Shown here: in pieces, positions 1 to 64,000 of the stretch | How positions within the stretch are numbered: the first letter of the stretch is position 1 | How the letters are laid out: each line of letters opens with the position of its first letter | Assembly: GCF_024464595.1 (NCBI RefSeq) | Contig: NZ_JANHAW010000002.1 | Location: 372,001 to 436,000 of the forward strand | Reading direction: 5' to 3' | DNA length: 64,000 nt | From: Halobellus litoreus | Lineage (GTDB): Archaea > Halobacteriota > Halobacteria > Halobacteriales > Haloferacaceae | Translations under genes and position numbers: made by a program | Notes under the pieces: model-generated | What the model saw: the letters and a program-made list of their open reading frames with translations, nothing else | What the model was told of the DNA's origin: nothing | The model's database searches: none

Positions 1-540
1 CTCCCAGTATCCCCGCTCGGACTCGGTGAGGAACTCGACGCCGTCGACCCACTTTGCTCCTTTGTAGGCGTACTTGTGCGGCGTGAGGACTCGAAGCGGA
101 CCGCCGTGGGGTTCGGGCAGCGGCTCGCCGTCCAGCCGGTAGGCGAAAAGCACCGACTCGCGCATACAGTCCGAGAGCGGAAGGTCCGTGGTGTAGCCGT
201 CGAGAGCGTGAAAGAGCACGTGCGTCGCGTCGTCTCGAACCCCGGCCGCCGCCGCCAGCGTCGGAAACGGGACCCCGGTGAATTCGCGGTCGAACGTACT
301 CCATCCCGTGACGCAGTGGAAGTCCTGTCGCTGGGTCGTCGCGGGGAGGTCCCGGAACTCCTCGAAGTCGAACGTGCGCTCCGTCTCGACGGCACCCCAG
401 ACGTCGAACGACCACGTTTCGCGCTTCCAGGAGGGCGTCCCGCTCTTCGAGAGCACGGGGAAGTCCTCAGTCTCGCGCTGTCCCGGTGGGAGGCGAGAGT
501 CACCGAACTCCTCGTAGATGTCCGTCACGTCCTCGTCCAT
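1..540 (-). CDS. Molybdopterin-dependent oxidoreductase, sulfite-oxidase type (C-terminus outside window)
   Basis: The first 180 codons run off the left edge of the window. The protein matches the sulfite oxidase/MsrP (YedY) molybdopterin fold: the motif HCVTGWS holds Cys76, the expected molybdenum ligand, and downstream come a conserved GPLR segment and a YAYKGAKWV stretch typical of the pterin-binding core. There is no Tat or Sec signal, so a cytoplasmic enzyme is inferred, unlike periplasmic MsrP. The substrate (sulfite, or a methionine or other S-oxide) cannot be told from sequence. The ATG at 540 is followed on the minus strand upstream side by a TATA-like element near 565, fitting leaderless transcription. 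Confidence 0.8.
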   Translation of the reverse strand, partial: MDEDVTDIYEEFGDSRLPPGQRETEDFPVLSKSGTPSWKRETWSFDVWGAVETERTFDFEEFRDLPATTQRQDFHCVTGWSTFDREFTGVPFPTLAAAAGVRDDATHVLFHALDGYTTDLPLSDCMRESVLFAYRLDGEPLPEPHGGPLRVLTPHKYAYKGAKWVDGVEFLTESERGYWE

Positions 541-738
541 ACCTGTTCTCCTGGCGCGAGGCACCTTACGCTGCCGTTCTTGATCGCTAGCTGGACGGTG
601 CTGGCAGCGTAGCCGCGACCGACACTGATTCTGTCTCCAGGGAATGCGGTAAATGAGAATAATTATGCGCTGATTAAAAAATCTGTATTCCTATTTTGGT
701 AACTATACTTTTCTTATCCCGGAAACTTCGCCGCAGGC

Positions 739-748
739 TTTAAATAAC
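739..748 (+). promoter_or_regulatory. TATA box for the RHH gene
   Basis: The stretch ctttaaataa is centred about 31 nt before the ATG at 775, the usual spacing of a haloarchaeal TATA box for a transcript with little or no leader. The preceding 660-720 segment is notably A+T rich compared with the rest of the window. Confidence 0.6.
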
Positions 749-774
749 CCGGCTCCAAACCCCCTCACGTTCAG

Positions 775-984
775 ATGCCCAAGGTGAACATCAACGTCCC
801 CGAACACCTCGAGATGCAGATCGCACAACTCGTCGACCAGGGCGAGTTCGTCAACCGGGAGGAAGCCATCGAGGAACTGCTCTCCACAGGTCTGCGAGCG
901 TTCAAAACGAGCGGCCCGATGGACGAAGACGATCGCTTCGAAGACGACGGAATGATGGGCCACGAGGACGAGTACGTCTTCTGA
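775..984 (+). CDS. Ribbon-helix-helix (CopG-type) DNA-binding protein
   Basis: A 69-aa protein. Residues 1-45 fit a ribbon-helix-helix fold: a short beta strand (PKVNINVPE), then two helices with the turn QGEFVNREEAIEELL. Residues 46-69 form an acidic tail. Homodimeric RHH proteins bind DNA with the paired strand; the target here is unknown. Near-identical small proteins are widespread in haloarchaea next to a UPF0058 gene, as here (54 bp downstream). No toxin partner is adjacent, so a stand-alone regulator is more likely than an antitoxin. Confidence 0.8.
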   Translation: MPKVNINVPEHLEMQIAQLVDQGEFVNREEAIEELLSTGLRAFKTSGPMDEDDRFEDDGMMGHEDEYVF

Positions 985-1038
985 CCGTGTCAGTTCCCAC
1001 CAATAATCCTTAAATCGATCTCTTACGTATCCACGTCT

Positions 1039-1317
1039 ATGCACAAAGACGAGCTCTTGGAACTGCACGAGCAGATGGTGACCATCAAGGACAACTTCGC
1101 CGCGCGCGAAAACGTCGACGGCAGCATCTTCGACAAGTACGAGAACCTCGACGTCGACCCCTCACACGTGCACAAGTCCAAGAGCGAGCACAAACACGCC
1201 GTCTTCGTGCTCGGAAACGCGCTCGCGACCGCGATGAGCGAGGACGAGTTCTCGAACGCCGGGCGCGTGGGCAAACGGATGGAGGAACTCGCCAAAGACG
1301 CCGAGGGGAAACTCTGA
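1039..1317 (+). CDS. UPF0058 family protein
   Basis: A 92-aa, helix-rich, soluble protein. It matches the archaeal UPF0058 family over its whole length, with a central His-rich segment (PSHVHKSKSEHKHAVF) that could bind metal. The molecular function of the family is unknown to me. A TATA-like cttaaatcg at 1009-1017 lies about 27 nt before the ATG, so the gene probably has its own leaderless transcript, separate from the RHH gene upstream. Confidence 0.8.
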   Translation: MHKDELLELHEQMVTIKDNFAARENVDGSIFDKYENLDVDPSHVHKSKSEHKHAVFVLGNALATAMSEDEFSNAGRVGKRMEELAKDAEGKL

Positions 1318-1448
1318 TTTTCGGTCCGGACGCCAGGCAGCGACTCTCGCGACGTGCATACACACCCCGGTGGTAGTCCGATGACCGTCTCCGGGTTCCC
1401 GGTCGAAACGACGTAGTTTCTTAACCGCCCGGTCTCTCCCCACAGACG

Positions 1449-3146
1449 ATGGAGTCCCTCCCGGCGGAGTTGCTGCTACGCGTCGGCGTCGTGGCCGCAC
1501 TGCTTTTCTCTCTCGGGGTCGTTTTCGTCGTCGATCGGCCGTCTACGTTCGGCGCGCGACTCCGGCGACGGTTCGTCCTCGGCGTCCCGTGGGGCACGCT
1601 CGTCTCCGCCGGGTTCGTGCTCGCGGTCTATCTCTTCCTCCAGGGCGGGTACGAGTACTGGTACTCCCCCGTCACGATCCCGTTCCGTGCCTGGTCGTAC
1701 TTATATCCGCTCGGAATCGCCAGCGCCGCGTTCTCACACAGCGGCGCGGGACATCTCATTGGCAACCTCGTCGGGACGCTGACGCTCGCGCCGCTGGCGG
1801 AATACGCCTGGGGACACTTCCCGCGCGAGCGCGGGTCACAGTCGTTCGGTTCACTGCGGACGAACCCCTACGTCCGGGCGTTCGCTGTCTTTCCGGCCGC
1901 CGTACTCGTCGTGGGGCTACTCACCTCGATATTCGCGATCGGTCCAATCATCGGCTTTTCCGGCGTCGTCTTCGCGTTCGCCGGCGTCGCCCTCGTCAAC
2001 TACCCGCTGGGGACCGTCGTCGCACTCGCCAGCGGTGGGGCGCTTCGATTGGTGTACAACACCCTCCGGACGCCGGTGCTCACCGCGAGCGGCCGTCCGG
2101 GGTACATCACGCCGTGGTGGGCCGACATCGCCATCCAGGGCCACGCGCTCGGGCTACTTATCGGCGTCCTCCTCGGCCTCGTGGTCGTCCGGGCCCGGTC
2201 GCGGGACGCCCGACCGAGCGCGCGGCGCCTCTGGCTGGGGACGATCCTCGTCGCCGTCGAACAGTCGCTGTGGGCCGTCTACTGGTTCCGCGGCGGCGAA
2301 ACGTACGTGCTGTATCGGGCCGTAGGCGTGATGCTCGTCGCGGCGCTCGCGCTCGTCGTCGCCTTCGCCGTCGTCGCTCGCGACGACCCGCTCTTCACCC
2401 GGGCACTCGGCGGCGACAGCGAGGTGCAACGCGCCTCTGCGAGCCGGACGAAGACCGGCGACAGCGGCGCCGTCCGCAACTGGCAGGTGGCCGCCGTGGT
2501 CCTCCTGCTTTCGACGGCGGCCGTCGCGGGTCCCGCGGTCCCCGCGAACCTCTTTACCGCCAGTTCCGGGGAGCTCCCGGGCGAAGAACGGACCGTGCGC
2601 GACTACGAGGTGACGTACGCCGAGGACGTCGAGAACGGCCTCGTCGCGGTCGTCGACGTCGAGGCCTTCGGCGAGACGACCGCGGTCAACACCTCGGGCG
2701 TCATCGTCCGTAGCGAACGGCGCGGCATCTGGACGACGGCGGTCACGAAAGGTCGGCTCGCCTTCGACGGCCAGGTCGCCGTCCGCCTCGGCGGCGTCGG
2801 GTGGCGCGAGACGGTCTACGCCGAGCGGGACGGCTGGAACGTGCTCGGGAACGGGACGGCCTACCGCGTCGCGCTCGGCGACAACGAGTCGGGTCGGGTC
2901 GTGTACACGTCCGATCCCGTGACCGCGGCGCCGACGCTCGCAAACCGGAACGTCTCCGTCGTCCCGACACGGAACGGGTACTTCCTCCGCGTCGATCGCG
3001 GCAACCAGTCCCTCAGCGCTCAGATGCCGGCGAAGAACGAGTCGGTCACGGTCAACGGGCTGACGTTCACGCGCAACGAGTCCCGCGTGTTCGTCACCTA
3101 CGACGGGACTCGGCTACAGTTACTCGCGAAAGAGAGCTACGAGTGA
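1449..3146 (+). CDS. Rhomboid-family intramembrane serine protease with large C-terminal extracellular domain
   Basis: A 565-aa membrane protein. The rhomboid core occupies about residues 45-250: HxxxN-type motif at H102/N106, nucleophile Ser171 in GFSG, and partner His232 in the motif GHALG, giving a Ser/His dyad. Further membrane helices follow at about 260-310 and 350-372. Residues 375-565 are a long hydrophilic, beta-rich tail with several N-glycosylation sequons (NTS, NGT, NES, NVS), predicted outside the cell. Rhomboids cut membrane-spanning substrates; the substrate is not evident. The tail is unusually long for a rhomboid. A TATA-like ttcttaac precedes the start by 27 nt. Confidence 0.85.
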   Translation: MESLPAELLLRVGVVAALLFSLGVVFVVDRPSTFGARLRRRFVLGVPWGTLVSAGFVLAVYLFLQGGYEYWYSPVTIPFRAWSYLYPLGIASAAFSHSGAGHLIGNLVGTLTLAPLAEYAWGHFPRERGSQSFGSLRTNPYVRAFAVFPAAVLVVGLLTSIFAIGPIIGFSGVVFAFAGVALVNYPLGTVVALASGGALRLVYNTLRTPVLTASGRPGYITPWWADIAIQGHALGLLIGVLLGLVVVRARSRDARPSARRLWLGTILVAVEQSLWAVYWFRGGETYVLYRAVGVMLVAALALVVAFAVVARDDPLFTRALGGDSEVQRASASRTKTGDSGAVRNWQVAAVVLLLSTAAVAGPAVPANLFTASSGELPGEERTVRDYEVTYAEDVENGLVAVVDVEAFGETTAVNTSGVIVRSERRGIWTTAVTKGRLAFDGQVAVRLGGVGWRETVYAERDGWNVLGNGTAYRVALGDNESGRVVYTSDPVTAAPTLANRNVSVVPTRNGYFLRVDRGNQSLSAQMPAKNESVTVNGLTFTRNESRVFVTYDGTRLQLLAKESYE

Positions 3147-3167
3147 GCCCCGCCGAACGGGTCCGCG

Positions 3168-3839
3168 CTACGCCCCGGGGCTGTCGTCCGCCAGGCCGTC
3201 GGCTTCGCCCGCACTGCCGGCCCACTCGATCCGGTAGACCTCGGCCTCGATCTCCTCTGTGTCGGCCTCGTGGAAGTCGAACTGTCGCTCCAGGGAGAGC
3301 GCCGCTTGGAAGGCGTGCGTGACCTCGCCACCGTGATCGGCCGCGAAAGACTCGACGAACTCCCGGGATCCCGCGTTGTGAACCGAATAGGAGACCTCCG
3401 ATATCGACGCGGCGGTTTCGAGGAAGGCCCGGTCGGCGTGTTCGTTCCCGTGCTGGGCGCCGAACGGCGGATTCATCAGGACGGTCGTCGGTCCGTCGGG
3501 GCAGATCGGCGCGCGCGTCGCGTCGGCGTGGATCCAGTCGATCGGCGTTCGCGTCCCGACTCGTCGACGGTTTTCCGCGGCCGTGGAAAGCGCCGCGCGG
3601 TCGACGTCGAGGCCGACGACCCGCGCCGGGCCTCTGAGCGCGGCCCCGAGCGCCAACATCCCGGTACCGGTCCCCAGATCGACGACCAACCGGTCCGCGA
3701 CGTCCCCGTTCAGATCCGCGACGTGGACGACGTGGGCGGCCAACTCCGGCGGCGTGGGATACTGTTCGAGATCCGCCTGCGGGTCCTCGAACCCCGCGAC
3801 GACCGCCAGTTGCGTCTCCAGCGCCGACTTCGTTCCCAT
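3168..3839 (-). CDS. METTL5-like N6-adenine (rRNA) methyltransferase
   Basis: A 223-aa class I SAM-dependent methyltransferase. Motif I is DLGTGTG at 54-60, the acidic motif II is GLDVD near 76-80, and the catalytic motif NPPFG lies at 123-127, diagnostic of N6-adenine methylation of nucleic acid. Archaeal and eukaryotic METTL5 relatives modify small-subunit rRNA, so a ribosomal RNA target is inferred. It converges on the rhomboid gene with only 21 bp between stops. The C-terminus (about 205-223) is an acidic low-complexity tail. Confidence 0.85.
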   Translation of the reverse strand: MGTKSALETQLAVVAGFEDPQADLEQYPTPPELAAHVVHVADLNGDVADRLVVDLGTGTGMLALGAALRGPARVVGLDVDRAALSTAAENRRRVGTRTPIDWIHADATRAPICPDGPTTVLMNPPFGAQHGNEHADRAFLETAASISEVSYSVHNAGSREFVESFAADHGGEVTHAFQAALSLERQFDFHEADTEEIEAEVYRIEWAGSAGEADGLADDSPGA

Positions 3840-4015
3840 CAGGATCGCCCCCCGAGCCCCGTGTCAGCGACCCCGCCAGCCGAGGCGACTGCCCGGGCGA
3901 AACGGAGCGGCGTGAAGATCGGTTTCATCGCGGTAGGATTTTCCCCGAGAGCATAAAAACCCGGCCCCACGCGAGGCGCTGAGTCCGTTGGGCCAGTCTC
4001 GCACTTCGACGGTCC

Positions 4016-4336
4016 TTAGCCACCGGAAACGACGTGCAGGCCCGTGATACCGACGACGATCAGGCCGATGAAGGCCACGCGCAGGAGCGACGCCGGTTCG
4101 TCGAAGAGGACGACGCCCAAAGAGGCCGTTCCGACGGCTCCGATGCCGGTCCAGACGGCGTACGCCGTGCCGATCGGGAGGTCCTCGACGGCCCTGGCCA
4201 GAAGCACCATACTGGCGACGATGGCGATCCCGGTTGCGAGCGTCGGCACCGGCTTCGAGAAGCCCTCCGAGTACTCGAGACCGATCGCCCAGCCGATCTC
4301 GAACAGGCCCGCGAGCAGCAGGAGATACCACGACAT
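4016..4336 (-). CDS. sugE: Small multidrug resistance family exporter, Gdx/SugE type
   Basis: A 106-aa, four-helix SMR transporter. The essential glutamate of helix 1 is present (LFEIGWAIGLEY, Glu13), and the helix 3 motif GTAYAVWTGIGAVG is the signature of the Gdx/SugE branch rather than EmrE. Characterised Gdx proteins export guanidinium in exchange for protons; transport of quaternary ammonium compounds is also seen in the family. It is a single gene with no partner, so a homodimer in dual topology is likely. A TATA-like aacctatag on the minus strand lies about 27 nt upstream of the ATG. Confidence 0.85.
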   Translation of the reverse strand: MSWYLLLLAGLFEIGWAIGLEYSEGFSKPVPTLATGIAIVASMVLLARAVEDLPIGTAYAVWTGIGAVGTASLGVVLFDEPASLLRVAFIGLIVVGITGLHVVSGG

Positions 4337-4461
4337 ACCGCTCTCTCCGCTCTCGTTCGGGCTATAGGTTTTGTTGTTCCGACGACCGCGGCTTGCGACG
4401 GTCGACCGCTGCCGTCAGGGGCTCCGACGGTTTGGCGGCGGCATTAGTACGAACGCCGGCG

Positions 4462-5442
4462 TCAGTACGAGCGCCGCAGGACCGTCGATCCGGCGGTGTC
4501 GCGCACGAGAACGACGTCGCCGCCGTTGTTCCAGACGGCTCCGCCCGCGCCCCAGTAGACGGTCGCGTCGGTGTCGGTCCCGGACCCGGTCCGGAGCGTC
4601 AGTTCCGCACCGGGTTCGACGACGGTCCCGTCGGGGAAAGTGTACGTGTGATCCGCGGCGTCGGTGACCGTCCACCCGGAGACGTCGAGCGGTTCGTCCC
4701 CCGAATTTCGAAACACGACGTACTCGTCGTTCGGGTTCTCGTTGTCGTTGCCCTCGGCGTCGGGATGCAGTTCCGCGATAGTCAACGGCGCCCCACCGTC
4801 GGTCCGAGTCGCCGACGCGTCGCCAGTCGAGTCGGCCGCGACCGAACCGGCGTCGGGATCGGCGCAGGACCACAGGCCGCGCCGGTCGTCGCGGGCCATC
4901 GCCTCTGTCCGCTCGTACCGCTCACGTTCGGTGAAGGTGCTCTCGTAGACGCGGGCGTGTCCCTCACGGAGGAGCGCGTGGTTGAACGATTCGCCGTTCA
5001 CGAACACGTACGCGAGCAACCGCCCGTAGTACCCTCGTCGATCCGACTGTTCGTCGAAGACGAGCGTGACCGTCTCGCCGGCCAGCCGATCCGTCGCGTA
5101 CGCCGAGGCGCGTTCGCCCGCCCGTCGGAGACAGGACGCTCCGGCGTCCGTCTCGGGGATGCCCTCGAACTCCTCGGGCGAGTTCGATCCGTGTACTTCA
5201 GGCGTGTCGACGCCGAGCAACCGGACGGTCTCTCGGGTTCCGTTCTCGTACGCGACCTTCACCGTATCGCCGTCGACGACGTCGACGACGGTGACGCGGT
5301 CGCCATCGACGGACGAGTCGAGGGTCTGAGCACCGGTGGGAACGGGCGTCGCCGGTCCCGCTCCGCCCTCGGACGCCGGCATCCCGGAGAGGCAACCCGC
5401 GGAAAGGATCAAGAGGACGACGGCGAGCGTGTGAGCGCGCAT
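4462..5442 (-). CDS. Secreted lipoprotein: staphylococcal-type thermonuclease fused to lamin-tail domain
   Basis: A 326-aa exported protein. Residues 1-17 form a Sec signal ending in the lipobox LSAGC with Cys17 as lipid anchor. Residues 47-190 are a SNase domain: [18 protein letters not shown], and [11 protein letters not shown] carry the calcium-binding and catalytic Asp, Arg and Glu region. Residues 213-326 are a lamin-tail (LTD) Ig-like fold, with [18 protein letters not shown] and a Trp-rich end. Extracellular nucleases of this type degrade environmental DNA for nutrients. It is divergent from TFB, sharing a 109-bp promoter region. Confidence 0.9.
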
Positions 5443-5465
5443 ACCCGTCCTTCAGACGGCCGCGA

Positions 5466-5472
5466 CATATAT
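5466..5472 (-). promoter_or_regulatory. TATA box for the nuclease gene
   Basis: The run catatat is centred about 27 nt upstream of the minus-strand ATG at 5442, consistent with a leaderless transcript. Confidence 0.55.
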
Positions 5473-5493
5473 CGAGTGGATACGTCGCATCGC

Positions 5494-5507
5494 GTTCATA
5501 TTTGAAC
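5494..5507. promoter_or_regulatory. Palindrome between nuclease and TFB promoters
   Basis: GTTCATATTTGAAC is a perfect inverted repeat with 5-bp arms around TATT. It lies about 14 bp upstream of the TFB TATA element and 22 bp upstream of the nuclease TATA box, so a bound dimeric regulator could act on either promoter. No regulator is assigned. Confidence 0.35.
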
Positions 5508-5520
5508 TCTGTCACAAAGG

Positions 5521-5529
5521 TTTAAATTC
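5521..5529 (+). promoter_or_regulatory. TATA box for TFB gene
   Basis: The element tttaaattc is centred 27 nt before the ATG at 5552. A second A+T-rich cttata abuts the ATG itself. Confidence 0.6.
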
Positions 5530-5551
5530 ACTGTTCACCACAAACCTTATA

Positions 5552-6505
5552 ATGGAACGTTCGCGTCGTCAGCGCCAGCGAGAGCAGGAGACCGAACAGA
5601 CAGACGACGAACGGGTCGTCTGCCCCGAATGCGAGTCCGAAGACATCGTCACGGACGCCGACCAGGGGGAGTTGGTATGTGACGACTGCGGACTGGTGTT
5701 GGACGAACGGCAGATCGACCGCGGTCCCGAGTGGCGGGCGTTCAACCACTCCGAACGGCAGTCCAAGTCTCGCGTGGGCGCGCCGATCACGGAGACGATG
5801 CACGATCGCGGCCTGACGACGACGATCGACTGGAAGGACAAGGACGCCTACGGGCGCTCGCTCTCCTCGGAGAAGCGCTCGCAGATGCACCGGCTGCGGA
5901 AGTGGCAGGAGCGCATCCGAACGAAGGACGCCGGCGAGCGCAACCTCCAGTTCGCGCTCTCCGAGATCGATCGGATGGCGTCGGCGCTGGGCGTCCCCCG
6001 CTCGGTACGGGAGGTCGCCTCCGTCATCTATCGCCGCGCGCTCAACGAGGACCTCATCCGCGGCCGCTCGATCGAGGGCGTCGCCACCTCAGCGCTCTAC
6101 GCCGCCTGTCGTCAGGAGGGGATTCCCCGCTCGCTCGACGAGGTGGCCGAGGTCTCGCGGGTCCCCCAGAAGGAGATCGGACGGACGTACCGCTACATCT
6201 CACAGGAACTCGGGCTGGAACTGAAGCCGGTCGACCCCAAGCAGTTCGTGCCGCGCTTCGCCTCTTCGCTCGGTCTCTCGGAAGAGGTCCAGTCGAAGGC
6301 CACCGAGATCATCGACGTCTCCGCCGAACAGGGCCTGCTCTCGGGGAAATCCCCCACCGGGTTCGCGGCGGCAGCGATCTACGCGGCATCACTGCTCTGC
6401 AACGAGAAGAAGACCCAGCGCGAGGTGGCCGACGTCGCGCAGGTGACCGAAGTCACCATCCGGAATCGATACCAAGAGCAGATCGAAGCGATGGGCTTCC
6501 GCTGA
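5552..6505 (+). CDS. tfb: Transcription initiation factor TFB
   Basis: A 317-aa archaeal TFIIB homologue that bridges TBP-bound promoter DNA and RNA polymerase. The N-terminal zinc ribbon uses Cys24, Cys27, Cys43 and Cys46 (CPEC and CDDC). It is followed by the B-reader/linker region (EWRAFN, about 60-65), and two cyclin repeats at about 125-215 and 220-310, with the typical [17 protein letters not shown] and [16 protein letters not shown] segments. Full length and all hallmark residues are intact. Haloarchaea usually encode several TFB paralogues for different promoter classes; which class this one serves cannot be seen here. Confidence 0.95.
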
Positions 6506-6561
6506 TCCCGATCCCGCGTCGCTGACGACCGCGCATTCTCCCCGACGGTCTCTCCCTCCCC

Positions 6562-8301
6562 TCAGGGCGCGTCTGACGATGCCGACGCGTTCGGTTCCCG
6601 CACGAACGCGACCACCTCGCGGTTCCACAGCCCCAGCCGATAGGTCCTCGGCTCGTACGCCGATCCAAGTCGGTCCGCGAGCGCGTCGCGGTCGGACGGC
6701 TCGGCGACGACGATCGGCGGCACCGACCCGTTCGCGTACGCCGAGTCGAACGCCGAGACGTTCTCCGCGCTCCCCGCGTCCGCCCCGGCCGACTCGAAGT
6801 ACCAGGGGAGGGGAAGGCGGTTCCCCCAGGCGTCGCCGACGGGCGGATAGCGGGCGGTTCTGTCCGCGGGCACGTGGAACGACTCGCCGACGTAGACCAC
6901 CTCGACGGTCGACGGGTCCCCGTCCGCGACGGCCCGGGCCGCCGATTCGAGCCCTTCGAGGTCGTCGCTGGGCTGGGCGAACTGGGCGAGGTCGTTGCTC
7001 CGGTCCGACGGCCCGTAGACGTCGGCGGCGGCGACCGCGCCAATCTGCCCGCCGACGGCGACGAGGACGAGGGCGACCGCGAGGACCGTTCCCGCGTCCG
7101 CGTCCGGTCGCGAGGCGGCGGCGACCCCCCGGCGGAAAATCGCCGCCAGACCGACCGCCGCGGGGAGCGACAGCGGGACGACGACGTGGACGAGCGTCCA
7201 CGGCGCGGACACCTCAGCGAGCGTCGGGACGGCGACGACGGCCGCGAGCCCCCAGTACCCCGCGCCCTCGACGAGCGGTCGGCGCGACGGTGCGTAGCGC
7301 ATCCAGAGCGTGGTTCCGACGCCTAGGAGGAGTACCGGGAGCGCCGACGCGAGGAGCAGGCCGACCGCGTCGCCGACGTACGGAAGGAACGCGTGCGTGC
7401 CGTCCGGGAAGCGGTGGGCGATCCGAACCCCGACGAGCCGACGGAACGCGCCGACGGTCCCCTCGTAGAACGCCAGATGGAGCGTCGTCGGATCGTACAA
7501 CCCGACGTCGACCCCGGGGCCCGATCGGGGAGCGAACAGGAGCGCCGTGACGCCGACCGCGAGGAGACCCGCGCGGGCCGCGGGCGTCGCCGTCCCCGAG
7601 AGTCGCTCGCGGAGGTCTGAGAGGGTCGACCGCAGGCTCGAACCCCGGTCGCTCGCGACGCTCCGCTGGTCGACGACGAGCACCCACGCCACGAGCCAGC
7701 AGACGAGATAGCCGGCGACGAAGCCCGAAGCCGACGCGGCGAGAGGGAGCGAAACCGCCGCGGCGTAGGCGTCGCATCGGCTCCGACGGTCCCACGCCCG
7801 GAGCGCGAACCCGACGGACGCGAGCCCGAACAGCGCCAGCGGCACGTCGCCGCGGAGGAACCGCGAGTAGTACAGGACGAGCGGCTGGGCGGCGAGCAGA
7901 GCGGCGAAAAGCACCGTCTCCGCGTCGTCGAGGCGGTCCCGGAAGAGGAGCGCGACCAGCGGAAGTGCGCTCCCGAGAACGGCGGCCGGGAGCCTCGCGA
8001 TCCGCTCGGAGACGCCGAGCAGCGCGAACAGGCCGCGGTCGAGCAGGTAGAGCAGCGGACCGCCGGCCACCGGGCGGTACTGGTAGGCGCCGGTATCGAG
8101 GTATCTGAGCGCCCAGTAGCCGACGCGGGCCTCGTCCCAGTGGAACGGCCGCGAACCGAGGTCGAACAGGCGGAGGAGGAGACCGGCAACGACGACGCCA
8201 ACGACCGCGACGACGACCGAGTCGGGGCGAGAGATCGATCCCGAGGCCGACACCCGCCGCCGCTCGGAACCGCCGGTCCCCTCGTCGCCCTCGCTGGACA
8301 T
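6562..8301 (-). CDS. Agl23-like membrane glycosyltransferase (TIGR03663 family, GT-C fold)
   Basis: A 579-aa protein with about 10-12 membrane helices up to about residue 415 and an extracellular domain beyond. Near the N-terminus the loop FHWDEARVGYWA carries the acidic DE pair that marks GT-C enzymes using lipid-linked sugars, and LEDN-like loops follow. The family is annotated as flippase-associated Agl23 in haloarchaeal N-glycosylation. No other agl genes lie beside it, so its pathway role is by homology. It ends 57 bp from the TFB stop, convergent. Confidence 0.75.
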   Translation of the reverse strand: MSSEGDEGTGGSERRRVSASGSISRPDSVVVAVVGVVVAGLLLRLFDLGSRPFHWDEARVGYWALRYLDTGAYQYRPVAGGPLLYLLDRGLFALLGVSERIARLPAAVLGSALPLVALLFRDRLDDAETVLFAALLAAQPLVLYYSRFLRGDVPLALFGLASVGFALRAWDRRSRCDAYAAAVSLPLAASASGFVAGYLVCWLVAWVLVVDQRSVASDRGSSLRSTLSDLRERLSGTATPAARAGLLAVGVTALLFAPRSGPGVDVGLYDPTTLHLAFYEGTVGAFRRLVGVRIAHRFPDGTHAFLPYVGDAVGLLLASALPVLLLGVGTTLWMRYAPSRRPLVEGAGYWGLAAVVAVPTLAEVSAPWTLVHVVVPLSLPAAVGLAAIFRRGVAAASRPDADAGTVLAVALVLVAVGGQIGAVAAADVYGPSDRSNDLAQFAQPSDDLEGLESAARAVADGDPSTVEVVYVGESFHVPADRTARYPPVGDAWGNRLPLPWYFESAGADAGSAENVSAFDSAYANGSVPPIVVAEPSDRDALADRLGSAYEPRTYRLGLWNREVVAFVREPNASASSDAP

Positions 8302-8460
8302 ACGACGCTCTCACCGCCCCGAGCGTAGAAGTTTTGTGATCGGCGTCGACCCGGGTCCCGTGGATCGGAGCGACGACCTCGCTCGATTCGGTCGATCGGC
8401 CGGTTTCGACCAGTCCGCCCGATCCGCAACGCACAAGCGAGATCCCACCCCAGTCCCCGT

Positions 8461-8805
8461 ATGAGCGTGGTCGAGTCGCTGCCGCCGCGTCCGCTGGAAC
8501 CGAAGGAACTGCTCGAACTCAACGCCGCCGACGCGCTGGAGATGGCCGTGCCGATCGAAGACGAGGGCAGCGTGACCGGCGTTCTCGTCGCGACGGCGAC
8601 CTGGGTGAAAGGGCTCGGATTCGACGCCGACGCGGAGTCGTGGTCCGTCGTCGAAACCGTCCCGCTCGACGCCGACACCGAGCGCGTCGACGCCCTCCAG
8701 GCCTGTGAGGCCGAGATCCTTCGGTTCCGGGGAGACGACCCCGCGGAAGTGACCGCCGCTGACGCCCCGGGGACGTACGAGCCAACCGTCGACGGCGGCG
8801 AATAA
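8461..8805 (+). CDS. Conserved haloarchaeal hypothetical protein
   Basis: A 114-aa acidic soluble protein with no signal peptide, membrane helix or recognised motif. Predicted alternation of strands and helices (for example VTGVLVATATWVKGLGF and SWSVVETVPLD) suggests one small alpha/beta domain. I recognise the style of a conserved haloarchaeal protein but not a function. It is divergent from the Agl23-like gene and 114 bp ahead of the universal stress gene. Confidence 0.6.
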   Translation: MSVVESLPPRPLEPKELLELNAADALEMAVPIEDEGSVTGVLVATATWVKGLGFDADAESWSVVETVPLDADTERVDALQACEAEILRFRGDDPAEVTAADAPGTYEPTVDGGE

Positions 8806-8919
8806 CGGCGGTGACGGGGTGACTCGATCGTCACTGAGAGCGGTCACCGCCGAAGTCGCTCCGACGCGACGACCACGGGTAGTTTCTAAACCCTCGGCGT
8901 CGTACTCCAGGACGAGACG

Positions 8920-9363
8920 ATGTACGACAACATCCTCGTTCCGACCGACGGTAGCGCCGCCAGCGAGGGGGCGGTCGATCACGCCATCGAACTCGCGAAA
9001 CAGTACGACGCGACGCTGCACGCGCTGTACGTGGTCGACACCGGCGCGTACTCGTCGATGGAGGTCGGCTCGGACATCGTCATCGAGGCGCTCCAGGAGG
9101 AGGGCAATCAGGCGGTCGACCGCGTCGCAAACCGCGCCGAGGACGCCGGAGTCGCCGTCGAGACGTCCGTCCGAACCGGGATCGCCCATCGCTCGATCGT
9201 CGAATACGTCTCCGAGGAGGAGATCGACCTGGTGGTGATGGGCACCCACGGTCGGACCGGCGTCGGCCGGTTCCTGCTCGGCAGCGTCGCCGAGAAGGTC
9301 GTTCGAACGGCCGACGCGCCGGTGATGACCGTTCGAACGGACGAGGAAGAGACCGAGGAGTGA
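8920..9363 (+). CDS. Universal stress protein UspA family
   Basis: A 147-aa single-domain USP fold. The N-terminal strand ILVPTDGS and the C-terminal nucleotide-binding motif GTHGRTGVGRFLLGSVAEKV (G-2x-G-9x-G-S/T pattern) indicate an ATP-binding member that acts as a cytoplasmic dimer. Stress-linked expression is typical of the family. The coding end overlaps a short near-duplicate of its last bases (9383-9400), see rejected items. Confidence 0.9.
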   Translation: MYDNILVPTDGSAASEGAVDHAIELAKQYDATLHALYVVDTGAYSSMEVGSDIVIEALQEEGNQAVDRVANRAEDAGVAVETSVRTGIAHRSIVEYVSEEEIDLVVMGTHGRTGVGRFLLGSVAEKVVRTADAPVMTVRTDEEETEE

Positions 9364-9520
9364 CGCTGTCGGCCATCAAACTGACCGAGTGACGCTGTCG
9401 ACCGTCCGCCCACAGCGCGCCGATCGAGCGCCGCGGGCCGGAGCACCGAGGGGGCCTTCGGGAGGGTCACCCCCGACCGCTTCGCAAAGAGTTTTGAAGC
9501 GATCCGTCGAACGGCGAGGT

Positions 9521-9847
9521 ATGACTGAGTACACCGTCGAGTTCGTCGGCACGGGCGAGACGATCGAAGTCTCGGACAAGCAGACGATACTGAAGGCCTG
9601 CATCGAGGCGGGAATCGCCCAGGAGTACTCCTGCCGCGTCGGGATGTGCCTGGCCTGTTCCGCGGAGATCGTCGAGGGAGAAGTCACCCAGCCCGCGGCG
9701 AGAGGACTCACGGAGGCGGAACGCGAGGACTACGCGTTGACCTGTATGGCCCGTCCGCAGAGCGACCTGAAACTCGACCGGGGCGTGTATCCGCCGAGCA
9801 TCGAACAGGACGCCGCGGACGCGGCCGCCGCGGCCGACGACGACTGA
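9521..9847 (+). CDS. fdx: Plant-type 2Fe-2S ferredoxin
   Basis: A 108-aa soluble electron carrier. The 2Fe-2S ligands are Cys38, Cys43, Cys46 and Cys75 in the patterns CRVGMCLAC and LTCMA. The ATG at 9521 is chosen over the in-frame start at 9389 because it begins the conserved beta strand TEYTVEFVG and the intervening 44 residues look non-coding. Compared with the long halophilic ferredoxins it lacks the N-terminal acidic insertion, but has an Ala/Asp-rich tail. Redox partners are not evident from the neighbours. Confidence 0.9.
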   Translation: MTEYTVEFVGTGETIEVSDKQTILKACIEAGIAQEYSCRVGMCLACSAEIVEGEVTQPAARGLTEAEREDYALTCMARPQSDLKLDRGVYPPSIEQDAADAAAAADDD

Positions 9848-9848
9848 C

Positions 9849-9857
9849 CTTTTTGGG
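9849..9857 (+). terminator. T-run terminator after ferredoxin
   Basis: Directly after the ferredoxin stop, a short stem of gacc and ggtc flanks five T residues. Archaeal RNA polymerase releases at such T-runs. Confidence 0.4.
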
Positions 9858-9929
9858 TCGACACTGATCGACCGCTCCCGGCACGACCGAGAGAGCGTCG
9901 CACAGTCGCGGCCGCGAACCGCGGGGGCC

Positions 9930-11828
9930 TCAGCGGTTCGCGTCGTCGGGTCGGTCGTTCGGTTTCTCGGAGGCGACGCCCCCGTCGGTCCCGACGAAGG
10001 CGAACTCGTCCTCGGAGGTCGCGTCCGCCGCCTCCATCGAGGCCGTCGGCGCGTCCCGTTCACCCGAGCCACCGGATTCACTCGACGGCGTCGTATCGGG
10101 CGACGGCATCGCGGCCGCCGGCGCAGCCGATCCCCGCCCGTCCCCGGTCGACGGAGCGTCACCGGCGTCGAGGTCGGCTAACCGATCCGCCGCGCGCTGG
10201 ATCCGCTCCATCTGCTCGGTCTGTTCGCTGCTCGCTTCGGCGACGTCGTCGACGCGCTCGGCGACCTCTTCGGCCCGGTCTCGGGTCTTCTCGACCATCG
10301 CCGTGACCTCTTCGGCGCTGACGGCCTGTTCGTCGGTCGCGACGGCGACCTCCGTGATTCCTTCCGTCGTCCGCTCGACGGCGTCGACGATCTCGTCGAG
10401 GCTGTCCATCGCGTCCTCGCCGCGGTCGATGCCCTCGTGGAGTTTGTCGGTCGTCTCCGCGAGACTCTCGATCGTCGCCTCGGCGTCCGTCTGCACGCGG
10501 TCGACGGTCTCCTCGACGTCGCTGGCGCGTTCCCGGGACTCCTCGGCCAGCTGTTTCACCTCGTCGGCGACGACCGCGAAGCCGTCGCCCGCCTCGCCCG
10601 CCCGCGCCGCCTCGATCGACGCGTTCAGCGCCAGGAGGTTCGTCTGCTCGGCGATGTCGTCGATCGCCTCGATCACGGCGTCGATCTCGTCGATTTGTGA
10701 CTGGAGCCGTTCGAGGTCCGCGGACGCCTCGGTGGCGGCGTCGGCGACCTCCTCCATCACGTCGATGGCCTCGTCGGCCGCTTCCTCCCCCGAGCGCGCC
10801 CGGGAAGCGGCCTCGTCGCTCGTCCCTTCGACCTCGTCCGCGGTGGCGGCGATCTCCTCGACCGTCGCGCTCATCTGTGAGATCTCCGCCGCGACGTCCT
10901 CCATATCTCCCGCCTGCTCGTCGGCGATGTCCCGGATCGCCGCCGAGCGCTCCGCGACGAGCGACGACGACGAGGAGACGTCGTCGATCGGCTCCCGGAG
11001 GTCGCGTTCGACCTCGCGCGCCAGCCGTTCGCGCTGCGCGGCTTCGCGTCGCGCCTCCTCGCTGTAGGCGTGGATGTACGTGTCCATCGCGATCTGTTGA
11101 TCGAGCGCGAGCACTTTCAGTAGCGACGTCGTCTGCGCGACGACCGCGTCGACCGCCGCTTCGACGTCCCCGTCAGTCGACTCCGCTTCGGCCGCCGGTT
11201 CCGAGTCCGTCGACCGCGCGTTCGCTCCGCCGAGGAGGCTCGAAAGAAAGCCCGGACGCTCCGATGCAGGTCGTTCTGTGCCCTCGGCGTCGCCGTCAGG
11301 GACTCCGTCACTGCCGTCGTGGCCTGGCTCGTCGGCCCCGGTCTCCGACGCGCTCGAACCGCCGTACTCCGCCTTCACCTTCTCGCCGATGGCGTCGATC
11401 AGGCCCTCGTAGTAGACGCTGTAGGCCCCCATATAGAACTTCGGCCCCATATCGAGCATCTCGTGGATCTTGCCCACGCGTGCCCGTCGCGCGAAGTACT
11501 CCCGGTCGTACTCCGCGTCGGTCAGCGACCGCAGGTACGACCGCTGATCGGTCTTCAGCCGATCGATTCCCTTGCTCGATCGCCCGAGGATCTCCGTCGC
11601 GTCCGCGTCGCTCGTCAGGTGCTCGTAGAACTCGTCGACGACGTCGTCGGCGACCGCGTCGAACGCCGACTCCAGGTCCCGCATCCGCTCCCTGTCGGCC
11701 TCGTCCAACCGAACGAACGATTTCCGCCACTCGATCTCCGCGTCGTCGATGTCCAACTCGTCGATCAACTCGTCGCCGTCGACGAGACCCCGCTCCTGCT
11801 CGCCGACGACGACGCCTCGATTGCTCAT
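9930..11828 (-). CDS. hemAT: HemAT-type globin-coupled transducer (aerotaxis receptor)
   Basis: A 632-aa soluble methyl-accepting protein. Residues about 25-190 are a sensor globin, with proximal-His segment GKIHEMLDMGPKFYMGAY, which binds haem and senses oxygen. A variable acidic linker follows (190-230), then a long coiled coil with the conserved signalling tip EQTNLLALNASIEAARAG that docks CheA/CheW, and Glu/Gln-rich methylation helices. There is no membrane helix, as in Halobacterium HemAT. The last 90 residues are a low-complexity acidic tail. No che genes lie nearby. Confidence 0.9.
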   Translation of the reverse strand: MSNRGVVVGEQERGLVDGDELIDELDIDDAEIEWRKSFVRLDEADRERMRDLESAFDAVADDVVDEFYEHLTSDADATEILGRSSKGIDRLKTDQRSYLRSLTDAEYDREYFARRARVGKIHEMLDMGPKFYMGAYSVYYEGLIDAIGEKVKAEYGGSSASETGADEPGHDGSDGVPDGDAEGTERPASERPGFLSSLLGGANARSTDSEPAAEAESTDGDVEAAVDAVVAQTTSLLKVLALDQQIAMDTYIHAYSEEARREAAQRERLAREVERDLREPIDDVSSSSSLVAERSAAIRDIADEQAGDMEDVAAEISQMSATVEEIAATADEVEGTSDEAASRARSGEEAADEAIDVMEEVADAATEASADLERLQSQIDEIDAVIEAIDDIAEQTNLLALNASIEAARAGEAGDGFAVVADEVKQLAEESRERASDVEETVDRVQTDAEATIESLAETTDKLHEGIDRGEDAMDSLDEIVDAVERTTEGITEVAVATDEQAVSAEEVTAMVEKTRDRAEEVAERVDDVAEASSEQTEQMERIQRAADRLADLDAGDAPSTGDGRGSAAPAAAMPSPDTTPSSESGGSGERDAPTASMEAADATSEDEFAFVGTDGGVASEKPNDRPDDANR

Positions 11829-11952
11829 ACGTGGGACACCGCCGTCTCAACTTATGATTGTTCGCCCGGCGATATCACGATTGATACCGACCGTCTGCGG
11901 GCCGCCGGTGACCGAGAGCAACGATTAGGTGCCGTGAGCCCGCGGTAGGCGT

Positions 11953-12639
11953 ATGGACAGTGACGGCGGGAAGCCCAGCGCGAGCGACGAACGGGGCGAG
12001 GACCTCCGCACGACTCTCGAATCCGAGCGGTCCGAGGAACTCGCGCTGCTGGGCTCGGAACGGTTCCGCACCGCGGCCGCTGGCGGCGAACCCACGGCGC
12101 GCGCGCTGCTCGTCGCCGCCGCCGAGAGCGAAGCGGCCGCCCGAGCGACGTTCGCCGAGTGGGTGACAGACGAGGGCGACCCCGGGGCTCGCACCGCGTT
12201 CGAATCGGTCGTCGACCAGGAGACCGAGCACCGCGAGCGGGTCGCGGCGGAACTCGACGAGTGGACGCCGGAAGACGGCGCACCGGGCCCGATGCACGCG
12301 TACCTGCGCGGCCGGGAAGCAACGGTCGAGCGCGTCGCCGGCGGGATGGTCGGCCGCCCGCTCGTCTCGCTCCGAACGCACGCGCAGTTGATCGAGTTCT
12401 TCGAGAGGAGAGAGACGGACGCAGCGGATCGGCGCGCGGCGCTGTTTCGGGATCTCAGAGCAGAGACCGCGGGAACGCTCGACGACGGCCTGACGCTGCT
12501 CGCGGAGAGATGCGAGTCGGAGACGGCGTGGGAGACGGCGGAACTGGTCGCCGGCTACACGATCCGACTCGCCCACGACGACACCGCCGACGCGCTTCGG
12601 TCGCTCGGAGTCGATCCCGCCGTCGGCGACGACTCGTGA
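11953..12639 (+). CDS. Ferritin-like (rubrerythrin-family) protein
   Basis: A 228-aa mostly helical soluble protein. Glu-rich helices (SEAAARATFAEW, VVDQETEHRERVA) resemble the ferritin-like four-helix bundle, where Glu and His bind two metals; the ExxH in QETEHRERVA is present. The rubredoxin domain of true rubrerythrins is absent. A role in peroxide or oxygen handling is inferred only from the fold. It is divergent from hemAT with a 124-bp shared promoter region, which could link both to oxygen. Confidence 0.65.
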   Translation: MDSDGGKPSASDERGEDLRTTLESERSEELALLGSERFRTAAAGGEPTARALLVAAAESEAAARATFAEWVTDEGDPGARTAFESVVDQETEHRERVAAELDEWTPEDGAPGPMHAYLRGREATVERVAGGMVGRPLVSLRTHAQLIEFFERRETDAADRRAALFRDLRAETAGTLDDGLTLLAERCESETAWETAELVAGYTIRLAHDDTADALRSLGVDPAVGDDS

Positions 12640-12660
12640 CCGGAGTTCGTCTATCGCGCC

Positions 12661-12780
12661 CGATCCGGCTACGCCGGATCGAACAGCGCAAATCAGAGAT
12701 TTGCTGGCTCGACGAAGCTACGCTTCGTCGAACGCCGCCGAGCTTCGCCCGGCGAGCTCGATTCGGCTCACGCCGAATCG
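12661..12780. repeat. Array of five consecutive short hairpins
   Basis: Five inverted repeats follow head to tail: 12661-12681 (9-bp arms, loop tac), 12688-12704 (7-bp arms gcaaatc/gatttgc, loop aga), 12710-12730 (9-bp arms, loop tac), 12739-12760 (cgagc arms with one bulge, GC-rich inner stem), and 12759-12780 (9-bp arms cgattcggc, loop tcac). Tips share the pattern gc-N-gc. The last hairpin encodes the dehydratase C-terminus and stop codon. It sits at a convergent junction, so it could end transcription from both sides, or be a palindromic repeat element. Confidence 0.8.
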
Positions 12781-14006
12781 AACAACTCCTCGCCGTCGAC
12801 CATATGCGCCTCAACGGCGTCCATATCGAGCGTGACGCCGAGCCCCGGTTCCTCGGGGATCTCGATGTAGCCGTCCTCGATGACGGTCTCCTCGACGAGG
12901 TCCTCCCACCAGCCGAGTTCGTAGGAGTGATACTCGACGGCCAGGGCGTTCGGGATCGCCGCGCCGACCTGCGCGGAGGCCATCGTCGCCACCGGCGAGG
13001 AGACGTTGTGCATCGCGACGGGGATGTAGTACTGGTTCGCCACGTCGGCGATCTTCCGCGTCTCGCGCATCCCGCCGACCTTCGGGAGGTCGGGCGCGAT
13101 GATGTCGACCGCCTGGTTCTCGATCAGCCGTCGCTCCTCGGTCACTCTGTACCGGTTCTCCCCGACGGTGATCGGCGTCGTCGTCGACTTCGTGACTTCC
13201 TCCTGGACCTTCAGATTCTCCGGCGGCACGGGGTCTTCGAGCCACCAGACGTCGTACTCCTCGATGGCGTCGGCGAGACGCTTCGCCGACCCGCCCGAGA
13301 AGGTCCAGTGACAGTCGAAGGCGACGTCCGCGCGGTCTTTCACGCGCTCTGTGACCTGCTCGACGATCTCGGCCTTGTGGCGGATCTCGCCCGGACGGAG
13401 GTGCCGGTTCGCGCGGTCCTTCTCCAGCCCCGAGGGGACGTCGAGGTCGAACTTCAGGGCGTCGTAGCCCAGTTCCTCGACGACGCGCTCGGCCTCGTCC
13501 GCGCAGGCCTCGGGGTCGGCCTCTTCCTCGGTGTGACAGTCGCAGTAGACCCGCATCTCGTCGCGGTACTTCCCGCCGAGGAGCTGATAGGCGGGGAGTT
13601 CGAGGATCTTGCCCGCGAGGTCGTGGAGGGCGACCTCGATGCCCGCGATGGCCGTGACGGTCACGCCCTCGATCGAGCCCTCGCCGGACATCTTCTGGAT
13701 CAGGTGCTCGTAGAGCCGATCGATGTCCAGGGGGTTCTCCCCCACGATCATCGGCGTCATCCGCTCGATGAGTTCCGGGACGCCCGCGCCCCAGTAGGCC
13801 TCGCCGGTGCCGACGACGCCGGCGTCGGTGTAGACGCGCACGAGCGTCCAGGGGAAGTTGCCGTCGACCATCGTGGTCTGTACGTCGGTGATCTCCACGT
13901 CGCGGCCGCCGCCGCGTTTCGCCCGGACTCCCATCGTCTCCGCGGAGAGCTCCCGCATCGTGTACTCCGCGTTCGGATCGTGTAAGTCGGCGTAATCGAT
14001 TCCCAT
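12768..14006 (-). CDS. gnaD: Sugar-acid dehydratase of the enolase superfamily (gluconate dehydratase type)
   Basis: A 412-aa mandelate racemase/muconate lactonizing-type enzyme. Metal ligands are Asp231 (FDCHWTF), Glu257 (WWLEDPVPPE) and Glu283 (ITVGEN), the base region contains His333 (AMHNV), and Lys185 sits in the KFD motif. I recall close similarity to haloarchaeal gluconate dehydratase of the semiphosphorylative Entner-Doudoroff pathway; xylonate or galactonate dehydratase are alternatives, since the family members look alike. The ATG at 14006 is preferred over the upstream in-frame start because it fits the TATA spacing and lies just 3 nt from an operator-like palindrome. Confidence 0.75.
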   Translation of the reverse strand: MGIDYADLHDPNAEYTMRELSAETMGVRAKRGGGRDVEITDVQTTMVDGNFPWTLVRVYTDAGVVGTGEAYWGAGVPELIERMTPMIVGENPLDIDRLYEHLIQKMSGEGSIEGVTVTAIAGIEVALHDLAGKILELPAYQLLGGKYRDEMRVYCDCHTEEEADPEACADEAERVVEELGYDALKFDLDVPSGLEKDRANRHLRPGEIRHKAEIVEQVTERVKDRADVAFDCHWTFSGGSAKRLADAIEEYDVWWLEDPVPPENLKVQEEVTKSTTTPITVGENRYRVTEERRLIENQAVDIIAPDLPKVGGMRETRKIADVANQYYIPVAMHNVSSPVATMASAQVGAAIPNALAVEYHSYELGWWEDLVEETVIEDGYIEIPEEPGLGVTLDMDAVEAHMVDGEELFDSA

Positions 14007-14008
14007 AG

Positions 14009-14024
14009 TCGAGTATTTACTCGA
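14009..14024 (-). promoter_or_regulatory. Operator-like palindrome at the dehydratase start
   Basis: TCGAGTATTTACTCGA has perfect 7-bp arms around TT. It begins 3 nt upstream of the dehydratase ATG, between the TATA-like ggtttacc (about 14030-14037) and the start codon. A protein bound here would cover the transcription start of a leaderless message, so repression is the simplest reading. Confidence 0.5.
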
Positions 14025-14062
14025 TATTAGGTAAACCTTTGGAGAACGTCGGTACGTCGAGC

Positions 14063-14641
14063 TCAACTCGTTTTGGCCGCCCGAAGGGCGAGTTCGACGT
14101 CGTCGAGCGGTCGCTCGGTGATGCTCGGACCGTGACCGACGTGGATCACGTCGAGGTCCGACCCCGCGACCTCGCGGAGGTACTCGATGCTCTCGACGAG
14201 CGTCCCGCGATCGCCGCCCTCCAGGTCAGTGCGGCCGAACGCGCCGTTGGCGAACACGAGGTCGCCGGCGAAGCAGACGCCGGCAGATCGGGAGTAAAAG
14301 CAGAGGTGATCGGGCTTGTGGCCGGGCGTGTGGAGGGCCTCGTAGTCGTCGTCGCCGATCTGGATCCCCTCGCCGTCCTCGACCCGGTGGTCGACGTACT
14401 CGCTCTCGGGATCGAATCCCCACGTCTCGACGCCGAAGGCGTCGCGGACGGCGGCGACGTTCTCGACGTGATCGGGGTGCGTGTGCGTGAGGTAGATCCG
14501 GTCGAGGTCGTCGACGTGCGATTCGATCCGGGAGACGACGTCGAAGTTCGCGCCCGCGTCCACGAGCGCGGTCGTCTCGCCGGTGACGAGAAAGACGTTC
14601 GCGGTGAAGGCCCGGACGTCGCGTGCGAGGTTGTAGATCAC
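14063..14641 (-). CDS. Metallo-beta-lactamase-fold hydrolase
   Basis: A 192-aa MBL-fold enzyme. The metal motif THTHPDH gives His53, His55, Asp57 and His58; further ligands follow in TPGHKPDH, FAGDLVF and the C-terminal VGHGPS. Glyoxalase II, lactonase or thioesterase activity is possible; I cannot choose. The start is taken as the GTG at 14641, which begins the conserved strand region IYNLARDVRAFTANVFLV; longer in-frame extensions run through sequence antisense to the next gene. It lies 56 bp upstream of the dehydratase gene on the same strand. Confidence 0.8.
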   Translation of the reverse strand: MIYNLARDVRAFTANVFLVTGETTALVDAGANFDVVSRIESHVDDLDRIYLTHTHPDHVENVAAVRDAFGVETWGFDPESEYVDHRVEDGEGIQIGDDDYEALHTPGHKPDHLCFYSRSAGVCFAGDLVFANGAFGRTDLEGGDRGTLVESIEYLREVAGSDLDVIHVGHGPSITERPLDDVELALRAAKTS

Positions 14642-14782
14642 GACGAACGGTTGGTCGGCCCCCGACTTGCGTCTTTCCGCTCGGCGTTCGGGCAGTTGGT
14701 CGAATCGGGGAGTTGGCCGAATGTGTCGACGCCGCTCGGGGCGGGTCAGGACGCTTTTGTGTGGTCGAACCGACCTCCGGAT

Positions 14783-15292
14783 ATGTACCGGAAGGGGCAC
14801 TACGGCGTCTCGCTGCTCGTCTTCGCGCCGATCGCGTTCGTCCTGCTGGCGTTCGGCCGGGCGGACCTCGCGCTCGTCACCGGGGGGACGATGCTGTGGC
14901 TCGCGATGCTCCCGGACGTCGACCACCGGATTCCGGGCGTGCCCCACCGCGGGCCCACGCACTCGCTGCTCTTCGCGACGCTCGTCGGCGCGGGCTTCGG
15001 GGCGGCGGGGTTCGCGCTGCAGACCGTCGCAGCCGGTGTCGTCGACGTCGGCGCAGTCGCCGGCGGCGTGTCGCTCGCGGCCGCCGGATTCGGGCTCGGC
15101 GCGCTGACCGTGGTCGCGCACCTCCTCGGCGACGCGCTCACCCCCGCCGGCGTCAACTTCCTCTGGCCGCTCTCGGGGCGCACGTACACGCTGGGAGTGT
15201 GGACCGCCGACAACGTCGTCGCCAATTACGGGCTCCTGGCCGCCGGGGTGTTCGCGACCGGTGCGGCGGCGTATCTCGGGGTCGCGATCTGA
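14783..15292 (+). CDS. Membrane-bound metal-dependent hydrolase (YdjM/DUF457 family)
   Basis: A 169-aa integral membrane protein with four or five helices. The family signature DVDHRIPGVPHRGPTHSLL supplies Asp and His residues for metal binding at the membrane face. The N-terminus MYRKGHYG is typical of the haloarchaeal members. Bacterial YdjM is SOS-regulated, but the reaction is not known. The ATG at 14783 is preferred over long upstream extensions, which are antisense to the MBL gene. Confidence 0.8.
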   Translation: MYRKGHYGVSLLVFAPIAFVLLAFGRADLALVTGGTMLWLAMLPDVDHRIPGVPHRGPTHSLLFATLVGAGFGAAGFALQTVAAGVVDVGAVAGGVSLAAAGFGLGALTVVAHLLGDALTPAGVNFLWPLSGRTYTLGVWTADNVVANYGLLAAGVFATGAAAYLGVAI

Positions 15293-15332
15293 TCTCGGTA
15301 CCCCGTGATCGGCGGTTGGCCGCGACACAAGG

Positions 15333-15342
15333 CTTATTTATC
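15333..15342 (+). promoter_or_regulatory. TATA box of the cold-shock gene
   Basis: The element cttatttatc is centred about 29 nt before the ATG at 15366 and is one of the strongest TATA matches in the window, fitting an abundant leaderless transcript. Confidence 0.65.
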
Positions 15343-15365
15343 ACCTTCGCGTATTTTCGGCCGCA

Positions 15366-15560
15366 ATGGCGAAAGGTACGGTTGCGTTCTTTAACGACAC
15401 GGGCGGTTACGGTTTCATCGAAAGCGACGATTCTGACGAAGACGTCTTCTTCCATATGGAGGACGTCGGCGGTCCCGACCTCGAGGAGGGTCAGGAAGTC
15501 GAATTCGATATCGAGCAGGCCGACAAAGGCCCGCGAGCCACGAACCTCCAGCGCCTGTAA
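15366..15560 (+). CDS. cspA: Cold-shock domain protein CspA
   Basis: A 64-aa single cold-shock domain that binds single-stranded RNA and DNA as a chaperone. The RNP1-like GGYGFIES and RNP2-like DVFFHME motifs are intact, the start MAKGTVAFFND is canonical, and the length is normal. The protein is very acidic, as expected in a salt-in cytoplasm. It is monocistronic and convergent with the photolyase gene. Confidence 0.95.
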   Translation: MAKGTVAFFNDTGGYGFIESDDSDEDVFFHMEDVGGPDLEEGQEVEFDIEQADKGPRATNLQRL

Positions 15561-15678
15561 GGACGCCCCACGAGAGCGGTACTGCGGTCGGCGATCCCGT
15601 CGATTCTCACCACGATTCTGCATTTCTCACCCGCCGAGCGGAGCGTCGGTCGATCTGTGACCTCTTCCCGCTCACGCC

Positions 15679-17220
15679 CTACAGTTCGCCCTCGGCGGCC
15701 GCACTCCGGAGGTCGTCGGCGCGTTCGCGGATCGCCCGCCACTCCGCGTCGTCCTTGCGGTCGACGTGTGCGTACATCAGGCCCATCCGACCGGTGCCGC
15801 GGAGCGTCTCCTCGTTCCGCTTCAGGAAGTCCCAGTAAAGCGCGTTGAAGGGACAGGCGTTCTCGCCGGTCGTCTTCGACTTCGCGTACGGACAGTCCGC
15901 GCAGTAGTCGCTCATCTTGTCGATGTAGTTCGCCGAGGCGGCGTAGGGTTTCGAGGAGAGCACGTCCGTCCCGAACGACCCCATCCCGACGACGTTCGGG
16001 GTCGTCACCCAGTGGTAGGCGTCGACGAACCCCAGGTGGAACCACTCGTTGAGTTCGGCGGGGTCGACGCCGTAAATCAGCGCGAAGTTCGAGAGGACCA
16101 TCAGGCGCTCGATGTGATGGGCGTAGCCGCGGTCGTGGACGTGTTCGACCGCCTCGGAGAGACACCGCATCTCAGTCTCCCCGTCCCAGTACAGCGGCGG
16201 CAGCGAGGCCGTCTGTCCGAGTTGGTTCGCCGAGGCCAACTCGGGCATCGAGCGCCGGTAGACGTGTCGCATAAACTCTCGCCAACCGATCACCTGCCTG
16301 ACGAAGCCCTCGACGCTGTTGAGCGGCGCGTCCCCGGACTCGTAGGCCTCGACGGCCGGGTCAACCACCTCCCGCGGACGTAGGAGGCCGAGGTTCATCG
16401 CCGCCGACAGCAGCGAGTGACAGAGCGCCCACTCGCCGCCGCGCATCGCGTCCTGGTAGGCCCCGAACTCCGGCAGCCGGACCGAAACGAAGTGATCGAG
16501 CGCCTGCAGCGCCGCCTCGCGCGTCACCGGCCAGCGGAAGCCGTTCGGATCGCCCCAGTGGTCGCCGTAGCGGTCCGCGACGAACGCCTGGACCTCTCGG
16601 GTCTTCTCGTCCGGTTCGAACCGCGGGACCTCCGGCGGCGACCACTCGGGGGGCGGCGTTTCCCGGTTCTCCTCGTCGTAGTTCCACGCCCCGCCGACCG
16701 GTTCGGCGCCCGCCATCAGGATGCCCGTCTCCCGCCTGACGTGTCGGTACCAGTCCTCCTGTCGGAACGTGGTCTCATCGTCCGCATCGGGCTCCCCAGA
16801 GTCGCCCTCGTCGGATCCGTCGACGCCGGCCCAGGCGTCGAACGCCGCCGGCGACGTCAGAAACAAGTCGTTCTCGACGAGCGTCAGCGTGCCGCCGCGC
16901 TCGCGGACGAGCCGTTGCCGCCACTCGTCGGCACCGTGGCTCGGCGAGCGCATCGCGACCAGGTCGTCCGCGGGGTTGGCCTCGAAGTAGCGGTCGAGGG
17001 CGTCGCCGAACGTCTCGGCCCGGAGGTAGGTGACGTCGTAGCCGCGGTCGCAAAGGTCGTCCCGGAAGTGCCGCATCGCGCTGAACACCAGCGTGAGCTT
17101 CTGCGGGTGATAGCGGCGTCGCTCCGCGAACTGGTAGGCTTCCACGAGCAACACGTGGTCCGTCGACTGGAGCGGCGTCACGCCCGGGTGCAACTGATCG
17201 CCGAGAAGCCAGACCGTCAT
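15679..17220 (-). CDS. FeS-containing cryptochrome/photolyase (prokaryotic 6-4 type)
   Basis: A 513-aa photolyase-related protein of the FeS-BCP branch. The N-terminal Rossmann-like antenna domain starts at TVWLLGDQLHP. The C-terminal FAD domain has NYDEENR and the four expected cluster cysteines (EMRCL, then YCADC, then NACPF). Characterised relatives such as PhrB repair 6-4 photoproducts in blue light, using FAD and a lumazine antenna. The ATG at 17220 is chosen because the fold begins there and a minus-strand TATA-like element lies near 17247. High-light repair fits a surface-dwelling halophile. Confidence 0.85.
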   Translation of the reverse strand: MTVWLLGDQLHPGVTPLQSTDHVLLVEAYQFAERRRYHPQKLTLVFSAMRHFRDDLCDRGYDVTYLRAETFGDALDRYFEANPADDLVAMRSPSHGADEWRQRLVRERGGTLTLVENDLFLTSPAAFDAWAGVDGSDEGDSGEPDADDETTFRQEDWYRHVRRETGILMAGAEPVGGAWNYDEENRETPPPEWSPPEVPRFEPDEKTREVQAFVADRYGDHWGDPNGFRWPVTREAALQALDHFVSVRLPEFGAYQDAMRGGEWALCHSLLSAAMNLGLLRPREVVDPAVEAYESGDAPLNSVEGFVRQVIGWREFMRHVYRRSMPELASANQLGQTASLPPLYWDGETEMRCLSEAVEHVHDRGYAHHIERLMVLSNFALIYGVDPAELNEWFHLGFVDAYHWVTTPNVVGMGSFGTDVLSSKPYAASANYIDKMSDYCADCPYAKSKTTGENACPFNALYWDFLKRNEETLRGTGRMGLMYAHVDRKDDAEWRAIRERADDLRSAAAEGEL

Positions 17221-17268
17221 CGACCGGGAGGTTCGCGCGGGAAGGACTAAGTCACACCGGCCGACGGG

Positions 17269-17315
17269 CACCCCCCCGCTCGGGTCGCCACGAGCGGCAC
17301 TGTCGCGGGGGGGTG
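17269..17315. repeat. GC-tract inverted repeat between divergent photolyase and HalX genes
   Basis: CACCCCCCCGC at 17269-17279 is exactly complementary to GCGGGGGGGTG at 17305-17315, an 11-bp stem with a 25-nt loop that itself contains the smaller repeat gctcg/cgagc. It lies upstream of both predicted promoters, so it may insulate them or be a regulatory structure. Confidence 0.55.
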
Positions 17316-17386
17316 GCGCGATACGACGACCGGTATTCGGGGGCAAGAATTTAGACGGCGGGAGGAGTGGTGGGAGGTAGACTGCA

Positions 17387-18004
17387 ATGGACGGCGCTAC
17401 ATCACGGGTCCTCGTCGTCGAAGACGAGCCCGACTTGGCCGAGCTCTACGCGATCTACCTTTCGGACCTCTACGACGTGCAGACAGCCACGAACGGGGAG
17501 ACGGCGCTCGAAATAGTCGACGCTGAGACGGACGTCGTTCTGCTCGATCGGCGAATGCCCGACCTGACCGGAGACGAGGTGCTCGAAGAGATCCGCGCGC
17601 GCGGGCTCGAGACGCAGGTCGCGATGATCACCGCCGTCGAACCGGACGTCGACATCGTCGAGATGCAGTTCGACGACTACCTGGTCAAACCCGTCACGAA
17701 GGAGGACCTCCACGGGCTCGTCGAAATTCTGCTCCGTCGGGCGAACTACGACGAGCGTTCACAGGAGTTCTTTCGGCTCGCCTCGAAGAAGGCCGCCCTG
17801 GAGTCCTCACCGGACGTCTCTGTCGAGAACGAGGCCGAGTACCGGGAGTTGGCGCAGCGGATGGAAGACATCCGCACCGAACTCGACGACACGCTGGCGG
17901 AACTCAGCGACGACGACTTCCGCGAGGCGTTCGCGTCGTTCCCTGATATCGAGGTCGACGAGTCGGGACCCGACGGCGGGGACGGCCCCGCTTCCCAGTC
18001 CTGA
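17387..18004 (+). CDS. HalX-domain response regulator
   Basis: A 205-aa protein. Residues 5-120 are a receiver domain with acidic pocket EDE (12-14), phospho-acceptor Asp54 in VVLLDRRMPD, and Lys101 in LVKP. Residues 120-180 are the HalX domain, a helical region found only in haloarchaea. There is no recognised DNA-binding domain. No histidine kinase is adjacent, so the partner is unknown. A second, similar protein is encoded at 40824-41423. A GGAGGT motif sits 8 nt before the ATG but a TATA-like aattta is also close. Confidence 0.9.
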   Translation: MDGATSRVLVVEDEPDLAELYAIYLSDLYDVQTATNGETALEIVDAETDVVLLDRRMPDLTGDEVLEEIRARGLETQVAMITAVEPDVDIVEMQFDDYLVKPVTKEDLHGLVEILLRRANYDERSQEFFRLASKKAALESSPDVSVENEAEYRELAQRMEDIRTELDDTLAELSDDDFREAFASFPDIEVDESGPDGGDGPASQS

Positions 18005-18078
18005 CTGCCCGCATCGACCCGCTGACTGACGCTTTTCTCCGTCCAGCAGGTACCGGTGCACCGATCGTCGTCCGCGTC

Positions 18079-18879
18079 CTACTCTCTCCGGCTTCCGGGT
18101 TGCGGATCGACGTGCGCCGGAGCCAGGAGGTCGTCGAGACGCCGATCGTCGAGCCATTCGAGCAGCTCGACTAACTGCTCGGCGGCGGCCTCGAACAGGC
18201 GTTCGCCGACGGCGGCGGTCGCGTCGGTCTGATCGCCGAAGACGCCGTTCTCGGAGTTTTCTGCGGCGTCGTAGAAGATGCGTGCGCCGTTTTTCTGCAG
18301 GTGCTCTGCGGCCTCGACGTCGCGGACGCCGCCGTCGCGGGCGGCATCCAGTTTCTCTTCGCGGACCAGGTCGGGCGCGAGGTGCTGTATCATCGCCGTC
18401 TCCTTCGGGCCGCCGTGCGGGCCGTTGTACTCGAAGACCTCCTCAACGAGGTCCGGGATCGATTCGTCCCACATCCACTCGATGGCGTAGAGCGTTCCGT
18501 CGTCGCGGAGGCGACGACCGACCTCGCGAAGGTGCTGGACGTTGCCGCCGTGGGCGTTGACGTAGACGACGCGGTCGATACCGTGATACGCGAGGTTCCG
18601 CGTCATCGACTCGACGTAGTCCCGGAACTGCGGGGCGTCGACCCACATCGTCCCGTGGAACTGCCGGTGGTGGGGGCTGACGCCGACGTTGACGGTGGGA
18701 GTGCAGAGAAAGCCCGTCCGGTCTGCGGCCTCGCGGGCGAGTCCCTCCGCGATGAGGTGGTCTGTCGCCAGCGGGAGGTGCGGGCCGTGTTGTTCAGTCG
18801 ATCCCAGTGGGACGATGGCGACCGACTCCTCGGCGACGTAGTCTCCGAGTTCGGGCCACGTCTGGTCTGCGACGTACAT
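18079..18879 (-). CDS. Creatininase-family amidohydrolase
   Basis: A 266-aa enzyme of the creatininase fold. Metal ligands appear in the motif GSTEQHGPHLPLATD (Glu29, His31, Asp40), in VNAHGGN and in the GGPKETA segment (Glu). In archaea one branch, ArfB, deformylates the ribosylaminopyrimidine formed by GTP cyclohydrolase III in riboflavin and F420 synthesis; this protein may be that enzyme, but a mycofactocin-type or other amidase cannot be excluded. The ATG at 18879 begins the conserved part; longer in-frame starts are not supported. Confidence 0.75.
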   Translation of the reverse strand: MYVADQTWPELGDYVAEESVAIVPLGSTEQHGPHLPLATDHLIAEGLAREAADRTGFLCTPTVNVGVSPHHRQFHGTMWVDAPQFRDYVESMTRNLAYHGIDRVVYVNAHGGNVQHLREVGRRLRDDGTLYAIEWMWDESIPDLVEEVFEYNGPHGGPKETAMIQHLAPDLVREEKLDAARDGGVRDVEAAEHLQKNGARIFYDAAENSENGVFGDQTDATAAVGERLFEAAAEQLVELLEWLDDRRLDDLLAPAHVDPQPGSRRE

Positions 18880-18983
18880 ACCGGCCGAAAGCGGGGCGGC
18901 ATCAAGAAGGTACGGCACAGCGGTCGCGAGTCCCGAGTCGAGAGGACCCGTCGTCGCCTTCGACTCGCGACTTCGACCGGTAC

Positions 18984-20120
18984 CTACGCCGCCGTTTCCG
19001 GTCGACCGGAGACCGTCCCGGCTTCCCCATCGCCGCCACTGCGGGTCCGCTCCCGTAGCGCGATGACGAACGCGCCGAGACCGACGAGGAGGACGAGGAA
19101 GGTGACGAGGCCGCCGACGAACGGGACGAAGTCGAGGATCGCGACGGCGACGACGCCGACGAGGAGCGCGGCCCACCGGTTCTCCGAGTCGACGAGCGAG
19201 AGGACCCCCGTCCCGAGGACGAGCGCGCCGTACACCGACGTTATCCACACCAGCAGGCCGAAGAGGAGGAACCCGGCGATCGAGAGGGGGATCCCCACGA
19301 TCGTCAGCAGCAGGAGCAGCAGCACGATCGGCGTCCCGATCAGGGCGAGGAGACCGATACCGCCGCTCCGGAGGGTTCGAGCGGTGCCGGCGTCGACGAG
19401 TTCGCGCGTGAACTGGGGCACGGCCACGAGGAGCACCGCACCGAGCAGCAGGTTCACGAGCGCGCCGTAAACCGCACTCACCCAGGCCGGGATCGACGGG
19501 AACGCGAACTGGCCGTCCGCCCCGAACAGCTCGGGGCCGGTGACCGACAGCGACTCGTCGCGGGTCACCGACCCGGAGACGCTGGCGTCGTCCGCGAGCG
19601 AGAACTCCGCGGCGTCGTACGTCAGCGACCCGCCGACGGTCGCCGTGGGACCGACTGCGAGCGTGTCGGCGCCGACGGTCGCGTCGCCGTCGACCGCGCC
19701 GTCGAGGCGAACGTTCGCCGCACCCGCCTCGAGGCTCCCGACGCGCGATCCCTCGCGGAGGTCCAGCGCCGCCGAGCCGATCCGCACGTCGCCCTCGACG
19801 ACGCCTTCGATCACGACGCTACCCGCCGCGGCGTCGAGAGAACCGGTCACCCGTCCCGAGTCAGTGACGGTGACGGATCCGGCCGCCGCGGAGACGTCGC
19901 CCTCGACGGTACCGGCGATCACGACGCTCCCCCCTGCGGCCTCCAGGTCGCCCTGGTACGTCTCGCCGGCGTCGACGCGAACGGCGCCGCCGACCGCCCC
20001 GTCAGACCCGGGTCCACCCGGGCCGAACTGCTGTGCGCCTGCGATCATCGGGGTCCCACCGAAGACGACGAGGAGGGCTGCGAGGAGGAGTACGAACCGT
20101 CTGCGATTGTTTCGTATCAT
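18984..20120 (-). CDS. Exported beta-repeat (bactofilin-like) protein with membrane domain
   Basis: A 378-aa protein. An N-terminal signal or anchor helix (about 10-32) precedes residues 45-175, made of repeated short strands of the type GSVVIEGVVEGDV spaced about 15-20 residues apart, which fits a right-handed beta-helix like bactofilins (polymer-forming cytoskeletal proteins). Residues 200-355 hold four to five membrane helices. The repeat domain is predicted outside the cell, unlike cytoplasmic bactofilins. A structural or surface-scaffold role is inferred. The start is the ATG at 20120, just before the basic NNRRR segment. Confidence 0.7.
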   Translation of the reverse strand: MIRNNRRRFVLLLAALLVVFGGTPMIAGAQQFGPGGPGSDGAVGGAVRVDAGETYQGDLEAAGGSVVIAGTVEGDVSAAAGSVTVTDSGRVTGSLDAAAGSVVIEGVVEGDVRIGSAALDLREGSRVGSLEAGAANVRLDGAVDGDATVGADTLAVGPTATVGGSLTYDAAEFSLADDASVSGSVTRDESLSVTGPELFGADGQFAFPSIPAWVSAVYGALVNLLLGAVLLVAVPQFTRELVDAGTARTLRSGGIGLLALIGTPIVLLLLLLTIVGIPLSIAGFLLFGLLVWITSVYGALVLGTGVLSLVDSENRWAALLVGVVAVAILDFVPFVGGLVTFLVLLVGLGAFVIALRERTRSGGDGEAGTVSGRPETAA

Positions 20121-20268
20121 AGTTTTCACGAGAGGAGGGTCTCTCAACGTGTCAATACGACACCATCCATCTTAATTACTGCCGCGCGACCCTGGCGCGG
20201 CTCCGGGTCCTCCCTCGCGTCGCCGCCGGCCCCTGTGACTTTTTGTCCCTCTGAATCGTGCCCCAAAT

Positions 20269-21246
20269 ATGGAGTACACGACCCTCGGGGAGACTGGAAC
20301 GACCGTCTCGAAGATCTGCCTCGGCTGTATGAGCTTCGGGGACACGGACTGGCGCGAGTGGGTGCTCGACGCCGAAGCGGGGCAGGAACTCGTCGACCGG
20401 GCCATCGAACTGGGGGTGAACTTCTTCGATACGGCCAATATGTACTCCCACGGTGGCTCCGAGCGGGTTCTCGGCGACGCGCTCTCCGAATACGATCGGG
20501 ACGAGTTCGTCGTCGCCTCGAAGGTGTACTTTCAGATGGACGACGACGATCCCAACTCGGGCGGGCTCTCGCGGAAGGCGATCGAGCAGGAACTCGACGC
20601 CTCGCTGGACCGGCTGGGGATGGACACCCTCGACCTGTTGCAGATCCACCGCTGGGACTACGAGACTCCCATCGAGCGGACGATGCGGACTCTCGACGAC
20701 GCGGTCAGACGCGGGAAAGCGAGATATCTGGGCGCGTCGTCGATGTGGGCTCACCAGTTCGCCGAGGCGCAGCACGTCGCCCAGCGACAGGGGCTGACGC
20801 CGTTCTCGACGATGCAGAACCACTACAATCTCCTCTACCGGGAGGAGGAGCGCGAGATGCTGCCGCTGTGTGAGAAGCAGGGCGTCGGCGTCATCCCGTG
20901 GTCGCCGCTCGCGCGCGGGTGGCTGACCCGCCCGCACGAGGAGTCCCGATCGACGGTCCGAGGTGAGACCGACGACTACGCACACCAGCACCCGTACCTC
21001 CAAGGCGGCGGCCGCGAGGTCAACGAGCGCGTCCGGGAACTCGCCGACGAGAAGGGCGTGAAGATGGCCCAGATCGGCCTGGCCTGGCTGTTCGCCGACG
21101 ACCGCGTCGACGCGCCGATCGTCGGGACGACGAGCGTCGAGCACCTCGAAGACGCGGTCGAGGCGCTCTCGATCGACCTCACCGAGTCCGACGTCGAGTA
21201 CCTCGAAGCGCCCTACGAGCCGGTCCGCGTCTCGGGCCACGAGTAG
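20269..21246 (+). CDS. Aldo/keto reductase
   Basis: A 325-aa TIM-barrel NADPH-dependent oxidoreductase. It has the N-terminal signature GLGCMSFGD-like region, catalytic Asp/Tyr in FDTANMYSHGGSE, Lys in VASKVYF, and His in LLQIHRWD, plus the cofactor-binding end PIVGTTSVEHLEDAV. Full family length. The closest well-known relatives reduce aldehydes or open sugar chains, but the substrate is not evident. Its 3' end overlaps the convergent MFS gene by 34 nt. Confidence 0.9.
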   Translation: MEYTTLGETGTTVSKICLGCMSFGDTDWREWVLDAEAGQELVDRAIELGVNFFDTANMYSHGGSERVLGDALSEYDRDEFVVASKVYFQMDDDDPNSGGLSRKAIEQELDASLDRLGMDTLDLLQIHRWDYETPIERTMRTLDDAVRRGKARYLGASSMWAHQFAEAQHVAQRQGLTPFSTMQNHYNLLYREEEREMLPLCEKQGVGVIPWSPLARGWLTRPHEESRSTVRGETDDYAHQHPYLQGGGREVNERVRELADEKGVKMAQIGLAWLFADDRVDAPIVGTTSVEHLEDAVEALSIDLTESDVEYLEAPYEPVRVSGHE

Positions 21247-22418
21247 TCCGATTCCGACCCGGAGATCCGCCAGACCGCCCGCGCGGCGACGGTCGCGATG
21301 GCCACTTCCGAGAGGCCGACGACCAGAAAGGCGGCGAGGAACCCCGCCGTCGCCGTCGTCGTTCCACCCAGGAGAAAGCCCGCGAGGAAGCCGAGGCTGC
21401 CGAAGACGTTGAACCCGCCGAGCGCCGCGCCGCGGGTCTCGACCGCGGCGACGTCCGTCACGAGCGCCATCGTCGCGGGCGCGACCAGCGCACCGAGCGC
21501 GCCGACGGCGACCATCGCGGCGACGGCGACCCAGAGGACGGGCGAGACGCCGACAGCGACGATTCCGAGCCCGTAGCAGATCGACCCGACGACCACTGGG
21601 ATCGCCCGTCCGATCCGATCCGAGAGGACGCCGGCGGGGTACTGCAGCAGCGCGAACGGCACGAAGAAGGCGGCGAGGGCGAGCCCCGCGCCGGCGGCGT
21701 CCAGTCCGAACGACTCCCGAAAGTAGTAGACGCCCACGAGCGCGAAGAAGCCGGCCGTCATCCGGTCGATGAATCCGAACGCGTACGGCACGGCGAGCAC
21801 CGGCCGCCGGCGAAGTCGACCGAGCACGTCCCCGACGCGGAGGCGCTCCCCGCCCGGCAGTTCCTCCGACACCGTTCCGAACAGAATCGCCACCGCGATG
21901 AGCGTGCCGGCGGCCGCGTACAGCGGGTACAGCGGATCGGCGTCTGCGAGGCGACCGCCGACGACCGAGCCGAGCGCCGCGCCGAGCCCGATCGCGATTC
22001 CCGCCGCGCCCATGTTCCGACCGTTCCCGCCGGCGAGGTCCGCGAGCGCCGTGATGGCGAGCGAGAACGCGCCGATCGTCGCGGCGCCGCCGACCAGCCG
22101 GACCACGAGTACGCCGGCGAACGGGAGGTCGAGCGTCGGCGCGGCCGCGAGAACGAGGTAGCCGGCCGCCCCGCCGAGCGCCCCGGCCGCGGCGAGCGGC
22201 ATTCGCCGACCGACGGCGTCGCTGGCGGCGCCCCACACGCTTGCGAAGGCGACGAAGGCGGCGAACTCGGCGACGAGGAACCACATCCCCGCGCGGATGG
22301 TCCCGTCGCCGCCGAGGGCGACGACGATGTCCTCGACGCCGGGGTACAGAAAGACCTGCGAGACGAGGACTCCCCAGACCCCGACGGCGAGTCGAATCCG
22401 AGTCCCGCGACGTGTCAC
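21213..22418 (-). CDS. MFS transporter
   Basis: A 401-aa protein with about 12 membrane helices. The loop 2-3 motif (WGAASDAVGRRMPL) and the repeat in the second half (GVLSDRIGRAIPV) are MFS signature A, so a proton-coupled exporter of drug or metabolite type is likely. The GTG at 22418 is preferred: it precedes TRRGTRIRL and the first helix, whereas longer starts would overlap the divergent promoter region. The gene's 3' end runs into the aldo/keto reductase gene on the other strand. Confidence 0.85.
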   Translation of the reverse strand: MTRRGTRIRLAVGVWGVLVSQVFLYPGVEDIVVALGGDGTIRAGMWFLVAEFAAFVAFASVWGAASDAVGRRMPLAAAGALGGAAGYLVLAAAPTLDLPFAGVLVVRLVGGAATIGAFSLAITALADLAGGNGRNMGAAGIAIGLGAALGSVVGGRLADADPLYPLYAAAGTLIAVAILFGTVSEELPGGERLRVGDVLGRLRRRPVLAVPYAFGFIDRMTAGFFALVGVYYFRESFGLDAAGAGLALAAFFVPFALLQYPAGVLSDRIGRAIPVVVGSICYGLGIVAVGVSPVLWVAVAAMVAVGALGALVAPATMALVTDVAAVETRGAALGGFNVFGSLGFLAGFLLGGTTTATAGFLAAFLVVGLSEVAIATVAARAVWRISGSESDYSWPETRTGS

Positions 22419-22505
22419 GTGGTGCGATTGACCCTCCGCACAAATATCCGCGTCGTTTCCGAGACCCATCCGAACGCACTTGCCCGTCCATCGCGTAACT
22501 GGGGT

Positions 22506-23807
22506 ATGTTCGGCGCGGAAGCGGAGACGAGCAGACGGGCGGTCCTGAAAGGAGCGGTCGCCGTCGGCGGGGCCGCGGCCCTGTCCGCGTGTCTGGAGGA
22601 GACCGAGGCAGAGCCGGTCCCCAGCGGTCCGGAAGACGCGGGGTCGCTGCCCGAGCGGCAGCACGCCTGGAACGAGCGCGTCCGGACCGACGACCACGGC
22701 AACACCCTCCTCCCGCGCCACCAGCTACTCCTGTATCTCGCGCTGCCTGGTGATGGACCGCCGGACGTCGCCGCGAGACGGAACGTCGAGTCCGCGCTCC
22801 GAACGCTCGATCGGGCGTACGAACGCAGCAACGAAGGCCTCCTTCACTCGATCGCCTACTCGCCGCGGTACTTCGACCGCTACGAGAGGTCCCTTCCCGA
22901 CTCGATCGATCTGCCGGAGCCGCGAGCGCTCTCTTCGTTCGAATCGCCCGAGTTCGACCGACAGGACGCGTTGCTGCACCTGGCCTCCGATCGGGCCGAC
23001 GTCGTCCTCGCCGCCGAGGAGGCCCTCCGTGGCAACGAACCGGCGGTGAACGGCCGCGAGATGGAATCGGCGCTAACCGACGTCTTCGAGGTCGCGGACC
23101 GCCGCAGCGGGTTCGTCGGGGCCGGGATGCCGGCGGAGCGGCAGGAGGGGCTCGCGGGGATCCCGTCCTCGAATCCGGTCCCCGAGGAGTCGCCGCTGTT
23201 TATGGGGTTCGTCGCCGGGTTTCGGGGAAACCAGGCCACCGAGGAGTACGTCACGCTCTCGGCGGGTCCCTTCGCAGGCGGGACGACCAAGCACGTCTCC
23301 AACCTCCGGATGCGTCTCGACGACTGGTACGGCGAGCAGTCGTCCGCAGAGCGCGTCGCGGAGCTGTTCTCACCGGTCCACGCCGAGGAAGAACTGGTCG
23401 ACGGCGTCGGCGAGAACCTCGGCGAGGACAGCGGGCTCACCCCGGAGATGATCGAGAACGTCAGAGAGCACGGCCGACAGTTCGGGCGAGTCGGCCACGC
23501 CCAGAAGGCGGCGCGGGCGAACCGCGACGCCGACGGAGCGGTGCGGACGCTCAGACGACACTTCGAGTCGACGGACGACGACGAGGCGAGTCTCCACTTC
23601 CCGAGTCTCCAGCGGCGGATTACGACGTTCGAGGAGGTCCGGGCCGCGATGAACGGGGCGGATCTCACGGATCTGCCGGCGATCCGTCAACGCGTCAACA
23701 ACGGGATTCTGGAGTACATCTTCGTCAAGCGCCGCGGCAACTTCCTCGTCCCGCCGCGCTCGCTGCGGGCGCTCCCGACACCCACCGGCGAAACGCCCGG
23801 ACGCTGA
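22506..23807 (+). CDS. Tat-exported lipoprotein resembling DyP-type peroxidases
   Basis: A 433-aa protein. The N-terminus has a twin-arginine signal (SRRAVLK) ending in the lipobox LSAC, so it is exported folded and lipid-anchored. The region 230-430 resembles the dye-decolorizing peroxidase fold: a GFVAGFRGN segment at the place of the GxxDG motif, GTTKHVSNLRMRLDDW as the following strand, GHAQKA as the likely proximal-His segment, and SLHFPSLQRRITTFE near the end. The distal Asp of GxxDG appears replaced, so peroxidase activity is uncertain. It ends 2 bp from the convergent DsbA-like gene. Confidence 0.65.
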   Translation: MFGAEAETSRRAVLKGAVAVGGAAALSACLEETEAEPVPSGPEDAGSLPERQHAWNERVRTDDHGNTLLPRHQLLLYLALPGDGPPDVAARRNVESALRTLDRAYERSNEGLLHSIAYSPRYFDRYERSLPDSIDLPEPRALSSFESPEFDRQDALLHLASDRADVVLAAEEALRGNEPAVNGREMESALTDVFEVADRRSGFVGAGMPAERQEGLAGIPSSNPVPEESPLFMGFVAGFRGNQATEEYVTLSAGPFAGGTTKHVSNLRMRLDDWYGEQSSAERVAELFSPVHAEEELVDGVGENLGEDSGLTPEMIENVREHGRQFGRVGHAQKAARANRDADGAVRTLRRHFESTDDDEASLHFPSLQRRITTFEEVRAAMNGADLTDLPAIRQRVNNGILEYIFVKRRGNFLVPPRSLRALPTPTGETPGR

Positions 23808-23809
23808 GC

Positions 23810-24475
23810 TTACAGCTGGTTCTCGATCGCTGACCTGACCGCGTCCCACCCGTAGTTGTCGAGCAGTTCCCCGTTCACGTAGACGGCCGGCGTTCCGGGG
23901 ATCCCGCGATCGGATCCCGTCTGGCGGTCGGCCTCGACGACCTCGCGGTAGGGCTCCTGGTCGGCCGCCGCGGCGACCGCACAGCCGTCGACGCCCAGTT
24001 CGTCGGCGAGGTCGTGGACGATCTGGTATCCCGCGTCGGGGAGGTCGCCCTGATTCTCGTAGACGCCTTCGGTAAAGGAGAAGAACGTCTCGTCGTCGGC
24101 GCGGTCCTGCACGGCGCGCGCGGCCGAGGCGGCCGCCCACGACCACGTCTCGTCGACGGGAATCGGGAAGTCGAAGAACCGATACCGGACGTCGCCGGCG
24201 TCGATGTAGTTCGATTTGATCTCCGGGTAGACGTCGGTCGTGAACGTCTGGCAGTGCGGACAGGCGAAGTCCTCGAACACCTCGACAGTCACGGGCGCGT
24301 CCTCGGGGCCGAGCGTCGGACGGGGGAGCGACGAGACCGACTCCAGCGTGCCGACGTCACAGCCGTCTGGCAGATCGGCGCCTCCCGAACCGGACCCGCC
24401 GAGACAGCCGGCCGTGGCTCCGATCGCCGCCGTTCCGCCCAGCGCAGCGAGGTACGACCGTCGTGTGGATCGCAT
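23810..24475 (-). CDS. DsbA-like thiol-disulfide oxidoreductase lipoprotein
   Basis: A 221-aa exported protein. Residues 1-24 carry a twin-arginine-like start (STRRSYLAALGG) and lipobox TAGC with Cys24. The thioredoxin/DsbA fold has the active site CPHC at about 72-75 (EDFACPHCQTF) and the cis-Pro loop GTPAVYVN. It probably forms or isomerises disulfides outside the membrane. TATA-like catatatac lies about 27 nt upstream of the ATG at 24475. An in-frame upstream extension is antisense to the next gene and was not used. Confidence 0.85.
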   Translation of the reverse strand: MRSTRRSYLAALGGTAAIGATAGCLGGSGSGGADLPDGCDVGTLESVSSLPRPTLGPEDAPVTVEVFEDFACPHCQTFTTDVYPEIKSNYIDAGDVRYRFFDFPIPVDETWSWAAASAARAVQDRADDETFFSFTEGVYENQGDLPDAGYQIVHDLADELGVDGCAVAAAADQEPYREVVEADRQTGSDRGIPGTPAVYVNGELLDNYGWDAVRSAIENQL

Positions 24476-24613
24476 ATCCGCCCGAAGGGACCGGCGACAT
24501 ATATACGGTTCCGGTCTTCCGCGGGGCTGTTTTCGCCGAACCGACGCGCCGCTCCGTCCCGGCGTCCGGTCGGAACCAGTCGACTTTTCACCGCTGCGAC
24601 TCCCTTCTCCGGT

Positions 24614-24817
24614 ATGGAGTTCGAAGAGGACGACAGCGTGGTACTGCACGACAAGCACAGCGAGTTCGACGGCGAGACCGGCACGATCACGCAGGTCGTC
24701 GAGACGATGTTCGGCGACGCCACCTACACCGTCAGCTTCGAGGACGGCCAGGAGGTCGGCATTTCGGCCGATCAGCTCGACCCCGCAGGCGACGCTGACG
24801 ACGTCGACGAGGAGTAG
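24614..24817 (+). CDS. Small SH3-like beta-barrel protein
   Basis: A 67-aa acidic protein. The pattern DSVVLHDKHSEFDGETGTI then YTVSFEDGQEVGI alternates strands like an SH3-type barrel (similar to DUF1918/DUF4926 proteins). The start is the ATG at 24614, as the region ahead is antisense to the DsbA promoter. A T-run (24828-24832) just after its stop probably ends the message. No function is known to me. Confidence 0.65.
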   Translation: MEFEEDDSVVLHDKHSEFDGETGTITQVVETMFGDATYTVSFEDGQEVGISADQLDPAGDADDVDEE

Positions 24818-24852
24818 CGGAGTTTTTCCCGTCTCGACGCGAAGCGTCTCCA

Positions 24853-25305
24853 ATGCCCCGGATCCCGTTTCACTACGTCGATCTGCGGACCTTCTGCTAC
24901 GAGACCGAGGACGAAAAGCGGGTCGAGAGCGCGCTGGCGACGTTTCTCCCCGAGGAGTTCGAGGTGACGCGAACCGAGAGCGCCGGCCACCACGGCGACC
25001 GGATCGTCGTCCTCTCGGCGCGCGTCGAGAACGCCGACGACGTCCGACACGTCCTCGCTCGCCTATCCGAGTTGCCCGAGTTCGAGACGCTCCTGGACGA
25101 ACTCGACGACCGCGTCACCGACAACACCGAACTGTTCCTGCGGCTGGACAAGCAGGCGGCCTTCCGCGGCGACGTCCGGCGCGGCGACGGCATCACCCTC
25201 CGCGCCAAGGTGGAAGCCTACCCCGCGACCAAGGACGCGGCAGTCGATAACGCTCGCGAGGCGCTCGAACGCGCGGACGCGCTCGACTCGGACGCCGAAT
25301 CGTGA
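24853..25305 (+). CDS. RNA-binding protein, archaeal exosome-associated type (COG1325)
   Basis: A 150-aa protein matching the archaeal RNA-binding family COG1325, with the start IPFHYVDLRTFCYETEDE and later LFLRLDKQAAFRGDV typical of these alpha/beta proteins. They have been linked to exosome or ribosome-related genes by genome context. The function here is inferred from the family only. It is separated from the SH3-like gene by 35 bp that include a T-run. Confidence 0.8.
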   Translation: MPRIPFHYVDLRTFCYETEDEKRVESALATFLPEEFEVTRTESAGHHGDRIVVLSARVENADDVRHVLARLSELPEFETLLDELDDRVTDNTELFLRLDKQAAFRGDVRRGDGITLRAKVEAYPATKDAAVDNAREALERADALDSDAES

Positions 25306-25328
25306 CGCAGTGACGAAGTTGCGGACAG

Positions 25329-25416
25329 GTAGCACGGTCGGGCGACGGTCGCAGGGCGCTGTGCTACGCGACCGCGGCACGCCCTGCGTCGGTGGTCAGC
25401 GCACGACGTGCGTGGG
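25329..25416. other. Structured convergent intergenic segment
   Basis: Between two convergent genes the sequence can form several alternative stems: tagcac/gtgcta (25330-25335 with 25361-25366), cggtcgc/gcgaccg (25346-25352 with 25368-25374), gcagggcg/cgccctgc (25351-25358 with 25380-25387) and a short cgcac/gtgcg hairpin near 25399-25411. The stems compete with each other, so this is either a terminator region or a small structured RNA. A TATA-like gatataaac follows at 25426. Confidence 0.4.
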
Positions 25417-25455
25417 TCCGCGATCGGATATAAACGCTCGTGCGGAAGGGACCGA

Positions 25456-26019
25456 TCAGTCCTCGACCCACTTGATCGAGCAGCCCTGCGACGGCGTCTC
25501 CTCGACCGGGATCTCGTCGCCAGCGAGCAGTGCTTCGACGGCCTCGCGCATCTCGTATCGCTCCGCCTCGGCGTCGGGGTTCGTCGCGTCGTCGATCCGG
25601 GAGTGGAACGCGAGCCGGAACGTGTCGCCGTCGCGCTCGAAGAGGAACGGATCGGGCGTGCAGACGGCGCCGTAGGCGCGTGCGACGTCCTGGGACTCGT
25701 CGCGGAGGTACGCCGTGTAGCGGATCTCGCCGGCGTCGACGCGCTCGCGCATCCGCTCGAAGGAGTCGTCGGGGTACTCCTCGGCGTCGTTGGGGTTGAT
25801 CCCGACGACGGCGAGGTCGTCGTAGGCCTCGCTCAGGTGGTTCAGTTCCTCGACTTTCGCCTCCGCGTACGGGCAGTGATTGCAGGTGAAGACGACGAGC
25901 AGCGCGCCGTAGTCGGTGAAATCGGAGAGTGCGTACGTTTCACCGTCCGCGGCCGGGAGTTCGAAAGCCGGTGCGTCGTCCCCGCGAGACAGCGTCGATT
26001 CGGATTCTACCAGGACCAT
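25456..26019 (-). CDS. Thioredoxin-fold (peroxiredoxin-like) protein
   Basis: A 187-aa cytoplasmic protein of the redoxin family. The segment VVFTCNHCPYAEAKVEEL gives a CNHC active-site pair in place of the usual CxxC of AhpC/TlpA proteins, and DPFLFERDG follows near the cis-Pro site. It may reduce thiols or peroxides; the electron donor is unknown. It starts at the ATG 26019 just before ESESTLSRGDDAPAFELP. A further Cys near the C-terminus (SQGCSIKW) is conserved in the family. Confidence 0.8.
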   Translation of the reverse strand: MVLVESESTLSRGDDAPAFELPAADGETYALSDFTDYGALLVVFTCNHCPYAEAKVEELNHLSEAYDDLAVVGINPNDAEEYPDDSFERMRERVDAGEIRYTAYLRDESQDVARAYGAVCTPDPFLFERDGDTFRLAFHSRIDDATNPDAEAERYEMREAVEALLAGDEIPVEETPSQGCSIKWVED

Positions 26020-26058
26020 ACCCGGCGTTGGACCCAAATACAAAAGAGGTTGTTCGTC

Positions 26059-26484
26059 TCACTCCACGCTGACCAGGTAGACGGCCACGACGCCGAGCCC
26101 GATCCCGAGGAGTTTCCGCGCGGTCAGCGACTCGTTCAGGAACGCGATTCCGAGGATCGAACTGAGCACGAGAAACATGCCGAAGATCGGCGACACGACG
26201 CTGACGGGACCGAGCGAGAGCGCCCGGTAGTACGCGAGGATGCCGACCGTCAGGCAGACGCCCGCCAGGACGACGTAGCCCACTTTCGGGTGAGTCACGT
26301 AATTCAGGGCGTCCTCCCCGTTGTACAGGACGATACCGGCCGTCAGCACGACGAGAATCGTGTTGGTCATCATCGTCGCGACGTTGCTCGGGATCTGGGC
26401 GGAGCCGGTCGTCGCGACCCGCATAAACGGGGCCACGAGCGAGTAGGCGGCGAGCGCGAGGATCGCCCACGGGAGGTAACTCAT
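26059..26484 (-). CDS. EamA/DMT-type membrane protein (single repeat)
   Basis: A 141-aa protein with five membrane helices, matching one EamA repeat of the drug/metabolite transporter superfamily. The ending SILGIAFLNESLTARKLLGIGLGVVAVYLV is the typical last two helices. Since two-repeat members form the usual transporter, this one must dimerise. The substrate is unknown. It lies 39 bp upstream of the thioredoxin-like gene on the same strand, suggesting co-transcription. Confidence 0.8.
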   Translation of the reverse strand: MSYLPWAILALAAYSLVAPFMRVATTGSAQIPSNVATMMTNTILVVLTAGIVLYNGEDALNYVTHPKVGYVVLAGVCLTVGILAYYRALSLGPVSVVSPIFGMFLVLSSILGIAFLNESLTARKLLGIGLGVVAVYLVSVE

Positions 26485-26568
26485 AGAGAGTCCTCGGGAC
26501 ACCGATGGATTCACCGTTTCGGTCCGCGGACGGGGAGCGCTCGGCTCGACGGCGGCAGCGAGCCCCGA

Positions 26569-27822
26569 TCAGTCGTCGCTGGTCACCGGAGCCGGACCGG
26601 CGGCTGCCCGTCCCGCGTCGCGGACGATCCGCCACCCGAGCGCGAGCGAGACCCCGCCCAGTGCGGCGACGAGCGCGAACGATCGGGCGAGGCCGACGGC
26701 GTCGAGCAGGTAGCCGAACAGCGGCGGCGCGACCGCCCCGCCGAGCGAGATGCCGATGGTGACGAGCGCGAAGTTCTTCCCGAGGTCGGCCCGCGCCGAG
26801 AGCGCGTCGGCCAGCGAGGACCGGGCCGGACGCGAGAGGCTGATGCTGCCGCTGAAGAGGAGCACGACGCCGAGCGCGAGCGGCGGGAGCGCGAGCGTCG
26901 CGAGCAGCGCGGCGACGACTGTCAGGAGCGCGTAGCCACCGATGACGACGGGTCCCGTCCCGATCCGATCGGTCAGCGCGCCGCCGACGAGAATGAGCCC
27001 CGCGCCGACTGCGAGCATCGCGGCGGTGAGCGCGCTCGCGGTCCCCTCCGGGAGGCCGTAGCCCGCGGCTAGGAGGCTGGGCGTGTAGGTCCGGATCGCC
27101 CACGCCGACGCCGACGTGAGGAACGCGAGGACCGTCAGGGCGAGAATCCCGCGCGAGGCGGCGAGTGTCCGGAGAAGCGACTGGACGCGCCCGGGGACCG
27201 ACCGGAGCGTCGGCCGCTCGTCTGGGCGGGCCGCGAGCCCCGGCCGCGTGATCTCCTCGTCGATGGCCCGGAAGCCGTACAGACAGGACGCCGCGTAGGC
27301 GGCGCCGATCGCCGTCGTGACGCCGACGGCGACCCGCCAGGAGAACCCGAGCGCCGTCGTCGCGGCGACGACCGCGAAGGGGGCCGCGAGGCCGACCGCG
27401 CCGCCGAACGCGTGGGCGCTGTAGGCTCGGCCGCGGTTCTCGGCCGTCGAGACCGCCGCCAGCAGCGGATAGTGCGCCGGATGGTGTCCGGCGACTCCGA
27501 CGCCGAGAACGATCTGGGCGCCGAGCAGCCACCAGTAGGAGGGCGACACGGCGGTAAGCGCGGCCCCGAGGGTGCCGCACACGAGCGAGATGGCGAGGAC
27601 GAGCGTCCGGCTGTGGGCGTCCGAGAGGTAGCCGAAGGGGAGTTGCAGGGCGAGCACGACGGCGTTCTGGACGCCGATCGCGAGCCCGATCGCCGCGATG
27701 CTGACGTCGAACCGCGCCGCGAGCACGGTCACGAGCGGGGCCAACATCACGATGTACGCGTGATTGACGAAGTGCGAGCCGGCGACGAGGCCGACGACCC
27801 GGCGCTCCTGCGCGTCGGTCAC
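26569..27822 (-). CDS. MFS transporter
   Basis: A 417-aa 12-helix transporter. The loop motif GYLSDAHSRTL between helices 2 and 3 and the equivalent GGALTDRIGTG in the second half are MFS signature A. The start HFVNHAYIVMLAPLV resembles the fosmidomycin-resistance branch, in which helix 1 has an NHAY motif. A role as exporter is inferred. Confidence 0.85.
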   Translation of the reverse strand: MTDAQERRVVGLVAGSHFVNHAYIVMLAPLVTVLAARFDVSIAAIGLAIGVQNAVVLALQLPFGYLSDAHSRTLVLAISLVCGTLGAALTAVSPSYWWLLGAQIVLGVGVAGHHPAHYPLLAAVSTAENRGRAYSAHAFGGAVGLAAPFAVVAATTALGFSWRVAVGVTTAIGAAYAASCLYGFRAIDEEITRPGLAARPDERPTLRSVPGRVQSLLRTLAASRGILALTVLAFLTSASAWAIRTYTPSLLAAGYGLPEGTASALTAAMLAVGAGLILVGGALTDRIGTGPVVIGGYALLTVVAALLATLALPPLALGVVLLFSGSISLSRPARSSLADALSARADLGKNFALVTIGISLGGAVAPPLFGYLLDAVGLARSFALVAALGGVSLALGWRIVRDAGRAAAGPAPVTSDD

Positions 27823-27939
27823 GGCTGCCAGTCGTCGCCGGACGGAGAAATAGTCGCCGGAACCGAGTCGCGATCGACAGCGCGATCGGGTCGATCGTTG
27901 AGCGGTCAGCGACTCCGGGATGCCTGCGACCTCGCAGCC

Positions 27940-28836
27940 TCAGCGGTTTCGGGTCGTCCGAGAGCCCGCCGCGTCTCGCGTCGCCCACACCGCGGCGAAC
28001 GCGTCGAAGAAGTCCGCACCGGTGTCGACGACGACGTGCTCGGCGCGGTACCGGCGCGCACGTGCTTCGACCTCGTCGACGTGGGCGGAGAGTCGCTCTC
28101 GGTACGATTCGGCGGTCGACCCCGCGAAGTACGCCCGCTGCGTCACCCCCGTTTCGGGGTCTTCGAAGACGGTGTCGCCGACGACGTCGGGATCGCGCTC
28201 CTCGGGCGCGACGACGTGAACCAGCAGGACGTCGGTGTCGCCGAGGGCGGCGAGTCCGTCCTCGATCGCGTCGGGATCCTCCAGGAAGTCGCTCACGACG
28301 ACGACGAGCGAGCGCGAGCGGATCGTCCGGGCGTACGACGAGAGCGACTCGACGAAGTCCGTCCGCCCGTCGGGGTCGGTCGCGTTCACCGAATCGAGGA
28401 GTCGAAGCAGTTCCCCGCGCGTCGACTGACTGCGATCCAGCCGGTCGACGTCGCTTCCGATCGTGGAAAAGCGGAAGGAGTCGTGCCCCGCGGCCGCGAG
28501 GTATGCGAACGCGAGGCCGACCCGCGCGGCGAACTCGAACTTGTTTGCACGTCCGTCGCCGAAGTCCATCGACGCCGAGGTGTCGAGGAGGACGTGCACC
28601 GTGAGGTTCCGCTCGGCCTCGTACTGCTTGATGAAGTACTCGTCCGTCCGGGCGTAGACGCGCCAGTCGATCAGCCGGACGTCGTCGCCCGGGGTGTACC
28701 GCCGGTAGTCGCTGAACGTCAGCCCCTCGCCGACGTTCGGCGACTGCTGTTGGCCCTGCTTCCGCGAGTCGGTCCGCTGCCGGAGCGACCGCTCCAGGCG
28801 GGCCAGTTCGTCGAAGAAGGAGGGCTCGATCGGCAT
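27940..28836 (-). CDS. DUF58 protein with von Willebrand A domain
   Basis: A 298-aa protein, last gene of the MoxR operon. Residues 35-80 carry the DUF58 signature GEGLTFSDYRRYTPGDDVR-LIDWRVYART. The vWA-like domain has the MIDAS core DTSASM (about 83-88) and later Thr/Asp in SDFLED. Such proteins partner MoxR ATPases. The ATG is 2 bp after the MoxR stop; a GTG 6 nt upstream would overlap that stop as GTGA. No membrane helix is seen, so it works on the cytoplasmic side. Confidence 0.85.
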   Translation of the reverse strand: MPIEPSFFDELARLERSLRQRTDSRKQGQQQSPNVGEGLTFSDYRRYTPGDDVRLIDWRVYARTDEYFIKQYEAERNLTVHVLLDTSASMDFGDGRANKFEFAARVGLAFAYLAAAGHDSFRFSTIGSDVDRLDRSQSTRGELLRLLDSVNATDPDGRTDFVESLSSYARTIRSRSLVVVVSDFLEDPDAIEDGLAALGDTDVLLVHVVAPEERDPDVVGDTVFEDPETGVTQRAYFAGSTAESYRERLSAHVDEVEARARRYRAEHVVVDTGADFFDAFAAVWATRDAAGSRTTRNR

Positions 28837-28838
28837 CG

Positions 28839-29780
28839 TCACAGCAGCGCCGAGACGGCGTCGTCCGGCGTCACGCCCTCGCGCTCGGCCCGGAAGTCGA
28901 CGATGAGCCGGTGTCTGAGCACCGGGTGGGCCATCGCCTCGACGTCCTCCCAAGAGACGTGCGCGCGGCCGTCGAGGAACGCGCGGGCCTTCGCCGCGAG
29001 GACGAGGCCCATACTGGCCCGAGGGCTCGCACCGAACTCGACGTCATCGGCCGTCCGTGTCGCCCGGACCAGGTCGATCACGTCGTCGCGGACGTCGTCG
29101 GCGATCGGCACCTGTCGGGTCAACTGCTGGGCTCGCTGCAGGCCGTCGCGGGAGAGCACGCGATCGACGGTGGGATCGGGCGCGCCCGTCGTGTACCGGT
29201 CGACGATCTCCCGTTCCTCGTCGCGAGCGGGGTAGTCGACGAGGATCTTGAGGAGGAAGCGGTCGGTCTGGGCCTCGGGGAGGGGGTAGGTCCCCTCCTG
29301 GTCGATCGGGTTCTGCGTCGCGAGGACGAAGAAGGGCCGCGGCAACTCCCGCGTCTCGCCCGCGGTCGTCACCTGCTTCTCCTGCATCGCTTCCAGGAGG
29401 GCGGCCTGCGTCTTCGGCGTCGCCCGGTTGATCTCGTCGGCGAGGACGAGGTTCGCGAACACCGGCCCGCGCTCGAAGACGAACTCCCGTTCGCCTCCCA
29501 CTTCCCGGATGATCTCCGTCCCGGTGATGTCCGCGGGCATCAGATCCGGCGTGTTCTGGATCCGCGAGAAGGACAGATCCGTCGCCTCCGCGACCGTCCT
29601 GACCAGCGTCGTCTTCCCGAGCCCGGGGTTGCTCTCGATGAGGGCGTTGCCGTCGCAGAGCAGACAGACGAGGAGCTGTTCGACGACGTCGGACTGCCCG
29701 ACGATTCGCTTCCCGACCTCCTCGCGGAGGGCGGCGAGTCTGCGCTGTATCCGGTCGATCTCCTCGTTCGTTCCGTTCAT
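28839..29780 (-). CDS. MoxR-family AAA+ ATPase
   Basis: A 313-aa AAA+ chaperone. Walker A is NPGLGKTTL (about 50-58), Walker B is LVLADEIN, sensor 1 is LATQNP, and the lid ends with VDFRAERE. MoxR proteins assemble into rings and remodel or insert metal in partners through their vWA proteins. The DUF58 gene follows at 2 bp and two vWA genes precede it, giving the classic layout. The ATG at 29780 is the normal start of the family; longer in-frame starts lack support. Confidence 0.9.
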   Translation of the reverse strand: MNGTNEEIDRIQRRLAALREEVGKRIVGQSDVVEQLLVCLLCDGNALIESNPGLGKTTLVRTVAEATDLSFSRIQNTPDLMPADITGTEIIREVGGEREFVFERGPVFANLVLADEINRATPKTQAALLEAMQEKQVTTAGETRELPRPFFVLATQNPIDQEGTYPLPEAQTDRFLLKILVDYPARDEEREIVDRYTTGAPDPTVDRVLSRDGLQRAQQLTRQVPIADDVRDDVIDLVRATRTADDVEFGASPRASMGLVLAAKARAFLDGRAHVSWEDVEAMAHPVLRHRLIVDFRAEREGVTPDDAVSALL

Positions 29781-29814
29781 AGGTTGGCGTGCATCCTTGT
29801 GGTTCCGTCCTGGC

Positions 29815-30876
29815 TTAGGCGTCCTCGTTCGGTCCGTCCGAGTTGCGCTCGTCGTCGAGTTCCCTGATCCGAAGGTTGTACTCCCGGACGAGTTCGGCGT
29901 CTTCGATCCGCTCCTCGCCGGCGAAGCCGGCCTGCTGGCTGTCGAACTCGCCGCTGCCGCCCCCGCCGCCGAAGCCGTCACCCGGCCCGGTCTGGGCGTC
30001 GCCCTCTCCCTCGCCGGTCCCCGGGACCGAGATGTTCTCGAACTCGTCGCCCGCTTGGACGTCTTCGGGGTCACCGAGGATCGCGTCGCCGTCGCGCAGT
30101 TCGTCGTCCTCGTCGGGCCGCTCGACGGTCGGGCCGCCGTCCCCGTTCCCCAAGAGTCCCGCGAGGTTGGGGTCGACGACGGCGACCTGGACGCTCGCGA
30201 GGCTCACGACGACGACGAGGACGACCGTCACCGCGACGCGGCGCTTTTCGACGAGTTCGAGCGTCGACGTCCGCCCGAGCGTCTCGACGACGTCCGCGTA
30301 GAGCCGGCGGGCCATCTCGGTGTCGGCGTCGTGATCGACCGCGTCGCGGGCGGTACGCAACGCCTCCCGTATCTGGGGGTTCGCCGACTCGAACTGCTCG
30401 ACGAGCGGGCGTCGGAGCCGGAGGGCGTACTCCCCGGCGAAGGCGACGACGCCGAGCGCAACGGCGAGCAGCGACGTGGCGTCGACCGCTCGGGGAGCGA
30501 ACTCGCCGACGACGGGCACGGCGCGGAGCGCCGCGACGACAGCGCCCGGAAGGCTGACGCCGACGGCGAGCGCCGACGGCTCCACGAGGGCGAACGCGAG
30601 ATTCGCGAGAAGCGCGAGGAACGCGGCGTCGACGGCGGCGTGGACGACGGCGGCCTTCCGAACCTCCGTGCGCACCTCGTCGAGGGCGGCACGGATCCGC
30701 GCCGTCGACCCCGGGGGGTCCGCCGCCTCCTCGTTCGTGTCCTCGTCAGCGTCGCTCGCAGCTCCATCGACGTCGCTCGCGGTTCGGTCGTCGCTCGCAT
30801 CGGGTGCCGCGTCCCCGACCGGAAAGCCCGGGTCTGCGTCGAACCGGTGGTCGTCGTTCGGGTCCCGGTCAGACAT
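29815..30876 (-). CDS. Haloarchaeal membrane protein of the MoxR operon
   Basis: A 353-aa protein. An acidic N-terminus (1-60) precedes four or so membrane helices at about 80-155 and 218-240. The segment between them is cytoplasmic and helical (NPQIREALRTARDAVDHDADTEMARR). After the last helix comes a long Gly/Asp/Glu-rich extracytoplasmic tail (245-353) with a GGGGGSG run. I recognise the family only as haloarchaeal and linked to this operon. Its start overlaps the coiled-coil gene by 8 nt. Confidence 0.75.
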   Translation of the reverse strand: MSDRDPNDDHRFDADPGFPVGDAAPDASDDRTASDVDGAASDADEDTNEEAADPPGSTARIRAALDEVRTEVRKAAVVHAAVDAAFLALLANLAFALVEPSALAVGVSLPGAVVAALRAVPVVGEFAPRAVDATSLLAVALGVVAFAGEYALRLRRPLVEQFESANPQIREALRTARDAVDHDADTEMARRLYADVVETLGRTSTLELVEKRRVAVTVVLVVVVSLASVQVAVVDPNLAGLLGNGDGGPTVERPDEDDELRDGDAILGDPEDVQAGDEFENISVPGTGEGEGDAQTGPGDGFGGGGGSGEFDSQQAGFAGEERIEDAELVREYNLRIRELDDERNSDGPNEDA

Positions 30877-31225
30877 CGTCGCACTCCTCCGGGACGCTGT
30901 CGTTCTCCCGTCGCACCTGTTCGCAGACCGCCGCCAGGTCCTCCCGATACCCGTCGCGCTCGGAGCGAACCTCGCTCAGCGTCTCGTTCGTGGCCGCCAG
31001 TTCCTCCTCCAGACTGCTGACGCGGGCTTCGAGGGAGTCGATACGGGCGCGCGCGGTCCGGAGGTTCTCGCGGAGCTGTTCGTTCTGGGCACGCAACTGC
31101 TCGTTCTGCGCCTGGACCTCGGAGACGCTCGATTGGAAGAGCACCGTGGCTCCGACCGTCCCCACGGCGAGGACGACGAGGGCGACTACGAGCACGAGGT
31201 TCAGGCGGCGACCGACGTACGTCAC
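30869..31225 (-). CDS. Single-pass coiled-coil membrane protein
   Basis: A 118-aa protein. Residues 7-29 are one membrane helix, and residues 33-105 form a heptad-rich coiled coil (EQLRAQNEQLRENLRTAR, SSLEEELAATNETLSEV) outside the membrane, in the style of FtsL/FtsB or of a spacer subunit. Two Cys in the tail (AVCEQVRRENDSVPEEC) could form a disulfide. It overlaps the vWA gene by 4 nt and the next gene by 8 nt, so it is translationally coupled with both and probably belongs to the same complex. Confidence 0.75.
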   Translation of the reverse strand: MTYVGRRLNLVLVVALVVLAVGTVGATVLFQSSVSEVQAQNEQLRAQNEQLRENLRTARARIDSLEARVSSLEEELAATNETLSEVRSERDGYREDLAAVCEQVRRENDSVPEECDDV

Positions 31226-33630
31226 GGGAGGCCTCCGTCAGCCGTGGTCGTTCGGCGACGAACTTGAAGCCGCCGATAGCTCACTTCGGCCGTGAAGACG
31301 AGCAGTCCGGTCAGGAGGAACAGCCAGGTCCAGTCGGTTTCGACTGGCTGCACCCCGCGGGCGCGCTGGCTCGCGAACCGCGCGATGTCGGCCCCCTGGG
31401 CGGCGGTGAACTCCCGGCCGCCGGTGTCTTCGACGAGCGTCTCGAGCGCGGGGTCGGGTCCGAACGCGGCGTACTCCCGCGGGTAGTTCGCGGCGTAGGT
31501 CGCGCCGAGGACCTCGTAGTAGCCGCGCTCCTCGGGCGTCACCGTCGCCTGGAACGTCTCCTCGCCGACGCGCCGGAACGTCGCGCCCTCGGTCTCCGGG
31601 CGCTCGCTGCCGCGGTAGGTCACGGTCGTCGACTCTCCGACGCGCGTGTCCGGGATCCCCGTCACGCCGGTCGCCTTCCGCTCGGGGTCGCCGACGGCGT
31701 AGTTCGTCGTCCGTGTCAGGAGCAGCGAGTCGGGCTCGCGCAGCAGTCCGTCGAGCGTCCCGTCCGCGCCGTGGGCGGTGAGCGTCGCCACCCGGCCGAG
31801 CCCGTACCGCCACGTCGCGAGCGCCGGTTGGCCGTTGCCGCCGGCGACGAGGAAGTCAGCGCCCGGCCGGACGGCGACGTCGTTGAACGCCGCCGGCGAC
31901 GACGTCAGCGTGACGCCGCTGGTGACGAACGAGCGCCGGTCGAGAACGATCAGTTCGGACGCCCCGGCCGCACCGGAGCCCCCGAAGAGGATGCCGAGCC
32001 GCGTCGTCTCGGTCGCGCGGAAGTAGCTGCCGCTGCCCGCGCCGGCGATGGTCTGCAGCGTCCGCTCGTTGACGCGCTCGCCCGCGCCGACGGTGACGAC
32101 GCGGACGCCCCGCTCGGAGAGTTGGGCGGCGACGCCGGCCGCCTCGTCGGGGCTGTCGTGTCCGTCGCTGACGAGGATGACCGTCCCGGGCCGCTCGCCG
32201 AGGAGTTCGCCGCTCCCGCGGACGCCGGCGGCGATGTCGGTCGCACCGCCGGCGCGGAGCCGCCGGATCTTGTCCGCCAGTTCGCCGCGGTTCTCCGAGA
32301 GCGGTTCGACGTCGGCGACGCGGTACGCCTGGTAGTTGAACCCGACGATGCCGACGTCGTTCTCGTCGCCGAGCTGTTCGAGCACCGAGAGCGCGGCGGA
32401 CTTCTGGATCGCCATTCCCTCCCTGGCGCTCCCCGAGACGTCGACCGCGAGGACGATGTTCGTCGCGCGCGCCTGGCCCTCGCCCGTCGTGACCGGGAGC
32501 ATCGACGCGAGATTCGAACCCTCGTACCCGCCGCTCTCGAAGGCGTTGGGGCCGCCGACGACGAACAGGCCGCCGCCCTCGATGACGAACTGCTGGAGGC
32601 GGTCGACGTTGCCGACCGACTCGGCTGGCGCGTCCTGGACGACCACCGCGTAGTACGGCGAGAGGTCTTCTGGCACCTCTGCGGCCGTCTCGACGTCGTA
32701 GAGTTCGCCGAGGTAGTCGCGGAACGGATACTCGCCCGGCGAGACGTACAGGATCTCCGGCTGTTCGACCACGCGGACGGTCTTCCGGAAGACGTCGTTC
32801 GCCTCGAACCGGTCGTTCGCGTCGATCTCGGCGGTGATCGTGTGACTCCCGGTCGACTCGAACGTGTGATTGAACGCCGCGGTCGTCGGCGCCTCCGCCG
32901 AGGACCGTTCGAGCACCTGTTCGCTGTCGACGCTCACGGTGAGCGTCGCGGACGTGTTCGGCCCGACGCCGTCGACGCGGGCCGCGAAGCGGTTCTCGAC
33001 GCCGAGGCTCACCTTCTCCGGGCCGACGACGGTGACGTATCGCTCCGCGGTCCGCGGTTCCGGCGAGACGACGGAGACCGTCGCGTTGACCGAGCGCGCG
33101 AGCGCCGCCGCCTCCTGAAGCGACTGGCCGCCGGTCACGCGTCCGTCGCTGAGGAGCACGAGATTGCCGTCCTCCTGAAGGTTCGCCGCGACGGCGTCGC
33201 CGACGGGTGAGGAGTCGTTGGTTCCGACCGGGACCCGCCGGACCGCGACGCCCTCGCCCTCGATCGTCTCGGCGATTCGATCCGCGGCGTCCGGCGTGAC
33301 GGCCGTGCTGTCGGACTCGTCGACGAGCAGCGTCACGCTCGGCTCGCCGGTCGTCATCTGCGATTGGACGGTGTAGGGACCGGCCGCCGAGAGGACGACG
33401 AGCGCGACGACGACGACGCGCGCGGCCAGGAACCAGCGTCTCGAACGGTCCGACGCCATCCCCGACGCGCCGCGGAAGACGAGCGCCCAGAGCGCCACGG
33501 CGGCAATCGGCAACAGGAGGAAGAACAGCGGTCGCTCGAAACCGACCGAGAACGACTCGGAGAGTTCGACGGAGATCGAGAGGAGGGAAGAGTAAACCGA
33601 TAGCGACGATACGAACGCGTTCAACATCAC
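31222..33630 (-). CDS. Membrane von Willebrand A protein with GATase-like domain
   Basis: An 802-aa protein. Helices at about 35-55 and 68-88 anchor the N-terminus; a final helix lies at about 770-790. The first vWA-like region (95-180, LLVDESDST) is degenerate. After an Ig-like part, residues 295-370 form a class-I amidotransferase-like fold (GGLFVVGGPNAF), without a catalytic Cys that I can identify. The second vWA at about 400-550 has an intact MIDAS DVSGSA. It probably displays a ligand-binding surface outside the cell. The start GTG at 33630 overlaps the upstream stop. Confidence 0.85.
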   Translation of the reverse strand: MMLNAFVSSLSVYSSLLSISVELSESFSVGFERPLFFLLLPIAAVALWALVFRGASGMASDRSRRWFLAARVVVVALVVLSAAGPYTVQSQMTTGEPSVTLLVDESDSTAVTPDAADRIAETIEGEGVAVRRVPVGTNDSSPVGDAVAANLQEDGNLVLLSDGRVTGGQSLQEAAALARSVNATVSVVSPEPRTAERYVTVVGPEKVSLGVENRFAARVDGVGPNTSATLTVSVDSEQVLERSSAEAPTTAAFNHTFESTGSHTITAEIDANDRFEANDVFRKTVRVVEQPEILYVSPGEYPFRDYLGELYDVETAAEVPEDLSPYYAVVVQDAPAESVGNVDRLQQFVIEGGGLFVVGGPNAFESGGYEGSNLASMLPVTTGEGQARATNIVLAVDVSGSAREGMAIQKSAALSVLEQLGDENDVGIVGFNYQAYRVADVEPLSENRGELADKIRRLRAGGATDIAAGVRGSGELLGERPGTVILVSDGHDSPDEAAGVAAQLSERGVRVVTVGAGERVNERTLQTIAGAGSGSYFRATETTRLGILFGGSGAAGASELIVLDRRSFVTSGVTLTSSPAAFNDVAVRPGADFLVAGGNGQPALATWRYGLGRVATLTAHGADGTLDGLLREPDSLLLTRTTNYAVGDPERKATGVTGIPDTRVGESTTVTYRGSERPETEGATFRRVGEETFQATVTPEERGYYEVLGATYAANYPREYAAFGPDPALETLVEDTGGREFTAAQGADIARFASQRARGVQPVETDWTWLFLLTGLLVFTAEVSYRRLQVRRRTTTADGGLP

Positions 33631-35438
33631 AGATCACCCCGCTGTCGGAGGAAGGCCACCTCTCCGAGCGCGACGGCGACGATTCCGAGCGCGACCCACC
33701 GAGTCAGCGGCCCCGGGGCCGTGCGCTCTTCCTCCCGCGTGGTCGGGCCGCCGTCCGCCTCGGCTTCGATCGCCGTGGCCGACACCGCGGACTCGGCGGG
33801 GTCGAGCAGCGAGGCGCTGTACCGGGTGCCGTCGGCGTCGTAGAAGCCCGCGTCGGCGGTGTCGACGCTCGACGCCGTCACCTGTCCCCGCGGCGTGTCG
33901 ATCACCGTTTCGTTGCCGAAGGAGAGTCGCTCGCCCGTCTCGCGGTTCAGCTCCGGCAGCGACTGCCGATCCGCGAGCGCGTAGACGCTGCGCTTCCAGA
34001 AGATGGGGTACTCGAAGTCGTACTTGAACGACGATCCCGACTCCACGTACCCGTAGTAGAGCACCTGGCCGCCGTCCTGTTCCCCGGTCGCGACGATCGG
34101 CGTGCCGTCGGCCGTCGAGACGAGCGCCCGCCCCGATCGGAGGTCGCCGCGGACGTACCGCTCCGGCGGCGGGAAGCTGATGTCGCGGGTGAGGTCGTCG
34201 GCGACGGGCGTCGCGAGCGACGGGTTCGTGCCCATTCCGTCCGGAGCGAGTAGCAGCAGGTCGCCGTAGGCGTCGACCGGCATCGACCCGTCGGCCTGGA
34301 TCCCGACGCCGCCGCCCGCGGCGAGCGCGTCGCGGCCGGCGGCGACGTGGGCCTCGCGGATCGCGTCGGCGTCGACGTTGCTGTAGAGCACGACGTCGTA
34401 GGCATCTTCCCCTGGATCGGGGACGGAGTCCGGCGGCGCGACGACAGTCAGCTCGACCGGGTCGATCACCGACAGCGCCGTCGTCAGATAGCGGTTCTCG
34501 TCGTTCGTCACCAGCAGCACGTCGACGGCGGCGTCTTCGGGCGCGGCGACGTAGGCGGCGTCGTCGACCGGGAACGAGTCGCCCGGCGAGAGCCGGATTT
34601 CGCCGCCGCCGGCGGGCACCGGCAGCGTGACGCTCCGAACGTCGCCGGGCGCGAGCGCGACCCGCTCTCGCGCCTCGCCCAGCGAGACCCGTCGGGTGAC
34701 GTCCTCGGTGCCGAAGTTCTGCACCGAGACGGTCACCTCCTCGCCGGAGAACTCCCGATCGACGATGCCGACGTTGTTCTCGCCGCCGCGGTCGAACTGC
34801 CTGAGATCGACCGTCAGTCCCCGGGCGCGGGCCGATCGCACTGCGGTCTCCCAGTCGACCCCGCCGGCGAAGTCGCTCAGGACGACGATCCGGGCGTTCT
34901 CCCCGGCGAGGCTGGCCCCGCGTGAGATCGCCGTTCGGAGGTCGCCGGGCGCGTCGGTCGCGCGGAGGTCCGAGAGCGCGTCCGCCGCGTCGCCCCGAGT
35001 GCCGGTCCTGAGCGCGATCGAGGAGCGCCCGTCGACGACGACGACCGAGGTCGTCGAGGTGGTCTCCTCGCGCGCCGCGGAGACGGCGCGGTCGAAGCGC
35101 GTCGTGCCGCCGCTCTCGACGTTCATACTCGCGCTGGCGTCGACGACGAGGACGGTCTCCTCGACGGTCTCGGACTCCGAGACCGGCACGTACGGCGTCG
35201 CGAGCGCCGTCGCGAAGAGGACGATCGCGAGCAGTTGGAGGAGTAGCAGGGCGCTGCGCTTCAGTCGTTCCAGGAGCGGCGTCGACGACGACGTCCCGTC
35301 CGAATCGGTCAGGAACCGGATCGTCGGCAGCGTCACGCGTCGCGGATCCGGGCGGACCAGATACAGGAGGATGACGGGCACCGCGGCGACGATGGCGGCG
35401 AGTCCGAGCGGGGAGAGGAAGACGTCCGAGAGAGCCAT
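33627..35438 (-). CDS. BatA-like membrane von Willebrand A protein
   Basis: A 603-aa protein, first gene of the operon. The N-terminal BatA region (SDVFLSPLGLAAIVAAVPVILLYLVRP) gives two membrane helices, with LLLLQLLAIVLFATALATP as the second. The vWA domain at about 92-210 has MIDAS VVDASASMN and Thr/Asp partners (VLSDF). A long extracellular beta-rich part with an amidotransferase-like segment follows, and a membrane helix closes the protein (about 580-598). The ATG at 35438 is the family start. It belongs to the aerotolerance (Bat)-type group by organisation. Confidence 0.85.
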   Translation of the reverse strand: MALSDVFLSPLGLAAIVAAVPVILLYLVRPDPRRVTLPTIRFLTDSDGTSSSTPLLERLKRSALLLLQLLAIVLFATALATPYVPVSESETVEETVLVVDASASMNVESGGTTRFDRAVSAAREETTSTTSVVVVDGRSSIALRTGTRGDAADALSDLRATDAPGDLRTAISRGASLAGENARIVVLSDFAGGVDWETAVRSARARGLTVDLRQFDRGGENNVGIVDREFSGEEVTVSVQNFGTEDVTRRVSLGEARERVALAPGDVRSVTLPVPAGGGEIRLSPGDSFPVDDAAYVAAPEDAAVDVLLVTNDENRYLTTALSVIDPVELTVVAPPDSVPDPGEDAYDVVLYSNVDADAIREAHVAAGRDALAAGGGVGIQADGSMPVDAYGDLLLLAPDGMGTNPSLATPVADDLTRDISFPPPERYVRGDLRSGRALVSTADGTPIVATGEQDGGQVLYYGYVESGSSFKYDFEYPIFWKRSVYALADRQSLPELNRETGERLSFGNETVIDTPRGQVTASSVDTADAGFYDADGTRYSASLLDPAESAVSATAIEAEADGGPTTREEERTAPGPLTRWVALGIVAVALGEVAFLRQRGDL

Positions 35439-35650
35439 CGTGCGAGTGGCGGTCCTCCGGGGTATTGGACCTTTCCCACCCGAGTTGCGAGCGCGGGTCG
35501 CCAGTCGACCCCGAGCGCTCACCGCCACCCCGAAGCCGGGGCCGATCCGCGCCGCGGTGGCGGGCGAACGGTGGGGGACGAACGGGGGTGTCGGAGCGTT
35601 CAGCGGACGGGAGAGCAAACCCTTTTAATCGGGACCGCTTCGGATCGCGT

Positions 35651-36139
35651 ATGGAAGCGAAGCGGGAACTGCTCGACCTGTTGCTGAGTGACGCTCGACA
35701 GAGCACCGAGGACATCGCGCGACAACTCGGTGTGGACGCAGCAACGGTCGAGGCACTGGTCGACGAACTGGAGTCCGAGGGCGCGGTCCGCGGCTACCAG
35801 GCCGTCGTCGACTGGGACAGCGTGGACGAGGGACACGTCCGCGCGGAGGTCGAGTTGAACGTCGAACTCGACCGCGAGACCGGGTACGAGGAGATCGCGC
35901 GACGCATCGCGAAGTTCCCGGAGGTCTCGTCGCTGCGGCTCATCTCCGGGAGCTACGACTTCGCCGTCGACGTCGAGGGCGAGTCGATGCACGACGTCTC
36001 GAACTTCGTCTCCGAGCAGATCGCGCCCATCCCGGAAGTCACGCAGACGGTGACCCACTTCGTGATGCGGACGTACAAAGAGCGCGGCGTCTACTTCGGC
36101 GACGGCGACGACGACGACCGCCTCGCCATCTCGCCATGA
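35651..36139 (+). CDS. Lrp/AsnC-family transcriptional regulator
   Basis: A 162-aa protein. Residues 1-50 are a winged helix-turn-helix (RQSTEDIARQLGVDAATVEALVDEL), and residues 65-150 an RAM/AsnC ligand-binding domain (VEGESMHDVSNFV). It overlaps the aminotransferase start by 4 nt (ATGA), so it probably controls amino-acid use through that enzyme. A TATA-like ccttttaat near 35617-35626 lies about 30 nt upstream. Confidence 0.9.
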   Translation: MEAKRELLDLLLSDARQSTEDIARQLGVDAATVEALVDELESEGAVRGYQAVVDWDSVDEGHVRAEVELNVELDRETGYEEIARRIAKFPEVSSLRLISGSYDFAVDVEGESMHDVSNFVSEQIAPIPEVTQTVTHFVMRTYKERGVYFGDGDDDDRLAISP

Positions 36140-37299
36140 CCGGGTTGACCGACCGGCTCTCACAGCGGGCCAGAGAGACTCCGCCGTCGGGAATCCGGCG
36201 GTTCTTCGAACTCGCCGAGGAGATGGACGACATCGTCTCGCTCGGCGTCGGCGAACCCGACTTCTCCGCGCCGTGGGCCGCCCGCGCGGCGGCGATCGAC
36301 TCCCTGGAGCGGGGCCGGACGTCCTACACCGCCAACCGGGGGCGGCGCGACCTCCGGGAACGGATCGCAGAGCACGTGACGCGCTACGGCCTCTCGTACG
36401 ACCCCGACGAGGAGATCCTCGTCAGTACGGGCGCGAGCGAGGCGGTCGACCTCGCGATGCGGGCGCTCGTCGACACCGGCGACGCCGTCGCCGTCCCGCA
36501 GCCGTCGTACATCTCGTACGGACCGACCGTGACGTTCTCGGGCGGAGAGGTCGTCCCGGTCGAGACGCACGCCGAGAACGAGTTCGTCCTCACTTACGAG
36601 GACCTCGAACGCGCGGGGGCCGCGGACGCGTCCGTCCTCGTGCTGTGTTACCCGAACAACCCCACGGGCGCGGTGATGACGCGCGAGGAACTCTCGGCGG
36701 TCGCCGAATTCGCCCGCGAGCACGACCTCTTCGTCCTCTCCGACGAGATCTACGCGGCGCTCCGCTACGAGGACGAGCACGTCTCGATCGCGACGCTCCC
36801 GGGGATGCGCGAGCGGACCGTCGTGTTCAACGGGTTCTCGAAGGCCTACGCGATGACGGGGATGCGTCTGGGCTACGCCCTCGGCCCGTCGGAAGTGATC
36901 GACGCGATGAACCGGATTCACCAGTACACGATGCTGTCGGCGCCGACCACGGCGCAGTTCGCGGCGATAGAGGCCCTCGAATCCTGTGACGGCGCGGTCG
37001 AGGAGATGCGCACCGAGTTCGACCGCCGCCGCAAGTTCGTCATCTCGCGGTTCAACGAGATCGGCATGGACTGCTTCGAGGCTGAGGGCGCGTTCTACGT
37101 CTTCCCGAAGTGTCCACCCGGTTGGGAGGACGACGAGGCGTTCGCGGAGGCGCTCATCCGCGAGGAGCGCGTCGCGCTCGTCCCGGGCCGCGTCTTCGGC
37201 GAGGGTGGCCGGGGTCACCTCCGCGTCTCCTACGCGTCCGGGATGGGCGAACTGAAGGAGGCGCTGAACCGGATCGAGTCCTTCGTGGCCGACCACTGA
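36136..37299 (+). CDS. PLP-dependent aminotransferase (fold type I)
   Basis: A 387-aa class I/II aminotransferase. PLP-binding hallmarks are the N-terminal SLGVGEPDF, the aldehyde-ring contact NNPTG (NPTG at about 171-174), SDEIYA, and the Schiff-base Lys in FNGFSKAYAMTGMRLGY. The C-terminal VSYASGMGEL holds the substrate-carboxylate Arg region. Aspartate or aromatic specificity is typical; the true substrate is unknown. Coupling to an Lrp regulator fits amino-acid metabolism. Confidence 0.9.
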   Translation: MTGLTDRLSQRARETPPSGIRRFFELAEEMDDIVSLGVGEPDFSAPWAARAAAIDSLERGRTSYTANRGRRDLRERIAEHVTRYGLSYDPDEEILVSTGASEAVDLAMRALVDTGDAVAVPQPSYISYGPTVTFSGGEVVPVETHAENEFVLTYEDLERAGAADASVLVLCYPNNPTGAVMTREELSAVAEFAREHDLFVLSDEIYAALRYEDEHVSIATLPGMRERTVVFNGFSKAYAMTGMRLGYALGPSEVIDAMNRIHQYTMLSAPTTAQFAAIEALESCDGAVEEMRTEFDRRRKFVISRFNEIGMDCFEAEGAFYVFPKCPPGWEDDEAFAEALIREERVALVPGRVFGEGGRGHLRVSYASGMGELKEALNRIESFVADH

Positions 37300-37398
37300 C
37301 GGCCGCTGTCGAAGCGGGTGGTCCGTGCCGTCGGTCGATGACTGGCGATTCGATCGCTCGTCACCGGCCGCCGATCGCGCCCGAACGTTTCGTATCAC

Positions 37399-37409
37399 AA
37401 ACTATTATT
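37399..37409 (+). promoter_or_regulatory. TATA box for the RecA-like/CHAT operon
   Basis: The element caaactattat is centred about 30 nt before the ATG at 37436, so the two-gene unit begins with its own promoter 136 bp beyond the aminotransferase. Confidence 0.5.
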
Positions 37410-37435
37410 GCGACCGGAGTGTATTATGGGGACGA

Positions 37436-38254
37436 ATGCACGCAGGTGGCGGTACCGACGAGGCGACCGTCGGTGCCACTGTGGGCGTCGCGACCGCCCT
37501 CGACGATCTGAAATCCCGCGGCAGCGCGCTCCTGATCGTCGGATCGGTGCCGCAAGACGTTTACGGCCGGGTCTCGGCGTGCCTCCTCGGCGAAAACGGC
37601 GACGAGGACCGCCGTCGGCTCGTGGTCAAACGAGGGCCGGAAGCGGATAGCCGGTTCGACCGCATCGAAAGCTGGACCCCGGAGTGGACTCGGATCTTCA
37701 GTTACGACGTCGACGCCCGATCCGCGACAGACGCGGCGGGAGCCACGGGTGCGGGATCGAGTTTCGACCCCGACGGCCCGGACGCCCCCTCCTCGCCGAC
37801 CGCACCGTCACCGATCGAATCCGATGCGGGCCCGTTCGACGCCTACAGCCGAAGACAGGGCCCGGAGGACGTCACGGTCACGATCCGGGGGTCGATCGCC
37901 GAACTCGGCGTCGAAATCGGGACCGCGATCCGGGAGTTCGACGCCGTCGCGGGCGGTCTCGATCCCGCCGAGTTGCGCGTTGCCCTGGACTGCGTGGCAC
38001 CGCTGCTCTCGGAGTACGACAGGCGGACGGTGTTTCGCTTCCTCCACGTCCTCGCGAACGACATCAGATCGGTCGGCGGGATGGGCCACGTCAGAGTGCC
38101 CGAGCCGCTCGAATCGGAGATAGTGCGCCTCCTCGCGCCGCTTTTCGACGCGGTCGTCGAACTGCGACTCGACGGCAGAGAGCCACAGCAGCGCTGGCAT
38201 CTCCGCGACGCCGACCTCTCCTCGGAGTGGCTCCCGATCGAAAGCCGAGCATAA
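37436..38254 (+). CDS. Degenerate RecA/KaiC-fold protein (DUF7504-type), partner of CHAT protease
   Basis: A 272-aa soluble protein. The N-terminus ALDDLKSRGSALLIVGSVPQ resembles the P-loop strand of KaiC/GvpD-like ATPases, but the P-loop Gly-Lys-Thr/Ser is missing, so it is probably not an ATPase. The central region 90-135 is a Pro/Ser/Ala-rich linker, and residues 140-270 form a second alpha/beta domain. I believe it belongs to the haloarchaeal family called DUF7504, from memory. It lies 48 bp upstream of the CHAT gene in the same direction. The ATG at 37436 fits the TATA box. Confidence 0.65.
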   Translation: MHAGGGTDEATVGATVGVATALDDLKSRGSALLIVGSVPQDVYGRVSACLLGENGDEDRRRLVVKRGPEADSRFDRIESWTPEWTRIFSYDVDARSATDAAGATGAGSSFDPDGPDAPSSPTAPSPIESDAGPFDAYSRRQGPEDVTVTIRGSIAELGVEIGTAIREFDAVAGGLDPAELRVALDCVAPLLSEYDRRTVFRFLHVLANDIRSVGGMGHVRVPEPLESEIVRLLAPLFDAVVELRLDGREPQQRWHLRDADLSSEWLPIESRA

Positions 38255-38302
38255 CGCCGATCACCAGTACGCTTTTTGCGGCGTAAGTGATGTATTGGCA
38301 CG

Positions 38303-40489
38303 ATGGAAGGGCTCGGCGGCCACACGGCGTCAGCGGGGGACCCGGTCGCGTCGACCGGAGCGGATCACCTCCAGGTCGAGTTCGAGAGTTCGACCGAGCA
38401 GACCGAACTCGTGGTCTCCGACCCGATCGAGCGGAGCCAGTTCGTGCTCTCTTCGCCCAGTCCGATGCGGATCCGACAGGCCGATCCGAACGCGTTTCGG
38501 TTCCCGGCTGACGGTGCGGTGAGCGCCCGAACGGACCGCCTGGACCTCGAAACCGTGGTTTCGGTCTGTGTTCGCGACGGCGACGGCAACATGATCGCCC
38601 AGGCGGAGCACTTCGCCGACGAGTCGTTTCCGGCCGGGACCTACAGCGTCGAACTGTTCGCCCCGATCAAGCTCTATCTCCGCGTCGATTCGCCGCTGCG
38701 CGTTGTCTCGGATGCCACGCAAACGCGCCTGGAATTCGGCGAGGAGACCGACGTGCTCGTCGGCGCGCGGTCGCATCACAAACGCCCGGCGGCGACGATT
38801 CGGACGACGGATCGGCCACGCGACGCGATGCGTGCGGTCTCGCTCCTCGGGTCGGCGCTGAAGACGACGAGCGTCGAGCGGTCGTACCCGACGCTCCGCG
38901 GGCACCCGCCGCTCATCGAGCGCGGCACTCGATTCGACGCGCCGGACGGACTGGAGCCGCCGGCGACGGACGTCACGCTGGAACTGCCCGAGACGCATCG
39001 GCACGTCTACACCGCCGCACCGCTCGCCTACTACCTCGGGGCGACCGTCGTTCCCGGACCGTCGGCCCGCATCGTGACCGAAGGCGGATTCAGCCACGAA
39101 CTCGACGGGACGGGCGGCTTCGAGCGGGCCGTCGAGCGGGTGCTCAAACAGACCTTCTTCCTGGACTGTCTCACCCGGACCGAGGGGTACTACGAGGTCG
39201 ACTTACACGAGCGGCGGACGCTGGAACCGACGCTCGGGCTGGATTTCGCGGACCTGTACGACCGATCGATCGGTGAGCAACTCGAGGCGTATCTCGACGT
39301 TCCGTACGACGCCGTCGAGGCGGAGATCCCCGACTGGAAGCTGACTGCACACGTCGCGCCTAATGCGTCGAACGTCGAGGTGCTGCCGTTCGTCGCGAAC
39401 GATCTCGCCGTGGTGACGACGCCCCAGTCGGAGCCGACCGCCGGATCGACCGTTCAGGCGAACGCAGTCGGCGACTTCGTTCGCGGACCGCCGGAGCCGA
39501 CCGCGACCCCGTCGAAGCCCGGAGAGTTCACGCGCAGCGCCGGCACGCGCAGTCAGAACGCCCGGAGCGCCGACGCCCAGCGGGCGTACGTCCAGCCCCC
39601 GGAGACCGACTCGCTGGAACAGGCGTGGCTCGGACCCGGGATCCCGATCGGGGCGAGCAAGGCGTCGTTGCAGGCCTATCGGAATCGACTGTCGCGGGAG
39701 CCGATCGAGGGAGACATCGGGATCACCGTCGTCTGTAACGACCCCCGGATGGCCGAGGAGCGCGACGCCGTCGAGGACGTGTACGGGTCCCGCGAGGAAC
39801 TCCCGTTCGACATCAGGACGCACTACGAGCTGACGACCGAAGAACTCCGAGCGGTGCTCGCCGAAGAGACGGAGTTCCTCCACTACATCGGCCACATCGA
39901 CGAGGACGGGTTCCAGTGTCCGGACGGGGCGCTCGACGTCACGACGATCGACACGATCGGCGTCGATTCGTTCCTCCTCAACGCGTGTCAGTCCTACGAG
40001 CAGGGGATGGAACTCATCGAGCGGGGCGCGATCGCGGGCATCGTCACGCTGAGCGACGTCGTCAACAGCGGCGCAGTCGACATCGGACGGAGCCTCGCGC
40101 GACTGTTGAACTACGGGTTCCCGATTCGGATCTCGCTGGATCTGGCCTGCAAAGACAGTTACATCGGAAGCGACTACATCGTCGTCGGCGACGGGAGTTT
40201 CTCCGTAGCACAGGTGCAGGCGATGCTCCCGAATATGTGTGATATAACCCGGAACGGTGATACGTTTACCGTCGACTACCGGACGTTTCCCTCCGCAGAG
40301 TACGAACTCGGTAGCCTCGTTGTCCCGTACGTTCCCGGTAACGAGACCTATTATCTCACATCTGGTACTGCAGACGTCTTCGAGTTGACGCAGTCAGAAC
40401 TGACCGACTTTCTTTCGTTGGAGAACGTCCCTACGATGGTGGACGGATCGTTGTACTGGAGCGATAAGCTATCTCTGGATTCGATCTGA
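38303..40489 (+). CDS. CHAT-domain (caspase-like) protease
   Basis: A 728-aa soluble protein. The C-terminal half (about 500-650) has the CHAT/caspase catalytic pair: His531 in LHYIGHIDEDG and Cys562 in LLNACQSYEQG, 31 residues apart, followed by GAIAGIVTLSDVV. The N-terminal 400 residues form beta-rich and alpha/beta domains with no known name; a linker of low complexity (about 395-440) joins them. CHAT proteases in bacteria act in programmed cell death or gasdermin activation. The substrate is not evident; the next-door 47-aa peptide is a candidate. No signal peptide, so it is cytoplasmic. Confidence 0.8.
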   Translation: MEGLGGHTASAGDPVASTGADHLQVEFESSTEQTELVVSDPIERSQFVLSSPSPMRIRQADPNAFRFPADGAVSARTDRLDLETVVSVCVRDGDGNMIAQAEHFADESFPAGTYSVELFAPIKLYLRVDSPLRVVSDATQTRLEFGEETDVLVGARSHHKRPAATIRTTDRPRDAMRAVSLLGSALKTTSVERSYPTLRGHPPLIERGTRFDAPDGLEPPATDVTLELPETHRHVYTAAPLAYYLGATVVPGPSARIVTEGGFSHELDGTGGFERAVERVLKQTFFLDCLTRTEGYYEVDLHERRTLEPTLGLDFADLYDRSIGEQLEAYLDVPYDAVEAEIPDWKLTAHVAPNASNVEVLPFVANDLAVVTTPQSEPTAGSTVQANAVGDFVRGPPEPTATPSKPGEFTRSAGTRSQNARSADAQRAYVQPPETDSLEQAWLGPGIPIGASKASLQAYRNRLSREPIEGDIGITVVCNDPRMAEERDAVEDVYGSREELPFDIRTHYELTTEELRAVLAEETEFLHYIGHIDEDGFQCPDGALDVTTIDTIGVDSFLLNACQSYEQGMELIERGAIAGIVTLSDVVNSGAVDIGRSLARLLNYGFPIRISLDLACKDSYIGSDYIVVGDGSFSVAQVQAMLPNMCDITRNGDTFTVDYRTFPSAEYELGSLVVPYVPGNETYYLTSGTADVFELTQSELTDFLSLENVPTMVDGSLYWSDKLSLDSI

Positions 40490-40490
40490 G

Positions 40491-40634
40491 TTAGGGACCC
40501 GAAATCGCGCCGTGGTTGCCAGCCGCGACTGCGCCAGCCTGCGAGAGCAGGAGCAGCGCGGTGAAGAGGACGCCCATCGCGCGGGGGTGTTCGGAGAGGT
40601 ACTGTGCGACCGCGTTGGTGTCATTTTCGGACAT
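40491..40634 (-). CDS. Small membrane/exported peptide (DUF7503-type)
   Basis: A 47-aa protein. It has a short polar N-terminus (SENDTNAVAQYLSEHPR), one hydrophobic helix (about 21-38: MGVLFTALLLLSQAGAVAA) and a 9-residue tail GNHGAISGP. The helix looks like a signal peptide, so cleavage would release a tiny peptide. I recall similar 45-50-residue haloarchaeal proteins ending in GP. It converges on the CHAT gene with one base between stops. The start is the ATG at 40634; the longer ORF start is less likely because the TATA lies 28 nt upstream of this one. Confidence 0.65.
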   Translation of the reverse strand: MSENDTNAVAQYLSEHPRAMGVLFTALLLLSQAGAVAAGNHGAISGP

Positions 40635-40657
40635 GACGATTGGTACGTCGGCTCGCT

Positions 40658-40673
40658 TTAAAATAAAATTTTC
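40658..40673 (-). promoter_or_regulatory. Strong A+T-rich TATA element for the 47-aa peptide
   Basis: A 16-nt run of only A and T except one (tttaaaataaaatttt) lies 24-39 nt upstream of the ATG. It is the longest such run before a start in this window, fitting a leaderless, highly expressed message. The A+T-rich tract continues to about 40735. Confidence 0.6.
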
Positions 40674-40823
40674 TGACACTTTCTGATATAATATTATATT
40701 AATTTAGTACCTGAAGAACGACACAAAAAGATATACGGCACCGAGAGCGTCTCTCGAGGCCTGGGTGTCACTCAAAAACGTCTTTCGCCGACGAACCTGC
40801 GAAACGCCGAGCCGGACCTGTCG

Positions 40824-41423
40824 TTACTCGGAACTACTAGTTTCGGCGTCAAAATCGTCGCCGAGGTCCCGGTACATCGCCGTGAAGTCGTGCTCCTCGT
40901 CGAACGACGTGAGCGTCTCGTCGAGCTGGGCGCGAAGGTTGCGGACGCGCTCCGTGAGCTCCTGGTACTCCTCGTGCTCTTCGAGGGTGGCCGCGTCCTT
41001 CTCCGACTCCAGGAGCGCCTTCTTCGAGGCGAGTGCGAACAGCTCCTGAATGCCGTCGTCGTAGGTGTTTCGGCGGAGTAGGTTCTCGACGGTCTCCTTC
41101 AGCGAGTCCCGCGAGACCGGCTTGACCAGGTAGTCGTCGAAGCCCATCGCGACGATGTCGAAGTCCGGTTCGACCGCGGTGACCATCGCCACGCGACACC
41201 CGACGTCGCGCTCGCGGATCGCCTCCAGCGCCTCGTCGCCTGAGAGATCGGGCATCCGCCGGTCGAGCAGGACGACGTCGACCTCCTCGTCGAGCTCTTC
41301 GAGCGCCTCGCGGCCGCCGTAGGCGACGCGAACGCGATACTCGTCTCTCAACCACGTTGCGTACAGGTCGGCGAGGTCCGGCTCGTCTTCGACGACGAGC
41401 ACCATCGGCAGGTCAGCACTCAT
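40824..41423 (-). CDS. HalX-domain response regulator
   Basis: A 199-aa protein with the same layout as the HalX protein at 17387-18004. The receiver has EDE (12-14), phospho-acceptor Asp54 (VVLLDRRMPD) and Lys101 (LVKP). HalX covers about 120-180. It is on the same strand as the 47-aa peptide, 189 bp upstream of it, and faces the CHAT gene, so the phosphosignal may act on this locus. No kinase is adjacent. Confidence 0.9.
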   Translation of the reverse strand: MSADLPMVLVVEDEPDLADLYATWLRDEYRVRVAYGGREALEELDEEVDVVLLDRRMPDLSGDEALEAIRERDVGCRVAMVTAVEPDFDIVAMGFDDYLVKPVSRDSLKETVENLLRRNTYDDGIQELFALASKKALLESEKDAATLEEHEEYQELTERVRNLRAQLDETLTSFDEEHDFTAMYRDLGDDFDAETSSSE

Positions 41424-41562
41424 TGGTTAGTCTGCGGTGTTCCGGGACACCGATACGAAGGAATGGCTTCCGGGGGCATATCAAGATACCCCTTGTGATC
41501 TCGTCGCCTCACGGCTCGAAAATCGCCGACGTGAGTGGGTTAATACCGTCCTAAATCCGGAT

Positions 41563-43065
41563 TCAGTTCCCGTTCGGGCTGTAGTTCGGGGCTTCGTCCG
41601 TGATCATCACGTCGTGAGGGTGGCCCTCGGTCTGGCCGGCGCTGGAGACGCGAACGAACTCGGCACGTTCCTTGAACCCGGGGATCGTTCCGGCACCGAC
41701 GTAGCCCATCCCCGAGCGCATCCCGCCGACGAGTTGGTGGAGTTCCGAGGCGAGGGTCCCCTTGTACGGCGTCGCCGCCTCGACGCCCTCGGGGACGAAC
41801 TCCTCGTCCTCCTCGTCGGTGTCCTTGAGGTACCGCTCGCTCCCGCCGGACTTCATCGCGCCGACGGATCCCATCCCCCGGTACTGCTTGTATTTTTTCC
41901 CGTTCATCGTGATGACGCGCCCGGGCGCTTCCTCGGTGCCGGCGAAGTACGACCCCAGCATCACGGCGTCCGCGCCGGCGGCGATCGCCTTGATCGCGTC
42001 CCCTGAGTAGCGGATTCCGCCGTCGGCGATGACGGGGACGCCTTCGGGGGCGGCGACGTCGGCGACCTGAGAGACGGCGGTGATCTGCGGCATCCCCGCG
42101 CCGGAGACGACGCGCGTGGTACAGATCGATCCCGGCCCGATGCCGACTTTCACGCCGTCTGCGAAGTCGACTGCGGCCTCGGCGGCCTCGCGGGTGCCGA
42201 TGTTGCCGACGACCACGTCCGCGTCGACCGTGGTCTTGATCTCCCGCGCGCTGTCGAGGACGTTGAGGTTGTGCGCGTGAGCGCAGTCGATGAAGATCAC
42301 GTCCGCGTCCGCCTCGTCGGCGGCCGCTGCTCGGTCGGCGTCGAACGGGCCGACGGCGACCCCGACGCGCAGGCGACCGCTCTCGTCGCGGGCGGCGCTC
42401 TCGTGTTCGCGACGCTGCAGGATACCCTGCATCGTGACGAGGCCGACGAGGTGGTCGTCGCCGTCGACGATGGGAACGCGCTCGATCTTGTGATCGTACA
42501 TCAGTTCGAGCGCCTCGCGCGCGCCGACGTCGCGCGGCGCGGTGACGACCTCGTCGGTCATCGCCTCCCGCACCTCGTCGGTCTCGCCGACTTCCAGATA
42601 CGGCCGGATGTCCGTCCCGGAGATGATCCCGAGGACGGTGTCGTCCTCGTCGACGACGGGCGCACCGGAGACGCCCTCGCGCTCCATCATCGCGTCCACG
42701 TCCCGAACCGTCTGGGTCGGGCTCGCGGTCACGACGTTCTCCCGACGGATCACCAGTTCGTCCGCGCGCTTGACGCGCTCGATCTCGGCGACCATCCGCT
42801 CGGTGTCCATATTCTGGTGCAGGACGCCCAGACCGCCCTCTCGCGCCATCCCGATGGCCATCTCGCCCTCGGTGACGGTGTCCATCGCCGCCGAGAGGAT
42901 CGGAATGTTCAGCTCGACGTTCTTCGAGACGTGGGTGGAGACGTCGGCCGAATCGGGTTCGACCCGACTTTCCATCGGTCGGAGCAGTACGTCGTCGAAC
43001 GTCAACGCCTCTGGCACCCGAAGCTTCTCGGAGAAGAGACCCTCTGTTGAACCGTCTTTCGCCAT
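41563..43065 (-). CDS. guaB: Inosine-5'-monophosphate dehydrogenase
   Basis: A 500-aa enzyme that oxidises IMP to XMP with NAD, the committed step to GMP. The TIM-barrel has the catalytic Cys in [11 protein letters not shown], the phosphate-binding [11 protein letters not shown] and the flap around [10 protein letters not shown]. Two CBS domains (about 95-225) sit inserted in the barrel and bind adenine nucleotides. The ATG at 43065 begins the standard N-terminus; the ORF extends upstream without support. Full length and intact. Confidence 0.95.
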
Positions 43066-43331
43066 ATAAACGGTCCACAGCCGACCGACAAAAGCGTTGC
43101 GAGACACCATCGCTGTGCAGACTGTTGGCATATATTCGCGCTCGATATACACGTGCGTGAATACCCGACGGACGATCGGATCCGAGCCGGACGACGCTCG
43201 CAAAATTCGCCTGGGTGGACGGCTGAAGCGGACGGTTCTCCGACTATCTGGGAGAATTTCCCAAAGATCGTAGCGTAATCAGCGGTACTGGTGTAAGAGA
43301 CCCAGAACCGTGAGCACCCCTCCCACACAAC

Positions 43332-43339
43332 GTTTAATA
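43332..43339 (+). promoter_or_regulatory. TATA box before DUF5794 unit
   Basis: The element tttaatat lies 24-31 nt before the ATG at 43363, in a 297-bp stretch that also holds the guaB promoter and a ttctcc/ggagaa hairpin near 43236-43256. Because no TATA precedes 43582, the DUF5794 message probably starts here too. Confidence 0.5.
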
Positions 43340-43362
43340 TCCCAGTCCAAGTGAACTTAGGT

Positions 43363-43575
43363 ATGGACTCCGAGTGTCCCTCTGCATCGCGCATCGCAGG
43401 TCAGCAGACCACGGAATTCGATGCGAACTTTACATTTACAGCGATGCAGAACTTCAAACGCGGGAACTGGACGCTCCCCGCGCGCGATTCGCTCGGAGTG
43501 CTCGGGCAGGCCCACGGCGTCGACGCGCCGGGCTTGCGCCCGTATCGCCGTCTGGCCGATGGTGACGGCCGTTAG
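43363..43575 (+). CDS. Small ORF of unknown function ahead of DUF5794
   Basis: A 70-codon reading frame that begins 24-31 nt downstream of a good TATA box and ends 6 bp before the DUF5794 ATG. The product (start MDSECPSASRIAGQQ, Arg-rich end) has no motif I recognise. It may be a real leaderless gene translated together with DUF5794, or simply the 5' leader of that message. Coding potential is weak. Confidence 0.3.
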   Translation: MDSECPSASRIAGQQTTEFDANFTFTAMQNFKRGNWTLPARDSLGVLGQAHGVDAPGLRPYRRLADGDGR

Positions 43576-43581
43576 TCCCGA

Positions 43582-44553
43582 ATGAGCGTCTCTCGACATC
43601 CCGTCGCACTCCGCCTCGAGCAGCAGGTGGGGGGTGCGACCCGACTCCTGGCCACGGTGATGGCGCTCCCGCTCGTCGACGGGATCTTCCCGGCACTCAT
43701 CATCGCCGGAGCGCTGAGCAGTCCGCTCGGCATCATCGAGACCGGACTGCTGATCTTCGGCGGTTCGGCGACCGTCGCGGTCATCCTCGCGGAGATGGAC
43801 GGCACCCGTCGCGAACAGGTGACGTCGGTGCTCGTCCTCGGCGCGCTCTTGCTCCCCGTGGCGGGGGTCGAGGCCCTCTTCGCGGAGACGTTGAAGAGCG
43901 TGCTGAACTTCGAGGTCTTCCACCGGTTCGCGGGTCTCGTCATCCTCGCGGTGGCGGCGAAGACCGCCTCCGCGAAGGTCGGCGAGTACCTCCCCTCCCC
44001 GAGCGTCATCATCGGCTTCGGGCTGATCGCCAGCCTCGAACTCGGCGGTGCGGCGCTCGTCATCAACCCCGATCCCGGCACGATCATCCGAGCCGTCGCG
44101 GCCGCCGGCGTCGGCGTCGCCTTCGCGCTGGCGGTGGCGCTCTTCGCCCCGCGGCTCCGCGGTGCCGTCGACATCGACCGCTTCCGGTTCGGCAGCTCCG
44201 TCGCGCTCGGGATGCTCGCCGTCGACGTCTTGGGGCTGCTCCCCACCGAAGCGCCCGTCGCGCTGGCCGTGCTGGGCGTCACCGCCCTGTTCGCCTACGA
44301 TCCGGAGGCGGACCTGGACCGGGACGCGGCCGCCGACCCCGCGGAGGCCGAGGACCGCACGGAGCCGGAAGTCGGGCCCGAACCGTCCTCAGACTCGGCG
44401 CTCTCCTCGCTCCGGGCTGCCGTCGCGGACGGCGGCAACCGCGACGAGGACGGCGAGGAGGGCGAGGAACACGAATCCGAGGAAGGCGGCGGCGACGTCG
44501 GGTACGGATACCCCGACTCCGACGGCTCCGGCTCCCGAGCCCCGTGGCTCTGA
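43582..44553 (+). CDS. DUF5794-type multi-pass membrane protein
   Basis: A 323-aa protein. About six to seven membrane helices lie in residues 15-240, interrupted by short loops such as AEMDGTRREQ. Residues 240-323 form an acidic, hydrophilic tail rich in Glu and Asp, presumably cytoplasmic. I recognise the family as DUF5794 of haloarchaea; its role is not known. The protein contains no transport or catalytic motif. Confidence 0.75.
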   Translation: MSVSRHPVALRLEQQVGGATRLLATVMALPLVDGIFPALIIAGALSSPLGIIETGLLIFGGSATVAVILAEMDGTRREQVTSVLVLGALLLPVAGVEALFAETLKSVLNFEVFHRFAGLVILAVAAKTASAKVGEYLPSPSVIIGFGLIASLELGGAALVINPDPGTIIRAVAAAGVGVAFALAVALFAPRLRGAVDIDRFRFGSSVALGMLAVDVLGLLPTEAPVALAVLGVTALFAYDPEADLDRDAAADPAEAEDRTEPEVGPEPSSDSALSSLRAAVADGGNRDEDGEEGEEHESEEGGGDVGYGYPDSDGSGSRAPWL

Positions 44554-44655
44554 TTCGATCGCCGGCGTCCGCGATGGCCGTCCCCGAGCGTCGCTCGCGC
44601 CGACGGTCCCGAGACGGCACGACGGATTTACCACGCTTCGCGTCGTGATCGGAGT

Positions 44656-44877
44656 ATGAGCAATCGCGTCGTCGAAGGTCGGATGGTCACTCCGAAACGC
44701 CTGGCTGAACTCGTCGAGGGCGAGGCCCCGTTGGAAGCGGAGGCCATCGAAGACGCCGAGCGGGACTGCCCCGAGTGCGGGGAAAACGTCATCTCGGTCG
44801 GATACATGCCGAGCGTGACCGAGTTCGTGACTGCCTACAAGTGTCAGGAGTGCTCGTGGTCCGAAACAGATCGGTGA
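44656..44877 (+). CDS. DUF5795 zinc-ribbon protein
   Basis: A 73-aa protein with four zinc ligands arranged as CPECG near residues 37-41 and CQEC near 64-67, separated by about 24 residues, i.e. a treble-clef/zinc-ribbon. The N-terminal helix (RLAELVEGEAPLEAEAIE) precedes it. DUF5795 members often follow DUF5794, as here 102 bp downstream. It may bind nucleic acid or protein. TATA-like gatttacc lies about 27 nt upstream. Confidence 0.8.
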   Translation: MSNRVVEGRMVTPKRLAELVEGEAPLEAEAIEDAERDCPECGENVISVGYMPSVTEFVTAYKCQECSWSETDR

Positions 44878-44927
44878 GCCGAGTCCGCTGCGCGGGTCGA
44901 CCCCCCGCCGACCGATCGTAATTCCTT

Positions 44928-44944
44928 TATGCCGTATCGGCATA
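44928..44944 (+). promoter_or_regulatory. Palindrome over the tRNA-Trp promoter
   Basis: TATGCCGTATCGGCATA has 7-bp arms around TAT, and overlaps the ctttat TATA-like element 30-37 nt upstream of the tRNA. It may be a repressor site or simply a hairpin in the promoter. Confidence 0.35.
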
Positions 44945-44962
44945 CGGACGGATGCAGACCAC

Positions 44963-45142
44963 GGGGCCGTGGCCAAGCCCGGCATGGCGACTGACTCCAG
45001 AGGCTTGGCGCCCGGTGACGACACTCCAGACTGATATACCGAGCGGCCGACTGATCATCGGTCCGCGACGACGACCCTCTGGAGTACCGAGGCGCGTACC
45101 GGAGATATCAGTCGATCGGGGGTTCAAATCCCTCCGGCCCCA
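44963..45142 (+). tRNA. trnW: tRNA-Trp (CCA) with intron
   Basis: The acceptor arm GGGGCCG pairs with CGGCCCC, followed by discriminator A at 45142 with no encoded CCA tail. Exon 1 is 44963-45000 and ends one base past the anticodon CCA (44997-44999). Exon 2 is 45107-45142 and starts with ATCAGT, which closes the anticodon stem (ACTGA with TCAGT) around the 7-base loop CTCCAGA. The mature tRNA is 74 nt. The intron interrupts at position 37/38, as in other haloarchaeal tRNA-Trp genes. Confidence 0.92.
45001..45106 (+). ncRNA. tRNA-Trp intron carrying box C/D-like sRNA
   Basis: The 106-nt intron has a box C-like gtgacga at 45015-45021 and two ctga boxes at 45031-45034 and 45051-45054. In Haloferax and relatives this intron is known to guide 2'-O-methylation of C34 and U39 of the pre-tRNA itself. 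The exact guide segments here were not verified base by base. The ends can pair to form the bulge-helix-bulge cut by splicing endonuclease. Confidence 0.75.
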
Positions 45143-45148
45143 TTCCAA

Positions 45149-45158
45149 AAAATAAAAC
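45149..45158 (+). promoter_or_regulatory. TATA-like element before the zinc-finger remnant
   Basis: The run aaataaaact lies about 23-28 nt upstream of where a start codon would be expected (45176-45178). In the present sequence that codon is AAC. Confidence 0.45.
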
Positions 45159-45178
45159 TTTCTGAACGTCAGGTAAAC

Positions 45179-45271
45179 ACAGAGCCGAAAATCTGCGAGT
45201 TCTGTGGACTCTACATCACCGAGGTCAACCAGCGCTGCCCGGCGCTTTCATACGGGAGGTGTCAGGAATGA
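45179..45271 (+). pseudogene. Zinc-finger micro-ORF lacking a start codon
   Basis: The frame encodes TEPKICEFCGLYITEVNQRC..., with a CxxC pair and two more Cys (RCPALSYGRC), then a TGA stop at 45269-45271. I recall haloarchaeal proteins of about 28-30 residues with this same pattern. There is no ATG, GTG or TTG in frame between the tRNA end and the CxxC; the codon where an ATG would be expected reads AAC. The TATA-like element is preserved, so the start may have been lost by mutation or the sequence may carry an error. Confidence 0.55.
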
Positions 45272-45375
45272 CGCCGCTGGACTTCGCCGCCAAACGCGAC
45301 GGCGACGCCGACCTGGGAGGATCGAGCGCGACGACATCGCGATCGTCGCGGGTCGGCGCATCGCTGGGCACGAAC

Positions 45376-45383
45376 CTTTTAGG
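45376..45383 (+). promoter_or_regulatory. TATA box for the SDR gene
   Basis: The element cttttagg lies 22-29 nt before the ATG at 45405, supporting that start instead of the upstream in-frame start at 45204. Confidence 0.5.
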
Positions 45384-45404
45384 ACTGGTACCCAAGCGTC
45401 GGAT

Positions 45405-46193
45405 ATGGACATCGACCTCGGACTGGAGGGCAACGTGGCGCTGGTCACCGGGAGTGCGACCGGACTCGGCCACGCCTGTGCGGAAGCGTTCTCGCGCCAG
45501 GGGGCGAACGTCGCCCTCGCCGCGCCGAATATGGACGGTCTCGCGTACGCCAGCGACAGGCTCCACGCCCTCGGCGAGGGCGATATTTTCGGCCTCGAAG
45601 TCGACGTGCGCAACCGCGATCACCTGGCGGCGCTCGTCGAGGAGACCGTCGACCAGTACGGCGGCATCGACCACCTCGTCACGGGACCCCGACCGCTCGA
45701 ACCGGAGCGGTTTCTCGACGTCTCCGACGAGGACTGGTTCCGCGGGTTCGATCGGCTGTTCATGAGCGTCGTCTGGGCCATCCGCGAGTCCGCCGCCCAC
45801 CTCGAAGACTCCGATCAGGGGTCAGTCGTCACCATAGCGAACCCTGCCATTCCCGCGCTCGCCGACGAACTGCCGATGGCGACCGCGTACGGCCGGGCGG
45901 TCCAGGGCCTGACCGAGAGCCAGGCCACGGCGCTCGCGCCCGACGTCCGCGTGAACGCTGTCGTCCCGGGCCCGCACGAGACCGAAGACCTGGAGCAGGT
46001 TCTCGCCCAGCGGGTCGAAGCGGGCGAGTTCACCGACGTCGCGTCGGCCTGGGAGGCCGTGCTCGCGGACTGCCCGTACGAGTCGCCGGGGCAGCCGCTC
46101 GACCTGGGGAAAGTGGTCGCATTCCTGTCCAGCCGGCACGCGAGTTTCGTCAACGGCGCGACCGTCCCGGTCGACGGCGGGTCTGGCCTCTGA
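45405..46193 (+). CDS. Short-chain dehydrogenase/reductase-like protein with altered active site
   Basis: A 262-aa Rossmann protein. The coenzyme motif VTGSATGLG (15-23) is intact, and the C-terminal VVAFLSSRHASFVNGATVPVDGGSGL is a normal SDR ending. The catalytic YxxxK motif reads AYGRAVQGL, with Lys replaced by Val, and the NNAG motif reads VTGPRPLEP; the Ser in the active-site strand is also not in its usual context. Enzymatic activity is therefore doubtful, though the cofactor site suggests NAD(P) binding. Confidence 0.75.
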   Translation: MDIDLGLEGNVALVTGSATGLGHACAEAFSRQGANVALAAPNMDGLAYASDRLHALGEGDIFGLEVDVRNRDHLAALVEETVDQYGGIDHLVTGPRPLEPERFLDVSDEDWFRGFDRLFMSVVWAIRESAAHLEDSDQGSVVTIANPAIPALADELPMATAYGRAVQGLTESQATALAPDVRVNAVVPGPHETEDLEQVLAQRVEAGEFTDVASAWEAVLADCPYESPGQPLDLGKVVAFLSSRHASFVNGATVPVDGGSGL

Positions 46194-46225
46194 GAGCCGG
46201 ACACCTGCGAGCGGCAGCAGAGAGA

Positions 46226-46549
46226 TCACTCCTCGTCGTCTCTCTCCCCAGGCAAGCGGCGGATTGCCTCGACCCACCCGTGTTTGGCCGCTTGTCCGGG
46301 GTCTGCAATCGGATCGTACGTGATATCGTCAGCCGTCCCAAGGTGCTCGCCCTCCCGGTCGGCATACCGTCTCCAAAAGCCGACTATCCCTGTGAGTACC
46401 AAAATCACGAACAAGACGGCTAACGCGACGCTACCGGGGCCGTCCAGTGGGAGCGCCACGAAGCGTACGATCGACACGAGCGCGGCCGTCGAGACGACGT
46501 AGAAGAGGTATACGAGCGATTTCCCCGATATTTCGATACTTCGACTCAT
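46226..46549 (-). CDS. Small membrane protein, unknown function
   Basis: A 107-aa protein with two membrane helices (about 8-28 and 37-57) and a soluble acidic tail ending GERDDEE. The ATG at 46549 is preferred over the longer ORF because a TATA-like gtatag sits about 27 nt upstream on the minus strand. No family is recognised. It is convergent with the SDR gene. Confidence 0.55.
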   Translation of the reverse strand: MSRSIEISGKSLVYLFYVVSTAALVSIVRFVALPLDGPGSVALAVLFVILVLTGIVGFWRRYADREGEHLGTADDITYDPIADPGQAAKHGWVEAIRRLPGERDDEE

Positions 46550-46923
46550 CAGGGTACCAACTGAATTGACGAGTGGAACTATACAGTTCTTTCCGTGATC
46601 TCGATCGCGCACCGACGGTTCACACCGGGATGATCGAGCGACGGGTTCGTTTCGGCGCGCGGATCTCCCGATAGAGATCATATCACAGTCGATGTCGCGC
46701 ACCGCGACCTCCCGCAATTGCGCTGCCGTGGAGAGTAGTCACGCAGGACCTCCATTTTTCGTCTGTATGCAGCGCGTCGCTATCTGTGCGCAGATACAGC
46801 GACGCGTAGTCGTCCTCATAGTAGGGAATCCCACCCCGCAAGTCGTTGGGCGTCACAGCGGGTATCTCTGTCCGACGCGAAGCGGTTCGGACGGTTCAGA
46901 GGCCCCGATCGCCCCGGCCCGGA
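46550..46923. other. 374-bp region without a gene, holding a long hairpin
   Basis: I see no coding region on either strand. The only strong structure is the 34-nt hairpin at 46773-46806 described separately. The right part is close to the 3' end of the HTH gene, the left part carries the promoter of the small membrane gene. Confidence 0.5.
46773..46806. repeat. 14-bp stem-loop
   Basis: Arms CGCGTCGCT (46773-46781) and AGCGACGCG (46798-46806), plus inner arms atctg (46782-46786) and cagat (46791-46795), form one stem with loop TGCG and a two-base bulge (ac). No T-run follows on either strand, so it is not a simple terminator. Confidence 0.6.
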
Positions 46924-47604
46924 TCAGTCGTGACCGAGGAGGAACTGGGCGACGACGCGGTCGGTTGCGCGCCGAAGCGTCTCGCTGGCCGTCGACTTAT
47001 CGATTCCGAGCGCCGCTCCCAGTTCGGTCAGGTTGCACTCTCGGGGTACCTCGAAGTACCCCCGCTGGTGCGCCTCCGTGAGGCACTCACGCTGGCGCTC
47101 GGTGAGCAATCCCCGGCGGTCGTCGGTGTGTACCACGGAGAGGAGTTCGTAGCCGATCCCCGACTCGTCGAGCGCCGAGCCGAAGTCCTCGAACTGGTCC
47201 CGCGTCGCCGTCACGTCGAACTCCATCTCTCCGTGCTCGACGATCATCGGGAACTCCGGCGGAAACGATGAGCCCCAGAGAAACTCGTAGAGGCTCTGTT
47301 CGGTGGCTTCGTACTGCGAAATGACCCGGCGGTCGTCGCCGTACAACTGGTCGAATCCGTGGATGTCCGAATGGCTCCGGATCGCGTCTGAGACCGCTGC
47401 GGGGCTCTCAGACCGAACTTCGCCCAGTTCGAGCGCCCCGTCACCCATCGGAACGCCGGTCAGCAGTCGGAGCGTCGCGTCCGGAAACGACCTCGACACC
47501 TCGTTGGCCCACACGTCCTCGGGGAGTTCGATCCGAAAGCGCGCGCGGATCACGACCGTCGCCTCCGAGGCGAGCGTCGCTGTTGGGACGGCATCGTACG
47601 TCAC
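46924..47604 (-). CDS. Bacterio-opsin activator (HTH_10) family regulator
   Basis: A 226-aa protein. Residues 1-160 are an alpha/beta sensor region without PAS or GAF signature. Residues 170-222 are the HTH_10 domain: LLTERQRECLTEAHQRGYFEV and LGAALGIDKSTASETLRRA, which binds DNA near archaeal promoters. GTG at 47604 is the start codon. Such short members are common in haloarchaea as transcription activators; the target is not evident. Confidence 0.85.
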   Translation of the reverse strand: MTYDAVPTATLASEATVVIRARFRIELPEDVWANEVSRSFPDATLRLLTGVPMGDGALELGEVRSESPAAVSDAIRSHSDIHGFDQLYGDDRRVISQYEATEQSLYEFLWGSSFPPEFPMIVEHGEMEFDVTATRDQFEDFGSALDESGIGYELLSVVHTDDRRGLLTERQRECLTEAHQRGYFEVPRECNLTELGAALGIDKSTASETLRRATDRVVAQFLLGHD

Positions 47605-47668
47605 GAGTCGTTCCGGTCGCTCAAAAGCGTCCCGTCGGTTCTCGCTCCGGGTTCCGGTTCGCGCGTCG

Positions 47669-48133
47669 TTACGAACGGGCCTTGTGCCGATACCACAGCA
47701 CGGTTCCGTACACCGAGCCGAACGCGACGGAGACGATAAGCGCGAGGAGAATCCCGAACGCGAGATAGCCCATCAGCGGATCGGCGTACGGTAGGATCAC
47801 GTCCCGAGGCGGTTCGACGGCCCACGGACTGACGTGGAAGTACGCGAGCATCCCGGTACTGAACGCGAAGAACCCGACCCAGAACCCGGCCCCCACGCGT
47901 CTCGTCAGCGTCAGATAGAGCCCGATCGCCAGGAGCGGGTAGATCGCGAGACTGTACGTGAAGGGGTTCACTTCCGGAGAGATCGGCCAGCCGACGTGGT
48001 TCCCCCGGATGACGTGATCGACGTGATGGGCCGCGCCCAGCGCCGTCGGGACCGCGGTGAAAGCGAGGAAGACCTTCGTCAGGCTGTCGTCGATCGTCAG
48101 CAGTTCGTCCGGGAATCCGTCTGTAATCGCCAT
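47669..48133 (-). CDS. Integral membrane protein, unknown function
   Basis: A 154-aa protein with about four membrane helices (22-38, 62-85, 93-110, 127-147) and a Trp/His-rich loop (AAHHVDHVIRGNHVGWPISPE). The His cluster HHVDH could bind a metal or haem, which is only an inference. It is divergent from the DUF1405 gene and has the palindrome at 48167-48184 just upstream. Confidence 0.6.
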   Translation of the reverse strand: MAITDGFPDELLTIDDSLTKVFLAFTAVPTALGAAHHVDHVIRGNHVGWPISPEVNPFTYSLAIYPLLAIGLYLTLTRRVGAGFWVGFFAFSTGMLAYFHVSPWAVEPPRDVILPYADPLMGYLAFGILLALIVSVAFGSVYGTVLWYRHKARS

Positions 48134-48166
48134 ATTCGAACGTCGGTTCCGACCGAAAGGAGGCTT

Positions 48167-48184
48167 TGCCCAATATGTTGGGCA
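48167..48184. promoter_or_regulatory. Operator-like palindrome in a divergent promoter
   Basis: TGCCCAATATGTTGGGCA has perfect 7-bp arms around TATG. It is centred 43 nt upstream of the minus-strand ATG at 48133, in the TATA/BRE zone, and about 216 nt before the plus-strand DUF1405 start. Confidence 0.5.
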
Positions 48185-48391
48185 CATTGGTGATCGATGG
48201 CGATCAGCGTCTGCTTCGTCGTCTGCACCACACGGGACGAGGAACGCATCGCTGCGGTCCGCGACGGTGTCGACGATCTCCCCCTCGCGTTCGATAACGA
48301 AAAGTCGAAGACGAAGCACATCCCCGTTGAAGCACGCACGACCGAACGTGGCGGCCGCGTACCCGCTCTCGCAGAACAGGAAATACACACG

Positions 48392-49075
48392 ATGGCCTCG
48401 ATTCCCCCCGCTGACGATCTCCCGACGTATCTCACCCCGTTGCCCGATCGGGTCGAAGAGATGGCACTCCGTCTCGCCTGGGTGGTAGTGGCCGTCAATC
48501 TCGCGGGCACCGTGTTCGGGTTCTGGTACTACCGATTTCAGCTCCTGAACACCCAGCTCGTAATGTGGCCCGTGGTGCCCGACAGCCCGCTGGCGACGTT
48601 GCTGATGGTCGCGAGTCTCGTGTCCTGGAAGGTCGGAAAGAACCGTTCTTGGGTCCACGCGCTGGCCTTCGTCGGGAACCTGAAGTACGGCCTCTGGGTG
48701 GTCGTCGTCCAGATCGCGATCAACGACGTGTTCGCCACCGGCGATCCCTATCACTGGTTCCTGCTCGTCAGCCATCTGGGGATGGGGCTCCAGGCCTTCG
48801 TAATCCACCGGTACGCCGAGTTCACCCTCCCGGCCGTCGGCGTCGCCACCGCCTGGTTCGGCTTCAACGATATCGTCGATTACTTTCTCCCGATCGTCGG
48901 GGACTACCACCACACGTACTTCGGTCCGAAACTGGTCAACGCCGGCGATCACAGCGTTCGTGCGCACGACGTCGCCGCGGCCGCGGCCGTCAGTCTGACC
49001 ATACTCGCCACGTTTCTCGCACTCGCGATTCGAATCCGGCGGCTGGAGAACGGGCTCGCGAGCGAGGTCGACTAA
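48392..49075 (+). CDS. DUF1405 membrane protein
   Basis: A 227-aa protein with about six membrane helices. The family DUF1405 is suggested by NLAGTVFGFWYY, WPVVPDSPLATL and FGFNDIVDYFLPIVGDYHHTYF, recalled from haloarchaeal annotation. Role unknown. The ATG at 48392 is chosen; the frame is open for 65 codons upstream but lacks a promoter match and covers the other gene's promoter. Confidence 0.75.
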   Translation: MASIPPADDLPTYLTPLPDRVEEMALRLAWVVVAVNLAGTVFGFWYYRFQLLNTQLVMWPVVPDSPLATLLMVASLVSWKVGKNRSWVHALAFVGNLKYGLWVVVVQIAINDVFATGDPYHWFLLVSHLGMGLQAFVIHRYAEFTLPAVGVATAWFGFNDIVDYFLPIVGDYHHTYFGPKLVNAGDHSVRAHDVAAAAAVSLTILATFLALAIRIRRLENGLASEVD

Positions 49076-49268
49076 CCCGCGTCTGTCGACCACGAGCCCG
49101 CGTCTCACCTGTCGCGAGGCGGAACAGGCCGACCGGGGAAGCGGCCACTCCGTCCCGACGTCCACTTCGTCCCAACGGGCGATCGAGATGGATACTCGCG
49201 ATGGGTCGTCCGGATCGACTCGCGTATGCAGTTGGGTAAGCAGTCCGAACGGGCGCCCGTTCGCCCCG

Positions 49269-50498
49269 TCAGAGCGTCTCGACGACGGAACGGGCCACCC
49301 GAGAGAGGGTGGCGTTGTCGACGTGGCCGCTCACGCGGAACGTGTGCTCGTCTGTCGTCCACGTGATGGCTGTCGTGCCGTTCGTCCGCGTTCGCCGAGC
49401 CTCGTACTCGCCGATCTGGACCGGGGTGCCGGCCGTACTCTCTCTCGTCGTCCCGAAAACGAAGAGACGCAGTTCGCCGTCGGAGCCTGGTCGCTCGTAT
49501 CGGATCGTCGCGAACTCCGGGTCGGTGGAGCGGTAGGACGCCGAGTCGAACTCGAACTCGGTCGACGCACTGAGAGCCGGAACCGGTAGCTCGACGGCGG
49601 CAGCCATCGCGGCCCGCGAGTCGTAATTGCTGAAACGCGCCCGGTCGGTTCCGTTCGGGACCTCGTCGGGATCGAGTCGGAAGGTCCCGGCGTCGAACGT
49701 CGGATTGAACACCACGTCCCGATGCGTGATCGTGTACTCGTAGCTGTCCCCGTGGGCGTCGAATTTCGTGTGGCGCTTCAGCGGATAGAGATACTGGGTA
49801 TCGAGCCAGAGCGTCTGGGACCGAAGCGACATCTCGGGCGATACCGGCGTCAGCTCCAGCCGATACGTCTGCCGCCCGTCGATCGTCTCGGTGCCGGCGT
49901 ACGTGACCGTGACGTTCCCCTCTCGGTACGGCGTCGACCCGTTCCGCTCCGAGTCGCCCTCCACCGGCACTGCCGGCAGCGGCGACACCCCGGGAGTCAG
50001 CGTCGGGTGAGTGACGGACCGACCGCTCCGGGCCGCACCGACGAGCCGCGGATACGGCGACTCCGCGGAGCCGTTGCCGCCGCGAACCGAGATCCGATTG
50101 AGCCTGTCAGACGCCGGATCGTAGAACGTGAGCGTCGAGCCGTTCGCGATGACGAACCCGCCCTCTGCCACGAGGGGACCTCTCGCGCCGTCAGTGCGGT
50201 TCACTGCGAGCACCCGCTCGTGGTAGGCCCACGGTTCGATGCGTTTCCGCTTCCGCGTCACGGTGGTCACTGTCCCGTCGTCGTTCCGCTCTTGGACGGT
50301 CGTCACCGTGGCGCTGACCGTATCGAGTGAGCGGTAGCGATCCGCCGCCTCGTCGGCCGACGGCAGTCCCGCCTCGGCATCCGAAGCCGAGGGGGCACCG
50401 TAGGCGCTGCATCCGCTCGCTGCGATCAGCGCCGTCACGATGAGTAACCGGATCAAGACGGACCGGCTCGGTGGCCGGGCCGCATCGCCTGCACGCAT
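49269..50498 (-). CDS. LolA-like exported lipoprotein
   Basis: A 409-aa protein. Signal peptide with lipobox AASGC (Cys30) anchors it outside the membrane. The body (60-300) has the LolA/LppX-type fold pattern: repeated strands in RYRSLDTVSATVTTV, AVNRTDG, TLTFYDPASDRLNRI, and QTLWLDTQYLYPLKRH. The C-terminus (325-409) is a DUF4367-like strand-rich part. Such domains bind lipids or lipoproteins. A TATA-like gttataac lies about 30 nt upstream. Confidence 0.75.
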   Translation of the reverse strand: MRAGDAARPPSRSVLIRLLIVTALIAASGCSAYGAPSASDAEAGLPSADEAADRYRSLDTVSATVTTVQERNDDGTVTTVTRKRKRIEPWAYHERVLAVNRTDGARGPLVAEGGFVIANGSTLTFYDPASDRLNRISVRGGNGSAESPYPRLVGAARSGRSVTHPTLTPGVSPLPAVPVEGDSERNGSTPYREGNVTVTYAGTETIDGRQTYRLELTPVSPEMSLRSQTLWLDTQYLYPLKRHTKFDAHGDSYEYTITHRDVVFNPTFDAGTFRLDPDEVPNGTDRARFSNYDSRAAMAAAVELPVPALSASTEFEFDSASYRSTDPEFATIRYERPGSDGELRLFVFGTTRESTAGTPVQIGEYEARRTRTNGTTAITWTTDEHTFRVSGHVDNATLSRVARSVVETL

Positions 50499-50646
50499 CG
50501 CTCTAAGACGAACGATCGGGCTGGAGACAGTTATAACTCGGCGGTGCCTCGCTCGGGGGAATCCTCACGGCGAGTGCGGGATTCGAGACGGATAGCGAGA
50601 GAGTATCGGAGCGGCCGCTGAGCCCTGCCGCTCGGTGGTCCGACGT

Positions 50647-50662
50647 CGTGTCACGGGACACG
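50647..50662 (+). promoter_or_regulatory. Palindrome next to the TATA box of the PAS/GAF regulator
   Basis: CGTGTCACGGGACACG has 6-bp arms around ACGG and ends 1 nt before the TATA-like gaacgattt stretch (about 50662-50671) of the gene at 50698. A site at this position could serve a Bat-type activator or autoregulation. Confidence 0.45.
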
Positions 50663-50697
50663 AACGATTTACGGTCGTCGAAACGGGTACTAACGCT

Positions 50698-53600
50698 ATG
50701 TCTGCTGTGGGCGCCCACTCGCCGCGGGTCGCGGTCGTGGGCGAACGAGACCTCGTTCGAGCGATCTCAGGCGGGTTTAGGGCCGACGAACGCTCGCTGG
50801 AGGTCGGGGCAATAGACCCGGAGACCGCACAGCCGAACTCCGGTTCCGAGCGGTGCGATTGCCTGATTCTGGACGGGGCGCATCCGGCGGTCGACGCGGT
50901 CGAGACAGTCAGTCACTGGGCCGCCGAACGCCCGGCCGTTCCGACTATCGTACTGACCGCCGAGTGGGACGAAGAGCGGGTGCTGGAGACGCTGTCCGCC
51001 GGCGCGACCGAGACGCTCCCACGGAAGATCGTCGACAGCAGTCCGGAGTTGCTCGCTGAGCGGGTCGTGACGGCGGTCGATACCGAACTCACGGCGGAAG
51101 GCGTGGCGGCGGTCTACGACGAGGCCGGCGACGGTGTCACGCTACACGATCCGTGGGCGGAAGCACTCATCTCCGCCAACGAACGGATGTGTGAGTTGAC
51201 CGGCTACGATCGGGAGACGCTGCGAGACCTGGGCATCGAAGGCATAAGCGTCGCCGAGGACGGCTACACCGCGGGCCGGGCCTACGAGATCCTCCGACGG
51301 GTCGCGGAGAGTGGCGAGGTCGAATCCGTCGAGTGGGAGATCGAAACGGCCACCGGCGACCGCCGACTGCTGGAAGGGAATTTCACTGCAGCGACACCCA
51401 GCGGGGGACGGGCCGTCGCGCTCTTCCGAGACCTGACCGAACGACGAGAGCTCGAGGAGACCTACCGGGAGATCTTCGAGAACGTCTCCGACGGGTTGGT
51501 CGTCCACCATCCAGAAACCGGGGAAATCCTCGACGTCAACGACCGGTTCTGTGCGATGAACGGGTACGAGCGGGAGGAGTTGCTGGGGGAAACGGTCGAC
51601 GTCGTCACCGGCCCGAGTCACACGTACGAAAGTGTCCTCGAGCGGATCCAGGCGGCCCGAACGGAGGGCGCGCAGTTGTTCGAGTGGCGGAACCAGCGGG
51701 CAGATGGGGAGACGTTCCCGGTGGAAGTCCACCTGAGCGTAGTCAACATCCGCGGCGAAGAGCGCGTCCTCGGCAGCGTCCGCGACATCACCGCACGACA
51801 TCGCACGGAGCGGCGACTCAAGGAAATCCTCGACCGCATCGACGAGGCCATCTACCTCACGTCGGCGGAAGAACTCACCCGGCCGTCGCAGACGCCAGAC
51901 TACCTGAGTTCGGGATACGAGGACATCTGGGGGCAACCACTCGACCGGTTGGTGGAGCGACACGACGACGGGTTCTTCGAGACGTTGCACCCTGAAGACG
52001 AGGCCGAGTACAGGGAGTTCGTCGAGGAACTCGCAGACGACGTCGGAAGCGACGAGGCGGCCGACAGTTACACGATGGAGTACCGCATCGAGCGGCCCGA
52101 CGGGGAGGTCCGCTGGGTCCACTCGGAGTACTATCCCCTCGATTGGGAGCGGACGCCGCCGCGGGTCGTGATCGTGAGTCGCGACGTCACGGCCCGCAAA
52201 CGCACGGCGCGAAACCTCCGGATGATCGCCGAGCGCGTCGACGAGGCCATCTACATGTCTTCGCCGGACAAATCCGAGGTTCACTACGCCTCGCCGTCGT
52301 TCGAGGACCTCTGGGACATCCCGACCGAACGGATCTACGAGGACCCCCAGGCGTTCATCGACCGCGTCCACCCCGACGACCGCGAGTGGTTCCGCGAGGA
52401 GTACGAGCGGATCCGGCGCGACCTGACGGAACCGGACCGCGAACCGCAGGACACCTACGAACTGGAGTACCGCGTTCGACACGAGGACGGCACCGTCCGG
52501 TGGATCAGCGTCCGCGGCTATCCCGTCTACGACGGCACCGGCGACGTCGACCGCTGGATCGCGGTCAACCGGGACGTGACCGATCGCAAGGCGCGCGAAC
52601 GGCGCATCGCCTCCTTCGACGACGCCACCGACGACCTCGCGACCGCGGACACGCCGGAGGAGGCGGCCGAAACGGCCGTGACGGCGGCGACCGAGACGCT
52701 GAATCTCCCCGCCGTCGGCGTGTTTCTCTACGACGACGAGGACGGCGTCCTTCGACCGGAGGTACTCGCCGGTGCGTTCTCCGGGGTCGTCGCGGACGAA
52801 CCGATCAGCGCCGGCGACGGCAGACTCTGGGAGACGTTCACGAAGGGCTCCGTCGCCGCGGCGGACGACGCGTCCGACGTCGGCGGCGTCGCCGACGGCG
52901 GCAGGCACGAAACGCTGGCCGACCTGGCAGACTGGCGCGCGCTCTCGCTCGGGACGCACGGGGTCCTCCTCGTCGGCTCGACCGACGAACCGTTCGACGC
53001 CGAGACCATCCAGGCGACCCACATCCTCGGGGCGACGCTCGAAGCCGCACTCAACCACCTCCGCGGGCAGCGTCGCCTCGCCGCCCAGGAAGAACAGCTC
53101 AGGACGCAGACCGAGCGGGCGGAGCGGCTGGACCGGATCGCGAGTCTGACACACCAGGTCGAGGCCGCGATCACGGACGCGTCGACGGCAGGCGGCGTCG
53201 AGCGAGCGGTCTGTCAGCGACTCGTCGACTCCGGGCCGTACGATCTCGCGTGGATCGGCGACATCGAGCCCGGAGACGACCGGCTGAATCCGCGGACCGT
53301 CGCCGGTGCGCCAGCGGAGTACGTCGACGCGGTCGACCTGCGGACCGGCGAGGAGACGGCCGATCCCCATCCCGCGGTGGCCGCCTGGCAGCACGGCGAG
53401 GTCAGGGTGGAGGACTCGCTCGTGGCCAGCGGCCCGGGGGAAACGTGGCGGCAGCACAGACTCTCGGAGGGGTATCAATCGATCTGCGCCGTCCCGCTGA
53501 CCGACGGCGAGGTCACCCACGGCGTGTTGGTCATCGGAAACGACGCGCCGAACGCCTTCGGCGACCGCGAACGCGACGTGCTCTCGCAGTTGGGGACGTC

Positions 53601-54306
53601 GATCGCGAACGCGCTCGCCGCGATCGAGCGTCGGCGGGCGCTCGAATCCGACGAGACCGTCGAACTGGAATTCCGGGGCCCGGGAGAGCGGCTCCCGTTC
53701 GCCCACGCCGCCGACGCCGCCGGCTGTCGCGTGCGCCTCGAACGGACGGTGGCCAGACAGGACGGCTCCGTGAGCCTGTATTTCAGTTTCGAGGGAGACG
53801 TCCCGAGTGACGCGGCGACGGTCGCGGACCGGACTCTCCCAGGATCGGTCGGCGTCGTGGTCGAAGAGCCGTCGCCGCTCGTCGAGGTGCGGACCGACGG
53901 GTGGTTCGGCTCGCCGCTGGCCGAGTACGGCGGGATGTTGCGCGAGGCTTGGGCGGGCCCCGAAGAGACGACGGTCGTCGTCGAGGTCCCCGAGCAGGCC
54001 GACGTCCGCTCGTTCGTCGAGCGGTTGGAGGCCGTCGCCCCGTCGCTGGAACTCGTCGCGCGACGCCAACACCGGCGACGTGACCGCACGCCGGCGACGG
54101 TCGGCGAACAGCTCAGCGCGGAACTCACGGATCGGCAGCTGGAAGTGCTGCAGCGGGCGCTCGAAGAGGGGTACTTCGAGTGGCCCCGCGAACACGACGG
54201 CAGCGAGGTCGCTGACCGCCTCGGCATCACGCAGCCGACGTTCAACAAACACCTTCGGATCGCCGAACGGGAGACGTTCGAGCTGCTGTTCGGCTCCGAG
54301 AGCTGA
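50698..54306 (+). CDS. Multi-sensor regulator: receiver-like, PAS, GAF and bacterio-opsin activator HTH
   Basis: A 1202-aa cytoplasmic protein. Residues 10-125 resemble a receiver domain (CLILDG, VLTAEW). Four PAS domains follow (about 145-245, 255-370, 380-500, 505-630; each ends with a PAC-type VSRDVT or VNRDVT). Two GAF domains at about 640-790 and 815-975 come next, then a Bat-associated domain, and a terminal HTH_10 (LTDRQLEVLQRALEEGYFEW and ADRLGITQPTFNKHLRIAE). There is no kinase core. It is likely a one-component sensor that activates its targets; ligands are unknown. Confidence 0.85.
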   Translation: MSAVGAHSPRVAVVGERDLVRAISGGFRADERSLEVGAIDPETAQPNSGSERCDCLILDGAHPAVDAVETVSHWAAERPAVPTIVLTAEWDEERVLETLSAGATETLPRKIVDSSPELLAERVVTAVDTELTAEGVAAVYDEAGDGVTLHDPWAEALISANERMCELTGYDRETLRDLGIEGISVAEDGYTAGRAYEILRRVAESGEVESVEWEIETATGDRRLLEGNFTAATPSGGRAVALFRDLTERRELEETYREIFENVSDGLVVHHPETGEILDVNDRFCAMNGYEREELLGETVDVVTGPSHTYESVLERIQAARTEGAQLFEWRNQRADGETFPVEVHLSVVNIRGEERVLGSVRDITARHRTERRLKEILDRIDEAIYLTSAEELTRPSQTPDYLSSGYEDIWGQPLDRLVERHDDGFFETLHPEDEAEYREFVEELADDVGSDEAADSYTMEYRIERPDGEVRWVHSEYYPLDWERTPPRVVIVSRDVTARKRTARNLRMIAERVDEAIYMSSPDKSEVHYASPSFEDLWDIPTERIYEDPQAFIDRVHPDDREWFREEYERIRRDLTEPDREPQDTYELEYRVRHEDGTVRWISVRGYPVYDGTGDVDRWIAVNRDVTDRKARERRIASFDDATDDLATADTPEEAAETAVTAATETLNLPAVGVFLYDDEDGVLRPEVLAGAFSGVVADEPISAGDGRLWETFTKGSVAAADDASDVGGVADGGRHETLADLADWRALSLGTHGVLLVGSTDEPFDAETIQATHILGATLEAALNHLRGQRRLAAQEEQLRTQTERAERLDRIASLTHQVEAAITDASTAGGVERAVCQRLVDSGPYDLAWIGDIEPGDDRLNPRTVAGAPAEYVDAVDLRTGEETADPHPAVAAWQHGEVRVEDSLVASGPGETWRQHRLSEGYQSICAVPLTDGEVTHGVLVIGNDAPNAFGDRERDVLSQLGTSIANALAAIERRRALESDETVELEFRGPGERLPFAHAADAAGCRVRLERTVARQDGSVSLYFSFEGDVPSDAATVADRTLPGSVGVVVEEPSPLVEVRTDGWFGSPLAEYGGMLREAWAGPEETTVVVEVPEQADVRSFVERLEAVAPSLELVARRQHRRRDRTPATVGEQLSAELTDRQLEVLQRALEEGYFEWPREHDGSEVADRLGITQPTFNKHLRIAERETFELLFGSES

Positions 54307-54411
54307 GGCTGCTGAGGACCGGATTCACAGGGGGCGACCGAGGGACGAGCTATCCGCCAACGCGACGATGCGAAAACGTTCGATGCGACGTCTGATGCGA
54401 CGTCCAGGGCA

Positions 54412-54822
54412 TCAATCACTCGGCTGCAGGACCGCCTCGGCGGAACGTTGCTCCGAAATGTCTCGGCGGATTTCGCCGGTCTCCGGCTGCGTTCCGACGA
54501 TCAGAACCAACGGGTTCCCCGTCGCGGCGTAGACGTCCATCTGCCGCCCCTTCTCCGAGTACCACTGGTCGACTACTTCGGCGAGACCGGCATCGACGAG
54601 GTTGTCGAGGTGATACCTGGCGTTCTGTATCGACGTTCCGACCCGGTCTGCGAGGTCCGACTGCGTCGCCGGGTCGCGGTACAGCTCTGCGAGCATCGAG
54701 CGCGCGATCTTCGAGGACAGCGTCGAGAAGACTGCGTCCGACCGCCCGTCGTTCAACTCGACTACCCGTGAGCGTGGTTCAGACCGTTCGATGGTGGTGT
54801 CCCGTTGCAGGACGTGACTCAT
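54412..54822 (-). CDS. Winged-helix (ArsR-type) regulator
   Basis: A 136-aa protein. Residues 30-90 are a winged helix with the recognition helix SDLADRVGTSIQNARYHLDNLVDAGL, matching ArsR-type HTH. The wing carries VEVVDQWYSEKGRQM. No metal-binding Cys are present. The C-terminal 40 residues are unstructured. The start is the ATG at 54822; longer in-frame starts lack a promoter. A ctacg/cgtag dyad lies at 54861-54872 upstream. It ends 105 bp from the PAS regulator, convergent. Confidence 0.75.
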   Translation of the reverse strand: MSHVLQRDTTIERSEPRSRVVELNDGRSDAVFSTLSSKIARSMLAELYRDPATQSDLADRVGTSIQNARYHLDNLVDAGLAEVVDQWYSEKGRQMDVYAATGNPLVLIVGTQPETGEIRRDISEQRSAEAVLQPSD

Positions 54823-55029
54823 ACCTTTACCATACGGCCGAGCCCCCACAAGCACTCTCACTACGTCCGTAGACGGGAGATCGATCGCGGCCAACGTGAA
54901 TTGATGCGGGGAAGCGCGACGGGACGCGACGCGGAGGCGACTACCGACGTCGGCATCCGTCGGCACCGTTTTCGGCCCTCAGCCGTTGGAACCTTTGCAA
55001 CTCCTAGCCGTTGTGACCCCCAGTCGTCG

Positions 55030-56106
55030 TCACGTGGACAGTCGACCGGCGATCTCGACAGCGCGATCGGTTGCGCCTTCGACCACGACCGCCGTCGTCA
55101 CGCCGTCCTCGGTCCACGCGGCGACCGAACGGTTCTCAACCGTCGTCACGGCGACCGTCCGCCCGTCGACCGTCGTCGTCGAGGCGTTTTCGGTCAGGCG
55201 ATCGAACCGATCGGTGACGGTCGTCGAGACGACGCTGACGTTCCCGTCGTCAGTGACGTACCGTTGGCCGACGATCGTTTCCCCCTGGCGGACGGTGACT
55301 GTCGCGCCCTCGAACGTCTCGTCGAGCTGGGGCAGCGTCAGGTCCGTGTCCGACTGCGCGGCCGCGAAGTCGTCGTATCGATCGATCGTCGAGAGCGCGA
55401 GGCGATCTGTCGGCGGGTCGAACGTGCTGTCGTGGATCGACACGTTGAACGCGGTCGATTCGACGTCGACGACGGTTCGGTTCGTGCCGTCGGTGGCCAC
55501 CGCGCGAACGACTCGGTAGTCGTCCTGCGCGACCCACAGCGAGGCGGTTCCGTCCACCTCGGGGTGGGTCAGTTCCACCTCGTACGTGTCGGTCCCGTCG
55601 ACCGACGGCGTGCCGACGAGCGTCGCCGTGGCGTTCGAGGCGTTCACCGTCGGCGTCCCCTGCGGAGACAGGTGCTTGCTGCGCTCGCCCGGCATCACGC
55701 CATCCGGGACCGGACCGGCGAACGCGTCGCGGTCGGCGTCCGTGAACGCCTCGACGGGCCAGGCGGCCGACTCGTTCGGGCCGACGGCCCAGACGACCGT
55801 GCCGTTCGATCCCGCCCGGTATGTCTCGCCGTCGCGCGTGAGGATCGTTCGGCTCCGGTTGTCCGACGCGGCGGCGACTTCGACGCTCGCCGTCGCGGAC
55901 TCGCTGTCGTTCTCGACGGTCAGGGTCGCTGTGCTCGTTATGCTCTCGGCGCTCTCGTACCGCTGTTCGACGCGATCGAGGACGTCGTCGCCGGACGGCT
56001 GCTGGAGCGAGCCGATCGCACCGGTGGCGGCCGCCGACCCCGCGAGGGCCACGGCGATCACCACGAGTACGACCAGTCCGCGGCGGCGTCCGGATCGGGA
56101 ACTCAT
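55030..56106 (-). CDS. LolA-like exported protein
   Basis: A 358-aa protein with an N-terminal membrane anchor (12-31). The body 40-250 repeats the LolA-type pattern with YESAESITSTATLTVEND, TILTRDGETYRAGSNGTVVW, ASLWVAQDDYRVVRAVATDG and TFDPPTDRLALS, and residues 260-358 resemble DUF4367 (TVRQGETIVGQRYVTDD). It probably sits on the outer surface bound to the membrane. It is divergent from the ABC transporter genes, 119 bp between starts, which hints at one system. Confidence 0.75.
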   Translation of the reverse strand: MSSRSGRRRGLVVLVVIAVALAGSAAATGAIGSLQQPSGDDVLDRVEQRYESAESITSTATLTVENDSESATASVEVAAASDNRSRTILTRDGETYRAGSNGTVVWAVGPNESAAWPVEAFTDADRDAFAGPVPDGVMPGERSKHLSPQGTPTVNASNATATLVGTPSVDGTDTYEVELTHPEVDGTASLWVAQDDYRVVRAVATDGTNRTVVDVESTAFNVSIHDSTFDPPTDRLALSTIDRYDDFAAAQSDTDLTLPQLDETFEGATVTVRQGETIVGQRYVTDDGNVSVVSTTVTDRFDRLTENASTTTVDGRTVAVTTVENRSVAAWTEDGVTTAVVVEGATDRAVEIAGRLST

Positions 56107-56225
56107 AGAACGGAGTTAGGACCGAAGGATAATGTGTGTTCCTGCCGTCCGGCTCCGGGCGCGCGGTGTCCCGACCGCCGCCGCCCGGACAACGCTCATA
56201 CGCGTCGCCTCCCAAGACCGATCGA

Positions 56226-56927
56226 ATGGCGCAGGCAGACGCGGAGGACGTGGTCAGGCTGTCCGGGGTCCGGAAGACCTACGAACTCGGCGGCACCGTC
56301 GAGGCGCTCGCCGGCGTGTCGCTGTCGTTACCGAACGGCTCGTACACGGCCGTGATGGGACCGAGCGGCTCGGGCAAGAGCACGCTGTTGAACCTCGTCG
56401 GCGGGCTCGACACGCCAACGGACGGCCGCGTCGTCGTCGGCGGGCAGGACCTCTCGACGGCGACGGAGGCCGAGCGGGCGGCGATCCGGGGGAGCCGCGT
56501 CGGGTTCGTCTTCCAGACGTTCAACCTGATGCCGCGGCTGACGGCGGTCGAGAACGTCGCGATGCCGCTCGTGTTCGACGGCTGGGACCGGAGCCGGCGG
56601 CGCGAGCGCGCCCGGGAGTTGCTCGCCGACGTCGGGCTCGGGGACCGACTGGATCACAAGCCGACGGAGCTCAGCGGCGGGCAGCGACAGCGAGTCGCCA
56701 TCGCCCGCGCGCTGGCACCAGACCCGGAGTTGATCTTAGCCGACGAGCCGACCGGCAACGTCGACACCGAGACGGGCGAACGGATTATGCGCCTGCTCGG
56801 GGAGCTCCACGCCGACGGCAACACGATCCTGTTGGTCACCCACGAGCGGCGAATCGCCGAACGCGCCGAGCGGATCGTCCACGTCCGCGACGGCGTCGTC
56901 GAACGCACCGAGGCGGTGACCGACTGA
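56226..56927 (+). CDS. ABC transporter ATP-binding protein, MacB/LolD type
   Basis: A 233-aa ATPase. Walker A GPSGSGKST (44-52), Q-loop VFQTFNLMPRLT, signature LSGGQRQR, Walker B LILADEPTGN and His switch LVTHE are all intact. The family (LolD, MacB, FtsE) energises mechano-transmission rather than classic transport. It overlaps the permease start by one base (TGATG), so the two are translationally coupled. Confidence 0.92.
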   Translation: MAQADAEDVVRLSGVRKTYELGGTVEALAGVSLSLPNGSYTAVMGPSGSGKSTLLNLVGGLDTPTDGRVVVGGQDLSTATEAERAAIRGSRVGFVFQTFNLMPRLTAVENVAMPLVFDGWDRSRRRERARELLADVGLGDRLDHKPTELSGGQRQRVAIARALAPDPELILADEPTGNVDTETGERIMRLLGELHADGNTILLVTHERRIAERAERIVHVRDGVVERTEAVTD

Positions 56928-58162
56928 TGGACCCGCGAGAGTCGTTCACTATCGCGGCCCGATCGATCCGATCGCACAAACTCCGCTCGACGCTCACCGT
57001 GCTGGGCGTCGTCATCGGGATCGCCTCCGTCGTCACCTTCGCGACGTTCGGCGCGAGCGTCGAGTCGGAGATCGTCGGCGGCATCGCCGACTCCGGCGCG
57101 AACAACGTCTACGTGCTCGGCCAGCCCGCCGAAGAGGAGGGCTTCGAACAGGCGCTGCAGCCGATCTTCACCGAGTACGACCTCCGTCAGTTGGCGGGGC
57201 TGCCGGGCGTCGAGGCGGTCATCCCGCGCGGGTCGATTCCGGCGAACTCGGTGACACACGGCGGCGACACGGTGTCGATCCAGGGGGCGACGGCGACGAC
57301 GCCGGCGGCGGTGACGAACGAGACGCTCGTCGCCGGTCGAAGCTTCCGGAGCGGCGCGAACGAGACCGTCCTCAACCGCGCGGCCGCGGAGACGACGTTC
57401 GAGGGGAACCTCTCCGTCGGCGACGAGATCACGGTCCGCGGGAGTGACGAGACGTGGAACCTCACCGTCGTCGGGGTCGTCAACGGCACCGCGGGCGAAC
57501 TGCCGATCGGCAACTTCGGGCCGCAGCCGCAGTTCTACCTCCCCGCCGATCCCTACTACCAGGCCGTCGTCGAGAGTCCCGGTGCGAACGCCCGACAGCG
57601 CGCCTACCCACAGGTCACCGTCGTCGCCGACCCGGCCGAGACACTTGCGGTTACTGAATCCGTCGAGACGTATCTTCAGGAACAGTCCGACGCCAGACAG
57701 CTCGCCCCCCAGGGGGTCGAGCTGGTCGCCCGGACCAGCGGCGACTTCGCCGAGCAGATCAGCGACGTTATCGAGCAGATCACCCGCTTCGTCACCGGCA
57801 TCGCCGTCATCGCCCTCGTCGTCGGCGCGATCGGCATCGCCAACATCATGCTCGTCAGCGTCACCGAACGGACCCGCGAGATCGGGATTATGAAGGCCGT
57901 CGGCGCGCGCAACCGCGACGTGATGGAACTGTTCCTGCTGGAGGCGACGCTGCTCGGTGCCGTGGGGGCGTTCCTCGGGCTTCCGCTCGGACTGGTCGTC
58001 GGCTGGGCGGCGACCCGCTACGCCGAAGTCGGGTTCGCCTTCGCGCCGTTCTGGTCCGCGCTCGCCGTCCTCGTCGGCGTGCTGGTGGGCGTCGTCGCCG
58101 GGCTCTACCCCGCCTGGCGGGCGGCGCGGGTCGATCCGATCGACGCGCTGCGGTACGAGTAG
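56927..58162 (+). CDS. ABC transporter permease, MacB/LolE type
   Basis: A 411-aa permease. Layout is helix 1 (17-40), a large extracytoplasmic MacB periplasmic-core-type domain (45-270), then three C-terminal helices (285-400) with the FtsX domain: IGIANIMLVSVTERTREIGIMKAVGARNRDV. It probably extrudes peptides or lipoproteins, or works with the neighbouring LolA-like protein. The domain has N-glycosylation sequons (NET, NGT) in keeping with an outside location. Confidence 0.9.
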   Translation: MDPRESFTIAARSIRSHKLRSTLTVLGVVIGIASVVTFATFGASVESEIVGGIADSGANNVYVLGQPAEEEGFEQALQPIFTEYDLRQLAGLPGVEAVIPRGSIPANSVTHGGDTVSIQGATATTPAAVTNETLVAGRSFRSGANETVLNRAAAETTFEGNLSVGDEITVRGSDETWNLTVVGVVNGTAGELPIGNFGPQPQFYLPADPYYQAVVESPGANARQRAYPQVTVVADPAETLAVTESVETYLQEQSDARQLAPQGVELVARTSGDFAEQISDVIEQITRFVTGIAVIALVVGAIGIANIMLVSVTERTREIGIMKAVGARNRDVMELFLLEATLLGAVGAFLGLPLGLVVGWAATRYAEVGFAFAPFWSALAVLVGVLVGVVAGLYPAWRAARVDPIDALRYE

Positions 58163-58215
58163 GATCGCTGCGGCGACTTCCGAGGGATGCCATCGTCGCA
58201 AAAAAGCGCGTGTCG

Positions 58216-58866
58216 TTAGACGGCCGTCGCGGAGATGCTCAGGCTCCCCGAGATCTCGTCTGTCGTCGTACCTTCTAGTGCGTTGATGATGAACGAGAGT
58301 CCGATCGACTCACCGGTTGCCAACTGAGCGGTCAGTTGGCCAGTGATCGGACTCGTTGTGATCCCCTCCCGTGAACCGCTACCGCCTTGAGAGGACTGTA
58401 GCTCGAAGGCGTACTCGGTACCGCCGTCGACGTCGTCGTTCAACTCGAAGTCGATGGTGATAGAGAGGTCTTCCGCCGACTGGTTCACGACGGCGAACGC
58501 GGATTCCAGCGAGCTCTGCCCGCCGCTCATATCGGCGGGATCGCCGTCCGTGACCACGGAGAACGTATCGCCCGTGATGTCGCTCACTCCGGCGTCGGTG
58601 ACGAACGCGCCGAACTGATAGACTGAGCTGACGTTCACACCGGGATCGCCGTCGTCGAGCGAGACGGTCAGTTCGCCCCCGCTGTTCATTCGGACGCCCG
58701 CGACCGCTTCGTTCGCGACCAGTCCGACGAGCCCGTCGCTGTCGTCGACGACAGCGATCTTCGCTCGCCGGGAGACCTCCGCAGCGCCGAACGCCCCGGT
58801 ACCGGAAGCGAACGCTCCCGTACCGACCAGCGCTCCCAGCCCAACCAGGACGTCACGTCGGTCCAT
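58216..58866 (-). CDS. Secreted DUF1102/TasA-like protein
   Basis: A 216-aa exported protein. The N-terminus MDRRDVLVGLGALVGTGAFASGTGAFGAAE is a twin-arginine-style signal typical of DUF1102. The mature part 30-216 is Ig-like and beta-rich, with FAVVNQSAEDLSITIDFEL and IGLSFIINAL. DUF1102 is related to TasA/camelysin proteins of biofilm matrices; the role here is inferred. It is 21 bp downstream of the paralogue at 58888-59652, in one transcript. Confidence 0.75.
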   Translation of the reverse strand: MDRRDVLVGLGALVGTGAFASGTGAFGAAEVSRRAKIAVVDDSDGLVGLVANEAVAGVRMNSGGELTVSLDDGDPGVNVSSVYQFGAFVTDAGVSDITGDTFSVVTDGDPADMSGGQSSLESAFAVVNQSAEDLSITIDFELNDDVDGGTEYAFELQSSQGGSGSREGITTSPITGQLTAQLATGESIGLSFIINALEGTTTDEISGSLSISATAV

Positions 58867-58887
58867 AAATAGGTACCCGTGTTGGAG

Positions 58888-59652
58888 TTACGTCTGGGCG
58901 TCGGCGTTGGTGAAGTCGTCGTGACTCCCAGCGCGGACGACGAGTTCGCCGCCGAGGTCGGTGTTGTCGCTTTCAGGATCGACATCGCCCACGTCGACGA
59001 GGATCGTGACGTAGAACTTCTCTCCTGAACCGATCGAGGCCGAGTACTGCTGATCGTCGTCAAAGATGATACTGGCGGACTTGCCGTTCTCGGAATTCGC
59101 GACGTCACCGACGGCGAGTCCCTCCTCCTGCTGGGAGTTATTGGAGCCTCCGGGGTAGTAGGCGACCAAAAAGAGTCGCGTGTTATCCGGGAAAGATCCG
59201 TTGGCCTCGTAGGTGAGCTCGATATCCTTCGAGTTTTTCGTCTGGTTCATTACCATAAACGCGCACTCACCGTCCTCACCATTAATCGGAGTCTCGGTAT
59301 CGATCGCTATACCACCGACAGACGGATCGGTGGTCGGGTCACCAGGAACCATATCGATGTTGTTGCTGTCGAACCCACCGAGTCCGCCGACTTGGTACGT
59401 GGAGTTCGGGTTGACACCACTGCCGCCGCCGTCGCCGGTCGCAGTGAAATCGATCGTTAGCTCGCCGTTTTCATAATAAACGTAGTCCGTGCTACCAGGA
59501 CTGAGTCCGATGAGACCGTTACTGTCGTTGACCACACCGATCTCTGCCGTTCGTCCGTCGAGTTCCGCGGCGGTGAACGCTCCCGTTCCCATCGCAGCCG
59601 CGCTTCCTGAAGCCAATGCACCGAGTCCGATCACGAATTTGCGTCGTTCCAT
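58888..59652 (-). CDS. Secreted DUF1102/TasA-like protein
   Basis: A 254-aa exported protein with the same organisation: signal MERRKFVIGLGALASGSAAAMGTGAF, then a beta-sandwich with CAFMVMNQTKNSKDIELTYEANGS. The two proteins share the signal pattern and core but differ in the insert with NNSQQEEG. Base composition is visibly less G+C-rich than neighbours, especially 59100-59500, which is common for surface proteins or recent transfer. An SD-like ggtgag precedes the start. Confidence 0.7.
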   Translation of the reverse strand: MERRKFVIGLGALASGSAAAMGTGAFTAAELDGRTAEIGVVNDSNGLIGLSPGSTDYVYYENGELTIDFTATGDGGGSGVNPNSTYQVGGLGGFDSNNIDMVPGDPTTDPSVGGIAIDTETPINGEDGECAFMVMNQTKNSKDIELTYEANGSFPDNTRLFLVAYYPGGSNNSQQEEGLAVGDVANSENGKSASIIFDDDQQYSASIGSGEKFYVTILVDVGDVDPESDNTDLGGELVVRAGSHDDFTNADAQT

Positions 59653-60095
59653 AGCGTATCTCACCTGTGTTGGCACCCCCGCGACCCGCCGTCCGGGCCG
59701 GGAGCGCTCACCTGACTCATAGGGAGGATGGTACTTTGTTATGAGATTCTCGACACGAACGCGAGCGGCACTCGATGGATAGCGGGCACGCCTCGATGCA
59801 CCGAAGGGTTGCCTCGTTGCCGGTATCAGGATGGCCCTGAAAACGTTATAGTCGCCGCCTATAGGTCTTCAGGGTGTTGCTTCGGTGGATAGAGCGATCT
59901 GGAGACAAGAGTAGCGATCTCGGCGGATCTTCAGCATACCCCTTCGCGACTGGTAGAAGACCACTATTCATATCAGAAAAATTAACCAGACTGGTAAACT
60001 ATCCAACCGCTTTATGGCAACTCGTCACACATACCGAATCGAACGTGCCGGCCGGGGGTGGGGACCCACCGGCGAACAACGGGAGGATCACAGGA
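59653..60095. other. 443-bp divergent intergenic region of the DUF1102 locus
   Basis: No coding region is seen. It holds both promoters of the locus: on the plus side A+T-rich cagaaaaattaacc (near 59974) and ctttatgg (about 60010), and a 5'-leader hairpin at 60057-60070; on the minus side an SD-like ggtgag and A+T-rich ttgttatgag. A second candidate TATA lies in aaacgttatag at 59837-59847. Confidence 0.45.
60057..60086 (+). promoter_or_regulatory. Leader hairpin and Shine-Dalgarno site
   Basis: GGTGGGGACCCACC (60057-60070) folds into a 6-bp stem with loop GA. GGGAGG at 60081-60086 lies 9 nt before the ATG at 60096, one of the few clear Shine-Dalgarno sites of this window, so this gene is leadered and may be translationally regulated. 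Confidence 0.5.
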
Positions 60096-60680
60096 ATGTC
60101 ATCTACAATGGCCACAGGCGAACAGTCGACCGTGAGTGGAGGCGCCCTGTCGGAGGACGAGGTCTTCGAGGTGCTGTCGAACCGACGGCGGCGCTACGTC
60201 GTGCACGCACTCAAACGAGCGCAAGAACCGATCGAGTTATCGGATCTCTCCAAGCGCGTCACTGCGTGGGAGGTCGACATCGATCCGGGCGAGGTCCGCT
60301 ACGAGGACCGCCGGAACGTCTACAGCACGCTGCAGCGCACGCACCTCCCGAAGATGGAGGAGAAGAACCTGGTGAGAGTCGACGAGGAGGAGAACGTCGT
60401 CCGACCGACGCCGAAACTGGAGGACCTGGACATCTACGTCGAGGTGCTGCAGAGCCAGGAGATCCCGTGGAGCCTCTACTACGTCGGACTCGCGGGCGTC
60501 ACGACGGCCCTCCTGCTCGCGGTGGCGGCGGGGACCCCGGGGCTCGGAGCGCTCAGTCCGATCGACGTCGGGGCCTTCACCGTCACCGCCTTCGGAATGT
60601 CGTCGCTCGTCCAGTACGTCGTCGGCCAGCGGACACGGCTCGGAACGTCCGAACGACCGCCGGAACTCGAACAGGTATGA
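60096..60680 (+). CDS. Membrane-anchored winged-helix regulator (DUF7344 type)
   Basis: A 194-aa protein. Residues 15-105 are a DUF7344-type winged helix (VFEVLSNRRRRYVVHALKRAQEPIELSDL, with YEDRRNVYSTLQRTHLPKMEE). Two membrane helices follow at about 128-148 and 155-175. Membrane-bound HTH proteins of this kind in haloarchaea respond to envelope signals. ATG at 60096 is preferred by its Shine-Dalgarno; a later ATG at 60108 is possible. It overlaps the next gene by 4 nt. Confidence 0.8.
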   Translation: MSSTMATGEQSTVSGGALSEDEVFEVLSNRRRRYVVHALKRAQEPIELSDLSKRVTAWEVDIDPGEVRYEDRRNVYSTLQRTHLPKMEEKNLVRVDEEENVVRPTPKLEDLDIYVEVLQSQEIPWSLYYVGLAGVTTALLLAVAAGTPGLGALSPIDVGAFTVTAFGMSSLVQYVVGQRTRLGTSERPPELEQV

Positions 60681-61567
60681 GACGGCTCACCCGAGGATCG
60701 TCGACGCGACGTTCGAGCGTGCTCCGGACGCTGTGCCTCGTGCTCGCGCTCGCGGCGGTCGCCGGACTCGCGTTCGGCACTGCCGGGTTTTCGGCGATGA
60801 GCGCCGACCGCGGCCTCGCGGTCAACGTGACCGACGACGAGACCGCGTACCTCGGGTACGAGCCGGTTGCGGACGACGTCCAGGGCGGAGAGCCCACCGC
60901 CGTCGTCGAGTACCGCAACCAGTTCGCCGAGGACCTCGGGGAGTTCCGCGTCAACGTCTCGATGGTGGATCCGGCGGACACCGAAGCGGCGATCCGGACC
61001 GTCGACGCTCCCGACCGTCTCGATGAAGGCGCAGCGAGCGCTGTCGACGTGACCCTCGGCTGTCCTGTCGAGGAGGATGTCACGCTCCTGTTCGACGCCG
61101 ACGGGAGCGGCGGGGGAGTGAGCGTGTCGGTCGACCGCGTGCACACGGTCACGTGCGTTCCGGGCGGCCCCACCGTGACCGGAGTCAAATTCAGCGGTGC
61201 CGGGAACGCGCAGGTCGAGACCCGAGAGGCCGACGGGGAGGTCTCCGCACGGGTGTGGGTCGCGGAAAAACCACCGCAGGACGCGGTGACGGAACTCTCG
61301 AAGGTCACGCTCGACACCGCGGAGAAACTCGATACCGGTGCGCCGGTGCGTTCGCAGATCGACCCGCCCCCGAAGAACTGGACCATCGTCGCCGTCGAGT
61401 TCCCCGACGCGGGCGTCGCGTACCTCCATCCGGAGTGGAACGCCGGCGTCTACGACGCGCCGCGGTCGGGGAGCGGCGTCGCGTACGGGGACCTCCCGTT
61501 GACCGAGGACGTCCTGTTGCGAGCGTCCGCCACTGACGGCGAGGTCGTCGTTGCATCATCTCGATAG
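60677..61567 (+). CDS. Exported protein of the DUF1102 locus
   Basis: A 296-aa protein with an N-terminal signal (18-38, LRTLCLVLALAAVAGLAFGTAGF). The mature part looks like a beta-sandwich of CARDB style (VVEYRNQFAEDLGEFRVNVS), followed by a second domain with FSGAGNAQVETREADGEVSARVWV. Cys at GCPVEED and TCVPGG could form a disulfide. It is translated together with the HTH protein (ATGA overlap). It probably works with the DUF1102 proteins. Confidence 0.7.
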   Translation: MRRLTRGSSTRRSSVLRTLCLVLALAAVAGLAFGTAGFSAMSADRGLAVNVTDDETAYLGYEPVADDVQGGEPTAVVEYRNQFAEDLGEFRVNVSMVDPADTEAAIRTVDAPDRLDEGAASAVDVTLGCPVEEDVTLLFDADGSGGGVSVSVDRVHTVTCVPGGPTVTGVKFSGAGNAQVETREADGEVSARVWVAEKPPQDAVTELSKVTLDTAEKLDTGAPVRSQIDPPPKNWTIVAVEFPDAGVAYLHPEWNAGVYDAPRSGSGVAYGDLPLTEDVLLRASATDGEVVVASSR

Positions 61568-61723
61568 TGACGTCGATTTCTTTGCCGAACCGGTCGCCGA
61601 GACGTCGCCAGAGATCCGTCAGCGACGCGTGAGTCAACCGCGGCGAACTACTTACAGCGATAACCGTTCAAAACCCAGACCGAACAGCGGCGTTCGAGCC
61701 GTGTTCGATTCCGATCACTACTA

Positions 61724-61754
61724 GTAACCGGATTACGATACGTAACTATTACGT
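61724..61754 (+). promoter_or_regulatory. Paired dyads in the HxlR promoter
   Basis: GTAA-N5-TTAC at 61724-61736 and ACGTAACTATTACGT at 61740-61754 are tandem inverted repeats with the same GTAA/TTAC half-sites, centres 17 bp apart. The second overlaps the TATA region about 24-38 nt before the ATG, which suggests autoregulation. Confidence 0.55.
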
Positions 61755-61777
61755 GATCTCGGTTCCCATACCCTCGC

Positions 61778-62155
61778 ATGTCGAAACGCGATGAAACGTC
61801 CGACGCCGACGTGAAACTCGAGGTGTGGTGTGCGGGCGAGGAGTGGTGTCCGGTGACGACGACCTCGTCGCTCATCGGAAAGAAGTGGCACCCGGTGATC
61901 ATCCACCGGCTCTTGGAGTACGGCCCCAGCGGGTTCAACGAACTCAAGACGAACGTCGACGGCATCTCGAGTAAGGTCCTCTCGGACAGCCTCGACGACC
62001 TCGGCGAGAAACAGCTCGTCGACAGGGAGATCATCAGCGAGAAGCCGGTTCGGGTCCAGTATTCGCTCACCGATCACGGACGCTCGCTCGAACCGGTGAT
62101 CTACGCGATGCGGGACTGGGGGCTCGAACACCTGACAGAACCGTCCGAAGAGTGA
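61778..62155 (+). CDS. HxlR-family transcriptional regulator
   Basis: A 125-aa winged-helix protein. Typical HxlR features are KKWHPVIIHRLLEYGPSGFNEL and LSDSLDDLGEKQLVDREI, followed by the wing VRVQYSLTDHGRSL. Two cysteines near the start (VWCAGEEWCPV, residues 18 and 24) could sense oxidants or electrophiles, as known for HxlR/HypR/YodB. Two inverted repeats sit in its promoter. No target gene is adjacent. Confidence 0.9.
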   Translation: MSKRDETSDADVKLEVWCAGEEWCPVTTTSSLIGKKWHPVIIHRLLEYGPSGFNELKTNVDGISSKVLSDSLDDLGEKQLVDREIISEKPVRVQYSLTDHGRSLEPVIYAMRDWGLEHLTEPSEE

Positions 62156-62232
62156 GCGCGCTCCGGGGCGGTGCGGACGCGTCCGAAGGATGAGGCCGGG
62201 TCGCGTGTCGTCGGCGAACGGGGCGGTTCGGA

Positions 62233-62952
62233 TCAGGAAGCCAGTTTCACCCACCACGCACGTCCGAAGGGGTTGACGTACTCGATGTCGAGCCGCCGAT
62301 ACACCGTTCGCGGGATCCCGATGTCCGCGAGAAAGAGCGGTTCGCTCCGGCCTCTGAGACCGGTTTTCGGCAGCGCCAGCGTGACCGTGCGGGACGGATC
62401 GACCGCGACGCCCAGCTTGTCCCCGGTCGTCGCGTCGATACCGGAGGGCACGTCGAGTGAGACCACCGGAGCGCCGCGCCCGTTCACCGCCCGAATCAGC
62501 GCCGCCGCCGGGTCGCGGACTCGCCCCGTGAGTCCGTATCCGATGAGGGCGTCGACGACGACGCTGACCGATTCGGCCCCGGAGACGGCACCGGAACCCA
62601 CGCCGGCCGTGATACCCATTCGCTCGAGAATACGGTACTGGTGGGCTGCGGCCCCGGTCAACTCCTCGGGTTCGCGATCGAGGACGAGCGAGACGTCGAC
62701 GTCGTGGTTCGCGAGGTGGCGAGCACAGGCCAACCCGCCGCCACCGTTGCCGCCGTTGCCGGCGACCACGAGCGCCGAGTCACTGTCGACCTCGAAAACG
62801 TGCGCGGCGAGCGTTCGACCCGCGTTCTCCATCATCTGGCGGAGTTCGATCCCGACTTCGTCGACGGCGACGCGGTCGACGCGTCGCATGGTCTCCGCGG
62901 ACACCGCTGGGACGCCGACGTCGGCGGGCGTGTGAAACCGTTCCGTTGCCAT
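62233..62952 (-). CDS. nnrE: NAD(P)H-hydrate epimerase
   Basis: A 239-aa YjeF N-terminal-type enzyme that interconverts R and S forms of hydrated NAD(P)H for repair. The Rossmann strand is VVAGNGGNGGGGLACARHL, with NGGDG read as NGGGG, i.e. the usual Asp is Gly; the second motif VVDALIGYGLTG and the third SLDVPSGID are intact. The kinase (dehydratase) part is not fused, so it must be encoded elsewhere. A TATA-like gtttact precedes the ATG. Confidence 0.8.
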   Translation of the reverse strand: MATERFHTPADVGVPAVSAETMRRVDRVAVDEVGIELRQMMENAGRTLAAHVFEVDSDSALVVAGNGGNGGGGLACARHLANHDVDVSLVLDREPEELTGAAAHQYRILERMGITAGVGSGAVSGAESVSVVVDALIGYGLTGRVRDPAAALIRAVNGRGAPVVSLDVPSGIDATTGDKLGVAVDPSRTVTLALPKTGLRGRSEPLFLADIGIPRTVYRRLDIEYVNPFGRAWWVKLAS

Positions 62953-63194
62953 ACTGGTGGTTCGAACCGCAGCCAGTAAACCGCTGTGTGGATCGTGTCT
63001 GCCGCGAAGGAGTTCCGCGGGCGTTCGACCGGCCGGCGGGTGTTCCTCGGCGCGCTCGGCCAGTCTCGATTCGGGCGCTCGTCGACGGGGTCGCTCCTCC
63101 CGGATCCGTCGGTGTCGTCACCGGCCCTGAGGTCGGCCGATCCGATGAACGTGATACTGCGCCCGGGTGGTCGGATCGAAATACCGGAGTAGAG

Positions 63195-63200
63195 TTATAC
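63195..63200 (+). promoter_or_regulatory. TATA box of the histidine kinase gene
   Basis: The hexamer ttatac is centred about 27 nt before the GTG at 63225, supporting that start and a leaderless message. Confidence 0.5.
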
Positions 63201-63224
63201 GTACGCTCGGAGACGTCTCCCAGA

Positions 63225-64000
63225 GTGAGAGTCTCTCAGCGCGTACAGTACGGCGGCCTCGTGGTAGCGCTCTCCGGGTTCGGAATCACGCGCCTGTTCG
63301 TCGCCGAGGCGGTACGGATCGAGACCGCGGTGCCGTTCCTGCTGGCCGGTATGGTCCCGCTCGTGGCGGGACTCGCGCTGACTGTCTACGGCGTCACGCT
63401 CGCCATCGGGCCGTTCTCGGCCGAGTACGCGGACACGGTCGCCCGCTGGCACGTGCTCGGCGTCGGCGGGATGGTGGTCGTCTTCGGGGTGACGGCCGCG
63501 GATCAGTTCGTCCGCAGTGGCGGGGTCGGATTTATGTACCAGTCGCCGTTGCTCGTGGGCAACGTCCTCCTGGGTGGGGCCATCGGCGGAACGCTGACCG
63601 GCATTCGCTCGGGGCGGACGGTCCGGCAGCGACAGGAGATTCGCCGGTCGGCAAACCGGGCGCTGCTCGTAAACCGGCTGCTCAAGCACGAGGTCCTCAA
63701 CGCGATCACGATCATCGACGGCCACGCCGACCTCCTGGACGCGAGTAGCGACGGTCGGTCCGAATCGCTGGGCGCGATCCAGCGGGCGGTGATGCGGATC
63801 AAATCGACGATCCGGGACGTCGGTACGATAGCGAGAGAGGGGACCCCATCGAAGCGAATCGACTTCGAGGAGGTGGTCCGCGACGTGGTCGACGAGCTCG
63901 AAGCGGAGTTCGGCGCCGACGTCGCCCTCGCCGTTCGCGGCGGCGACGCAGCCATCGACGCCGACGACCGCCTCGCGCTCGTCGTGCGCGAACTGCTCGA
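63225..64000 (+). CDS. Membrane sensor histidine kinase (3' end outside window)
   Basis: The first 258 codons are present. Four membrane helices (about 8-28, 38-58, 72-90, 108-128) are followed by a coiled linker and a HisKA-like helix with LLKHEVLNAITIIDGHADLLD, where His is the phosphate acceptor. The ATPase domain starts at about 215 and runs off the right edge. It starts with GTG; no upstream ATG fits the TATA spacing. The partner regulator is not in the window. Confidence 0.8.
   Translation, partial: MRVSQRVQYGGLVVALSGFGITRLFVAEAVRIETAVPFLLAGMVPLVAGLALTVYGVTLAIGPFSAEYADTVARWHVLGVGGMVVVFGVTAADQFVRSGGVGFMYQSPLLVGNVLLGGAIGGTLTGIRSGRTVRQRQEIRRSANRALLVNRLLKHEVLNAITIIDGHADLLDASSDGRSESLGAIQRAVMRIKSTIRDVGTIAREGTPSKRIDFEEVVRDVVDELEAEFGADVALAVRGGDAAIDADDRLALVVRELL

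Follow-up and report, generated by a model that had tools for sequence, protein, structure and literature searches.

The closest described relatives of the locus presented here are the CHAT proteases of bacterial immunity, namely SAVED-CHAT, TPR-CHAT/Csx29 of Craspase and the gasdermin-activating CHATs, in which a clan-CD fold with a His/Cys dyad is combined with a partner protein. Control of a protease by the free C-termini of partner proteins is known from DegS, which is regulated by OMP peptides. In Haloferax volcanii and other archaea, a very high stress-linked caspase-like activity has been described for which no homologous gene could account (PMC3615174). Our literature search found no paper linking CHAT proteins with haloarchaea.

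The window, a 64,000-nucleotide stretch of the Halobellus litoreus genome, contains at 37436-41423 four genes encoding a DUF7504 protein, a CHAT-like protease, a DUF7503 peptide and a HalX response regulator (Table 1). Their order and positions agree with a preliminary description of the sequence, which had tentatively joined the four families into one signalling module. The closest named relatives of the genome are Halobellus rarus, H. inordinatus and H. clavatus. The flanking genes are ordinary, an aminotransferase upstream (36136-37299) and an IMP dehydrogenase downstream (from 41563).

Table 1. Features of the four-gene locus, numbered from the first nucleotide of the window
Feature	Position	Strand	Evidence or remark
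DUF7504 protein, 272 aa	37436-38254	+	PF24336, E 2.9e-52, 178 bits
CHAT/clan-CD cysteine protease (probable), 728 aa	38303-40489	+	AF2 + Foldseek fold
His531 codon, HYIGHID motif, predicted catalytic	39893-39895	+	H in 74/74 homologues
Cys562 codon, LNACQS motif, predicted catalytic	39986-39988	+	C in 74/74 homologues
DUF7503 peptide, 47 aa	40491-40634	-	PF24335, E 1.4e-21, 76.2 bits (cut-off 27)
Peptide C-terminal tail GNHGAISGP	40494-40520	-	Gly-Pro terminus is the common signature
Upstream element of peptide gene, TATCAGAAAGTGTCAGAAAA	40669-40688	-	Conserved in relatives; adjoins A+T-rich (TATA-like) stretch
HalX response regulator, receiver + HalX	40824-41423	-	PF00072 + PF08663

The CHAT protein consists of N-terminal beta-rich and alpha/beta regions, a disordered linker (residues ~395-417), the CHAT domain (~437-640) and a C-terminal region, and has no recognized receptor repeats or transmembrane segment and no TPR match in Pfam. 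With 73 homologues as input, AF2 modeled it at pLDDT 88.6 and pTM 0.89, and the top Foldseek matches in the PDB were SAVED-CHAT (E 1.4e-7), separase (2.1e-7) and gingipain (4.8e-6), the match to procaspase-3 being weaker than those to separase and gingipain. Searches of Pfam, NCBIfam and PADLOC gave no CHAT or peptidase match at E ≤ 1, and a profile search of the PDB sequences returned nothing. As there is no solved relative at the sequence level, the CHAT assignment rests on fold and motif, by which the protein is probably a CHAT/clan-CD cysteine protease with predicted proteolytic activity. The intact pair of His531 and Cys562 seen in the preliminary description proved invariant in the 74 diverse homologues aligned, down to 38% identity. 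The dyad was kept in 117 of 119 proteins when group-B (see below) and remote homologues were included, the two exceptions being a truncated locus and a homologue from outside Halobacteria; in the CHAT homologues, Asn stands two positions ahead of the catalytic Cys. We found a homologue in 365 of 391 Halobacteria genomes (~93%) and 78 of 86 genera, and remote homologues (E ~1e-65) in a single further family from the same phylum. Most public relatives are labeled "hypothetical", and a few have the name "CHAT domain-containing" or "caspase family". By profile score, the proteins were split into group A (score ≥ 600), which includes the window's protein, and group B, a second and more distant paralogue; the window's genome has group A only.

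We surveyed 100 group-A CHAT genes in 75 genomes from 71 genera for DUF7503 genes scoring above the Pfam cut-off. At 89 of them, a DUF7503 gene lay directly 3' on the opposite strand, the two genes converging with a median gap of ~20 nt (mostly 2-100 nt, often 0-20 nt). The reverse also held, with 89 of 90 DUF7503 genes adjoining a listed CHAT gene and the remaining one an unlisted CHAT (L097), and no DUF7503 above the family cut-off was found in genomes that lack group-A CHAT. The peptide was not found for about 8 of 90 group-A copies and 12 of 24 group-B copies. Adjacency across the whole class far exceeds chance, and the presence of a convergent tail-end peptide gene at most CHAT copies marks this peptide as a partner dedicated to the protease. 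CHAT distance correlates with the distance between tails (r 0.46) and between leaders (r 0.40); both the pairing and this correlation might be explained by inheritance of the two genes together, with no contact between their products. When CHAT residues were compared with the loss of the Gly-Pro end, K123 and L198 were conspicuous; the 12 cases, some of them related, do not suffice to establish coevolution. We found no viral contig with either the CHAT or the peptide gene.

The peptide combines a leader, YLxxHPRMMGVLFTxLLLLSQAG, that column statistics over 74 unique peptides show to be conserved residue by residue, with a tail of the pattern A-[GAN]-N-x5-G-P in which several positions are free to vary. 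In 56 of the 74, the tail length is fixed, with a constant interval of 31 residues between the HPR proline and the C-terminus; the Arg or Lys of HP[RK] is near-invariant (55 of 56). Gly-Pro ends 61 of the 74 unique peptides and is absent from 12 of 71 paired ones, and the tails of paralogous peptides within one genome differ. This C-terminus, the most telling feature, had been missed in the preliminary description. To call the peptide exported-looking was fair on its residues: the hydrophobic segment spans 19 residues with a Kyte-Doolittle mean of 1.86 and an AxA-like end. As for the intact promoters reported there, the claim is supported for the peptide gene, the only one checked, whose conserved upstream element is unique in the window's genome at ≤1 mismatch. 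The peptide gene is missing from the gene table of one plasmid record checked, a table that is itself incomplete.

The tail has been remodeled in Haloplanus. In six genomes (one being Haloplanus ruber, L019 = L034), the gene stands in the same place and retains its first residues and upstream region, the hydrophobic leader is lost and the tail occurs in tandem, with 4, 5, 7, 7, 10 and 13 copies of a unit ADGN[GS][GS]GISGP joined by dipeptides. Copies of the core GN[GS][GS]GISGP within a protein differ by synonymous codons only, at nearly every codon in the 13-copy protein; in two others the changes include AGC/TCC serine swaps. The C-terminus is always exactly ...ISGP. HP[RK] is absent from these proteins, and one (L025) has no Arg or Lys at all. 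A search of the whole class found convincing repeat proteins in Haloplanus only, in six of its eight genomes. The purely synonymous codon change and the fixed ...ISGP end are strong evidence, at the level of codons, that the tail is translated and selected and can probably work without a membrane leader. Since the lineage lost the leader and amplified the tail in this way, the C-terminal tail is, as far as codon comparison can tell, the functional element of the peptide.

The Gly-Pro end is also found where the peptide family changes. Group-B CHAT genes seldom have a DUF7503 that can be recognized, and they often share one location, flanked by SHMT and the TbsP regulator. At 12 of the 24 group-B loci, the slot of the peptide gene contains a convergent ORF ending in -GP, compared with 0.27% of background ORFs (Fisher P 1e-21 for -GP in the slot as a whole, DUF7503 removed). 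Most of these peptides have no detectable homology to DUF7503, that of L097 being a DUF7503. They include a RAKRVSTYGGP type with no hydrophobic segment and anchored ones ending in ...STGP, and those of the Natrialbaceae type have no hydrophobic leader. Recurrent upstream ORFs on the same strand were discarded as mostly shadows of opposite-strand genes (SHMT, glyoxalase).

The other two families follow the pair less closely. A search for co-occurrence in Halobacteria found the peptide to be near-obligate, DUF7504 within 1.5 kb at 27 of 60 group-A CHAT loci (~45%; the window's genome has four DUF7504 genes) and HalX in some genera and families, so that of the proposed module the core of CHAT and convergent peptide stands and the four-gene unit is lineage-specific. 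The description of the DUF7504 protein as a RecA fold with a decayed P-loop was borne out: its AF2 model (pLDDT 86) matches KaiC CI in Foldseek (E 3.6e-7), a sister paralogue matches PF06745 KaiC at 2e-4, and the Walker A motif is absent across the alignment, with VGSVPQDV (VGSVPxxx) where GxxxxGK[ST] would sit. The receiver of the HalX regulator is intact, with D54, T82 and K101 invariant. The regulator is orthologous across several Haloferacaceae-type genera and fixed in some, and HalX or receiver-PAS(-GAF) proteins adjoin CHAT in some other families; HalX loci are scarce, with 3 in the window's genome and 2-7 per genome in the ten checked. The DUF7504 and HalX/receiver genes thus look like accessory, interchangeable inputs rather than obligate parts. 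Neither the four genes nor the recurrent neighbors that were scanned include a recognizable gasdermin, which leaves the gasdermin activation mentioned in the preliminary description with no support here. A defense system was rejected, as PADLOC had no match for CHAT, DUF7504 or the peptide and a single weak one, to a cyclase model, for the HalX protein.

We propose, with a probability of about one half, a two-gene haloarchaeal control unit in which the peptide tail is a ligand that sets CHAT activity and the leader a dispensable tether. At its core would be two proteins with genes placed tail to tail, the caspase-like CHAT protease in the cytoplasm and the tiny peptide, the latter expressed from its own promoter. 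The tail A-G-N-x5-G-P-COOH would bind its own CHAT protein and set proteolysis of a downstream substrate, acting either as inhibitor or as activator. The hydrophobic leader would serve as a dispensable tether or localization device, replaced in Haloplanus by several tails on a soluble chain, and DUF7504 and HalX/receiver proteins would feed in lineage-specific signals. Because single anchored tails and soluble multitail chains both occur, the comparison with induced-proximity control of caspases suggests that local concentration or multivalency of the tails may matter. The main difficulty arises if the leader is an ordinary Sec signal or an N-in anchor, as the tail would then be extracellular and separated from CHAT, and the leaderless peptide forms are the main argument for a ligand. 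We offer only tentatively, with the odds somewhat against it, the wider idea of a new archaeal principle, a class-wide caspase-like protease that responds to the free Gly-Pro end of its own tiny partner, with anchored single and soluble tandem tails interchangeable and multivalency activating or silencing the enzyme.

A one-to-one dedicated partner could instead be a substrate, which CHAT would cut at HP[RK] or between repeats to free a bioactive tail or leader; cleavage of the peptide had been put forward for testing in the preliminary description. Many clan-CD proteases prefer a basic P1, the near-invariant Arg/Lys lies ahead of the hydrophobic stretch, and the tandem units of Haloplanus resemble poly-substrates or prohormones. 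The same repeat proteins, however, have dispensed with HP[RK] and in one case with all Arg and Lys, and we rejected P1-Arg cleavage at this motif as the essential event because of its loss there. Selection falls on the exact C-terminus and not on an internal site, and the Asn two before the catalytic Cys, where Arg/Lys-specific metacaspases have Asp, would by analogy also disfavor such cleavage; we consider a substrate unlikely. Intracellular peptide receptors of Gram-positive bacteria provide the model for a secreted signal, in which a Sec leader would export the peptide and the freed nonapeptide would act as a pheromone received by CHAT, possibly after re-import. The signal-peptide-like leader with its AxA-like end, the conserved leader and variable tail, the differing tails of paralogues in one genome, the adjoining possible receptor and the receiver-domain proteins nearby would all suit this. 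We nevertheless judge it distinctly improbable, given that a hydrophobic leader is missing from the repeat proteins of Haloplanus and from group-B peptides of the Natrialbaceae type, that residue-level conservation of the leader goes far beyond the needs of a Sec signal and that CHAT has neither recognized receptor repeats nor a transmembrane segment.

The small ORF might also work as RNA or nascent chain, convergent transcripts silencing CHAT, as the frequent gaps of 0-20 nt would allow, or the -GP stalling ribosomes behind a signal-like leader in the manner of SecM, which ends in GIRAGP. An antisense RNA would hardly be under strong selection on amino acids, with purely synonymous change of the repeat codons, and up to 12 internal GISGP copies ahead of the last make strong stalling unlikely, so we give this reading very little weight. 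That CHAT and peptide are unlinked in function and merely share an inherited chromosomal block is largely refuted by the observations: some CHAT copies do sit at fixed spots, as in group B between SHMT and TbsP, but the pairs recur in differing surroundings and on plasmids (e.g., L059/L128), presence and absence of CHAT and DUF7503 agree across genomes, and nonhomologous peptides fill a common slot with a common -GP end.

The CHAT protease may be the source of the caspase-like activity seen in Haloferax, and the family gives a gene-level handle on this unexplained activity of haloarchaea. Matches for DUF7503, DUF7504 and HalX are present in H. volcanii, used as a control genome, and the full arrangement in Haloferax marinum (L035). 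The family is a clan-CD protease conserved in ~93% of Halobacteria genomes, among them Haloferax, and has invariant catalytic residues and a dedicated peptide, so that deleting the genes can test the question. Should the -GP tail indeed control the protease, it would represent a new microprotein regulation of a caspase-like enzyme.

The unit differs from the bacterial immune CHATs in its partner, a short -GP peptide instead of a recognized SAVED, TPR, gRAMP or gasdermin component, and its presence in ~93% of Halobacteria genomes indicates a partly core function rather than a patchily distributed defense. Separase and gingipain, like the caspases, are relatives by fold (E 2e-7 to 5e-6 for the former two), whereas the haloarchaeal protein has no sequence match to them and no securin. 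With Gram-positive RRNPP systems it shares, by analogy, a tiny adjoining gene, a signal-like leader and a short C-terminal tail, but CHAT gave no TPR match in Pfam and leaderless repeat and soluble peptide versions exist. The resemblance to DegS with its OMP C-terminal peptides would be one of function, as the DegS protease and domains are unrelated and CHAT has no PDZ. Pfam lists the two small families, PF24335 (DUF7503) and PF24336 (DUF7504), with neither a function nor a link to CHAT; the genes described here are members of both, and the -GP rule crosses the family borders.

The group-B CHAT paralogue, the more distant of the two (L111-L126, L100-L105), is often flanked by the genes for serine hydroxymethyltransferase and the TbsP regulator, and this interval is its fixed position in many genera. 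At one group-B locus, L115, an additional short ORF (3415-3558, minus strand) ends in NRVSTYSGP and lies on the strand opposite to the convergent peptide, which ends in RVTTYSGP, an apparent duplication of the tail at this single locus. In the Haloplanus repeat proteins the DUF7503 tail is present in 4-13 copies, and the codon differences between core units are synonymous only. Remote CHAT homologues from the same phylum, outside Halobacteria (L107-L110), carry NSC/NCC motifs; one has lost both catalytic residues, and no -GP peptide was found at these four loci.

Features of the window, its genome and Haloplanus genomes
Feature	Location	Strand or setting
Further HalX response regulator	window 17381-18001	+; no link to CHAT
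Direct-repeat-like element TCAGAAAG/TGTCAGAAAA	window 40669-40688	upstream of DUF7503 peptide gene
Three additional DUF7504-type genes (L084-L086)	G000:C2:271521, C1:1291880, C1:1451729	
Haloplanus tail-repeat proteins	L016, L018, L019, L020, L021, L025	3' of CHAT, opposite strand

The direct-repeat-like element occurs once in the genome and is kept in relatives, and we ask whether it may be the site of an activator. The additional DUF7504-type genes also match DUF7090, and one matches KaiC weakly, so that the two DUFs look like a single KaiC-like superfamily.
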